From Bacteroidales bacterium (GTDB lineage Bacteria; Bacteroidota; Bacteroidia; Bacteroidales; VadinHA17): a DNA stretch of 41,002 nt. Made by a program: the position numbers and the translations under genes. The notes under the pieces were generated by a model. The model was not told where the DNA came from. It did no database searches and worked only from the letters and a program-made list of their open reading frames with translations. The DNA is taken from the NCBI GenBank assembly GCA_017882305.1, contig JADGPU010000020.1, positions 1 through 41,002 of the forward strand, in the 5' to 3' direction. Shown here piece after piece: positions 1 through 41,002 of this stretch (position 1 is the first letter of the stretch; each line of letters starts with the position of its first letter).

Positions 1-340
1 TATTGATATGCAAAGTATAGGATCTTCCGATTACACCCTGAAATTTTTCAGGGTCTGTAACATAAGTCCCGGCAACTGTTTCCCTGAGAATAAAAATATT
101 ACCAAGATCATCGGAAATTGAGACAATGCATCCATTTACCGGGTTTGCTACACTTCTTATTCCAAGAGGAAGGGATCTTGACAGTTTTATAGTATTTGTA
201 TCTGGCTGGTTAGTAATCAAGCCTTCAACAACAAGTAATCCCTTATCCTCATTTGTCTTGGGAATAAATTGCGTGATACAACTGTTCAGAAGGAGTAAAA
301 ATGAAATCAGTAAAATTTTCTCTATCGGTTTCATCAACAT
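1..340 (-). CDS. DUF4249-type outer-membrane lipoprotein, 5' part only
   Basis: The reverse strand opens at ATG 340 and stays open to the window edge, so only the N-terminal ~113 residues are present. They begin with a lipoprotein signal: a hydrophobic stretch ending in the lipobox LNSC, with the acylated Cys at about residue 21. The segment GLLVVEGLITNQPDTNTIKL that follows is typical of the N-terminus of DUF4249 proteins, which in Bacteroidota usually lie next to TonB-dependent receptors and are thought to be surface lipoproteins. An AAGGA lies about 9 nt before ATG 340; ATG 334 is an alternative start. The opposite-strand ORF here is a shadow. Family assignment is by recognition of the N-terminus; ligand unknown. 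Confidence 0.7.
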   Translation of the reverse strand, partial: MLMKPIEKILLISFLLLLNSCITQFIPKTNEDKGLLVVEGLITNQPDTNTIKLSRSLPLGIRSVANPVNGCIVSISDDLGNIFILRETVAGTYVTDPEKFQGVIGRSYTLHIN

Positions 341-510
341 ATAATAATTTCCTTATCAGGATCATTAGACTTTAAATAATCAACTGAAACACTTTTAGCT
401 TCTTCAACTTTTGTTAGTCTGTTAATTTTACTTTTTGTTGTATTATTATTTATCCTTTTATCATTTCTTACAAAACTAGGGAAATAATCTATATTGCAAT
501 TGCAAGGCAT
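334..510 (-). CDS. possible 58-aa small protein upstream of the DUF4249 gene
   Basis: A reverse-strand ORF runs from ATG 510 to TGA 336-334 and overlaps the DUF4249 start by 7 nt, an arrangement compatible with translational coupling. The product begins MPCNCNIDYF, has a Lys/Asn-rich middle and ends in DKEIIIC. It has no membrane segment and no family I recognise. No Shine-Dalgarno is visible, but that is normal in this phylum. It may be a chance ORF, or the remains of a larger decayed gene. Positions 345-799 hold no other convincing gene apart from the adjacent fragment at 524-664. Confidence 0.3.
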   Translation of the reverse strand: MPCNCNIDYFPSFVRNDKRINNNTTKSKINRLTKVEEAKSVSVDYLKSNDPDKEIIIC

Positions 511-523
511 CGGAATTATTGAC

Positions 524-664
524 CTAAAGCGTATAAGCCAACCCTAAATTCCATCTGAACCCCGGGAATGGTGAGATATTACTATACAATGCCTGAATAG
601 GCTGGGGAAAAAATGGGAAATGGAACATTTCCTTCGAACTATTCAGGCATGTGAATGATGTAAC
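524..664 (-). pseudogene. possible decayed C-terminus of an outer-membrane beta-barrel (TonB-receptor-like)
   Basis: Reverse strand, stop at 526-524, open back to an in-frame stop at 667-665, with no plausible start. The last residues read SNISPFPGFRWNLGLAYTL, which looks like the closing strand of a TonB-dependent receptor or similar barrel. DUF4249 genes are commonly preceded by such a receptor, so this is where its 3' end would be expected. The rest of the gene is absent, because other genes begin at 800. A forward-strand stretch at 576-722 is also stop-free and protein-like, so the strand is uncertain. Positions 723-799 are an AT-rich leader before the next gene. Confidence 0.3.
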
Positions 665-799
665 TTATTCCGGGGATTATGTAACTACCCTTGGGATCGG
701 GAGGCATACCTTTGTGAAGTAATAATTCTCTTTTGGCTTTTGGAGGAAACAAATTGACTTCATTTCTAATAATAACATAAACCAAATAAAATTAAAATC

Positions 800-958
800 A
801 TGGGAAATCTACTTTATGTCATCGCCGTAATCCTTATTATCGCTTGGGCAATCGGATTTTTTGCCTTCAGTGCCGGAGGCATTATTCATGTTCTTCTTAT
901 CATTGCAGTTATAGCTATATTATTCAGAATTATTTCAGGCAGGAAAATACTGGATTAA
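800..958 (+). CDS. Lmo0937/DUF5670-like small membrane protein (52 aa)
   Basis: ATG 800 to TAA 956-958 gives a 52-aa, almost wholly hydrophobic protein. Two membrane segments are separated by the Gly-rich turn FSAGGIIHVL and followed by a basic end, ISGRKILD. Size, the Trp-Ala-Ile-Gly start of the first helix and the GG-x-IH motif match the Lmo0937 family of small membrane proteins (DUF5670), which is widespread and has no established biochemical role. Members often sit beside other small envelope or stress-associated genes. The next gene follows 58 nt downstream on the same strand, and the only terminator comes after it, so the two may be co-transcribed. Confidence 0.75.
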   Translation: MGNLLYVIAVILIIAWAIGFFAFSAGGIIHVLLIIAVIAILFRIISGRKILD

Positions 959-1016
959 TACTCAGATTAATTAAAAGATAAATCATTTTTAATAAATTAA
1001 TTTAAAAATCAATAAG

Positions 1017-1346
1017 ATGAAAAAGATCATTTTTTGTATAATGGCAACAATTTTGTCATTAACATTCCTTCCGGTTCAGGCATTTGCTGCCACAACTGAC
1101 AAACCTTCCTCTCCAGTTGCAACAAAACCTGTGGAAAATGCTGAATCAGTAGAAGCTAAAACCTTAATACTGAGATTAGACGAAATAAAAGCGATGGATA
1201 TGTCAAAATTGAAATCGACAGAAAAGAAAGATTTGCGTAAAGAAGTACGTTCAATCAAACGCGAGCTTAAAACTATAAGCGGTGGCGTGTATGTGTCAGC
1301 CGGGGTATTAATTGTTGTTTTAATTATACTTGTTGTTTTGTTATAA
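1017..1346 (+). CDS. small exported protein with C-terminal membrane anchor, function unknown
   Basis: 109 aa. Residues 1-25 form a signal peptide (cleavage likely after AFA). A Pro/Ala/Glu-rich linker follows, then a charged helical segment around residues 50-88 (DEIKAMDMSKLKSTEKKDLR). A C-terminal hydrophobic helix, SGGVYVSAGVLIVVLIILVV, ends the protein. I recognise the pattern of an exported helix tethered by a C-terminal membrane anchor from many Bacteroidota proteins of unknown function. A strong terminator follows, and the upstream neighbour is the 52-aa membrane protein. The reverse-strand ORF at 1076-1360 is a shadow. Confidence 0.75.
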   Translation: MKKIIFCIMATILSLTFLPVQAFAATTDKPSSPVATKPVENAESVEAKTLILRLDEIKAMDMSKLKSTEKKDLRKEVRSIKRELKTISGGVYVSAGVLIVVLIILVVLL

Positions 1347-1372
1347 AATATTGAAAACAATAATTGAAAAAT

Positions 1373-1407
1373 ATCTGATTGTCACATAGGCAATCAGATT
1401 TTTTTTG
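1373..1407 (+). terminator. intrinsic terminator
   Basis: A perfect 9-bp stem, ATCTGATTG / CAATCAGAT (1373-1381 and 1391-1399), has a 9-nt loop and runs into eight T residues. It lies 27 nt after the stop of the 109-aa gene and also separates it from the converging M1 peptidase gene. Confidence 0.85.
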
Positions 1408-1439
1408 TTTTGTGTGTTTGTAAGGACTATGTCGCAAAA

Positions 1440-4400
1440 CTAAGATTTTGATTTGAAAGGCTTTAACTTATCGAGCCGGAAAACAAAACGGATTCTCTCT
1501 TTGAGTGATCCGGCTATTGAATTAATGTTGTCAGATACAATAAAAGGAAAATATACCTCAAAAAAGTCCCAAATTCCTGCCTTTAAACCTGCTTCATAGA
1601 ATAGAGTTGATTTAACCCTGGTTCCGATACCATGATCGTTGAGTAATAAATTAACAAAGGTTTTAACAGGTATCTTTGAAGCTTTTCCCGGCATGCTGCT
1701 TGTTAAAGAGAGTGAACAAATCCAGCGGCTGTAGCCAATGGTATCATTTACATAAGTTACAAGTCCTCCTTCAGACAGAGTCATCTGTCTCGAAAAGAAT
1801 GTTTTTGGAAATTTGCTAAAACGGTCGGGATATACTCCCTCGTATAAATATTGTTCGCGACCACTCCTGCCACTTGCGGAAAAAGAATAATATGGATCTG
1901 AGAATGTATTATTTAGCATCGTTCCTGTAAACACTCTTATTTCCAGACCGCTCTTCTTTCCTCTATAGCTATACTTATAGTTTAGCTCAATAGATGTCTT
2001 CTGATACGACTTCCCTGATTCAAGAGAAACTGACATATTGAAGGGATTGATTATCCCGGTCCTTTCCAACTGATATCCGAACTGCAGATATGAACGCATC
2101 TTTACTTGCATTAGAGATTCAATCTGATTGAGGTCTGATGCAGTAATATAATACCCAAAGACCTTCTGTTTAACAGGATTAATCACCTTATAGGATCTTA
2201 AATAAAGGTCTAATCCTATTTTTGCCTTATGATAATTCTGATTTCCGGGGACACCGAACTGTTCTCCTTCAAGCGTAAGCGACGCAAGTCTTATGAAATT
2301 ATTATATGGAATTTTGTTGAATGAAATTTTCCCATAACCGGTAAGTCCCTGATTACGGAAGGTAAAGAATGGCATGACCAGAAATTCAACAGGTTTGGGT
2401 ATGAGTGTCCCATTTTGTAATGCCACACCGGCCATAAAGCCATCTGCACTGGTCCAGTTAGCTGATGGAAAATAAATTAAATATCTATTATCAGGATCTT
2501 CAACAGTATATATGAGCTGTAATTTAACAGGATCTGCTTTTCGAAAAACACCTGATGTATATATGTTGTTATTAAGCCTGAATAACTCAGTCATCTTATG
2601 ATCAGGATCGATCCGGATCTGAGAAAGATTATCCGGTTCTGTACGGATCCATTTCTGACCGGTGAAACCATCTTCCCATTTCTCGGAACAGATTGAATCT
2701 CCCTTCAATCCTGCTATCAGCAGTGGCGCCTTCAACTCGCCCAGGTTTTTTATAAGCACTTTCCCATTCCTGAACCGGGCTATCTTATAATCGAGCCTTT
2801 TGGTTGTACCCAGAAAATCATCAAAAAACCATGATAGATCTTTATCTGTATGAGATTCAAAGACATCCCGGAGGTCATCAGGGTGGGGGTGCTTGTTTTT
2901 CCATAAACGGTAGTAATCGTGCATTATGGAATCATAAAGAGAATCTCCGAGATATGACCTTAGGTAGTTGAATCCCTGGGCTGCTTTACTATAGATTATG
3001 CTTTCATAATTATTATAGCTGTATTCCGGAGCTGCTAGATTTATGCTCTGTTCAAGGTTACTGCGGGCAGGGATTAACCATTCCAGCTCCTGAATTCGTT
3101 GTACCGGCATTTTAATTATGTGGAAAAATGCAGCCATTTTCCTGTTTTTAATACTTAATTCCCAAAGCTTTTTCTCCGGGTATCTTTCATTCATATATCT
3201 TGATTCATTCGCTGTCGCGATGCTTTCATCCATAAAAGGGAATCTGCGTTCGTCCGACCCTAATGCGGAGTAAAACCAACTATGGCAAATTTCATGGGCT
3301 ATTACGTCATCGAGAAGATAAGGATCATTTGCCAGACCAATTACAGTCAGACCCGGATATTCCATTCCTGAACCTGAATTAAGAGCACTCTGAACAGCTG
3401 TAAATGTTTTATATGGATAGTCCCCGTTCCATTTTGAAAAATACCATATTGCATTATTTATGTATGAGACTGCTTTCCTCCAGAGATATGCTTCCTTGTT
3501 CGTGAACATTGCCCATGTTGTGACTTCCCTGCCGGATTCAGGGAGCCTTACATTTCCTTTCAATACATGAAATCTCTTGTCTGCAAACCATGCGAAATCA
3601 TGGATATTATTCTCTGTATATCTTAAAGTTTTTATCTGTTGTGATGATGGTGGAAAATCTTCCTCCTGGTAGTCCGGCGTTATCATCCAGGCGGTATCTG
3701 AAGAAAGCTTATCAAGCCACGCCCTTTCCTCTCCATTCTGAAGGTTCCCTGTTGCTCCTATAATATAATTGGCAGGCAGTGTAATACTTACATCAAAACG
3801 ACCATATTCGGAATAGAATTCACCCTGATCCATATATGGCATCTGATGCCAGCCTGATCTGTCATAGACTGCCGGTTTGGGATACCACTGGGAGATCTGG
3901 TATGATTCACCGATATGACCTAAGCGGGAAGTTACCCCTTCAGGAATCTTCAGATGGAACGGAGTCGTAATATCAATTGTGTCACCTGGTTTGAGAGGTC
4001 TACTTAGTATTATCTTGCAGATATCGGGGAAACCGTCTAAAAGATACCATTTAAGACTTTGACCCCCAACCCCGAAGTTCAAAGAATCTATATATCCTCT
4101 CAACTCAGGATCGGAGAACAATTTTGCCTTTCCGTCTCTTTCTAATAATTCCTGGCCCAGTTTGGTACTATTGCCGGAATATGCATTAGGCCAGAGATGA
4201 AAATATAAAAATCCAAGAGTGTCAGGAGAATTATTAATATATTCAACAGACTCAAATCCATTCAATTCATGCTTCACATCATTAAGAGTCACATGAATGC
4301 CATAATTTACTTTCTGCTGAAAATAATCCTGTGCTGATACTTTCAGAAAAGGAAAGAAAACTCCAAGACTCAGAAGTAAATATTTCCTGAACAGATATTT

Positions 4401-4442
4401 ATAACGGAGTATTTGCCAACTTTTCAAGCGAGAATTTTTCAT
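1440..4442 (-). CDS. M1 family (gluzincin) metallopeptidase with C-terminal predicted outer-membrane beta-barrel
   Basis: 1000 aa. A long basic N-terminus leads into a signal peptide ending VSAQ at about residue 38. The zinc site is complete: HEICH at 383-387 and, 18 residues on, Glu406 (MDE), giving the M1 pattern HEXXH-x18-E. The exopeptidase loop is GSGMEYP at about 357-363 instead of the usual GxMEN. The peptidase part ends near residue 600. The remaining ~350 residues alternate polar and hydrophobic residues with many aromatics, and end ERIRFVFRLDKL, which looks like barrel strands of an Omp85-like or related fold. It is therefore likely a surface or outer-membrane-anchored aminopeptidase releasing amino acids from peptides. 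It converges on the preceding gene across a terminator and diverges from the GH20-like gene. The barrel is inferred from pattern only. Confidence 0.85.
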   Translation of the reverse strand: MKNSRLKSWQILRYKYLFRKYLLLSLGVFFPFLKVSAQDYFQQKVNYGIHVTLNDVKHELNGFESVEYINNSPDTLGFLYFHLWPNAYSGNSTKLGQELLERDGKAKLFSDPELRGYIDSLNFGVGGQSLKWYLLDGFPDICKIILSRPLKPGDTIDITTPFHLKIPEGVTSRLGHIGESYQISQWYPKPAVYDRSGWHQMPYMDQGEFYSEYGRFDVSITLPANYIIGATGNLQNGEERAWLDKLSSDTAWMITPDYQEEDFPPSSQQIKTLRYTENNIHDFAWFADKRFHVLKGNVRLPESGREVTTWAMFTNKEAYLWRKAVSYINNAIWYFSKWNGDYPYKTFTAVQSALNSGSGMEYPGLTVIGLANDPYLLDDVIAHEICHSWFYSALGSDERRFPFMDESIATANESRYMNERYPEKKLWELSIKNRKMAAFFHIIKMPVQRIQELEWLIPARSNLEQSINLAAPEYSYNNYESIIYSKAAQGFNYLRSYLGDSLYDSIMHDYYRLWKNKHPHPDDLRDVFESHTDKDLSWFFDDFLGTTKRLDYKIARFRNGKVLIKNLGELKAPLLIAGLKGDSICSEKWEDGFTGQKWIRTEPDNLSQIRIDPDHKMTELFRLNNNIYTSGVFRKADPVKLQLIYTVEDPDNRYLIYFPSANWTSADGFMAGVALQNGTLIPKPVEFLVMPFFTFRNQGLTGYGKISFNKIPYNNFIRLASLTLEGEQFGVPGNQNYHKAKIGLDLYLRSYKVINPVKQKVFGYYITASDLNQIESLMQVKMRSYLQFGYQLERTGIINPFNMSVSLESGKSYQKTSIELNYKYSYRGKKSGLEIRVFTGTMLNNTFSDPYYSFSASGRSGREQYLYEGVYPDRFSKFPKTFFSRQMTLSEGGLVTYVNDTIGYSRWICSLSLTSSMPGKASKIPVKTFVNLLLNDHGIGTRVKSTLFYEAGLKAGIWDFFEVYFPFIVSDNINSIAGSLKERIRFVFRLDKLKPFKSKS

Positions 4443-4638
4443 TGCTTAAAAAAGATACAAGATAGAATTACATTAGTTATCTGACAACAATTATTTCATT
4501 CCCTGATGTAAAAATTATTGGCTGATGTATGTTTGACCCTTAACCAAAACAATTTCAGTTGATAGCTGATTCAGACTAAAAAAACAATAACTTTATCTTT
4601 ATGATCTTTTCATATTAAAATCTAATATAAACTGATTT

Positions 4639-5754
4639 ATGAAACATATTCTTACAATCTTACTATTTGTAATTAGCAGCCTGACATTTTCACAGGTGTC
4701 TGAAAATGTAAAACCCAATGATGGAAATAAACTGCCAGTTCGTGGTTTCTGTATTGCCGCTCCACAATCAAAAGACCTTGATGCTTTCATAAAGTTTGTT
4801 GATGAGGAACTTGCTCCCCGGTCTGTGAATACCCTTATCCTGAGAGTGGATTATAATTATCAGTATGAAAGTCATCCCGAGTTGCGTGATTCAGCAGCCC
4901 TTTCAAAAATGGAAATTAAAAAGCTGGTTGAGGTATGCAAAAAGAATAAAATAAATATTGTACCTCAGATTGACCTTCTTGGTCACCAGTCGTGGGCAGG
5001 CAAAACAGGAAATTTATTAAAGGTTTATCCGCAGTTTGATGAGACACCATTGGTGAAGATGCCTGAAAAATATGTGTGGCCAAATGCCGACGGACTATAT
5101 TGCAAGAGTTATTGCCCTCTGAACCCTGATGTACATGGTATTGTGTTTGACCTTATTGATGAGATTTGTGATGTGTTTGAAGCTGTGGCATTCCATGCAG
5201 GGATGGATGAAGTCTTCTATATCGGGGAAGCACAATGTCCCCGTTGTTCCGGAAGGGATAAAGCAGAATTGTTTGCCGGAGAAGTTCGTACTATACGAGA
5301 TCATCTGGCATTGAAAGGTCGTAAGCTGTGGATATGGGGTGACAGATTGCTCGATGGTAAAACAACAGGACTAGGAGAATGGGAGGCAAGCTATAATAAT
5401 ACCTTCAGGGCTGTTGATATGATTCCGAAAGACGTGATAATATGTGACTGGCATTATGAACGGCCGGATCAGACCCCGGTTTATTTTGCAATGAAGGGAT
5501 TGAGTGTTATTACCTGCCCCTGGAGGAACCCGGCTAATGCTGTTCTTCAGGCACAGGATATGGTCAGGTTCAGAAACTGTTCCACACCCGAAATGAAAGA
5601 TCGTTATTTGGGCATGGTACAAACAATCTGGTCAGGCGCCGGTCAATTCCTCGACAATTATTATGGCGTGAAAGCGGAAAATCCGGAGAATTCTCAGGTA
5701 AATTGCTTCAAAGCATTATTTTCAGAAATTCAGAAAATCTCAAAATCGCAATAA
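4639..5754 (+). CDS. GH20-like glycoside hydrolase (putative exported beta-N-acetylhexosaminidase)
   Basis: 371 aa with a signal peptide (residues 1-19, ending TFSQ). The rest looks like a single TIM barrel. The GH20 signature HxGxDE is present as HAGMDE at 186-191, with the Asp190-Glu191 pair being the substrate-assisted catalytic pair in that family. The upstream strand IVPQIDLLGHQSW and the downstream tryptophans (LWIWGD, ICDWHY, TIWSGAG) also fit GH20-like barrels. It is shorter than classical hexosaminidases and lacks the usual N-terminal alpha/beta domain, so substrate specificity is uncertain. No polysaccharide-utilisation genes flank it. A periplasmic role in glycan turnover is an inference. 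Confidence 0.75.
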   Translation: MKHILTILLFVISSLTFSQVSENVKPNDGNKLPVRGFCIAAPQSKDLDAFIKFVDEELAPRSVNTLILRVDYNYQYESHPELRDSAALSKMEIKKLVEVCKKNKINIVPQIDLLGHQSWAGKTGNLLKVYPQFDETPLVKMPEKYVWPNADGLYCKSYCPLNPDVHGIVFDLIDEICDVFEAVAFHAGMDEVFYIGEAQCPRCSGRDKAELFAGEVRTIRDHLALKGRKLWIWGDRLLDGKTTGLGEWEASYNNTFRAVDMIPKDVIICDWHYERPDQTPVYFAMKGLSVITCPWRNPANAVLQAQDMVRFRNCSTPEMKDRYLGMVQTIWSGAGQFLDNYYGVKAENPENSQVNCFKALFSEIQKISKSQ

Positions 5755-5771
5755 CAGGTTCTTAAAAGAAT

Positions 5772-5850
5772 GACGCACGATTCACGACTCACGATGCAGA
5801 GAAATCCAATTTTTTTCTTTCCTGCGTCGTGTGCCTTGAGTCGTGTGTCC
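5772..5850. repeat. imperfect inverted-repeat element (CACGA-type) between convergent genes
   Basis: Arms 5772-5799 and 5822-5850 are complementary at 22 of 28 positions, several of the rest being G-T wobbles. The element contains repeated CACGA-type words (GATTCACGACTCACGA on the left arm). The loop is AT-rich and the right arm is followed by TTTTT. It fills almost the whole 101-nt gap between convergent genes, so it may act as a bidirectional terminator, but its repetitive word structure suggests a dispersed intergenic repeat. Confidence 0.6.
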
Positions 5851-5855
5851 TTTTT

Positions 5856-6737
5856 CTACTTATAAGTCTTTGTCATCGAAGACGGTATGACAATCACAAA
5901 ATCAGCCAGTCCCTTGTTTTCATCACTTATTTTTTCAATATCGTCCTGAAGAACAGTAGAGAGTGTTATAGATTTTATTGAAGGGTTATATTTATTCAGG
6001 TACCATATAATTCCCATATGCCTGTCGGAATGATAACTGCCATTGTAGTGAATCAGAATCTGACCTTTCTGCCAGTTATTTACGATCGATTTTGCCATAG
6101 TTGCATCCTTTATAGCCTGAGCTTTAGGGAGGTTTTCACTTACCTTTCCACCCATCTGACCACCTATTGAACTGCCCATTGAAAGCATCTCTTTATAACA
6201 GGCAAGTTCCTGATCATATTCAATCGGCATAGGTACAATATATTTAAGCTCTTCGGGGTTGATATTCTGAAGGGCCTCAAACCCTCCCGAAGCTACAACT
6301 GCAGCATATCGGCGCGGGATATTTGAAGCGACAAATTTTAACCCGTTTTCCTTCGCAAAATTCAAAAGCGGCTTATAATCAGTTGAATAATTTTTCCATA
6401 AACGTACTTCGGTCTCAAAAGAACTTTCCTTAATTATTCCTGCAAAATATTCATCAATAAGTATTTGATTATCTGTCTCAAACATTTCAGCTGACAGGAT
6501 AAGATCTTTACCTCTGGCAGCAAAGAGACTTTTTGTTATTTCCAGCTCCAGCCAATGTGCAATCGGGTTATCGTGAAGCTCACCAAAAAAAACAACATCT
6601 GACTTAGTCGCGGCTTTCAGAATATCCTCATAGTCAGCTTTTTTACCTTCTCCGGTAAATATTTTATAAGCTGGTTTATCCTGTGAAAATGCCTGTAGTT
6701 GCATAACTAGTATGAAAAGAATTGCGGATAATTTCAT
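5856..6737 (-). CDS. ChaN family (DUF399-like) exported protein
   Basis: 293 aa with a signal peptide (residues 1-18, ending AFSQ) and no lipobox Cys, unlike the lipoprotein ChaN of Campylobacter. The conserved block FFGELHDNPIAHWLELEI (about 51-68) and later SAEMFETDNQ and HYNGSYHSDRHMGIIWYL are characteristic of the ChaN/EreA-like fold. ChaN from Campylobacter binds haem and is iron-regulated; by analogy this could be a periplasmic haem or iron protein, but no iron-uptake genes are nearby. It converges on the GH20-like gene across an inverted repeat. Family call firm, function inferred. Confidence 0.8.
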   Translation of the reverse strand: MKLSAILFILVMQLQAFSQDKPAYKIFTGEGKKADYEDILKAATKSDVVFFGELHDNPIAHWLELEITKSLFAARGKDLILSAEMFETDNQILIDEYFAGIIKESSFETEVRLWKNYSTDYKPLLNFAKENGLKFVASNIPRRYAAVVASGGFEALQNINPEELKYIVPMPIEYDQELACYKEMLSMGSSIGGQMGGKVSENLPKAQAIKDATMAKSIVNNWQKGQILIHYNGSYHSDRHMGIIWYLNKYNPSIKSITLSTVLQDDIEKISDENKGLADFVIVIPSSMTKTYK

Positions 6738-6826
6738 ATTGACTGATATTTTTGTTATTGTTTAAATGAAGGGTCAAAGAAAGAAACAATAATCGAAACC
6801 GCAATGTTCATCAGGTATCTAAAATG

Positions 6827-6858
6827 AGACAGGGACATGCCATCGCATGTCCCTGTCT
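6827..6858 (-). terminator. strong hairpin downstream of the DUF5916 gene
   Basis: A perfect 14-bp stem (arms 6827-6840 and 6845-6858) closes a CATC loop. On the minus strand it is followed by CATTTT. It lies 16 nt beyond the stop of the DUF5916 gene. The T run is short, so it is either a Rho-independent terminator or an mRNA-stabilising 3' hairpin. Confidence 0.65.
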
Positions 6859-6873
6859 GCCATGTTAAAAAAC

Positions 6874-9510
6874 CTATTTTAAACCAAACCGATAGCTGAA
6901 TTTAACAAGGAACACATTATGAGGAGTATTTAACCCTTTATTGAACAGGTCGCCCAGATTGTTGAAAAAATCCATCTGACCTGAATTGCTGTAATAGCTT
7001 CTGGTCTGACTCCATACGAGAAAGAGTGTTGATCCCGGGCTATATTCCCATCTAACCACGATGTTTGAAAGAAATTGTTTCATATTGAAATCACTACTAC
7101 CGATTGTATAGTCGGTTTTTCCATCGACGTTTTCATCGATGTTATAATGATCTGTATCAAAGGTTATCTCATTGCTGTTATAAGTCCGGAACCTGTCACT
7201 ATATTTATTTGCCATAGGCTCGGTAATGAATTTATGATTGTAATACCTTCCGGTTGCAACAAATGGTTGTCCCCAGTATTGGAAAGTAAGATTCGGGCTC
7301 AGGTTAAGATTCACTCTGAAAGATGTACTGATAGTTGTCTGATCAATGCTGGCAAAAATGTACCTGTCAATGTCATTATACGTTGTCTGCGTAACGTACT
7401 GAAGTTCTGTGTATGACTTGTTGTATGACGGACTGATTGTAAAAACAAGATAATTAGTTGGCTTGTAAGTTATGTCCAACTCAGTGTATAAGTTATAAGC
7501 GCTGTTCTCAAAACCTTTCGATCCGTTGGATGAAACGCTGAAGGACAGTTTCTTGCGATTATCTGTTGAGAAACCCATCCGTGGATTGACGCTTCCGGGT
7601 AATTTCATCATTGGTCCGCCGCGAAGCATATCGGTGGAAAGTGATGAGGTGTTAAGGCTACCTCCGGTCCATACATTCCAGAAATTTTTCAGATTTATAT
7701 TTGCATTCCATTCATAACCTCCTCCGATCCAGTCGCCTCCAAAATTATTAATAGAATAAAAATCAGAATTAAAATTAAAACTCTTGTAAATCCCTTTTGG
7801 ATTAAATTGGTTGTATCCGGCCCAAAGGACAGAAAGTATCTGATCTGTTGTACGCATGTAGCCCAGGTCATTAATTTCAAAACCGGGGGTTTTCCATAAG
7901 ACTGCACCCAGAAAATTCCAGTGGCCGTTTAGTTTCATTATTTGCATTCTCCCCCCTGATCCGGCAAGTGAGGTCCTGCTTGTATCCAGAATAGCATAAT
8001 TTTTATCAGGTCGCTGAAAATAATGTGCTGAGGATTCCTGTGTATTCGTGATTGCTTGTTTGGAGCCTTCCACCATGCTAAATGCTGTATTGAGGTTAAA
8101 CATCCAGCTTTTTTTCTTGAAGTATTGAGTAAAATCAACTCCGCCACTATATGCTGATTTATGCAAAATATCTCTTACATCAGCATCGAGTTCCTTGTTG
8201 GTGCTGGTAAAGATCCCTCCGATTATAGTGTTGCTATTGTTAATGTCTTTCTGTATTCGTCCCACAAAATAATTTGTCAGCGGCTCAACTGTTGCAAATT
8301 TTCTTCCGCCAATAGTATCAATTTCCGCTTTTTCCTGATTTGTCATTGCCTCAACAATAGCGATCGAAAACCCGTGTTTGGTCTTTCCTGTAAGTTTAAC
8401 TGCACCCAGAATATCAGTCCTGGTGGGTATATCTACATGCCAGCTGTCTTTCATGTTGGGATAACCTTGTGGCTGACGACCTATCCTTCTGGAATAGAAT
8501 AAATTATCGTTCCCAACCCCCCCATCACCAATACCTAAACCAAAGTTTGTGATATTGTTTCCTTCGATAAAGAATGGCCGCTTCTCAGTAAAAAAAGTTT
8601 CATAAGCTGATAGATTTACCACAGACGGGTCAGCTTCAACCTGGCCAAAGTCGGGATTAATTGTCAGGTCCATTGTCATATTATTTGTGAGACCTATCTT
8701 GGCATCTATACCACCATTCAGTTTTGACAGTTTACCAGTTGCCTGGAAAGGATTTTCCGGTACAGCCTCGAAAGTTTCTGTTTTGGCAACGCCATATGGA
8801 GTAATATCAAAAATTTTCCGTGGTTTAATTTGTTCGAGTCCCTTTAGTTCTCCAAACAGATGAATCAACCCCGGAGCGTCTCTTGGAATATGCTGCCAGA
8901 AAGATTGTTCGTTCTTTCTGTATAAAATTCTTGCCACATCAAGTCCCCAGCCATCAGATGAACTCTTATCGAACCTAACCTGACTGAAAGGAATTTTCAT
9001 CTCAGCAACCCAGCCATCCTTGTTGATGGAAGTCTCTACCCGCCAGTTTGGGTCCCATGAAGCATCCTCGTTTTGCCCGTCATCGGTAAACATCTGGTCA
9101 TACTTAACACCTGCAGAACTTACACCAAACAAAAAACCAGTACGCAGGTCATGAAAACTATCGATAATTATGCCTACAAGGTCTCCGTCAGCCTCATCTC
9201 GTCTTGTTAAACGGTTAACGATGCTGTCAGGTGAAGTATCATAAGATTTGATTGCCACATAGAGATTATTATCATCAAACAATATCTTAAATTCGGTTTT
9301 TTGAGTTTCCGGACTGCCGTTATATGGCTGATTTTGAGTAAAACCACCCGCCCAGGTACCCGACTGCCATGCTTCATCATCAAGGATTCCGTTGATAACA
9401 GGAGTGGTAGTTATCTGTGTTGCAATATATTGCTTCTTCACGGGATCCTGTCCAAAAAGCATCTGGGGAAGAATAAATACAACCAATATGGTAATAAAAA
9501 TTCTTTTCAT
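6874..9510 (-). CDS. DUF5916 outer-membrane protein with N-terminal CBM9-like domain
   Basis: I choose the start at 9510 because it gives a clean signal peptide (MKRIFITILVVFILPQMLFG); an in-frame extension to 9570 would bury it. The product is 878 aa. The first ~200 mature residues have the CBM9-like pattern (NGILDDEAWQ, FKILFDDNNLYVAIKSYD, GWVAEMKIPFSQVRF). The next part has the DUF5916 hallmark INPDFGQVEADPSVVNL and FFTEKRPFFIEG. The remaining ~500 residues are barrel-like with many aromatics and end in KFSYRFGLK, a typical outer-membrane terminus. Such proteins are common in Bacteroidota; substrate and exact role are not established. No partner gene is adjacent. Confidence 0.8.
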   Translation of the reverse strand: MKRIFITILVVFILPQMLFGQDPVKKQYIATQITTTPVINGILDDEAWQSGTWAGGFTQNQPYNGSPETQKTEFKILFDDNNLYVAIKSYDTSPDSIVNRLTRRDEADGDLVGIIIDSFHDLRTGFLFGVSSAGVKYDQMFTDDGQNEDASWDPNWRVETSINKDGWVAEMKIPFSQVRFDKSSSDGWGLDVARILYRKNEQSFWQHIPRDAPGLIHLFGELKGLEQIKPRKIFDITPYGVAKTETFEAVPENPFQATGKLSKLNGGIDAKIGLTNNMTMDLTINPDFGQVEADPSVVNLSAYETFFTEKRPFFIEGNNITNFGLGIGDGGVGNDNLFYSRRIGRQPQGYPNMKDSWHVDIPTRTDILGAVKLTGKTKHGFSIAIVEAMTNQEKAEIDTIGGRKFATVEPLTNYFVGRIQKDINNSNTIIGGIFTSTNKELDADVRDILHKSAYSGGVDFTQYFKKKSWMFNLNTAFSMVEGSKQAITNTQESSAHYFQRPDKNYAILDTSRTSLAGSGGRMQIMKLNGHWNFLGAVLWKTPGFEINDLGYMRTTDQILSVLWAGYNQFNPKGIYKSFNFNSDFYSINNFGGDWIGGGYEWNANINLKNFWNVWTGGSLNTSSLSTDMLRGGPMMKLPGSVNPRMGFSTDNRKKLSFSVSSNGSKGFENSAYNLYTELDITYKPTNYLVFTISPSYNKSYTELQYVTQTTYNDIDRYIFASIDQTTISTSFRVNLNLSPNLTFQYWGQPFVATGRYYNHKFITEPMANKYSDRFRTYNSNEITFDTDHYNIDENVDGKTDYTIGSSDFNMKQFLSNIVVRWEYSPGSTLFLVWSQTRSYYSNSGQMDFFNNLGDLFNKGLNTPHNVFLVKFSYRFGLK

Positions 9511-9651
9511 ACAAAATATTGATTTTGTGGTTTTCTGAATAAGGACGTATAATAATAGATTTTGATGCAAAAGACCATCTATTTTTATTTTTTCTAAATA
9601 AAGAATTTCAGTGGGGATTATTTATATAGACACTCTAACGGGTTTGTTACC

Positions 9652-10146
9652 CTATCCGTAAAGTTGGATAAATTCAAATGTATTGCCCGTGTATTCCAGA
9701 AACTTCAAAAAATCAGATTTCGAAATTACCAATGAAGAAGTGTTTATATTCGGATGAAAAGTAAGCCTGTCAAATTCATTCAATTTCTCATCTATAAACA
9801 GGTGGACGTGTTTTTCAGAGTCATTGATAAGTCCGAATGGTGAAACAGAACCAGGTTCAACACCAAGATATCTTTTTAGTCGCTTATCTGAAGCAAATGT
9901 AAGTTTCCCCTGCTTTAACCGTTTTTCAAGATCCCTGATATCCAGTTGTCTAAGGTGTTCGAGGATAACTAAATAGTGTCGGTTTCCTTTATGATTCCGA
10001 AAGAAAATATTCTTGCATCTTCCTGAATTATAGTTTTCCCAATGAATTTTAGCATCCTCTATAGTCGCAAGCGGAGGATGTTCATGGTACTCATAGTGAA
10101 TTGCCAGTTTCTCGAAGAGGTTATAAAGTTCCTGTTGTCCCCTCAT
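9652..10146 (-). CDS. YbaK/ProXp-type aminoacyl-tRNA deacylase (prolyl-tRNA synthetase-associated domain)
   Basis: 164 aa, a single domain of the YbaK/ProX fold. Recognisable blocks are EHPPLATIEDAKIHW near the N-terminus, CKNIFFRNHKGNRHYLVIL (about 44-62), a central FASDKRLKRYLGVEPGSVSPFGL and the C-terminal HPNINTSSLVISKSDFLKFL. These match free-standing ProXp-ala/PrdX proteins that hydrolyse mischarged Ala-tRNAPro in the cytoplasm. No tRNA synthetase is adjacent. The start codon overlaps the stop of the upstream SiaC-like gene as ATGA (10146-10143), so the two are translationally coupled. Its exact tRNA specificity cannot be told from sequence. Confidence 0.8.
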   Translation of the reverse strand: MRGQQELYNLFEKLAIHYEYHEHPPLATIEDAKIHWENYNSGRCKNIFFRNHKGNRHYLVILEHLRQLDIRDLEKRLKQGKLTFASDKRLKRYLGVEPGSVSPFGLINDSEKHVHLFIDEKLNEFDRLTFHPNINTSSLVISKSDFLKFLEYTGNTFEFIQLYG

Positions 10147-10568
10147 CCTTTATTACTTTTCTTTGGGATAAATGTAAATTCCATCTCAACGAGTAAGGCA
10201 ATATCTGATCCGGCTTCTTTCAGGTCAATATCTTCTTTATCATAAAACCACTCAACACTAAAAGGTATCCCGGCCGGAATAAGTCTCTTCAACTCCAAAA
10301 AGATGTCGTATAGAAATTTAGCTGATGATGAATTGAAATATATTAAGTCGGTCTTGAAGATTAAAGGGGATTCTAAAGTATAACTCTTATTCTTAACCTC
10401 CAGAATTTCATCAACATACATTTTAACCCACTCAATAACAGGGTAATACATTGCACGAACATCTTCGGGGGAAGATACTCCACGGATAAGAAAGATATTT
10501 TCCAGCGGTGAAAAGTTGACCTCAGGAGTTGTACTGGTCGGACTAATATAAAGTTTTTGCATCTGCAT
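10143..10568 (-). CDS. DUF1987 / SiaC-like regulatory phosphoprotein
   Basis: 141 aa, cytoplasmic, no signal. MQKLYISPTSTTPEVNFSP and then MYYPVIEWVKMYVDE fit DUF1987, the family of Pseudomonas SiaC. SiaC is phosphorylated by kinase SiaB and dephosphorylated by the SpoIIE/PP2C phosphatase SiaA, and its phospho-state controls a diguanylate cyclase. The segment LIYFNSSSAKFL (75-86) aligns by eye with the SiaC phosphosite region LNTSS, so Ser80 would replace the Thr. No SiaB-like kinase is visible nearby, but a SpoIIE-type phosphatase is encoded about 23 kb away in this window. Met3 is an alternative start. Overlaps the deacylase gene by 4 nt. Confidence 0.75.
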   Translation of the reverse strand: MQMQKLYISPTSTTPEVNFSPLENIFLIRGVSSPEDVRAMYYPVIEWVKMYVDEILEVKNKSYTLESPLIFKTDLIYFNSSSAKFLYDIFLELKRLIPAGIPFSVEWFYDKEDIDLKEAGSDIALLVEMEFTFIPKKSNKG

Positions 10569-10630
10569 ATCTTTTTACAAAATTGCCCTAATAATTTAAT
10601 ATAAACAAACCTGATTTAATTTGTTCTCAA

Positions 10631-11110
10631 CTATAATAATTTATTATTTTCATCCTCAGGGCCATAGCCAGTATCTTCGAGGAGTGAACTTTTTGAACAG
10701 GCTTCCACTGCCAGCCTGTCGCAAATTTCATTTTCAATATTATTAGCATGTCCTTTTATCCATACAAACCTGACATTATGTTTACGGTAAACCTTAAGAA
10801 ACCTTATCCAGAGATCCGCATTTTTTTTCTTTTTAAAACCTTTGGATTCCCATTGTAACACCCACCCTTTTTCGACGGAATCCGCAACATATTTTGAGTC
10901 GGTATAGACAACTACCCTGCTACCTGCTATTTTCAGGGCTTCGAGTCCTTCAATGACTGCCATAAGCTCCATCCTGTTATTCGTTGTAAGCCTGAAACCC
11001 GCCGATTTTTCAAGCCTGCGTTTACCTGAAATCAGGACTACACCAAATCCTCCCGGGCCCGGATTTCCGGTTGAAGCTCCGTCGGTATATATTGTGATTT
11101 CACCTGGCAT
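10631..11110 (-). CDS. rnhA: ribonuclease HI
   Basis: Cleaves the RNA strand of RNA-DNA hybrids. The product is 159 aa, close to the bacterial norm of ~155. All catalytic carboxylates are present: Asp10 (IYTDGAS), Glu48 (NNRMELMA), Asp71 (VYTDSKYV) and Asp131 (EICDRLAVE), with His121 of the flexible loop (WIKGHANN). The basic handle region KGFKKKKNADLW is also present. I chose ATG 11110; a TTG at 11122 would add four residues. The start lies inside the end of the MarC gene, so the two probably form an operon. The C-terminal acidic tail after residue 140 is a small extension. Confidence 0.93.
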   Translation of the reverse strand: MPGEITIYTDGASTGNPGPGGFGVVLISGKRRLEKSAGFRLTTNNRMELMAVIEGLEALKIAGSRVVVYTDSKYVADSVEKGWVLQWESKGFKKKKNADLWIRFLKVYRKHNVRFVWIKGHANNIENEICDRLAVEACSKSSLLEDTGYGPEDENNKLL

Positions 11111-11684
11111 GAGGAAGGACAATACCTGAATTTGTAATGAAAAGCTTTATTGCAATTGATAAAAGTATTACACCGAAAACTTTTTTGAGGATTTGCAACC
11201 CGCCTGCACCCAGAATTTTTTCAAATAATGAAGTTAATCGTAGTACAAGGTAGATTACTATCATGTTTAGAATAAGAGCAATAAAAATATTAATTGTTTG
11301 ATACTCAGCTTTCAAAGAAAGAATTGTAGTAATTGATCCTGCTCCGGCGATTAATGGAAAGGCTATTGGGAATATCGATCCTTCACCATGTGAATCGTGT
11401 TTAAAGAGTTCGATGCCAAGGATCATTTCCATGGCTATTAAAAAAATGATAAAAGAACCGGCGATTGCAAAAGATGATACATCAATGCCAAAGATGCCAA
11501 GCAATGGGCTTCCTATAAATAAAAAAGCCAGTAGTATTAAGAAGGAGACAAGCGTGACTTTAGTTGATTTAATATCACCTGATTTGGCTTTAATATCAAT
11601 GATAATAGGAATTGACCCCGGTATATCAATAATTGCGAAAAGAACCATAAATGCAGCAAGGATCTCTATCAGGCTAAAATGCAT
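11100..11684 (-). CDS. MarC family integral membrane protein
   Basis: 194 aa from ATG 11684, all membrane. About six hydrophobic helices include FMVLFAIIDIPGSIPIIIDI near the N-terminus (the MarC-typical Asp/Pro/Gly motif) and FPIAFPLIAGAGSITTILSL in the middle, another family hallmark. MarC proteins are inner-membrane proteins of unresolved function; the early link to multiple antibiotic resistance was not upheld. A longer in-frame ORF reaching 11786 is rejected: its extra residues (TQRSTELHRE) are the translation of an intergenic repeat, and a -7 box lies at 11704-11711, between that start and the chosen one. The gene overlaps the rnhA start by 11 nt. Confidence 0.85.
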   Translation of the reverse strand: MHFSLIEILAAFMVLFAIIDIPGSIPIIIDIKAKSGDIKSTKVTLVSFLILLAFLFIGSPLLGIFGIDVSSFAIAGSFIIFLIAMEMILGIELFKHDSHGEGSIFPIAFPLIAGAGSITTILSLKAEYQTINIFIALILNMIVIYLVLRLTSLFEKILGAGGLQILKKVFGVILLSIAIKLFITNSGIVLPHAR

Positions 11685-11703
11685 TTTTCTAAATATTTTG
11701 GTG

Positions 11704-11711
11704 CAAAGATA
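11704..11711 (-). promoter_or_regulatory. -7 promoter element of marC-rnhA
   Basis: On the minus strand this reads TATCTTTG followed by C, a perfect match to the Bacteroidota -7 consensus TAnnTTTG, 19 nt before the chosen ATG 11684. No convincing -33 TTG is visible. Confidence 0.6.
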
Positions 11712-11726
11712 ATCAAATTTCGTTTT

Positions 11727-11802
11727 TTCTCTGTGTAGCTCTGTGCTTCTCTGTGTCACCCTGTGTAAGTTCTTTTTTTGGTACACAGAGGGCCACAGAG
11801 GA
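11727..11802. repeat. CTCTGTGT-type intergenic repeat element
   Basis: Tandem words such as CTCTGTGTAGCTCTGTG on the left and ACACAGAGGGCCACAGAGG on the right form an imperfect inverted repeat around a T-rich centre (TTTTTTT). The same word set recurs at 16762-16810. It lies between the marC promoter and the terminator of the S46 gene. Confidence 0.55.
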
Positions 11803-11834
11803 AAAAAAACCCCTTCTCTTTATGGAGAAAGGGG
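11802..11834 (-). terminator. intrinsic terminator of the S46 peptidase gene
   Basis: On the minus strand a GC-rich hairpin (CCCCTTTCTCC pairing with GAGAAGGGG, with one bulged base) is followed by eight T residues. It begins 27 nt beyond the S46 stop codon. Confidence 0.8.
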
Positions 11835-11861
11835 TAATGAGAATGAGGTTTATGATTTATT

Positions 11862-14009
11862 TTACTGAACTATTGTCATCTCATCAACAAGATGTTTTGC
11901 ACCGGAATAAACATCCATTATCCAGAGTACATACCGGATATCAACAGCGATTGTCCTTTGAAGTTCAGGTTCATAAGCGATGTCGCCGCTCATTGATTCC
12001 CAGTTACCATCAAAAGCCAATCCGATCAATTCGCCGTTTCCATTCATCACAGGACTACCTGAGTTACCACCTGTAATATCATTTGTGGTTAGAAAGCAAA
12101 CTGGCATATAACCTTTAGAAGATCCATATCTTCCGTACTCTTTCTTATTGTTCAGATCAATGAGCCTTTTTGGAAGATCGAATTCATAATCACCTGGTTT
12201 ATATTTATCTACAACTCCCTGAAGTGTTGTATAATATTTATAGGTAACAGCATCCTTCGGATCATAATCCTGTACGGTACCGTATGAAAGACGCATGGTT
12301 GAATTTGCATCAGGATACCGGGTTTTTTCTGGTGCCATCTCCATTAAAGCTGCTATCCAAAGTCTTTTTCCGTTGGCTAATACAGCATCAAACTGGCTTG
12401 ATCCTTTTGACACTTCTCCTCCGGTCCTATAAATTGACGTGGTTGTTACATAAACCAGATCCGTTTCAAGTGTTTTAAGAACAGGCTTGCTGAGAAATGC
12501 ATTCAGTTTTGCTTCACTGGCAAACAGAGATTTGGCAAACATATCATCAACGAACTTGTCAATGTTACCTTTATACTTCTTATCAACAACATTTATGTAA
12601 AAATCGGGAAGAAATTTAGCCGGAACATCTGCCCTGTAAAGCTTCAACATAGCTTTCATCGATTTATTATCTGTGGGAGGATTATAATCCTTAAAGAAGT
12701 CACTGCTGCTTTTCTTAATCTGATTGACTGCATCCGATATCTTCTGATTATCTTTTGCTTTAAGCGCGGTGACCAGGCCCGCAACGCCACGGTTAAGGCT
12801 GAAAAGTTCGCATCCATTCATGCATTCATTGATATATTGAAGTGCATTGTAATATTCTGCTCTGCCTTCAATTGCTGTTTTTATCATATTCAGAGCTTCC
12901 CCGTATTTAGCTTTTCGTTCAGGATCAGCTATAACCCATTTGTTAAACTGGTTTTCAAGTTCCTCTTTCTTTGCTTTCACATTAAGTTTTTCAAGGCTCC
13001 CTTTTTGGCCAATGGAATATTTCCAATAGTTTGAAGAATTGGAATATTTTTCTGAATACTGAATATTTACCTTCTGATCGGCCTGCATATCTTTCATCCA
13101 TATTTCCTGCTTTATACCTCGTATTTTTATCCTGTTGGGATGTACGATCTGTAGCTGTTCATTTATTTCGTAGGAGGTCATATATCTGTTAGTCCTTCCG
13201 GGATAGCCAAGGATCATTGCAAAGTCACCTTTATTACGATCTTTTATTGAAACCGGCAGAAAATGTTTAGGTTTCAGGGGGATATTTTCTTTAGCATAAG
13301 GAGCGGGTTTACCGTCTGGTCCTGAATAAACACGGAAAACACTGAAATCGCCTGTATGACGAGGCCATTCCCAATTGTCGGTGTCGAAACCGAATTTGCC
13401 TATTGATGATGGGGGTGCTCCCACTAATCTAACATCGGTATACCTCTCATAAACAAGTAGATAAAAATAATTTCCGCCATAAAAACTTCCAACCTGTGTC
13501 CTGTAATTATTCCCTTCAGAAGCCTTCTTCTCAATTGCCTGTCGTGCATCACTAACTGCGGCAGCGCGATCCGTTTCACTCATGCCCTGTTTTACATTTG
13601 CCATGACCTGGCTGGTTACATCTTCAATTCTTATAAGGAAATTTGCAAACATCCCCGGGTCAGGTAACTCCTCTTCCTTAGTCATTGCCCAATATCCGTC
13701 TTTAAGGTAATCATGCTCAACAGTGCTGTAAGACTGGATTGAACCGTATCCGCAATGATGATTCGTCAGGAGCAGACCCTGTGATGAGACTATCTCACCG
13801 GTGCAGCCGGGAATTAAGACGATTGCATCTTTCAAACAGGCCTTATTGAGGCTGTAGATATCTTCGGCTGAGAGTTTCAGGCCAAGTTCAGTCATCTTAC
13901 CCATGTTTAATTTTTCGAGAAGCGGCAGCAGCCACATACCCTCATCAGCTTTAGCTTTGAATCCAAAACTGAGTACAAGGATTAATAGTATTACAAACAA
14001 TTTTTTCAT
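11862..14009 (-). CDS. S46 family dipeptidyl-peptidase, DPP7-type by specificity residue
   Basis: 715 aa with a signal peptide (1-21, ending KAKA). The chymotrypsin-like triad is complete: His85 in TNHHCGYG, Asp221 in HTGDFSVFR and Ser650 in TGGNSGSPV, each close to the positions in Porphyromonas DPP7. Length fits the S46 norm of ~710-720. In the family, the residue 18 after the catalytic Ser decides specificity: Arg in DPP11 (Asp/Glu at P1) and Gly in DPP7 (hydrophobic P1). Here it is Gly668 (AFDGNW), so cleavage after hydrophobic second residues is predicted. It acts in the periplasm, releasing dipeptides from oligopeptides. It has its own -7 box and terminator. Confidence 0.93.
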   Translation of the reverse strand: MKKLFVILLILVLSFGFKAKADEGMWLLPLLEKLNMGKMTELGLKLSAEDIYSLNKACLKDAIVLIPGCTGEIVSSQGLLLTNHHCGYGSIQSYSTVEHDYLKDGYWAMTKEEELPDPGMFANFLIRIEDVTSQVMANVKQGMSETDRAAAVSDARQAIEKKASEGNNYRTQVGSFYGGNYFYLLVYERYTDVRLVGAPPSSIGKFGFDTDNWEWPRHTGDFSVFRVYSGPDGKPAPYAKENIPLKPKHFLPVSIKDRNKGDFAMILGYPGRTNRYMTSYEINEQLQIVHPNRIKIRGIKQEIWMKDMQADQKVNIQYSEKYSNSSNYWKYSIGQKGSLEKLNVKAKKEELENQFNKWVIADPERKAKYGEALNMIKTAIEGRAEYYNALQYINECMNGCELFSLNRGVAGLVTALKAKDNQKISDAVNQIKKSSSDFFKDYNPPTDNKSMKAMLKLYRADVPAKFLPDFYINVVDKKYKGNIDKFVDDMFAKSLFASEAKLNAFLSKPVLKTLETDLVYVTTTSIYRTGGEVSKGSSQFDAVLANGKRLWIAALMEMAPEKTRYPDANSTMRLSYGTVQDYDPKDAVTYKYYTTLQGVVDKYKPGDYEFDLPKRLIDLNNKKEYGRYGSSKGYMPVCFLTTNDITGGNSGSPVMNGNGELIGLAFDGNWESMSGDIAYEPELQRTIAVDIRYVLWIMDVYSGAKHLVDEMTIVQ

Positions 14010-14046
14010 AAAGAATGATTTATTTAGATTGACTTAAAAAGGTTAG

Positions 14047-14054
14047 CAAAGATA
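14047..14054 (-). promoter_or_regulatory. -7 promoter element of the S46 peptidase gene
   Basis: The minus strand reads TATCTTTGC, matching TAnnTTTG, 37 nt before the start codon at 14009. No clear -33 element is seen; the promoter reaches back into the 3' end of rnhB. Confidence 0.55.
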
Positions 14055-14079
14055 ACTTTTAATATTAATTATGGGATAC

Positions 14080-14679
14080 TCAGAATTCGAATTTCAACTG
14101 GGTATCGAAAAGAGTAAACGATTTTCTATGGTAGGGAGTTATTCCGTATTTCATGATAGCTGCCCTGTGAAAAGAGGTGGGATATCCTTTATTTTTATTC
14201 CAGCCAAATTCGGGGAATTCATTATGAATTTTTTCCATGAATTCATCGCGGAATGTTTTTGCAAGCACTGAGGCGGCTGCAATTGAAAAAAAGAGAGAGT
14301 CGCCTTTAATGATTGTTTTATAATTAATGTCTTTATAGGCGTAAAACCTGTTCCCGTCAATTAGCAGGAATTGTGGAACCTTTTCAAGTCCCTCAATTGC
14401 AATATGCATCGCTTTTATAGATGCCCTCAGGATATTCATCGCATCGATTTCAGTATTATCAACAAATGCGACCTTCCATCCAATTGCTGAGTTAATTATC
14501 TCATCCTTTAAAAGAGCTCTCTGTTTAGCTGAAAGTTTCTTGGAATCATTGAGAACAGGATGTTTATAGTTTTTTGGAAGAATAACTGCTGCCGCTACTA
14601 CCGGTCCTGCCAGACAACCTCTTCCGGCTTCATCGCAACCCGCTTCAGTAAGATTATGATAGAGGAATGATTTTAGCAT
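14080..14679 (-). CDS. rnhB: ribonuclease HII
   Basis: 199 aa from ATG 14679; an in-frame TTG at 14709 would add ten residues without homology value. The family signature EAGCDEAGRGCLAGPVVAAA (12-31) holds the Asp16-Glu17 catalytic pair and the GRG loop, and NDSKKLS follows at 44-50. A later LLIDGNRF supplies the third carboxylate. The enzyme nicks at single ribonucleotides embedded in DNA and works alongside RNase HI, encoded 3 kb away. The stop codon is followed by 70 nt before the S46 gene start, which contains that gene's promoter. Confidence 0.93.
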   Translation of the reverse strand: MLKSFLYHNLTEAGCDEAGRGCLAGPVVAAAVILPKNYKHPVLNDSKKLSAKQRALLKDEIINSAIGWKVAFVDNTEIDAMNILRASIKAMHIAIEGLEKVPQFLLIDGNRFYAYKDINYKTIIKGDSLFFSIAAASVLAKTFRDEFMEKIHNEFPEFGWNKNKGYPTSFHRAAIMKYGITPYHRKSFTLFDTQLKFEF

Positions 14680-14820
14680 TGTAGGATAAATAATCAGTAA
14701 AAACCTCAAAAAACATTTGAATCAGACTTAAAGTCAGGAGGGGTTATAATATAAGATAAAATATTAAGCTGAATGGCAGGTTTTTAAACAAGTTATTAAC
14801 ATATTTATAAACAAGAAGTA

Positions 14821-14849
14821 TTGCTTTTTCAAAAATACATCTATATTTG
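14821..14849 (+). promoter_or_regulatory. Bacteroidota-type promoter (TTG N18 TATATTTG)
   Basis: TTG at 14821-14823 and TATATTTG at 14842-14849 with an 18-nt spacer, just below the usual 19-21. Transcription would start about 15 nt before the ATG at 14871 of the T9SS cargo gene. Confidence 0.6.
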
Positions 14850-14870
14850 ATCTTCCAGAATAAATAAAAC

Positions 14871-15371
14871 ATGATTAAGGGAACTAAGGTTTTACTGATA
14901 CTATTACTATTTTCCCCGACAAACGGTTTTGCCCAGCAATTGTCGCACCAGGTATTAGTTCCGGCTGCCGGATTAGCGACTGCAGGAGTATTAAGTTATT
15001 CACAAACTATCGGGGAGACAGCAGTTGAATTATTCGGTAATGGAGGATTTGAATTAACGCAGGGATTTCAGCAACCAGCCATTAAGTTTACGACGGGTAT
15101 CCCACCAGAAGGTAACGGAGTTGATGTCTACCCGAATCCTGTAACAGATTTTATTAATGTTAAATTATATGGGGATGTAGCCCGAAAATTAAGGATTGAG
15201 ATAATTAATATTACCGGGATGATAGTTAATTCAATGACAATGAGTTTTGTTTCCAAGTACTATTATATACAGCAGATTGAAGCTAGCAACCTTAAATACG
15301 GTCTTTATTTCGTCAGGGTAACAAGTGATGATGGAACAATTAACAGGGTATTTAAAATAGAGAAAATGTAA
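14871..15371 (+). CDS. T9SS-exported protein with type A C-terminal sorting domain
   Basis: 166 aa. Signal peptide 1-22 (ends GFAQ), then a short Gly/Thr/Gln-rich module (SYSQTIGETAVELFG, FELTQGFQQP) seen in many Bacteroidota surface proteins. The C-terminal ~80 residues start with VDVYPNPVTDFINVKL and end YGLYFVRVTSDDGTINRVF. This is the type A sorting domain recognised by the type IX secretion machinery, which usually leaves the cargo attached to the cell surface. No enzymatic domain is present, so a structural or binding role is likely. The next gene begins 11 nt after the stop, so the two share a transcript. Confidence 0.88.
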   Translation: MIKGTKVLLILLLFSPTNGFAQQLSHQVLVPAAGLATAGVLSYSQTIGETAVELFGNGGFELTQGFQQPAIKFTTGIPPEGNGVDVYPNPVTDFINVKLYGDVARKLRIEIINITGMIVNSMTMSFVSKYYYIQQIEASNLKYGLYFVRVTSDDGTINRVFKIEKM

Positions 15372-15382
15372 TCCGGAAAACT

Positions 15383-16666
15383 ATGATTTCTAAAGGTTTA
15401 AATAGGTATTATACGTTATTAATATTTTTTCTCATAGGTTCAACCTCATTTGGGCAGAATGTTCCTCTGGGCATCTTTTACCAGGCTGTGGCAAGAGATA
15501 ATAACGGTAAGGAACTTGTCAACAAAGATATTGACGTGAAATTTTCAATTATATCCGGGAATCCTCTTGGAACGGTTGTATATCAGGAGCTTCATTCGGT
15601 TGTTAATACCACAAAGTATGGTGTTTTTTCATTGATAATTGGTCACGGGACACAAACCGGCGGTCTTTACAGTGATCTTTCCCAGATTCAATGGAACCAG
15701 GCTTTTCATTATCTCAAAGTAGAAGTAAAATTCGATAATGATTTTATAAATATGGGGACTATGCAGTTCCTTGCCGTACCATATGCACTTTATGCGCAGA
15801 AATCTCTTGAGCCCGGGCCTCAGGGACCAAAAGGCGATCCGGGTGATCCGGCATCTGATAATCAGACTCTTTCATTTAATGGCAATAATCTTTCAATTTC
15901 CAATGGGAATACGGTAAACCTTTCAACCCTTAATGTTCCTCACCAGCTTACACTTATCGGCGATACCCTTTCAATACTTGGTGGGAACAAGGTAGCGTTA
16001 ACCAATCAGATACAGGATTTACAGCTCGATGTCAATAATTTGCTTAAAATAACTAAAAACCCATCGGCAACAGTAATTGATCTGTCAAAATTTAACCAGT
16101 CATTGAGTTTTAATCCATCAGATAATAAACTGACTATTTCAGGGGGAACTTCCCCTGTGGATCTCACGTCTCTAAAAAACGATGCAGATTCGGATCCAAC
16201 GAATGAATTGCAAACTTTGACATATGATAAGAATACAGGTGATCTTTCAATCTCATCGAAAAACACGGTAAATCTTTTGACATCAATTGGTTTCAAAGCA
16301 AAGAAAAGTATTTCTCAAACCGGTTTGACACAAGGCTCAACATATCCCTTTGTTAATTCTGACGTTGAGTTTAATGATGGGGCCCGTTATGATTCCGGAA
16401 CGGGGAGTTTTACTGCTCCAATGTCAGGCATATATACTTTCTGCATAACCTATAAAGCTGATGGACCTGGAAGCGCGAGAGTTCTTAATCTGTTAAAAAA
16501 TGGGATTGTTTACGAAATTCTTGATCCGGATATAACTTCTGGTACTGAACTGACCAAATGGGTTACGATGAAACTTGATCAGGGTAATGTGGTTAGTATG
16601 ACAATCAATACTGGCACGTCTACCTATTCAGGGTCAGGAACATTTGTTGGTTATAAAGTGAATTAG
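15383..16666 (+). CDS. exported collagen-like / C1q-like surface protein
   Basis: 427 aa. Signal peptide ends TSFGQ at about 25. Domain order: (1) residues 26-145, a beta-rich module (IFYQAVARDNNGKELVNKDI to FLAVPYALYAQ) often found in Bacteroidota surface proteins; (2) a short collagen-like run GPQGPKGDPGDP; (3) four imperfect repeats of the form LSF-x-GNNLSISNGNTVNLS, LTLIGDTLSILGGNKV, LSFNPSDNKLTISGGT, LTYDKNTGDLSISSKNTVNL; (4) a C-terminal ~130-residue C1q/TNF-like jelly roll (FTAPMSGIYTFCITYKADG). Such proteins resemble trimeric phage-fibre or adhesin-like stalks. No T9SS tail is visible. Co-transcribed with the T9SS cargo. The adhesin role is inferred. Confidence 0.75.
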   Translation: MISKGLNRYYTLLIFFLIGSTSFGQNVPLGIFYQAVARDNNGKELVNKDIDVKFSIISGNPLGTVVYQELHSVVNTTKYGVFSLIIGHGTQTGGLYSDLSQIQWNQAFHYLKVEVKFDNDFINMGTMQFLAVPYALYAQKSLEPGPQGPKGDPGDPASDNQTLSFNGNNLSISNGNTVNLSTLNVPHQLTLIGDTLSILGGNKVALTNQIQDLQLDVNNLLKITKNPSATVIDLSKFNQSLSFNPSDNKLTISGGTSPVDLTSLKNDADSDPTNELQTLTYDKNTGDLSISSKNTVNLLTSIGFKAKKSISQTGLTQGSTYPFVNSDVEFNDGARYDSGTGSFTAPMSGIYTFCITYKADGPGSARVLNLLKNGIVYEILDPDITSGTELTKWVTMKLDQGNVVSMTINTGTSTYSGSGTFVGYKVN

Positions 16667-16671
16667 GGATT

Positions 16672-16740
16672 TCTCATTCCGAGCGGAGGCGAGGAACCGA
16701 GTCCCGCTTCAGCGGGACGAGCTCACCGAAGGTAATCTCC
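16672..16740. repeat. GC-rich intergenic repeat element with perfect hairpin
   Basis: After TCATTCCGAGCGGAGGCGAGG comes a perfect 7-bp stem, GTCCCGC-TTCA-GCGGGAC (16701-16718), then CGAGCTCACCGAAGGTAATCTCC. It is markedly richer in G+C than its surroundings. It resembles dispersed palindromic elements that I have seen between genes in Bacteroidota. It lacks a T run, so a terminator role is doubtful. Confidence 0.5.
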
Positions 16741-16761
16741 CTCTCCCTGCACTCAATTAAT

Positions 16762-16810
16762 TTTTTTTGTGTTAATTCTCCGTGTACCCTCTGTGACTCT
16801 CTGTGTAACT
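16762..16810. repeat. CTCTGTGT-type intergenic repeat element, second copy
   Basis: A run of eight T residues is followed by words of the form CTCCGTGTACCCTCTGTGACTC and CTCTGTGTAACT, matching the element at 11727-11802. It sits in the 164-nt gap between convergent genes, directly after the GC-rich palindrome. Confidence 0.5.
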
Positions 16811-16830
16811 AAAAAATAATTGAGTGAACC

Positions 16831-17247
16831 TTATTTCGACTTTTCCAATCTGACCCCGATAGATCTGAAAATAAGCAGGGTGAGTATAATTGCCACCAGA
16901 ATTCCTGTTATATTACTTGCTATATCTTTTATACTGAAAGTCCTTCCGGGTATTAGCTTCTGATGATATTCATCCAGGATCGCAAAAAGGATAAGACTTA
17001 CTGTTATCAGGAAGAACTTTTTATAATTGATTCTCAACTCATTTCCGGTAAATGAAAGCTGAGCCATAAATGCCAAAACTCCATATTCACAAAAATGCAT
17101 AAGATAATCGAGCCTTATCTCAGCCTTTGCAGTATGAATCTTTAATGTTGGAATATTCGGTATAGACGATAAAATAATTATCGTTAAAACCCAGGCAATT
17201 AACAAATACCTGGCAACAGGACGGAGATATATGATCAGTTTCAACAT
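16831..17247 (-). CDS. VanZ-like small integral membrane protein
   Basis: 138 aa with four hydrophobic segments. The pattern LSSIPNIPTLKI, then DYLMHFCEYGVLAFM (about 46-60), then ILDEYHQKLIPGRTFSIKDIASNITG (about 91-116) matches VanZ-family membrane proteins, named after the teicoplanin-resistance accessory gene vanZ. Most chromosomal members are not resistance genes and their function is unknown; no other van genes are near. A good AAGGAG lies 5 nt before the ATG. Convergent with the C1q-like gene. Confidence 0.8.
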   Translation of the reverse strand: MLKLIIYLRPVARYLLIAWVLTIIILSSIPNIPTLKIHTAKAEIRLDYLMHFCEYGVLAFMAQLSFTGNELRINYKKFFLITVSLILFAILDEYHQKLIPGRTFSIKDIASNITGILVAIILTLLIFRSIGVRLEKSK

Positions 17248-17252
17248 GGTTG

Positions 17253-17258
17253 CTCCTT
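17253..17258 (-). promoter_or_regulatory. Shine-Dalgarno of the VanZ-like gene
   Basis: AAGGAG on the minus strand, 5 nt before ATG 17247. It is one of very few canonical ribosome binding sites in this window, where most genes lack one. Confidence 0.6.
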
Positions 17259-17307
17259 AGAATGCCAAAATTAAGTCATTATGCCTTATAGTTATACGAT
17301 AAAAGAC

Positions 17308-17315
17308 TAAATTTG
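17308..17315 (+). promoter_or_regulatory. -7 promoter element of prfB
   Basis: TAAATTTG matches TAnnTTTG and lies 15 nt before the prfB ATG at 17331. No good -33 TTG at the right spacing is seen. Confidence 0.45.
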
Positions 17316-17330
17316 TCCAAAAATTCAGAA

Positions 17331-18420
17331 ATGATAACTAACGAACAGATAAAGGCTTTATCGGGACGTCGCGATGCGTTAAGGAGGTACCTTTGACATC
17401 GAAGGCAAACTTGAACTCATTGCAGAAAAAGAAAACCTGTCACAACAACCCGGATTATGGAATGATCCGAAAAAAGCCGAAGACCTTCTGAAAAGTATTG
17501 CACAACTGAAGAGTTGGACACTGGCTTTTAACAAAATAAATTCAGCCATCGATGATATCAGCGTAATAAATGATTTTTACAAAGAAGGCGAAACAACTGA
17601 GGAAGAGGTTGATAACCAGTATGAGAACTGCCTCTCTTTGATTGAAGACCTTGAGGTCAGGAACATGTTGCAGAAAGAGGAAGACCAGCTTGGTGCAATT
17701 CTGAAAATAAACTCAGGTGCCGGAGGCACTGAAAGCAACGACTGGGCTGCAATGCTCATGAGGATGTATCTCCGCTGGGCCGAAAGAAACAACTATAAAG
17801 TTAAAGAGCTTGATTATCAGCCTGGTGATGAGGTTGGCATTAAATCTGTGACATTAGAGATTGAAGGTGAACGGGCCTATGGTTATCTTAAAAGCGAAAA
17901 CGGTGTACACCGTCTTGTCAGAATCTCACCCTTCAACGCACAGGGAAAACGTCAGACAACTTTTGCATCGGTCTTCATATCCCCGCTAGTTGACAATAAT
18001 ATTGAAATTGAAATTAATCCGGCCGATATTACCTGGGATACATTCCGGTCGAGTGGTGCAGGGGGACAAAATGTTAATAAAGTAGAGACAGCTGTAAGGT
18101 TAAGACATAAGCCTTCAGGACTGGTGATCGAAAACCAGGAAACACGATCGCAGCTCAATAATAAGGAGAATGCAATGAGGATTCTTAAATCGCAGCTTTA
18201 TGAACTCGAACTCAGAAAACAGAGAGAGGAGCAGGCAAAGATTGAAGGGGAGAAGAAAAAGATTGAATGGGGTTCACAGATAAGATCTTATGTGCTTCAT
18301 CCATATAAAATGATTAAAGACCTGCGTACAAACCATGAGACCGGAAACGTACAAGCTGTTCTTGATGGCGACCTGAATCCCTTCATAAAATCTTTTCTGA
18401 TGGAATTTGGAGGGAAATAG
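17331..18420 (+). CDS. prfB: peptide chain release factor 2, with programmed +1 frameshift
   Basis: Read as join 17331-17393 and 17395-18420, giving 362 aa, the normal RF2 length. Codons 1-21 end in Tyr-Leu (TAC CTT), then an in-frame TGA; a +1 slip continues as GAC ATC GAA. RF2 recognises UGA and UAA stops. The anticodon-like tripeptide SPF is present ([16 protein letters not shown]), and the peptidyl-tRNA hydrolysis motif GGQ lies in [18 protein letters not shown]. The frameshift signal makes RF2 synthesis depend on RF2 level. The methyltransferase that methylates the GGQ glutamine, PrmC, is encoded at 28692-29558. A start at 17638 would wrongly remove the N-terminal domain. Confidence 0.96.
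17381..17397 (+). promoter_or_regulatory. prfB programmed +1 frameshift site
   Basis: AAGGAGG (an internal Shine-Dalgarno) is followed after 3 nt by CTT TGA C, the same layout as the Escherichia coli site AGGGGG TAT CTT TGA C. The ribosome pauses at the poorly terminated TGA-C and slips forward one base on CTT. This is notable here because few genes in the window use Shine-Dalgarno sequences for initiation. Confidence 0.95.
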
Positions 18421-18516
18421 TCAAAGATTCCATAATCATCTCAATATGATAAATTTCATAAAAACATTGATCCCTGATTCATTTAATTTGTGTTTCAAAT
18501 AACAACGCTGAGAAGA

Positions 18517-20013
18517 ATGGTGAAAAAGGAAAAATTATTTGATCAGTTCCCGCCGATAACTACAAAGGAGTGGATGGACAAAATCAATACTGACCTGAAG
18601 GGAGCAGACTTTAATAAAAAACTTGTCTGGAAAACAAATGAAGGGTTTGACGTAAAACCTTTCTACCGCATGGAAGATATTGAAAACCTTATGTATATCA
18701 ATACGCTGCCCGGCGTATTCCCCTATGCAAGAGGTACAAAGGTTAAAAATAACAACTGGCTTGTCAGGCAGAACATAGAGGTAACCGATTATTCCGAAGC
18801 AAACCTGAAAGCTTTGACAATACTGATGAAAGGGGTTGATTCACTTGGTTTTACAATAGTTGATCCGGAGACAATCAATGAGAACAATTTTGATATTCTT
18901 CTGAAAGGCATTCAACTCGAAGCTATTGAAATAAATTTTCTATCAAACGGGAGAGCAAAAGAGATAGTTGATCTTATAGGTAATCTTGTAAAAAAATCCG
19001 GGTCTGATCCCAATGAAATCAGAGGTGCTTTTGAAGCGGATCCATTAAGCAGGCTTATGCTTAACGGGACTTTATGTATCCCTCCCGAGCAGGGATTTGA
19101 TTATCTGGCTTCAGTGGTAAATTCCGCAACATTTCTTCCGCAGTTCAAGGCGATACATCTGAATGCTTCGAACTTCAATAATGCAGGAGCTGATATCGTT
19201 CAGGAACTGGCTTTCGGGATTTCAATGGGAAGCGAATACCTGGTACAGCTTACCCAGAGGGAAATAGGTGTTGATATTGCCGCTTCAAAAATCAGGTTCA
19301 GTTTCGGAACGGGATCAAACTATTTCCCAGAGATTGCGAAGTTGAGAGCTGCCCGGCTCCTCTGGTCTGTGGTCACCAATGGCTTTCATCCCGCAAATGG
19401 TGAAAATATTAAGATGGATATACATTGTGTGACAGGCGAATGGAATAAAACAGTGTATGATCCTTACGTTAATCTGCTCAGAACGCAAACTGAAGCAATG
19501 TCGGCTATTCTTGGGGGAACAGATTCGCTTACTGTGGAACCTTTTGACATCGTTTTCAGGCATCCTGATGAATTTTCTGAAAGAATCGCCAGGAACCAGC
19601 AGCTTATACTTAAGGAAGAAGCTTATTTTGATAAGGTCGCAGATCCTGCTGCTGGTTCATATTATATTGAGAGTCTCACAAGTCTGATTGCTGAAAACGC
19701 CTGGAAATTATTTCTTGAAATTGAAGATCAGGGCGGGTTCCTTTCCTCTCTGAAATCAGGGTGGATACAGAAAAAGCTATCTGCATCAGCGTCACAAAGG
19801 AAGTTGGATATTGCAAGCGGGAAAGAGATACTGCTTGGAACAAACAGATTTCCGGAAATCAATGAAAAAGCCCCGTCAGACATTGATTTAGCAAGAGTAT
19901 TTAAATCGCCTGTTTTGGAAAGTGATCTTCAGATTGAGCCTATAAAACTTTTCAGAGGATCAGAGGAGCATGAAAGGCTGAGATTGAAAGCTGATAAAGG
20001 AGTAAAAATGTAG
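18517..20013 (+). CDS. mutA: methylmalonyl-CoA mutase small (beta) subunit
   Basis: 498 aa from ATG 18517 (a GTG at 18490 would add nine residues). It follows the mutase TIM-barrel pattern, for example GVFPYARGTK near residue 70 and IRFSFGTGSNYFPEIAKLRAARLLW around 250-280, matching the large subunit at the same places. It ends soon after the barrel and has no C-terminal B12-like domain; the Propionibacterium MutA is about 638 aa and keeps a non-functional one. With MutB it interconverts succinyl-CoA and methylmalonyl-CoA in the cytoplasm, for propionate formation or use. Its stop lies 3 nt before the mutB start. The role of this subunit is structural in known enzymes. Confidence 0.9.
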   Translation: MVKKEKLFDQFPPITTKEWMDKINTDLKGADFNKKLVWKTNEGFDVKPFYRMEDIENLMYINTLPGVFPYARGTKVKNNNWLVRQNIEVTDYSEANLKALTILMKGVDSLGFTIVDPETINENNFDILLKGIQLEAIEINFLSNGRAKEIVDLIGNLVKKSGSDPNEIRGAFEADPLSRLMLNGTLCIPPEQGFDYLASVVNSATFLPQFKAIHLNASNFNNAGADIVQELAFGISMGSEYLVQLTQREIGVDIAASKIRFSFGTGSNYFPEIAKLRAARLLWSVVTNGFHPANGENIKMDIHCVTGEWNKTVYDPYVNLLRTQTEAMSAILGGTDSLTVEPFDIVFRHPDEFSERIARNQQLILKEEAYFDKVADPAAGSYYIESLTSLIAENAWKLFLEIEDQGGFLSSLKSGWIQKKLSASASQRKLDIASGKEILLGTNRFPEINEKAPSDIDLARVFKSPVLESDLQIEPIKLFRGSEEHERLRLKADKGVKM

Positions 20014-20016
20014 ATT

Positions 20017-22167
20017 ATGAGACCAAAATTCAGATATAGCGACCTGAAGACACTCCCCGTCAATGAAAAGAATTACGATAAATGGGAAAGGGATAATAAC
20101 CTAAAAAAAGTCTGGGTAACTCCGGAAAGGATACCAATAAAGAGCGTTTACACAAAGGAGGATCTGACCGGGATGGAGCATCTTAATTATGCTGCCGGAC
20201 TGCCTCCATTTTTGCACGGACCATATTCCGGCATGTATTCAATGTCGCCATGGACCATAAGGCAGTACGCAGGATTCTCGACAGCTGAAGAGTCAAATGC
20301 ATTTTACAGACGTAATCTTGCTGCTGGGCAAAAAGGGTTGTCAGTAGCATTCGATCTTGCCACTCACAGGGGATACGATTCGGATCATGAAAGGGTTGTC
20401 GGGGATGTTGGTAAAGCCGGAGTAGCAGTCGACTCAATTCTTGATATGAAATTGCTTTTTGACCAGATACCTCTGAAAAAAATATCCGTGTCGATGACAA
20501 TGAATGGAGCCGTTCTGCCGATAATGGCTTTTTATATTGTTGCAGCACTTGAACAGGGTGCACAACTCGATGAACTTTGCGGGACTATCCAGAATGATAT
20601 TCTGAAAGAATTCATGGTGCGGAACACTTATATTTATCCTCCTGAATTCTCAATGAGGATAATTGCCGATATTTTCCGGTATACTTCTGAAAAAATGCCC
20701 AGGTTCAATTCAATAAGCATATCAGGTTATCATATGCAGGAGGCAGGAGCGACGTGCGATATAGAACTTGCTTATACTCTTGCTGATGGTTTTGAATATC
20801 TGAGAACCGGAATTAAGGCAGGGCTTGATATCGATGCTTTTGCACCCCGTCTCTCATTCTTCTGGGCAATCGGGATGAATCATTTCATGGAAATTGCCAA
20901 GATGAGGGCAGCACGGATGTTATGGTCGAAAATTGTCAGTGATTTCAATCCAAAGAATCCAAAATCACTTGCTCTCAGAACTCATTGCCAGACATCAGGT
21001 TGGAGTCTGACCGAGCAGGATCCGTACAATAATGTAGGGCGGACCTGTATCGAAGCTATGGCTGCTGTACTGGGACATACACAGAGTCTGCATACAAATG
21101 CCCTCGATGAGGCTATAGCATTGCCGACAGATTTTTCAGCACGGATTGCCAGAAATACCCAGATATATATCCAGGAGGAAACACATGTTTGCAAGGCAAT
21201 TGATCCATGGGCAGGGTCATACTATGTTGAAACCCTTACAAATGAGATTGTTCATCGGGCCTGGGAGCATATTAAAGAAGTTGAAAGTCTTGGAGGAATG
21301 GCAAAAGCAGTTGAGTCAGGAGTTCCAAAGATGAGGATTGAAGAGGCTGCTGCAAGGGCTCAGGCCAAAATTGATTCAGGGGTACAGACAATAGTCGGAA
21401 CAAACAGATACAGACTTGAAAAAGAGGATCCGCTGGAAACCCTTGAGGTTGATAATTCAGCTGTTCGTGAATCACAGAAAATAAGGCTGGCTAAACTCCG
21501 TGCGGAGAGAAATGAAGAAGAATGTCAGGCTGCACTTGATACAATAACCAGGTGTGCTCAGACTGGGGAAGGGAATCTTCTTGAGTTAGCTGTAATTGCA
21601 GCTGCAAAAAGAGCAAGTCTGGGAGAAATATCTTATGCATGTGAAAAAATTGTCGGGAGGTACAAAGCAGTGATACGTTCAATATCAGGTGTTTACTCAT
21701 CGGAGTACAAATCAGATGATGATTTTAAAGAAGCAAGGGCACTTGTTGCCAGGTTCGCAGAAAAAGAGGGCCGCCAGCCCAGGATAATGATCGCCAAGAT
21801 GGGCCAGGATGGCCACGATCGGGGCGCAAAAGTTGTCTCAACAGGGTATGCCGATATTGGCTTTGACGTCGACATAGGGCCACTCTTCCAGACTCCGGGT
21901 GAAGCAGCGAAACAGGCAGTTGAGAATGATGTTCATGTATTGGGTGTCTCCAGCCTTGCCGGGGGCCATAAAACACTTGTTCCACAGGTAATTAATGAGC
22001 TTAAGAAACTCGGCAGAGAAGATATACTTGTAATTGCCGGAGGTGTAATCCCGCACCAGGATTATCAATATCTGTACGACACAGGTGTAGCTGCAATATT
22101 CGGCCCTGGCACATCAGTTTCAAAAGCAGCAAAGCAGATTCTGGAGCTATTACTTGAAATATTTTAA
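20017..22167 (+). CDS. mutB: methylmalonyl-CoA mutase large (alpha) subunit, B12-binding
   Basis: 716 aa, close to the ~715-730 typical of catalytic subunits. The barrel carries [20 protein letters not shown] (substrate channel region), [17 protein letters not shown] and [17 protein letters not shown]. The C-terminal cobalamin domain has the DxHxxG motif DGHDRG at 598-603, with His600 the lower axial cobalt ligand, then GVSSLAGGH and VIAGGVIP. All key features are present. Directly downstream of mutA, with AAGGAG in the end of mutA about 14 nt before the ATG. No epimerase or MeaB/ArgK chaperone is in the window. No hairpin terminator is seen after it. Confidence 0.95.
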
Positions 22168-22233
22168 AATAAAAACCCGACACTGTTATTTAGAATGGTT
22201 ATAAATGACCTGATATCAGGCTCATAAATATCA

Positions 22234-22241
22234 TAATTTTG
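22234..22241 (+). promoter_or_regulatory. possible -7 element upstream of the cytochrome operon
   Basis: TAATTTTG matches TAnnTTTG, 73 nt before the ATG at 22315, within the 147-nt gap after mutB. No -33 TTG at good spacing, so tentative. Confidence 0.3.
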
Positions 22242-22314
22242 TATTTTTATTAGATGAATTAATAAAATTGGGAGTTCCCTGACAGTAATTTCTCTAATAA
22301 ATATTCATATCTAA

Positions 22315-22779
22315 ATGAAGTTTTATATACCACCGCAAATTACAAGACTCGCACTTGCCTTTGCAATATTTATCACTCTTTTTCTGGTTCTCCGGCATTT
22401 TCTTGTACCAAAGACATTTGGAGAGTATGGACATTATCGTGGTGCTTCACTGATTGATAATGCACAACCAGAAATACATTATGCAGGGCAACAAGCATGC
22501 TTCAAATGTCATCAGGATATTGAAGACAAGAAAGCACAGGATGTTCACAGTGAAATACATTGTGAAACTTGTCATGGTCCGGGCGAGAAGCATGTGGTTT
22601 TGAGCAAGACAGAAAAAATATTAAAACCGGCAGGAAGAGAATTCTGTGGGTCATGCCATGTTATTAATGCGGGAAAACAAAAGAGTATGATAAATCAAAT
22701 TGACCTTAATAAACACAATATTGGAAAGAATTGCATCGAATGTCACAATCCACATCAACCATGGGAAATGAAAAAATAA
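22315..22779 (+). CDS. membrane-anchored tetraheme cytochrome c
   Basis: 154 aa. One N-terminal membrane helix (about residues 11-31) acts as an uncleaved anchor, and the rest lies outside the cytoplasmic membrane. Four CxxCH haem sites are present: CFKCH 62-66, CETCH 83-87, CGSCH 111-115 and CIECH 140-144. Several spare His (H56, H78, H82, H92, H134) could be distal ligands. Size and placement resemble NrfB- or DsrJ-like electron-transfer cytochromes, though sequence similarity to either is not claimed. It is the first gene of a three-gene unit; its end overlaps the iron-sulfur gene by 19 nt. Likely passes electrons between a quinone module and an unidentified partner. Confidence 0.88.
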   Translation: MKFYIPPQITRLALAFAIFITLFLVLRHFLVPKTFGEYGHYRGASLIDNAQPEIHYAGQQACFKCHQDIEDKKAQDVHSEIHCETCHGPGEKHVVLSKTEKILKPAGREFCGSCHVINAGKQKSMINQIDLNKHNIGKNCIECHNPHQPWEMKK

Positions 22780-23528
22780 ATACTTCGAGAAGGAAATTCC
22801 TGAAAACAGCAGTAACTCTTGCAGGAGCTACTATCGGATATACATGGCTGAAATCTTCACAGATTTTGCTTTTTGCGGCAAAACCAAAGGATGAAAATCT
22901 GCCATGGTATGGATTAGTTATTGATATTCAAAAATGTATTGGATGCGGAAATTGTGCCAAAGCCTGTAAAAATGAAAATGATGTCCCCATAGAACCATTT
23001 TTCTTTCGTACATGGGTAGAACAATATACAGTTAAGAATGACGGGAGCGTAAATATTGTTTCCCCAAACGGCGGTATCAATGGTTTTGAGCAGACAGTTC
23101 CCACTGAGGATATCTTTAAATCATTTTTTGTTCCAAAGATGTGTAATCACTGTTCAAAATCACCTTGTACCCAGGTATGCCCGGTAGGCGCAACATTTGA
23201 AAGTCCTGAGGGTGTGGTGCTTATCGATGAAAAATACTGTATCGGATGCAGATATTGTGTTCAGGCATGCCCGTATGGTTGCAGGTTTATTCATCCCGTA
23301 AAGAAAGTAGCCAATAAATGCACTCTTTGCTATCACAGGCTGAAAAAAGGTCTTGAACCCGCATGTATGGAAACCTGCCCAACCGGTGCGAGGATGTATG
23401 GCAATCTTAGGGACAAGAACAGTGATCTTGTTAAATTTCTAAAAGAGCATACAACACTGGTACTCAGGCCTCATCTGAATACCGGATCAAAGCTTTATTA
23501 TAATGGATTAAGTTCGGAGGTAAGATAA
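22761..23528 (+). CDS. Tat-exported 4x[4Fe-4S] ferredoxin-like subunit (NrfC/DsrO type)
   Basis: 255 aa from ATG 22761; an upstream ATG at 22731 would place ten residues before the Tat signal. The Tat motif SRRKFLK (9-15) is followed by a hydrophobic stretch. Sixteen cysteines form four cluster sites: C59/62/65/69, C128/131/136/140, C160/163/166/170 and C187/190/202/206. This is the layout of NrfC, DsrO, HybA and PsrB-like electron-transfer subunits, which sit on the outer face of the inner membrane and bind an NrfD partner. The next gene, 1 nt on, is that partner. The start lies inside the cytochrome gene. Confidence 0.92.
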   Translation: MGNEKINTSRRKFLKTAVTLAGATIGYTWLKSSQILLFAAKPKDENLPWYGLVIDIQKCIGCGNCAKACKNENDVPIEPFFFRTWVEQYTVKNDGSVNIVSPNGGINGFEQTVPTEDIFKSFFVPKMCNHCSKSPCTQVCPVGATFESPEGVVLIDEKYCIGCRYCVQACPYGCRFIHPVKKVANKCTLCYHRLKKGLEPACMETCPTGARMYGNLRDKNSDLVKFLKEHTTLVLRPHLNTGSKLYYNGLSSEVR

Positions 23529-23529
23529 T

Positions 23530-24726
23530 ATGGACCCACATTTCCAACATTTGTATGACATACTAGCCCATGCACAGGGTTATATTTTCCCTAACGAAAT
23601 AGATCTGCAATGGGGAATTCTTATTGTTGTCTATCCTTTTATCACAGGACTTGTTGCCGGAGCTTTTATTCTTGCATCGCTGGAGAGGGTTTTTAAGGTT
23701 AAAATTCTCAAGCCAACATATCAGATAGCACTTCTTACTGCCCTTTCATTTCTGCTTGTAGCTACAATGCCGCTCATCAGTCATCTCTCTCAACCACAGA
23801 GAGCTTATGAGATTATGATCACACCCCATTCATCCTCAGCGATGGCTATTTTTGGTTTTGTGTACCTATGGTATCTTGCGGTGGTGCTTTTACTTGAGAT
23901 ATGGTTCGATTACCGGCATAGTATGGTTGTATGGTCGAATGAGAAAAAGGGTGTAATGAAATGGATTTACAAAATACTTACACTTGGCGTAAATGATATT
24001 TCACCACGAACAATTCATTGGGACAGAAAGCTTGGCTATATTATTACAATAGTCGGTATTCCATCTGCCTTTATTTTACACGGCTACGTAGGCTTTATTT
24101 TCGGATCACTTAAGGCTAACCCATGGTGGTCGTCACCTCTGATTCCGATCATATTCCTCTTTTCGGCAATGGTATCCGGAATTGCATTGGTAATGTTAGT
24201 TTATATGATAGTTTCATATCTCCGAAAAAAGGCTATTGATTTGAATGTACTCGATGCAATAGGAAAGTATCTCTTTTTCATATTGATACTTGACTTTACT
24301 CTTGAAAGTCTCGATCAGATACATAGGATTTATGAAGCCGAAGAATCATTTGAGATAATAAAACTCCTGGTTTCCGGTAAACTATATCTTACTCTTTTTG
24401 TTGCTCAGGGTCTGATTGGAACAATTATTCCGCTTATTACTCTTGTTTTCCTGCAGTTCTATAAACATAAGATAAAACTTCAGAAGACTATGTATTTCAT
24501 TGTGAGCGTTCTGGTTCTGATAGGAGTATATTCCATGAGATGGAATGTCGTAATCGGCGGCCAGTTATTCTCAAAAAGTTTTTCCGGTTTCACCAGTTTT
24601 AAGGTCGGATTAATCGGTCTGGATGGAACTTTAATGGCTGTATTCTGGCTTGTACTGCCTATCGGGATACTTGCTTTCCTTCTGTGGCTGTTACCTCCCT
24701 GGAAAATGGTTAAAGAGGAAGATTAG
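23530..24726 (+). CDS. NrfD/PsrC-like integral membrane quinone subunit
   Basis: 398 aa with about nine or ten membrane helices. The N-terminal block IVVYPFITGLVAGAFILASL and the later SSSAMAIFGFVYLWYLAVVL match the NrfD/PsrC family, which exchanges electrons with menaquinone. It starts 1 nt after the stop of the FeS gene. The cytochrome-FeS-NrfD order resembles nrfBCD and dsrJOP, but no catalytic molybdoenzyme, nitrite reductase or DsrMK is adjacent. The complex therefore may feed, or be fed by, a partner encoded elsewhere. Direction of electron flow cannot be told from sequence. Confidence 0.88.
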   Translation: MDPHFQHLYDILAHAQGYIFPNEIDLQWGILIVVYPFITGLVAGAFILASLERVFKVKILKPTYQIALLTALSFLLVATMPLISHLSQPQRAYEIMITPHSSSAMAIFGFVYLWYLAVVLLLEIWFDYRHSMVVWSNEKKGVMKWIYKILTLGVNDISPRTIHWDRKLGYIITIVGIPSAFILHGYVGFIFGSLKANPWWSSPLIPIIFLFSAMVSGIALVMLVYMIVSYLRKKAIDLNVLDAIGKYLFFILILDFTLESLDQIHRIYEAEESFEIIKLLVSGKLYLTLFVAQGLIGTIIPLITLVFLQFYKHKIKLQKTMYFIVSVLVLIGVYSMRWNVVIGGQLFSKSFSGFTSFKVGLIGLDGTLMAVFWLVLPIGILAFLLWLLPPWKMVKEED

Positions 24727-24800
24727 ATACTACTCAGGATCAGGGTTTAGATTTTTCAGAGCATTAAAATCAGGGTTTTTCCAAATTATAATTATTTGCC

Positions 24801-26447
24801 ATGGCAGATCAGAATGAAGAAATGGAAAAAATTCGCAAAAGCCTGCATTCTTTAGAACTTCGGCTCAGCAGACTGGAATCTGCTCTCAATATAACTGATA
24901 ATGGATCCTATCATAGATCAGAAGAGCACTCTCAGACAGTTGATCAGACTCTGAGGACAGACACCTTAAATGAGGAAGAAAAAGGGCTTGAATCACAAAT
25001 CGGACGATTTGGTCTGGCCTGGTTAGGTAATATAGTTTTGCTTTTTGGTATTACATTCCTTGCTCAATACCTGATGAACCTGGGGTACAGGATTCTATCC
25101 TTTATAATTGGCTATCTGGCATCTGCAGTTATATTTTTTCTTGCAAATTATATAAAGAAAACAAATGTTCACCTCTCATTCATTTCCAGGATGAATGCGC
25201 AGGTGCTTCTCTTTTATATTACAGTCAGATTACATTTTTTTTCAGTTTCACCTCTGATTCCTGATAAGACAATTTCTATTGTTAGCCTGTTGTTACTGGT
25301 CGCTGTTCAGGTATATTTATCAATTCGTAACGGATCTCAACCATTCGCGGCACTTGCAGTGTTTTTTGCCATGGCTGCCGCTATACTTGGAGATGCCACA
25401 AATTTAACACTGCCAATTGTGACTTTTACTGCAGCCGGTTCGGTTTATCTTTACTACAGATTTAAGTGGGAGCCACTCCTGATAGTAACTATCTTTCTTT
25501 CCTATATAGTTTTTTCCCTTTGGTTGTTTGGAAATCCGCTTCTGGGTCATACTATGCAGATGATTACTGAACATCATAATAGTGTCATATATCTTCTCGT
25601 ACTGGGTGTAAGCTTCTCTATTATGTCATTGTTCAGAAAAAAAGATTCAGTTTCAGATGATTTTTTAATTAGTGTGATAGTTATTAACGGTATACTCTTT
25701 ACTATTCTGTTTCTTTTTATTGTATTAGGGTTTTTCAGTGCTGGCTATGTTGCCATGTTTACAGTTATTACAGTATGCAGTCTTATTTACTCAATTATAC
25801 TTCATTCAAAATCTGACTGGAATTTTGCATCCGCTTTCTATGCACTTTATGGTTTTATGGCCATGAGCATTGCACTTTATGGCATTTTCGGGCTACCCGG
25901 GGTTTATCTGCTTCTTTCACTGCAGAGCCTGCTTGTGGTTTCAATGGCTCTATGGTTTCGCAACAGGTTGATAATCGTCATGAACAGCTTACTTTTTCTG
26001 ACAATCCTTGTAGTTTATCTATTATCATCAAAAAATATCGGCAGTGTGAACTTTTGCTTTGCACTTATTGCACTTATTTCTGCAAGAATAATTAACTGGA
26101 AGAGATCACGATTACAAATTAAGACGGACCTGATAAGAAACCTGTACATGGTCGAAGGTTTTTGTATGATGCTATTAGCTTTATTGCATACTGTTCCTAA
26201 ACAGTTTGTGACATTCTCATGGACAATGACAGCTCTGCTTTATTTTTTAATCAGCCTGCTTCTTAAAAATATAAAATACAGATATATGGCTCTAGGTACA
26301 ATGATCTGCTCAGCATTTTACCTTTTCATAGTCGACCTGGCCAGGATCGAAATAATTTACAGAGTTTTAGCATTGCTTTTTCTGGCTGCAATTTCTATTG
26401 GTATATCTATCTACTATACTAACCGTATAAAAAAAATGGACAGTTAA
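24801..26447 (+). CDS. DUF2339-like polytopic membrane protein
   Basis: 548 aa. Residues 1-30 form a short coiled coil (EKIRKSLHSLELRLSRLESAL), followed by a polar linker. After that comes an almost uninterrupted series of about fifteen hydrophobic helices, starting at IGRFGLAWLGNIVLLFGITF, a segment typical of DUF2339 proteins. The family has no established function; the architecture is of a cytoplasmic coiled-coil stub followed by a membrane domain. It starts 74 nt after the NrfD-like gene, so it could be read through from that operon, but a functional link is unproved. Confidence 0.65.
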   Translation: MADQNEEMEKIRKSLHSLELRLSRLESALNITDNGSYHRSEEHSQTVDQTLRTDTLNEEEKGLESQIGRFGLAWLGNIVLLFGITFLAQYLMNLGYRILSFIIGYLASAVIFFLANYIKKTNVHLSFISRMNAQVLLFYITVRLHFFSVSPLIPDKTISIVSLLLLVAVQVYLSIRNGSQPFAALAVFFAMAAAILGDATNLTLPIVTFTAAGSVYLYYRFKWEPLLIVTIFLSYIVFSLWLFGNPLLGHTMQMITEHHNSVIYLLVLGVSFSIMSLFRKKDSVSDDFLISVIVINGILFTILFLFIVLGFFSAGYVAMFTVITVCSLIYSIILHSKSDWNFASAFYALYGFMAMSIALYGIFGLPGVYLLLSLQSLLVVSMALWFRNRLIIVMNSLLFLTILVVYLLSSKNIGSVNFCFALIALISARIINWKRSRLQIKTDLIRNLYMVEGFCMMLLALLHTVPKQFVTFSWTMTALLYFLISLLLKNIKYRYMALGTMICSAFYLFIVDLARIEIIYRVLALLFLAAISIGISIYYTNRIKKMDS

Positions 26448-26538
26448 AATCTGTGAGTGGTTCAAAGCATATTCCTTTCAATAAATTTTATCCATTAAAA
26501 AAAATACTTTTAATTTGTATTTACTTAATTATCAATAA

Positions 26539-27123
26539 ATGAAAAATATTTATTTTCTCTTCATTATACTTATTGTTTTCTTAAATGGATGTAAAACAAC
26601 AAAACCTTTAGTTGAGAACAGACCGGAGACAATCTCTAAACCTGCCATCGCTAAAGATGTTGCTCCTCCTGCAGTAAATTTCTCAGAACAAACAACATGG
26701 ATTCTCGGATATTTTAATCCTGATCAGTTAACACATTATCCTTATTCAACCTGGTACCTTAAGGGTTTTGATGATTACCAGCTTAATACAGATGCAATTA
26801 ATAAATTACTGGAAATCAATAAAGAAGATATTAAAATAAAAATTGTAATGGGAACCTGGTGTCCCGACAGCAGAAGAGAGGTCCCCCGATTTATGAGAGT
26901 TCTGGATGCATGGCAGTTCCCGGTTGCAAAAGTAACTTTCATCGGAGTAGATGACGCTAAGCTATCACCGGTTGGTGAATATGTTAAACTGGAAATTCGA
27001 CGGGTCCCGACGTTTATTATCTTTAAAAATAATATTGAGGCCGGACGCATCATTGAGAATCCTGCAACGTCTTTAGAGCAGGATATGGTAAACATCCTTA
27101 CAGGAATGAATAATAACAAATAA
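26539..27123 (+). CDS. thioredoxin-like lipoprotein with monothiol CPDS active site
   Basis: 194 aa. Lipobox LNGC puts the acylated Cys at residue 18. A thioredoxin-like fold follows: KIKIVMGTWCPDSRREVPRF (99-118), later FIGVDDA, and RRVPTFIIFKN with the family cis-Pro before Thr. The active site reads WCPDS (107-111), so the second Cys of CxxC is Ser. It therefore cannot form the usual disulfide, which argues against a standard oxidoreductase and for a monothiol, peroxidase-like or binding role. It is anchored to a membrane facing the periplasm. It is followed 9 nt later by the DUF4190-like gene. Confidence 0.8.
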   Translation: MKNIYFLFIILIVFLNGCKTTKPLVENRPETISKPAIAKDVAPPAVNFSEQTTWILGYFNPDQLTHYPYSTWYLKGFDDYQLNTDAINKLLEINKEDIKIKIVMGTWCPDSRREVPRFMRVLDAWQFPVAKVTFIGVDDAKLSPVGEYVKLEIRRVPTFIIFKNNIEAGRIIENPATSLEQDMVNILTGMNNNK

Positions 27124-27132
27124 TTTAATATC

Positions 27133-27678
27133 ATGGAAGAGGTAAAAAATAATACGGGACAAAATCTTGGGATTGCTGCTCTTATAACAGCTGTTATAAC
27201 TTTTGTGCTTGCAGTTATTCCCTGTGTAGGTCTGATAGCAATTATACCAGGAATTATAGCCATTGTACTCGCCACAGTCGGACTTTCTCAGGCTTCGAGG
27301 AACAACTCACCCCGTGGAGTCCTTATTGCCGGATTAATTATTGCCGTAATTGCTTCGATGATCTCATTTTCGCAGATATTTGTTGCCGGAAAGATTGCTG
27401 AAAAGGCTGGTAAATGGCCTAACAACATTCATAATATTATAAATGACGTTCAGGACAATGTTACCAGAGAGATTAAAGATGGAAATGTCTCGATAAAGGT
27501 AGAAAGCAATGGTGAAAAGATTGAAATAAACACCAGCGCCAATAAAAAGGATCAGGAGAAAAAACTAGAAGACCTTGAGGGAGGAAACACTCAGAAACAG
27601 GATAGTATTCAGAAGCGGGATAGTATTCAGAAACGGGAAAGTATTAAGAAACATGTTACTGTACAAAAGAAAAAATAA
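27133..27678 (+). CDS. DUF4190-like membrane protein with repetitive charged tail
   Basis: 181 aa. Two hydrophobic helices, about residues 10-44 and 62-82, flank the turn GLSQASRNNSPRGVLIAGL, a typical DUF4190 layout. The middle is an amphipathic segment with acidic and amide residues. The tail is a perfect-period repeat of six residues, QK(Q/R)DSI, three times, then a Lys-rich end. The repeats are encoded by an 18-nt DNA repeat at 27592-27645. Function unknown. The downstream DUF2752 gene starts inside its last codons, so the two are coupled. Confidence 0.6.
   Translation: MEEVKNNTGQNLGIAALITAVITFVLAVIPCVGLIAIIPGIIAIVLATVGLSQASRNNSPRGVLIAGLIIAVIASMISFSQIFVAGKIAEKAGKWPNNIHNIINDVQDNVTREIKDGNVSIKVESNGEKIEINTSANKKDQEKKLEDLEGGNTQKQDSIQKRDSIQKRESIKKHVTVQKKK
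27592..27645 (+). repeat. three tandem 18-nt repeats inside the DUF4190-like gene
   Basis: Three units of the form CAGAARCRGGATAGTATT (the third has GAAAGT in place of GATAGT) encode QKQDSI, QKRDSI and QKRESI. A degenerate fourth unit (KKHVTV) follows. Length variation by slippage would change the tail in steps of six residues without a frameshift. Confidence 0.85.
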
Positions 27679-28111
27679 TACTGAACAAATCCTGAAGGTA
27701 AGGGCACGGAATGAGCCTTATCTGATTATTAATATGTTTTTTGCCGGAGTAATATTGCTGATTTTTGCATACTCCGGCTTTTTTTCTCCTGATAAGGATA
27801 ACTATCCTGTAACTTGTATTAATGAGAAGCTCACAGGTGTACCATGTGTCTCTTGCGGATTATCACATAGTTTTTCTTTAATAGTCAGGGGCAGGGTTGA
27901 AGAAGCATACCATTGGAATCGTTATGGGATGAGGATCTTCCTCTTTTTCGCAGCACAACTGGTTTTAAGAGTTGCATTTTCAATATTCTATCTGAAGAAC
28001 CCCGACACGCGTAAACAGTTGATAATTGTCGATTGTATAGGATCAGGCATTATCTTTTTTGTGGCCTTCTGGCCGTTTATAGCCAGTATATTTTCAGGAA
28101 TTTTAACTTGA
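27653..28111 (+). CDS. DUF2752-like membrane protein
   Basis: 152 aa from ATG 27653, which overlaps the end of the previous gene by 26 nt; a start at 27734 is also possible. The signature CVSCGLSHSFSLIVRGRVEEAYHWN, a CxxCG turn followed by an Arg/Glu helix and conserved Asn, identifies DUF2752. Three hydrophobic helices are present. Function is unknown; the paired Cys near the membrane surface could bind metal or form a disulfide. It converges on recX across an inverted repeat. Confidence 0.75.
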   Translation: MLLYKRKNNTEQILKVRARNEPYLIINMFFAGVILLIFAYSGFFSPDKDNYPVTCINEKLTGVPCVSCGLSHSFSLIVRGRVEEAYHWNRYGMRIFLFFAAQLVLRVAFSIFYLKNPDTRKQLIIVDCIGSGIIFFVAFWPFIASIFSGILT

Positions 28112-28117
28112 AATCCA

Positions 28118-28201
28118 TTAACCGCAAAGTGCACAAAGGTTTAAAATCCAAGTTCGCAAAGAGCTAAGATCAAGGTTCAACTTTGCGTGCTTTGCGGTTA
28201 A
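28118..28201. repeat. CGCAAAG-type inverted repeat between convergent genes
   Basis: Outer arms TTAACCGCAAAGTGCACAAAG (28118-28138) and its near-complement 28181-28201 match at 18 of 21 positions, with wobbles at some of the rest. A further CGCAAAGAGCTAAG copy lies inside. It fills most of the gap between the convergent DUF2752 and recX genes. The internal repetition of CGCAAAG words suggests a dispersed repeat, though it may also terminate transcription. Confidence 0.65.
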
Positions 28202-28231
28202 AAGATCTTCCAGGTAATCCCCAGAGGAGGG

Positions 28232-28699
28232 TCAGTTATCCGGATCATTCAGAATATCATATAATAAACTGCTCTCAAACCCCTTTGATAACCCGTATCG
28301 AAGTAGTTTTGCTTTCAGATCATATTGATTTTTAGCTTTAACTGTTCGTTTGTGACCTTCAATAAGCTCACGCATGAATTTAGTATACTGCTCAATATCT
28401 ATTGAATCAAGAGCAGAACTTATAATATCAGAAGGTAGTTTTTTAATTCTGAGATGAGCAGCGATCTTGACTTTTCCCCATTTATTGTACCTGAATTTAT
28501 CCCTTACAAAAGCAGTTGCATACCTCAATTCATTGATAAAGTTTTCATTAATGAGAATTTCGATTATCTTCTCAACATCATTATTTTCAAGACCCCATTG
28601 CAACAATTTGTTCCGGATATCATCACAACAGAATTCCCGGCGGGAGCAATTAGCCATTGCCTTGTCAAGTGCTATCTTGAATAATGCTTTCTCAGCCAT
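28232..28699 (-). CDS. recX: RecX-like regulator of RecA
   Basis: 155 aa, in the normal size range for RecX. Three-helix repeat units are visible: LDKAMANCSRREFCCDDIRNKL, then the conserved NFINELRYATAFVRDKFRYNKWGKVKIAAHLR and a third unit near the C-terminus, YDLKAKLLRYGLSKGF. RecX binds and inhibits the RecA filament in the cytoplasm. Its start overlaps the end of prmC by 8 nt, so the two are translationally coupled even though recA is not adjacent. Confidence 0.85.
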   Translation of the reverse strand: MAEKALFKIALDKAMANCSRREFCCDDIRNKLLQWGLENNDVEKIIEILINENFINELRYATAFVRDKFRYNKWGKVKIAAHLRIKKLPSDIISSALDSIDIEQYTKFMRELIEGHKRTVKAKNQYDLKAKLLRYGLSKGFESSLLYDILNDPDN

Positions 28700-29558
28700 T
28701 TTTTCTGGCTTTTATTATTCTTTCTTTATTATTAATGTCCCGAACGATTTCTATTTCAGAATATTCAAATGATTCAAACAACAGATTCAATGATCTGCCC
28801 ATCGCTTCATTGATTTCAAAATACAATCGGCCTCCCGGTAATAAAATTTTGTCAGCAAGTTTAAGGATGGTTTTATAATATTTAAGAGGATCGGAATCAG
28901 TCACAAACAATGCCAGATGCGGCTCAAAATCGAGTACATTTTTGGCTATCAATGGTTTTTCTGAATTCCGGACATAGGGCGGGTTACTGACAATAATACC
29001 TGCTTTCCCGACTACTTCCTGATCTAAAGTGAATATATCACCTTTTATAAAAGAGACCTTAACTTTATTTAAAACTGCATTTTCCTGAGCAATTCTGATA
29101 GCGTCTTCAGAAATCTCTATTCCTGTCAGCATTGCGGACGGAAGATTTGCAGCCAGAGCAATAGCGATACAGCCTGAACCGACTCCGAAATCAATAATAT
29201 TTCCATTATAACCTTTATTTTCCCTGATTATAAGATCCACGAGCTCTTCTGTTTCAGGTCGGGGAATAAAAGTAGAACTATTTACTTTGATGATGCAGTT
29301 ATAAAAAGTCATTTCCCCAAGGACATATTGAATTGGTCTCCCGGTTTTAAGCTCCTCAGTGATTTCAATAATTTTTTCTGCATCTCCTCTGGTAACGAGG
29401 TATCCGTTGTCGTACAACTGATGCAACTTTGTTGTCCTGGTAACAGTCTTAATCAGTACATCAGCGAGGGCTCTTATTTCCGTTTCCTTATAAACATTTG
29501 TAAGTTCCTTCGCGAGATAAAATCTGATATCTTTTATTGTTTGTATCTTGACAGCCAT
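28692..29558 (-). CDS. prmC: release factor glutamine methyltransferase
   Basis: 288 aa. The AdoMet-binding motif DFGVGSGCIAIALA begins at 123, and the substrate-binding NPPY is at 192-195 (SNPPYVRNSE), followed by the PrmC-specific KNVLDFEPHLALFV. The N-terminal helical domain is present and GRPIQYVLGEMTFY (73-86) is typical. It methylates the Gln of the GGQ loop of RF1 and RF2; RF2 (prfB) is encoded in this window. A -7-like TAAATTTG lies only 5 nt before the start, so its transcript may be leaderless or nearly so. It diverges from ribD with a gap of just 26 nt. Confidence 0.93.
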   Translation of the reverse strand: MAVKIQTIKDIRFYLAKELTNVYKETEIRALADVLIKTVTRTTKLHQLYDNGYLVTRGDAEKIIEITEELKTGRPIQYVLGEMTFYNCIIKVNSSTFIPRPETEELVDLIIRENKGYNGNIIDFGVGSGCIAIALAANLPSAMLTGIEISEDAIRIAQENAVLNKVKVSFIKGDIFTLDQEVVGKAGIIVSNPPYVRNSEKPLIAKNVLDFEPHLALFVTDSDPLKYYKTILKLADKILLPGGRLYFEINEAMGRSLNLLFESFEYSEIEIVRDINNKERIIKARKNG

Positions 29559-29562
29559 AAGT

Positions 29563-29570
29563 CAAATTTA
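29563..29570 (-). promoter_or_regulatory. possible -7 element of prmC
   Basis: On the minus strand this reads TAAATTTG, 5 nt before the ATG at 29558. If used, transcription would start at or within the first codons, meaning a leaderless mRNA. Tentative. Confidence 0.3.
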
Positions 29571-29584
29571 GTATTTTCACAGAA

Positions 29585-30640
29585 ATGAAGGAGACAGACG
29601 ATATTAAATTCATGCGAAGATGCCTTGAACTTGCCTCTAAGGCTGAAGGGTTGACTTATCCTAATCCAATGGCAGGTTGTGTAATTGTTTATGACGGAAA
29701 GATATTGGGTGAAGGGTATCATCTAAGATCTGGTGAATCTCATGCAGAGATTAATGCAATTAACTCTGTCTCCGATAAAGCTAAGCTAAATTTATCTACG
29801 CTTTATGTCAACCTGGAGCCATGCTCCCATTTCGGAAAAACTCCTCCGTGTGCAGATTTTATTCTTTCCAGGTCAATACCAAGAATAGTGATCGGTACAA
29901 TTGACACAAGTGAAAAAGTATCAGGGAAAGGAATAAACAGACTCAGAGATGCCGGTTGTGAGGTTGAAACCGGGATTCTTGAGACGGAGTGCAGAAGACT
30001 GAACAGACGTTTTTTTACTTTTCATGAAAAAAGAAGACCTTATATAACACTGAAATGGGCGCAAAGTGCTGATGGATATCTGGATATCCTAAGATCCGGA
30101 GATCATAAAAAAGAACCAACCTGGATAACAGGCAAGCCGGAGAAAGTACTTGTTCATAAATGGAGAGCATCTGAACAGGCTATACTTGCAGGAGCCGGGA
30201 CAGTAAGAGCAGATGATCCCAAACTTAATGTACGGGAATGGCATGGCCCCGATCCATTAAAATTTATTCTCAGTAGTTCAGGATCCATCAACAAAGGACA
30301 ATCTGTTAATAATACAAATAATAAAGTAGTTGTATTTACACATAATTCAAACGCAGACATTCCTGACGCAGTGAAGGTAATTCTAAAGAAAGATGTACCT
30401 TCTTCAATTCAAATCTGCGATTACCTGTATTCTTCAGGAATTCAATCATTATTAATTGAAGGAGGAGCAGAAGTACTTAATCATTTTATTTCAACAGGAT
30501 TTTGGGATGAAGCAAGGATTTTTACCGGATGGGATCATTTTAGAGGAGGAGTAAAGTCTCCTATGATAAACGGGAGATTATTTTCAAAGACAGTTTTCAG
30601 CGGAAGTTCCCTTGAAATATATTCAAAGGATGGAAGTTAG
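29585..30640 (+). CDS. ribD: bifunctional riboflavin biosynthesis deaminase/reductase
   Basis: 351 aa, two domains. The N-terminal deaminase has the zinc motif HAE (53-55, GESHAEINAI) and PCxxxxxxxxC (79-89, EPCSHFGKTPPCAD). The reductase half contains YITLKWAQSADGYL and AGAGTVRADDPKLNVR, then LLIEGGAEVLNHF. The enzyme deaminates the pyrimidine made by GTP cyclohydrolase II and then reduces the ribosyl side chain with NADPH. Diverges from prmC; no other rib genes are in the window and no FMN riboswitch is visible in the 26-nt leader. Confidence 0.95.
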   Translation: MKETDDIKFMRRCLELASKAEGLTYPNPMAGCVIVYDGKILGEGYHLRSGESHAEINAINSVSDKAKLNLSTLYVNLEPCSHFGKTPPCADFILSRSIPRIVIGTIDTSEKVSGKGINRLRDAGCEVETGILETECRRLNRRFFTFHEKRRPYITLKWAQSADGYLDILRSGDHKKEPTWITGKPEKVLVHKWRASEQAILAGAGTVRADDPKLNVREWHGPDPLKFILSSSGSINKGQSVNNTNNKVVVFTHNSNADIPDAVKVILKKDVPSSIQICDYLYSSGIQSLLIEGGAEVLNHFISTGFWDEARIFTGWDHFRGGVKSPMINGRLFSKTVFSGSSLEIYSKDGS

Positions 30641-30652
30641 GACTCGTGTAGA

Positions 30653-30683
30653 TTGATAATTAGAAGAAATATTTCTAATTTTG
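30653..30683 (+). promoter_or_regulatory. promoter of the caspase/SpoIIE operon (TTG N20 TAATTTTG)
   Basis: TTG at 30653-30655 and TAATTTTG at 30676-30683 are separated by exactly 20 nt, fitting the Bacteroidota -33/-7 consensus. The predicted start of transcription is about 30 nt before the ATG at 30721. It lies between ribD and the caspase gene, so the pair is an independent transcription unit. Confidence 0.7.
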
Positions 30684-30720
30684 ATATATCGTTAGAGAAA
30701 TTAAATTTAGTCCAGACCTT

Positions 30721-33078
30721 ATGAAGAAGCGAGTATTTTTAATGGCAACCATCGTGACCCTGATGGCAGTATGTGCTTTTGGGCAAAGTGCCAGGAAGTA
30801 TTACAAAGCAGGGGTAGAGTTTGTTGACAATCTTAAATATGATGACGCTATCGCTCAGTTTACAAGCGCCATTGGTCTCGAACCTTCAAATCCTGATTAT
30901 TATTATGCCAGAGGGCAGGCTTATGAAAAACTATCAAAATATACTGAAGCTAAGGCCGATTTCGAAAAGTCATTGGTTTTTGCACCGAAAGATGTTGATG
31001 CAATGATCAGCCTTGGCGCTGTTTGTAACAAGCTAGGCAACTATGAAGAGTCTCTGAAACTTCTTAACCACGCATCAACCCTCGATAAGCGAAACTCAAA
31101 GGTATATCCTGAAAAGGTTATCACACTGACTAACCTTAAAAAGTATGACCAGGCGCTTCAGGCATCAGATACTGCAATTATTATTAAGGATACTCCTATG
31201 GATTATTATTGGCGTGGGATTATTTACAGAAGGCTCAATAACGATGTCCTTGGGAAAAAAGAGTTGGAGAAATCAATATCAAAAGACAAAAAACTTGCTG
31301 AACCAAGAATTGAGCTTGCTGACCTGCTCATTTCCACTAATCCAAAGGAAGCAATGGAACAGTGCAATGAGGTGATTAAAAACAACAACCGGAATACAGC
31401 AGCTTATATCCAGAGAAGCAGGGTATATAAGAAAAACCTGGATTATCCGAGTGCCATTAATGATATTTCCAAAACAATCCTGATCGATCCGGCCAACCCG
31501 AAATTTTATTTTGAACGGGGTAAATGTTACCAGGAATTCAATCAGCATACTAATGCAATAAATGATTTTTCAAAAACAATTTCGCTTAATACTGCACTAA
31601 AGGCCGAAGATCCTGAAGTTTATTATGCACGTGCCAAGTCTTATGAAGAAATTTCGGACTATGATAAAGCCAGGGCTGACTACAATCAGATCACTTTTCT
31701 CTCTAAATATGATGCGAAGGCACGCGAAATGCTGGAACTTTCTCAAAAAAGGCTTTATGAAATAAACAGGGAAAAAGACCCTCCTGAGATAGCTGTAATA
31801 AGTCCTGCACCTGCAAAAGATACAGTAGAAATCAAAGGAGACAAAACAACTCTTCTTATATCAGGGTCGCTTAAAGATAAAAGCAAGATTAAGTCCTTTA
31901 CTATTAATAATGAGAATGTTATATTAGTTGAAAAAAACGGTGAATCTGATTTTCTCGCAAACATCAATGTTGCCGGTATTGATAAACTTACTTTTTCAGC
32001 CAGTGATGATTATAATAATGAGAAAGTCCTGAATTATGCTATAAAACGTACAGAGATTAACCCACCAAAAGTAATGATTATTGCACCTTATACTTCTGAA
32101 GAAGGACAGGTTTTTCTCGATTCCCCGACACCTAATATTGCAATTCAGGGTAAAATTTCAGATGAAAGCAAGATTAAATCGATCACTGTAGGCAATTTTA
32201 CCGCAAGCTATAATCCAAATGAATTAAATCCTGCATTTACAGCGACATTAGATGTTTCAAATTTAAATAAGTTTACCGTAGTTGCTGAAGATATTTATGG
32301 GAACAGGCAGGAAACCGAATTTGTACTTAACAGGGAAGGTGCAGGAATTGCCGCAAGTAATCCAATGGGCAGAACCTGGGTAGTATTTATTGAAAATTCG
32401 AGTTATGAAACTTTTGCGAGTCTTGATGGCCCTATAAAAGACATCAGTACTATGCGGAGAGCTCTGGCTAATTATCAGATAAATAACATTATTCCTAAAA
32501 AAGATATGACCAAGGCAGAGATGGAGAGATTCTTTAACATCGAGCTCCGCGACCAGGTAAAGAAAAACCAGGTTAAATCCTTGATGATCTACTATGCAGG
32601 TCATGGCAAATATATTAATGATGTCGGTTACTGGATCCCGGTTGATGCAAAGCGCGACGACGAGTTTACTTATTTTAATATTAATTCGTTAAAAGCCGGA
32701 TTGCAGGGTTACAGCGATGTAGTTGTTCACACTCTGGTGGTATCTGATGCCTGCGAATCAGGCCCTGGTTTTTATTCTGCATCACGTGCAGCGAGTGAGG
32801 CTCCGACCTGTGATAATACCCAGGTGGCAGGTGCAAAATCAGCACAGGTTTTCTCCTCGGCAGGTGAAGCGTATGAGCTTGCCTCCGATAATTCAAAGTT
32901 TGCGGCAACATTTGCCAATACCCTTATGAACAACAAAAATGCCTGTATTCCAATTGAGACTATCGTTAAATCGGTTACATCTGTTGTTGCTTCAGATAAC
33001 AAAGGTCAGAAGCCTAAATTTGGTAAAATACAGGGGTTGGACGACAGTAACGGAACATTCTTCTTTATTACGAAATAG
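30721..33078 (+). CDS. exported TPR/Ig-like protein with C-terminal caspase (C14-like) domain
   Basis: 785 aa. Signal peptide 1-21 (ends CAFGQ). Residues 23-345 are tetratricopeptide repeats (for example YDDAIAQFTSAIGLEPSNP and YTEAKADFEKSLVFAP, about eight or nine units). Residues 355-540 hold two beta-sandwich-like modules (PPEIAVISPAPAKD and PPKVMIIAPYTSEEG, each with an SDESKIKSITV-like stretch). Residues 550-785 form a caspase-hemoglobinase domain with the His-Cys dyad intact: His628 in YYAGHGK and Cys678 in SDACESG. It is therefore likely an active cysteine protease acting beyond the inner membrane, with TPRs for protein binding. The next gene starts 8 nt later. Substrates are unknown. 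Confidence 0.88.
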   Translation: MKKRVFLMATIVTLMAVCAFGQSARKYYKAGVEFVDNLKYDDAIAQFTSAIGLEPSNPDYYYARGQAYEKLSKYTEAKADFEKSLVFAPKDVDAMISLGAVCNKLGNYEESLKLLNHASTLDKRNSKVYPEKVITLTNLKKYDQALQASDTAIIIKDTPMDYYWRGIIYRRLNNDVLGKKELEKSISKDKKLAEPRIELADLLISTNPKEAMEQCNEVIKNNNRNTAAYIQRSRVYKKNLDYPSAINDISKTILIDPANPKFYFERGKCYQEFNQHTNAINDFSKTISLNTALKAEDPEVYYARAKSYEEISDYDKARADYNQITFLSKYDAKAREMLELSQKRLYEINREKDPPEIAVISPAPAKDTVEIKGDKTTLLISGSLKDKSKIKSFTINNENVILVEKNGESDFLANINVAGIDKLTFSASDDYNNEKVLNYAIKRTEINPPKVMIIAPYTSEEGQVFLDSPTPNIAIQGKISDESKIKSITVGNFTASYNPNELNPAFTATLDVSNLNKFTVVAEDIYGNRQETEFVLNREGAGIAASNPMGRTWVVFIENSSYETFASLDGPIKDISTMRRALANYQINNIIPKKDMTKAEMERFFNIELRDQVKKNQVKSLMIYYAGHGKYINDVGYWIPVDAKRDDEFTYFNINSLKAGLQGYSDVVVHTLVVSDACESGPGFYSASRAASEAPTCDNTQVAGAKSAQVFSSAGEAYELASDNSKFAATFANTLMNNKNACIPIETIVKSVTSVVASDNKGQKPKFGKIQGLDDSNGTFFFITK

Positions 33079-33086
33079 GTTCTTAT

Positions 33087-36000
33087 ATGTCAGCCATTAA
33101 CTTGATAAAACACCAGGCGAAATTTTTTGCCTGGTTTGTTCTTTTTTTGCATTTTACAATCTTGTCGGGTCAGACTCAAAAATATTTTTTTGATAATTAC
33201 AGCAATAAGCAGGGGCTCAGTGAACAAAAAGTTTATAAACTTCTCCAGGATTCAAAAGATTATATATGGCTTGGAACAGCAAACGGCCTTTCGCGTTTTG
33301 ACGGGAAGAATTTTAGAAATTTCACAACGCACGACAACCTTGCATCCGGTGGAGTAACATCAATAATCGAAGATTCATTGGGATATATCTGGTTCGGTCA
33401 TCGTAGTGGCGGAGGAATTTCCATTTACAACGGAAATAAATTTGAACAGATAGCCTTCGACTCATTAAAGATTACAGGCGATATAACAAGTATTGTACAG
33501 ATCAAAGATAAAATCTGGTTTACTTCTACTTCGGACGGGGCAATTCAGGCTGATTTTCCCGTAAACGACATTAAACATATTAAAGCGAAGCAGTTCAAGG
33601 GAAAAGAAGGTCTGAGCGACCAAATTTACGGATCAAAATTACAAAGGGATGGATCATTTATCTGTATAGCAGACGTAGGACTGAGAAAATACAGACCCTC
33701 GGAGAATAAATTCGAAAACTATCGTATGCCTCATCTGACAACCTATTTTAATACCACATGCTTGCTTGATGATAAAAAAGGAAATATATGGTTTGGAACA
33801 GACCATGGAGGTATATATAAATATATTATGTCTGAAAGCAGGATGGTTTATTATGATCTTATCAGATATGGGATTTCAAGTAATACAATAAGTTGTTTTT
33901 ATGAGGATAGCCGGGGTCGGATTTGGGCGGGCACATGGGGAGGGGGAATAGCACTTTTTGACGGAGATAAAGTCAGTAAGTTTGATAGTGGAAACGGACT
34001 GAAAGCAACAAATATTTATGATATCATTGAAGATATTGAGGGCAATATTCTTATAGCAGACCAGAGCAATGGGCTCACTATTTTTAAGGGTGATGCTTTT
34101 GAAACTATCAATGAAAAAGATATACTTCCCGATCCGAATGTAAACGCCATATTTCAGGATTTGACTGGAGCATTGTGGTTCGGTACAAATGCAGGGATAT
34201 CGCGTTATTATCCGGGAACGGGTAAAAAACCTTTCGTTTTTAATCAGTCTGTTAATTCTATTCCCGAAAATATACGGTTCTTCAGGGAGGACAGAGATGG
34301 AAATCTGTGGATCGGAGCGAACGAAGGTGGAGTTATCCTTTACAATACGAAGGCTTCAAAGTTTGAAGCACAGCCATACATAAACTCATATATCAACTCA
34401 AATCTTAACGTGAGCGGGCAGGTGAAGGCTATGGAGATAGATAAGCAGAATAACCTTTGGGTTGGAACCTTAAACGGACTCGTAGTAGGCACTATTAATG
34501 AGCAGAATTTCCAGAAGTATAATTTCATGGACAGCCTGATTATCAAGTCAATTACGGCTCTTTATTGCGATCAGAATGGAAATATTTGGATCGGTACCGA
34601 GAGTATGGGAGGAGAGAAGAAGCCCGGTCTTATAAAGTATAATTCTTCTAAAAAGGATTTTAAGAGGGTCCCGGCTCTATCGGGGATAATACCCAAGACA
34701 ATGGTTATGGATGCCAAAGGTGTTCTTTGGATTGGAACTAGTGAGGGGTTAAAAGCATTCAGAAATGATTCCATTGTTATGAGTATCACACAGAATGACG
34801 GACTTCTTTCAAATATCATCAACTTGCTCGCAACAGGAGAAGATGGGAGTATTTATATCGGCACAAATAATGGGCTTAACAGGTATTTCCCTGAAACCAA
34901 AAGGATTTTTTCCTACACAGAAAGAAACGGATTTACGGGGATTGAGACAAAACCAAATGCAGTATTTAAAAGCCCTTATGGTGATCTGTGGTTTGGTACG
35001 GCGAATGGTGCAACACGACTTATGCCTTCTGAAATATCGACCAGGAGCCTTGAGCCTCTCACTCATCTGCTGAACATGCAGGTAAATTATGAACCGCATG
35101 AAATGACCCCTGGCTTAAAGTTAAATTATAATGAGAAATCTGTTCTATTCGATTATTACAGCATTTGTCTCACAAATCCGGATGTTGTAAGATATAAAGT
35201 GAAACTTGAAGGGGCGGACTTTGACTGGCAGCCTGTTACAGATCAGACCCGGGCTATCTATTCAGCTCTGCCCCCGGGCAAATACACTTTCAATGTAATA
35301 GCAAGTAATAGTCAGGGACTCTGGAACAGTAAACCTGTTTCTTTTCATTTTGTAATAAAGCCTCCGTTTTATCTTACCTGGTGGTTCATCTTCCTCTCTG
35401 TTGTCTTAATAATCGTAATTGTTGTAATGTATATTAAAGTCAGGGAACAAAACCTGATAAAAGAGAAGACAATTCTCGAAGTAAAGGTCAAAGAAAGAAC
35501 CGCCGAGGTTGTTCAGAAAAGCATAGAAATCGAAGAGAAAAACAGAGATATAACAGCAAGTATCAGATATGCAGAACGTATACAGAGGGCAATGCTTCCA
35601 AAGGAAGATACCTTTAAGGAAACGTTCGTACTTTTCTTGCCAAAAGATATAGTGAGTGGTGATTTTTACTGGATGTATGATAATGGCGACTTGCAGTTCA
35701 TAGCTGTTGTTGATTGTACCGGTCATGGAGTTCCGGGAGCATTTATGTCAATAATTGGCCATAATTCTCTGAATAAAGTAGTACGCGAATATGGATACAC
35801 GCGCCCCTCTGCAATTGTCGACCAGCTCAATAATGAGGTAATGAAGGCTCTTATGCAACGTCATGAAAAAGCAATAACCGATGGGATGGATCTTGCCCTG
35901 ATAGCTTTCAACAAGAAGAATTTTACGCTTGAATTCGCCGGAGCATTTAATCCATTGTATGTTGTCAGAAAAGGAGAAGTATTTCTTTATAGAGGTGACA

Positions 36001-36296
36001 GATATCAGATTGGTATGGCATCACTGGTTGAGAGGAAAAACTTTACCAATCAGATTGTGGATATTCAACCGGGAGATATGCTATATATGTGTTCCGACGG
36101 TTATGCCGATCAGTTTGGATCTGCTGCCGTTAAGAAATATAAGTCGGCGAATGTTAAAAAACTACTGTCGGAGATATGGAATCTTCCTGTGAATGAGCAA
36201 AAAGAGAGACTGGAAAAAGAGATACTGGAGTGGAAAGGTGATCTTGAACAGGTGGATGATATACTGTTTGTTGGTACAAAAATCCCTGAGAATTAG
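33087..36296 (+). CDS. transmembrane beta-propeller sensor with cytoplasmic SpoIIE/PP2C phosphatase
   Basis: 1069 aa. Signal peptide about 1-29. Residues 30-665 hold about 13 two-component-regulator propeller blades (IWLGTANGLSRFDG, IWFGTDHGGIYKY, IWAGTWGGGIALF, LWIGTSEGLKAF and others), probably two seven-bladed propellers, then a Y_Y_Y-type module ending PPGKYTFNVIASNSQG. A single membrane helix at about 762-783 follows, then a coiled coil (EVKVKERTAEVVQKSIEIEE). Residues ~831-1066 are a SpoIIE-type phosphatase with the metal Asp motifs SGDFYW, DCTGHGVPGA, DGMD and CSDGYADQFG. It likely senses an extracytoplasmic signal and dephosphorylates a cytoplasmic protein. Its stop overlaps that of the convergent LOG gene. 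Confidence 0.92.
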   Translation: MSAINLIKHQAKFFAWFVLFLHFTILSGQTQKYFFDNYSNKQGLSEQKVYKLLQDSKDYIWLGTANGLSRFDGKNFRNFTTHDNLASGGVTSIIEDSLGYIWFGHRSGGGISIYNGNKFEQIAFDSLKITGDITSIVQIKDKIWFTSTSDGAIQADFPVNDIKHIKAKQFKGKEGLSDQIYGSKLQRDGSFICIADVGLRKYRPSENKFENYRMPHLTTYFNTTCLLDDKKGNIWFGTDHGGIYKYIMSESRMVYYDLIRYGISSNTISCFYEDSRGRIWAGTWGGGIALFDGDKVSKFDSGNGLKATNIYDIIEDIEGNILIADQSNGLTIFKGDAFETINEKDILPDPNVNAIFQDLTGALWFGTNAGISRYYPGTGKKPFVFNQSVNSIPENIRFFREDRDGNLWIGANEGGVILYNTKASKFEAQPYINSYINSNLNVSGQVKAMEIDKQNNLWVGTLNGLVVGTINEQNFQKYNFMDSLIIKSITALYCDQNGNIWIGTESMGGEKKPGLIKYNSSKKDFKRVPALSGIIPKTMVMDAKGVLWIGTSEGLKAFRNDSIVMSITQNDGLLSNIINLLATGEDGSIYIGTNNGLNRYFPETKRIFSYTERNGFTGIETKPNAVFKSPYGDLWFGTANGATRLMPSEISTRSLEPLTHLLNMQVNYEPHEMTPGLKLNYNEKSVLFDYYSICLTNPDVVRYKVKLEGADFDWQPVTDQTRAIYSALPPGKYTFNVIASNSQGLWNSKPVSFHFVIKPPFYLTWWFIFLSVVLIIVIVVMYIKVREQNLIKEKTILEVKVKERTAEVVQKSIEIEEKNRDITASIRYAERIQRAMLPKEDTFKETFVLFLPKDIVSGDFYWMYDNGDLQFIAVVDCTGHGVPGAFMSIIGHNSLNKVVREYGYTRPSAIVDQLNNEVMKALMQRHEKAITDGMDLALIAFNKKNFTLEFAGAFNPLYVVRKGEVFLYRGDRYQIGMASLVERKNFTNQIVDIQPGDMLYMCSDGYADQFGSAAVKKYKSANVKKLLSEIWNLPVNEQKERLEKEILEWKGDLEQVDDILFVGTKIPEN

Positions 36297-36868
36297 ATCC
36301 TTGCAATACTGCGCGGATCATGGTGCCAATCCTCTTCTTTCCCCAGAAGTGTCATTACTTCACCGGCTGTACCGGCAATTTCCCACATTCCTTTATGTTC
36401 ATATCTTAGAAAATGGCCCGATACCATATGTTCAAGAAAATCGATAAATGATTTATAAAAATTCAGCGTGTTCAGTATAATGATCGGCCCTTTGTACAAT
36501 CCAAGCTGCTTTAAAGTCATTGCCTCAGCTAATTCTTCTAGTGTGCCGATTCCCCCAGGTAATGCAACTACAGCATCTGCCATTGCAAACATCCGCTTTT
36601 TTCTTTCTCCCATATCGGAGGTGATAATTATTTCGCTTAAGGCTGAATGATCCCATCCTTCATCTTTCATGAATGACGGAATTACTCCGGTTATCCTGCC
36701 TCCGTTTTCAAGAACCGCGTCAGCGAGACTTCCCATCAGGCCAATCCCACCACCTCCATAAACAACATCTATTTTAGCCTGTGCAAGGAGTGAACCAAGA
36801 GTTGAAGCAGCTGTCGCATATTCATTGTCAATACGGCTACTCGATGAAGCAAATACACAAACTTTCAT
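36293..36868 (-). CDS. LOG-family (TIGR00730) nucleotide phosphoribohydrolase-like protein
   Basis: 191 aa. The Rossmann-like motif YGGGGIGLMGSLADAVLENGG (37-57) and the family signature PGGIGTLEELAE (104-115) are intact, as is the GERKKRMF segment. Members cleave nucleoside 5'-monophosphates such as cytokinin riboside phosphates to base plus ribose phosphate; in most bacteria the natural substrate is unclear. Older annotation calls them lysine decarboxylase, which is a misnomer. Its stop codon overlaps the stop of the SpoIIE-type gene tail to tail. It lies downstream of trxA behind a terminator. Confidence 0.85.
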   Translation of the reverse strand: MKVCVFASSSSRIDNEYATAASTLGSLLAQAKIDVVYGGGGIGLMGSLADAVLENGGRITGVIPSFMKDEGWDHSALSEIIITSDMGERKKRMFAMADAVVALPGGIGTLEELAEAMTLKQLGLYKGPIIILNTLNFYKSFIDFLEHMVSGHFLRYEHKGMWEIAGTAGEVMTLLGKEEDWHHDPRSIARI

Positions 36869-36878
36869 AAATGATTAT

Positions 36879-36912
36879 TAAAAAGGCCGTCACAGATTAA
36901 CCGAACGGCCGG
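36879..36912 (-). terminator. intrinsic terminator of trxA
   Basis: On the minus strand GGCCGT (36910-36905) pairs with ACGGCC (36890-36885) around a 14-nt loop, and TTTTTAAT follows. It stands 21 nt past the trxA stop and 17 nt before the LOG gene start, so the two are probably separate units or attenuated. Confidence 0.65.
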
Positions 36913-36930
36913 AATGAGTAACATTATTTT

Positions 36931-37248
36931 TTAGATAAGAGCATTTAGTTTTACAACAAAGTTATTCTTTGGAACTGCTCCCACCTGTTTGTCAGCTATT
37001 TTCCCCTCCTTGAAGAAAAGTATGGTAGGGATGTTCCTTATATTATACTTTGCAGCAACGTTAGGGCAGCTATCTACATCACATTTTACTACAAGGGCTT
37101 TCCCTTCATATTCATGTGAAATCTCTTCCATGATAGGGGCAACCATCCTGCAAGGTCCGCACCATTCAGCCCAAAAATCTACAAGGACAGGTATATGAGA
37201 TTTGATAACCAGATCATCGAAGTTAATGTCATTTACCTCTATTTCCAT
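36931..37248 (-). CDS. trxA: thioredoxin
   Basis: 105 aa, the standard thioredoxin length and without a signal peptide. The active site is WCGPC (29-33) in VDFWAEWCGPCRMVAPIM, with the buried Asp24 and the cis-Pro in NIRNIPTILFF. It reduces protein disulfides in the cytoplasm together with thioredoxin reductase, which is not in this window. A perfect -7 box lies 40 nt upstream of the start. Confidence 0.93.
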   Translation of the reverse strand: MEIEVNDINFDDLVIKSHIPVLVDFWAEWCGPCRMVAPIMEEISHEYEGKALVVKCDVDSCPNVAAKYNIRNIPTILFFKEGKIADKQVGAVPKNNFVVKLNALI

Positions 37249-37287
37249 ACAAGTTTATATTTTAAAAATAATAATAAGTGCCCGCCG

Positions 37288-37295
37288 CAAAGATA
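37288..37295 (-). promoter_or_regulatory. -7 promoter element of trxA
   Basis: The minus strand reads TATCTTTGC, a full match to TAnnTTTG, placing the start of transcription close to 37281. No matching -33 TTG is seen; the region overlaps the end of dnaE. Confidence 0.55.
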
Positions 37296-37296
37296 G

Positions 37297-40200
37297 CTAA
37301 TTAACTTTGAATTCTATTCCCGGATGATCTTCAAGATAGGTGATAAACTCGTTATTCAACCTTATCCGGAAAGTTCTTGAAAACATGGGGAGCGAAATTT
37401 TATCATCAGAATCTAGGAAAAGAAATTTAAGCTCGGTTTCCCCTTTGTGTTCATTTATCAGGTTTTTTAAATCCTTAATCATTTCATTATCGATATTTTC
37501 AGGGTCGATTTTCAGAGTAACTGATTTAATAAGTTCATCCTTGACACTTGATAAGAGGTTAATTGTTTTAATCCTGAATTCAATTTCATCATCTTTGTAC
37601 TTTCGTTTCTGTACTCTTCCTTTTATCAGGAGATAATAGCCGACAATAAAGAACTTACTGTTTTCAATATAGTCTTTGTCAAATAACATGAAACGGAAGG
37701 AATCAGAATAATCCTGCAATGTAAAAGACCCATAAGGTTTGCCATTTTTCCCAATCCCCGTTTTTATGTCTGTCACCATGCCTGCGACAACAACATCACG
37801 CTCGAGGTATTCGCGGAGGTTTTGAAGGTCTGCAAGCGTTGCTGTGGTAAAAGTATTAATCTCAAGCTTGAAATCATCAAGTGGATGAGAGGACAGATAG
37901 ATACCTATAACCTCTTTTTCCCTGTTAAGTTTTTCAAGTTTGGGCCAATCCGGGCATGGAGCTGGTTCTGGTTTTATCATATCAAACCCGCCGGTTTCTC
38001 CGAAAAGTGACTGCTGATTTGAAGTCTTCACCGTTTTTGAATTGTTTCCGTATCTTATAAGACTTTCTATAAAGCTTGATCCTTTTGTTTCGAGAGAAAA
38101 ATACTGAGCCCTGGTTATTTTGGGAAAACAATCAAATGCACCTGCAACTGCCATAGCTTCAAGGTTTTTCTTGTTAAGGGAGTTGAGATTAACCCTTTCT
38201 ACAAGATCATAAACATCATTATATAAACCATTCTTCTCTCTCTCCTCAATAAGCTGTAATACTGCACTTTCACCGACTCCTTTGATAGCCCCCAGTCCGA
38301 ATCTTATGTTTCCATCTTTATTTACTGTGAATTTCACATTACTCTCATTCACATCCGGTCCGAGTACTTCCATCCCCATCCTCCGGGTCTCATCCATAAA
38401 AGTTGTGATCTTTTTAATATCACTTATGTTTCGGCTGAGTACAGCTGCCATATATTCTGCCGGATAATTGGCTTTCAGATAGCCGGTCTGGAAAGCTACA
38501 AGGGCATAACAGGTCGAGTGTGATTTATTAAAAGCATACTGAGCAAAGGCTTCCCAGTCGGACCATATCTTATTAATTATATCTTCATTATAACCCTTCT
38601 TTGAACATCCTTCCTGAAACTTCAGCTTCATTTCATCCATAATGGAACGTTTCTTTTTTCCCATGGCTTTTCTCAGAGAATCAGCTTCACCCTTGGAAAA
38701 ACCTGCCAGTTCCTGCGATAGCAACATCACCTGTTCCTGGTAAACAGTTATTCCATACGTATCTTCAAGATATTTTTCCATTACAGGAATTGGATAGTCG
38801 ATCGTCTCCGTACCATGCTTCCGTCGGATAAATTTTGGAATATATTCCATTGGTCCGGGTCGGTATAGAGCATTCATGGCAATTAAATCTTCCAGCCGGT
38901 TAGGCTGCAGATCTCTAAGGTATCTTTTCATCCCGGTAGATTCAAACTGGAATATGCCAGTCGTCTCGCCATTGCTGAATAGTTCAAAAGTTTTTTTGTC
39001 ATCAAGCGGTAGAGTCTCAATTTTAATCTCTATACCTTTTGACTTTTTTATATTGTCTACAGCATCTTTAATTATTGAGAGTGTTTTTAAGCCAAGAAAA
39101 TCCATTTTAAGAAGACCTACCGACTCGACATGACTTCCATCATACTGTGTCGCATAGAGATCGGTATCTTTTGCGGTGCAGAGCGGGATATAATTATCGA
39201 GAGAATCTTTCCCTATTATTATACCACAGGCATGTACCCCGGTTTGCCTGATTGAACCTTCAAGGACTTCGGCATATTTCAGGGTTTGTGCTATCAGTTT
39301 ATTGGAAGATTCTCTCTCCCGTGCCAGTTCCGGCACCTCGGCGTATGCTGCTTTAAGTGTGATTCCGGGTCTTTCGGGGATAAGCTTGGCAAGCCTGTCG
39401 GCATCCTGCAACGGCAACTTTTGCACACGTGCAACATCGCGGATGGCCATTTTAGCAGCCATCGATCCGAAAGTGATTATATGAGCAACCTTATCGTGCC
39501 CGTATTTATTAACAACATATTTCAGTACTGCCTCTCTTCCGTCCTCATCGAAATCAATATCAATGTCAGGCATTGATATCCGGTCAAGATTCAGAAAACG
39601 TTCGAACAGAAGTCCATATTCTATTGGATCTATATCTGTGATTCTCAGACAATACGCAACTGCAGATCCGGCTGCTGACCCTCTTCCCGGACCAACAGAT
39701 ACCCCCATTTCTCTGGCAGCACGAAGAAAATCCTGGACTATAAGAAAGTATCCGGGAAATCCCATTTTGGCAACCATTTCCAATTCAAAATCAAGCCTTT
39801 CCGATTGTTCTTTTGTTAATGTTCCCCATCTCTCTTCTGCCCCTTTGAATGTAAGGAATCTCAAATACTCGTCCTTGTCGGTATAACCTTCCGGCAAATC
39901 AAATTCCGGCATTATGGGTTCGTGGTCGAGTTTGTACTTTTCAATTTTAGAAACCAGTCCGGCAACATTATCTATAGCTTCAGGAACATCGCTGAAGATG
40001 CTGCGCATTTCCTCTTCACTCTTGACATATTCCTGTTTTGAATATCTTAACCTGTTCGGATCGTCAATATCTTTTGCGGTATTAATACATATAAGTCTGT
40101 CGTGCGCTTCAGCATCCTCTTTATTTATAAAATGGACATCATTTGTTGCAATCAGACGGACATTATACTTAACGGAAAGTTTTTTAAATGCTTCTATAAC

Positions 40201-40782
40201 TTTTTGTTGAAGGGGAAACGCAGATCTGTCAGCATCGGGTTCATAAGTCTCGTGCCTCTGAATCTCCAGATAAAAATCTTCACCAAAGATGTCAAGATAA
40301 CTCCTGAGTGAGGCCTCTGCACCCGACATTGTACCATTAAGTATTTCATCCTGTACTTCTCCGGCCAGACAGGCAGAAGAAGCAATAAGTCCCTCCTTAT
40401 ACTTGATTAATAGTTCTTTGTCGATGCGCGGTTTGTAGTAAAAACCTTTGATCCAGGCAATTGAAACCAGTTTGATAAGGTTTTTATATCCGATCAGATT
40501 TTTAGCAAGGAGGATAAGATGATCGCCCGAACGGTCCTCTTTTCCACTGACATCTTCTATTGATCTTTTAGCAACGTAAATCTCACATCCGATTATAGGT
40601 TTTATCCCTTTTTTTGTGGCACTGTTGTGAAACTCTTTAACCCCGAACATATTTCCATGATCGGTGATAGCAATAGCGTCCATTCCCAGACTCTTAATCC
40701 TGTCGATCAGTAAACCTATATTAGAGGCTCCATCCAGTATAGAGTATTGAGTATGAACGTGTAAATGTGCAAAACCAGCCAT
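37297..40782 (-). CDS. dnaE: DNA polymerase III alpha subunit (DnaE)
   Basis: 1161 aa, almost the same as the E. coli subunit (1160). Replicative DNA polymerase. The N-terminal PHP domain has HLHVH (6-10) and the metal-site residues further on (DHGNMFG, 41-47). The palm holds GPGRGSAAGS (364-373) and the catalytic Asp motif PDIDIDFDEDGRE (405-417). A tandem helix-hairpin-helix region follows (LGAIKGVGESAV), and an OB-fold is present near the C-terminus (VVVAGMVTDIKTGIGKNGKP). It encodes no separate proofreading exonuclease domain, so epsilon is presumably encoded elsewhere. Upstream lies rpsP, divergently. Confidence 0.97.
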   Translation of the reverse strand: MAGFAHLHVHTQYSILDGASNIGLLIDRIKSLGMDAIAITDHGNMFGVKEFHNSATKKGIKPIIGCEIYVAKRSIEDVSGKEDRSGDHLILLAKNLIGYKNLIKLVSIAWIKGFYYKPRIDKELLIKYKEGLIASSACLAGEVQDEILNGTMSGAEASLRSYLDIFGEDFYLEIQRHETYEPDADRSAFPLQQKVIEAFKKLSVKYNVRLIATNDVHFINKEDAEAHDRLICINTAKDIDDPNRLRYSKQEYVKSEEEMRSIFSDVPEAIDNVAGLVSKIEKYKLDHEPIMPEFDLPEGYTDKDEYLRFLTFKGAEERWGTLTKEQSERLDFELEMVAKMGFPGYFLIVQDFLRAAREMGVSVGPGRGSAAGSAVAYCLRITDIDPIEYGLLFERFLNLDRISMPDIDIDFDEDGREAVLKYVVNKYGHDKVAHIITFGSMAAKMAIRDVARVQKLPLQDADRLAKLIPERPGITLKAAYAEVPELARERESSNKLIAQTLKYAEVLEGSIRQTGVHACGIIIGKDSLDNYIPLCTAKDTDLYATQYDGSHVESVGLLKMDFLGLKTLSIIKDAVDNIKKSKGIEIKIETLPLDDKKTFELFSNGETTGIFQFESTGMKRYLRDLQPNRLEDLIAMNALYRPGPMEYIPKFIRRKHGTETIDYPIPVMEKYLEDTYGITVYQEQVMLLSQELAGFSKGEADSLRKAMGKKKRSIMDEMKLKFQEGCSKKGYNEDIINKIWSDWEAFAQYAFNKSHSTCYALVAFQTGYLKANYPAEYMAAVLSRNISDIKKITTFMDETRRMGMEVLGPDVNESNVKFTVNKDGNIRFGLGAIKGVGESAVLQLIEEREKNGLYNDVYDLVERVNLNSLNKKNLEAMAVAGAFDCFPKITRAQYFSLETKGSSFIESLIRYGNNSKTVKTSNQQSLFGETGGFDMIKPEPAPCPDWPKLEKLNREKEVIGIYLSSHPLDDFKLEINTFTTATLADLQNLREYLERDVVVAGMVTDIKTGIGKNGKPYGSFTLQDYSDSFRFMLFDKDYIENSKFFIVGYYLLIKGRVQKRKYKDDEIEFRIKTINLLSSVKDELIKSVTLKIDPENIDNEMIKDLKNLINEHKGETELKFLFLDSDDKISLPMFSRTFRIRLNNEFITYLEDHPGIEFKVN

Positions 40783-40816
40783 AAATGTAACTTAAATCTT
40801 CGGTTATATCAGTTCA

Positions 40817-40824
40817 CAAAAATA
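40817..40824 (-). promoter_or_regulatory. -7 promoter element of dnaE
   Basis: The minus strand reads TATTTTTG, matching TAnnTTTG, 35 nt before the dnaE start at 40782. A -33 element is not evident. Confidence 0.45.
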
Positions 40825-40921
40825 GGTAAAATTGAATTAAGATCGGCCGAATCTTGAGGCTGTCATAAAAGAAAATCAATAAAATTGGGTTCTTGATTCC
40901 TTATAGTTATAATAAATATTA

Positions 40922-40929
40922 TATCTTTG
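40922..40929 (+). promoter_or_regulatory. -7 promoter element of rpsP
   Basis: TATCTTTG followed by C matches TAnnTTTG, 46 nt before the ATG at 40976. A possible -33 TTG is at 40893, slightly too far away (26-nt spacer). Confidence 0.55.
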
Positions 40930-40975
40930 CAGCCACAATTTTTAAAACAGGTTAAATAAAAAAGCGTAAGAATTA

Positions 40976-41002
40976 ATGGCAGTTAAAATCAGATTAGCTA
41001 GA
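40976..41002 (+). CDS. rpsP: 30S ribosomal protein S16, first nine codons
   Basis: The window ends nine codons in. The residues MAVKIRLAR are the near-invariant start of ribosomal protein S16. S16 is a component of the small ribosomal subunit needed for its assembly. The gene diverges from dnaE across a 193-nt gap that contains a -7 box for each. Confidence 0.85.

Follow-up and report, generated by a model that had tools for sequence, protein, structure and literature searches.

In the hybrid two-component systems of Bacteroides (BT4663 and others), a periplasmic double propeller is combined with a Y_Y_Y domain and a membrane helix. The same combination occurs in P0002, the second gene product of the locus analysed here, in which a PP2C phosphatase stands in place of the histidine kinase and response regulator; no histidine kinase, receiver or HTH domain was detected in it by Pfam. 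The phosphatase recalls the SiaA/SiaB/SiaC(/SiaD) pathway of Pseudomonas aeruginosa, being SiaA-like with the metal Asp residues, and the genome of the pair encodes many SiaC and some SiaB-type proteins. Unlike that pathway, the pair has an HTCS/PorZ-like ectodomain and a protease partner, and P0002 lies outside any siaB/siaC operon. PorU, a family C25 enzyme that acts at the outer surface, differs from the present pair of a C14 protease and a membrane-anchored sensor with a phosphatase. Together with PorZ, it forms in the type IX attachment complex an experimentally shown pairing of a protease/sortase with a double-propeller protein (PMC8545088).

Prokaryotic caspase homologues (orthocaspases and metacaspases) share the C14 domain and the His-Cys dyad of the first gene product, P0001. 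Their fusion to TPRs is known, with TPR_1 in 47 of 671 sequences, and their operon partners include sigma factors and others; the words SpoIIE, PP2C, phosphatase and propeller are absent from the main text of that paper (PMC3501461). Furthermore, paralogues of the sensor share its architecture and are likewise preceded by same-strand genes for envelope partners, although in their case the partner is PorP/SprF with a PKD/PD40 protein and not a protease. As the initial annotation had supposed, no description of the caspase/propeller-phosphatase pairing was found in the open-licence literature.

The two gene products

In the window (the whole 41,002-nucleotide stretch that was analysed), the two open reading frames were present as first described, 8 nt apart; they and all features below lie on the plus strand. 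Gene 1 (30721..33078) encodes a TPR-Ig-caspase (C14) protease of 785 residues, as judged from the ORF list, Pfam and an orthologue alignment. Residues 1-21 (30721..30783) form a predicted signal peptide followed by Gln22, which is invariant in 13 orthologues, and the cleavage context (...AFG before the cut, Q after it) fits the Bacteroidetes rule that cutting by signal peptidase I exposes Gln (PMC5837995). The product is exported and probably periplasmic; a T9SS tail was not found by Pfam scan. A TPR superhelix spans residues 24-348 (30790..31764), supported by Pfam, an AlphaFold2 model of high pLDDT and Foldseek matches to TPR proteins, and two Ig-like beta domains without a Pfam match are suggested at residues 355-540 (31783..32340) by the strand pattern of the model. 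The caspase (Peptidase_C14) domain occupies residues 552-766 (32374..33018) and was recognized by Pfam at 1.3e-16, its score against PF00656 (61.5 bits) lying above the curated cut-off of 21.4.

The catalytic residues His628 and Cys678 (DACESG) are invariant in 13/13 aligned orthologues. Among 80 wider homologues, the motif check recovered both residues in 76; in two more, both are present within a variant motif, and the remaining two open reading frames stop before the Cys. This agrees with the initial annotation, which had called gene 1 an exported TPR, Ig-like and caspase protein with an intact dyad. Since the model of the caspase domain is of low confidence and too poor for fold comparison, its kinship rests on sequence matches to metacaspases (7e-12) and MALT1 (3.5e-8). 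The DACESG motif presumably corresponds to the S1 acid of metacaspases and orthocaspases. For orthocaspases, proteolysis after basic residues has been described (PMC6426788).

Gene 2 (33087..36296) encodes P0002, a transmembrane propeller sensor with a PP2C phosphatase, 1069 residues long, delimited from the ORF list, Pfam, alignment and a structural model. Its double beta-propeller ectodomain covers residues 31-660 (33177..35066; Reg_prop, 1.7e-47) and is followed by a Y_Y_Y domain (residues 697-758; 35175..35360; Pfam), a membrane helix at about residues 765-790 (35379..35456; hydrophobicity by eye) and a cytoplasmic phosphatase (residues 841-1066; 35607..36284; SpoIIE/PP2C, 7.2e-16). In the structural model, both propellers and the Y_Y_Y domain are seen, followed by a single long helix (765-797) and a phosphatase of PP2C fold, and the phosphatase residues D859, D876, D935, D1004 and D1058 are invariant in 12/12 aligned orthologues. 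Thus the double propeller, single helix and metal Asp residues claimed at the outset were all recovered, and it is the SpoIIE label that has to be revised. The SiaA profile NF038263 matches P0002 at 1e-54 (186 bits, residues 796-1063 only, not reaching the equivalog cut-off of 700 bits), far better than SpoIIE proper (TIGR02865; 3.8e-4, 18.6 bits, not reaching the equivalog cut-off of 490.8 bits), and Foldseek aligned the phosphatase to the SiaA structure 6k4e at 31% identity. By these comparisons SiaA is the nearer match of the phosphatase, ahead of SpoIIE proper.

The ectodomain was matched most strongly by the BT4663 HTCS structure 4a2m (Foldseek E 2.3e-46, TMt ~0.8), ahead of PorZ (5m11, 3.8e-22). 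The PorZ profile NF052228 also matches P0002 (1.2e-28), at 100 bits not reaching its cut-off of 260 bits, and the C-terminus of P0002 is PP2C and not a C-terminal sorting domain. In the juxtamembrane ectodomain of the sensors, no column reached Lys/Arg at >=85%, so no cleavage site was marked, and a search of the ectodomain for a clade-specific basic cleavage site yielded nothing useful. Across the 71 type A sensors compared, the ectodomain has a single fully invariant Lys/Arg position, K334, which lies within a propeller.

Genomic setting and conservation of the pair

A Bacteroidota-type promoter-like site, TTG-N20-TAATTTTG, lies at 30653..30683; the initial annotation had proposed a promoter shared by both genes. 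The motif TAnnTTTG was found upstream of 74/78 orthologues (dinucleotide shuffles gave a mean of 13.5) and at the gene junction in only 9/79; because it is common upstream of gene 1 and rare at junctions, a shared transcript gains comparative support. The two genes are likely to form an operon, and across homologues of the pair the median gap between caspase and sensor is 9 nt.

Among 36 genomes of the genus, the caspase and sensor are adjacent in 25 of the 26 that have both, and both are absent from the other 10. Neighbourhoods were compared for the 80 best-matching of 214 wider homologues, all 80 from metagenome-assembled records; the sensor lies downstream in 77/77 cases with a downstream gene (11 of these seen as propeller only). 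No cultured relative with the pair was found. Type A adjacency is kept at 41-88% identity in numerous families of the order. A second, diverged pair type (type B, 24-33% identity) retains caspase and sensor at other loci and with other caspase N-termini. Adjacency confined to this genome or close strains, which the initial annotation had named as the outcome that would speak against a joint system, is accordingly contradicted. Adjacency also exceeds chance: of the 150 caspases among the matches listed for 295 genomes of the order, 36 lie upstream of a sensor (2 of them with one intervening gene), compared with 0.09-1.0 expected. The evolutionary distances of the two genes give moderate support, with a partial correlation of 0.63 after removal of prmC and ribD, a value to which that of the control neighbours prmC-ribD (0.52) is close. 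In the phylum-wide search, caspases of the P0001-type profile occurred in 25/395 genomes, and in none of the 20 neighbourhoods obtained for 44 matches listed did a sensor lie within two genes of the caspase. One apparent pair in this set (L253) was dismissed as false, the script having labelled it from its propeller and Pfam identifying a T9SS-tailed propeller protein. At another locus (L258), a PP2C gene lies farther from the caspase than two genes.

These data bear on whether unrelated genes have merely been kept adjacent by vertical inheritance of the region. At most type A loci the entire neighbourhood is syntenic (prmC, ribD, LOG, thioredoxin), as such hitch-hiking would predict, and within the genus synteny alone could account for type A. 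It does not account for the type B pairs at other loci, for the three loci at which both flanks differ and the pair is still intact (L148, L150, L151), or for the partners retained together when non-adjacent, and adjacency is far above chance; neutral hitch-hiking was therefore rejected as very improbable. The initial annotation had also mentioned a defence response. In a system for defence or programmed death, the caspase would kill when the sensor signals, and bacterial caspase-like peptidases are indeed found among the effectors of conflict systems (PMC7159879, PMC8195603). Here the protease is exported, the pair usually sits between the housekeeping genes ribD (64/75) and LOG (51/62), and PADLOC returned only a marginal match to the caspase (18.6 bits). 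Unlike caspase-containing conflict systems (VMAP, CATRA), the pair has no vWA, MoxR or STAND partner by Pfam among the 27 other ORFs of the window. We regard a role in defence as highly implausible.

A further alternative is that the phosphatase pathway controls the operon, with the caspase as a downstream effector acting on envelope or surface proteins and not on the sensor. Sensors are often encoded alongside their regulon, and the single promoter-like site serving both genes would suit such co-regulation. G551 (98% complete) and G653 (80%) have a type A caspase and lack the type A sensor, so the protease can serve without it, as an effector might; this also counts against the two genes forming one module, as do the 6 of 32 type A caspases in the order search that do not adjoin a sensor. 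A further point against one module is that, for 11 of the 25 type B caspases in the tree, neither of the next two downstream genes is a sensor. Yet two genomes (G466, G464) keep both type A partners though they are non-adjacent, and it is the caspase domain that is kept while the part preceding it changes or is absent. That part is TPR-Ig, CARDB-type, WD40 or missing (by Pfam for the type B loci L097, L194 and L237); a TPR-less form of 263 residues directly precedes the sensor at L249, and G467 has a TPR-less caspase in a 266-residue frame. The paired proteins have no part in common other than the caspase domain, which this series of module swaps singles out as the shared element. On balance, the effector-only explanation appears unlikely, although it deserves serious consideration, and joint function of the two genes is well supported.

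Sensor phylogeny and envelope partners

Sensors linked to a caspase and those linked to PorP/SprF occupy different parts of the sensor tree. With 52 rows, A and B each form one group, and the PorP label requires 4 changes because 5 rows carry no label. When 11 loci of exceptions and outgroups were added (47 rows), A required 2 changes and B 3, since unlinked sensors fall inside both. In a more careful 35-row tree, unlinked sensors were put in A or B by their place in the 47-row tree, and its 100% values consequently apply to groups named after tree inspection; two unpaired sensors sit on the stem of clade B. For the caspases, an AU test on 38 rows did not reject a single clade of A and B (p 0.61). 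A single origin of the pairing is neither shown nor excluded.

In the same genomes, sensor paralogues lie in PorP/SprF-PKD/PD40 operons at 15/20 loci, the PorP label at most loci denoting similarity to two PorP/SprF proteins and not a Pfam match. Such partners would suit a unit that processes and monitors surface proteins, similar to the type IX attachment complex: a clan-CD protease and a PorZ-like propeller would act together on surface cargo, with the phosphatase as the reporter of its state. The family of P0001, C14, differs from the C25 of gingipains and PorU, which counts against this possibility, as do the absence of a T9SS tail by Pfam and the better match of the ectodomain to HTCS. 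The similarity to PorZ is in its favour, PorZ being known to bind PorU (PMC8545088). Overall, we consider this quite improbable.

A possible envelope signalling module

The reading that we prefer, with a probability of roughly 45%, is that the two genes constitute one envelope signalling module in which the protease conditions the sensor or its ligand and the SiaA-type PP2C acts on a SiaC-family phosphoprotein. In P0001 the caspase domain would be the constant part, preceded by an exchangeable N-terminal module for input or targeting, and P0002 would be an inner-membrane sensor with an HTCS/PorZ-like double-propeller ectodomain. The protease might condition this ectodomain by a cut within it, by release of a ligand, or through a protease-propeller complex like PorU-PorZ. 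The signal would then pass along the single helix and switch the PP2C, which would dephosphorylate a cytoplasmic SiaC-family phosphoprotein (a STAS protein being less likely) and so change the binding partner of that phosphoprotein. The place of the protease ahead of the sensor in the pathway is inferred, as are the identity of the ligand and SiaC as the target. Matches in the genome number 12 for SiaC and 3 for DUF6272 (SiaB-type), against only 2 for STAS. None of the SiaC or SiaB-type genes adjoins the pair; the nearest SiaC gene is 20 kb away on the opposite strand, and the DUF6272 matches sit on other contigs.

A more specific version is a caspase-gated transmembrane phosphatase, in which an exported caspase-family protease, its sensing modules being exchangeable, would make limited cuts in the propeller ectodomain and thereby switch the partner-switch phosphatase on the other side of the inner membrane. 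This version is possible but doubtful. If it is true, a caspase would serve here to signal, and not to kill, within a bacterial envelope relay. The roles of bacterial caspase homologues have been discussed mostly around cell death and defence; in the large conserved set of exported caspases described here, the genomic partner is a signalling receptor. The co-inheritance of caspase and sensor across many Bacteroidales-type bacteria points to an undescribed envelope signalling unit, and the branches of this family of SiaA-type sensor phosphatases track the envelope partner, whether caspase or PorP/SprF. Together, the set of exported caspases and the sensor family make extracytoplasmic caspase signalling and the inputs of SiaC-type switches directly testable.

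Domain architecture and putative shared promoter of the two genes

The initial annotation described two closely spaced genes, the first coding for an exported TPR, Ig-like and caspase protein, and the reading frames, Pfam matches and an AlphaFold2 model agree with it. The frame of P0001, the caspase protein (785 aa; 30721-33078, + strand), lies 8 nt before that of P0002, the sensor (1069 aa; 33087-36296, + strand). P0001 begins with a signal peptide followed by Gln22, matching the Bacteroidetes Q-rule of a Gln after the signal peptide (PMC5837995). Pfam assigns TPRs and a Peptidase_C14 domain; in the model the TPRs form a superhelix and two Ig-like domains are seen, both at good confidence, and the caspase part is poor. 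In a sequence search, the PDB matches of the caspase profile included metacaspases and MALT1. P0002 comprises Reg_prop repeats, Y_Y_Y and PP2C (Pfam).

The promoter that had been placed ahead of the first gene is present as a putative TTG-N20-TAATTTTG element (30653-30683, upstream of P0001). Its TAnnTTTG core occurs in 74 of 78 orthologue upstream regions (mean 13.5 in dinucleotide shuffles) and at 9 of 79 caspase-sensor junctions. Both motif parts, spaced 18-22 nt apart, occur in 38 of 78 upstream regions (1.9 in shuffles); all of these counts are not independent of one another, because the sequences are related.

Conservation of the caspase-sensor pair

Sixty relatives were compared, the genus being represented by 36 genomes, the window's own included. 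The TPR caspase was found in 26 of the 36, all 26 of which carry the sensor (≥47% identity), while the other 10 have neither gene, with sensor paralogues near 30% only or nothing at 1e-100. The genes are directly adjacent in 25 of the 26; in the remaining genome (G018) the contig stops just past the caspase gene. The pair, termed type A, is also present in G042 and G049, members of two further families, at 41-45% identity.

Scanning a genome collection of 84,980 species yielded 214 relatives, the best 80 of which were analysed. Among these 80, the next downstream gene is the sensor at all 77 loci that have one (66 full sensors, and 11 recognised only as propeller owing to contig ends or frame breaks), and three caspases sit at a contig edge with no downstream gene. 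The median gap is 9 nt (quartiles 6 and 15), and the flanks vary more than the pair (ribD upstream in 64/75, LOG downstream in 51/62). At L149, L150 and L318, a frame break splits the sensor gene beside an intact caspase, through decay or assembly error.

At the 45 loci of the 80 where all four genes are complete, the correlation between caspase and sensor distances is 0.90; removing prmC and ribD lowers it to 0.63, which none of 2000 permutations attains. By the same method, the value is 0.52 for the prmC-ribD control and between -0.03 and 0.30 for the four cross pairs. The prmC-ribD value shows that neighbouring genes alone can yield such a signal, and the distance test therefore supports the pairing only moderately.

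No description of a caspase and propeller-phosphatase pair was found in the open-licence full-text literature, nor anything there joining Peptidase C14 with the two component regulator propeller. From the main text of a 2012 survey covering caspase homologues in prokaryotes (PMC3501461), the terms SpoIIE, PP2C, phosphatase and propeller are absent.

A second pair type and exceptions across the order

Six genomes of the genus carry, at a separate locus, another caspase with another propeller phosphatase (type B). The type B caspase is about 608 aa where complete (the L101 and L103 copies are cut by a contig end), its N-terminus is unlike that of type A, and the phosphatases of the two types share about 30% identity. 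In single Pfam-analysed proteins, the N-terminal part of paired non-TPR caspases is CARDB without TPR (L097), WD40 (L237) or a region without family assignment (L194).

The order was represented by 295 genomes, of which 83 matched the caspase profile, with at least 150 matches in all. Of about 118 non-TPR-type caspases among the matches listed, 60 neighbourhoods were examined: the sensor is next in 7, one gene further in 2 and not seen in 51, a few of these 51 being cut by contig ends. Joining the coordinates of 150 caspases and 108 of 150 sensors among the matches listed gave 36 same-strand pairs. The number expected is 0.09 at two sensors per 3500 genes, or conservatively 1.0 if 10 of every 2900 genes encode PP2C and two positions are allowed; binomial values are indicative only, because these densities are the author's round figures, based on the window genome and the scored matches, and the genomes are related. 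The 36 comprise 26 type A pairs, of which one (G478) is truncated where its contig ends, 2 short-caspase and 8 type B pairs, two of the last with one gene between caspase and sensor. In one type B pair, a Fic/BRO-N gene lies between the two (L218:5497-6378, - strand).

In a caspase tree of 118 rows, with type A thinned, type A forms a clade of 28 that includes five short caspases, and type B a clade of 25 (11 direct pairs, 3 with the sensor one ORF further, 11 without sensor); none of the remaining 65 caspases is paired. The labelling of L253 as a caspase-sensor pair in this tree was false. In a 52-row sensor tree, A (18) and B (14) each form one group, and 15 PorP/SprF-linked rows cluster with three unlabelled rows. 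Stand-alone sensors from exception genomes, once added, place within A and B. With these counted as A or B afterwards, every bootstrap replicate (100%) of a 35-row sensor tree keeps A, B and PorP apart.

The order search gave 32 type A caspases, 26 of them adjoining a sensor; class was taken from frame length and profile start if the sequence was not retrieved. In G464 and in G466, which has two copies, the caspase is on a different contig from the type A sensor (42-44%), each with other neighbours. G471 has its sensor beside a short caspase that lacks TPRs, its long caspase being elsewhere. In G551 and G653 the caspase remains at a sensor-less site, with best sensor matches of 32% or partial. 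G476, G595 and G687 carry type-B-like sensors without an adjacent caspase and clade B caspases elsewhere; in G595 and G687 both are close kin of the linked L237 pair. In G518, a clade B caspase closely related to the L237 one is present, with no close type B sensor among the two scored sensor matches.

Short exported caspases (258-270 aa) lie upstream of the TPR caspase at L148, L151, L155 and L159; the TPR caspase is followed by the sensor at three of these, and at L159 the contig ends. At L249:7937-8728 a short exported caspase directly precedes a sensor. Nine tandem caspase ORFs, two cut by ends, span about 19 kb at L250 (G181:C96:329500-349000), in a genome of the same class.

Likely output and proposed mechanism

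The P0002 model resembles the periplasmic domain of BT4663, a heparin-sensing HTCS (4a2m; E 2.3e-46). It also resembles the phosphatase SiaA (6k4e; E 1.1e-17, 31% identity). NCBIfam matches to SiaA (1e-54), PorZ (1.2e-28) and SpoIIE (3.8e-4) are all under the full-protein cut-offs. The window genome has 10 PP2C/SpoIIE matches, 12 SiaC, 2 STAS and 2 HATPase_c_2 over cut-off, and 3 matches of DUF6272, the SiaB family, one of them directly adjoining a SiaC (C16). A SiaC-family gene lies at 10143-10568 (- strand), between a tRNA-editing-domain gene and an RNase H gene. Because the PP2C is SiaA-like and the genome holds this set, a SiaC protein would be the likeliest substrate; in P. aeruginosa, SiaC Thr68 phosphorylation is balanced by SiaA and SiaB (PMC7647112).

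The sensor family has a second envelope partner class: paralogues stand last in gene sets of PorP/SprF, PKD/PD40 and a gene of about 330 aa (e.g. L295:4399-11054). Such sets occur at 15 of 20 loci in the series L285-L304, and at three in the series L305-L324 (within L286-L301, L304 and L322-L324). In the window, 14871-15371 (+ strand) encodes a short protein carrying a type IX secretion tail, and a C1q-domain protein follows it.

Paired caspases all keep the exported C14 domain, and the part preceding it varies or is missing. Each type B, short and exception caspase compared has both the His and the Cys. The variable N-terminal part would serve input or targeting, the caspase domain would be the step in common with the sensor, the propeller ectodomain the receiver and the PP2C the output. 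At the ectodomain, cleavage, ligand release or complex formation may operate. The PorU sortase is bound by PorZ, which is itself a double-propeller protein (PMC8545088), and a protease-propeller contact thus has a precedent in this phylum.
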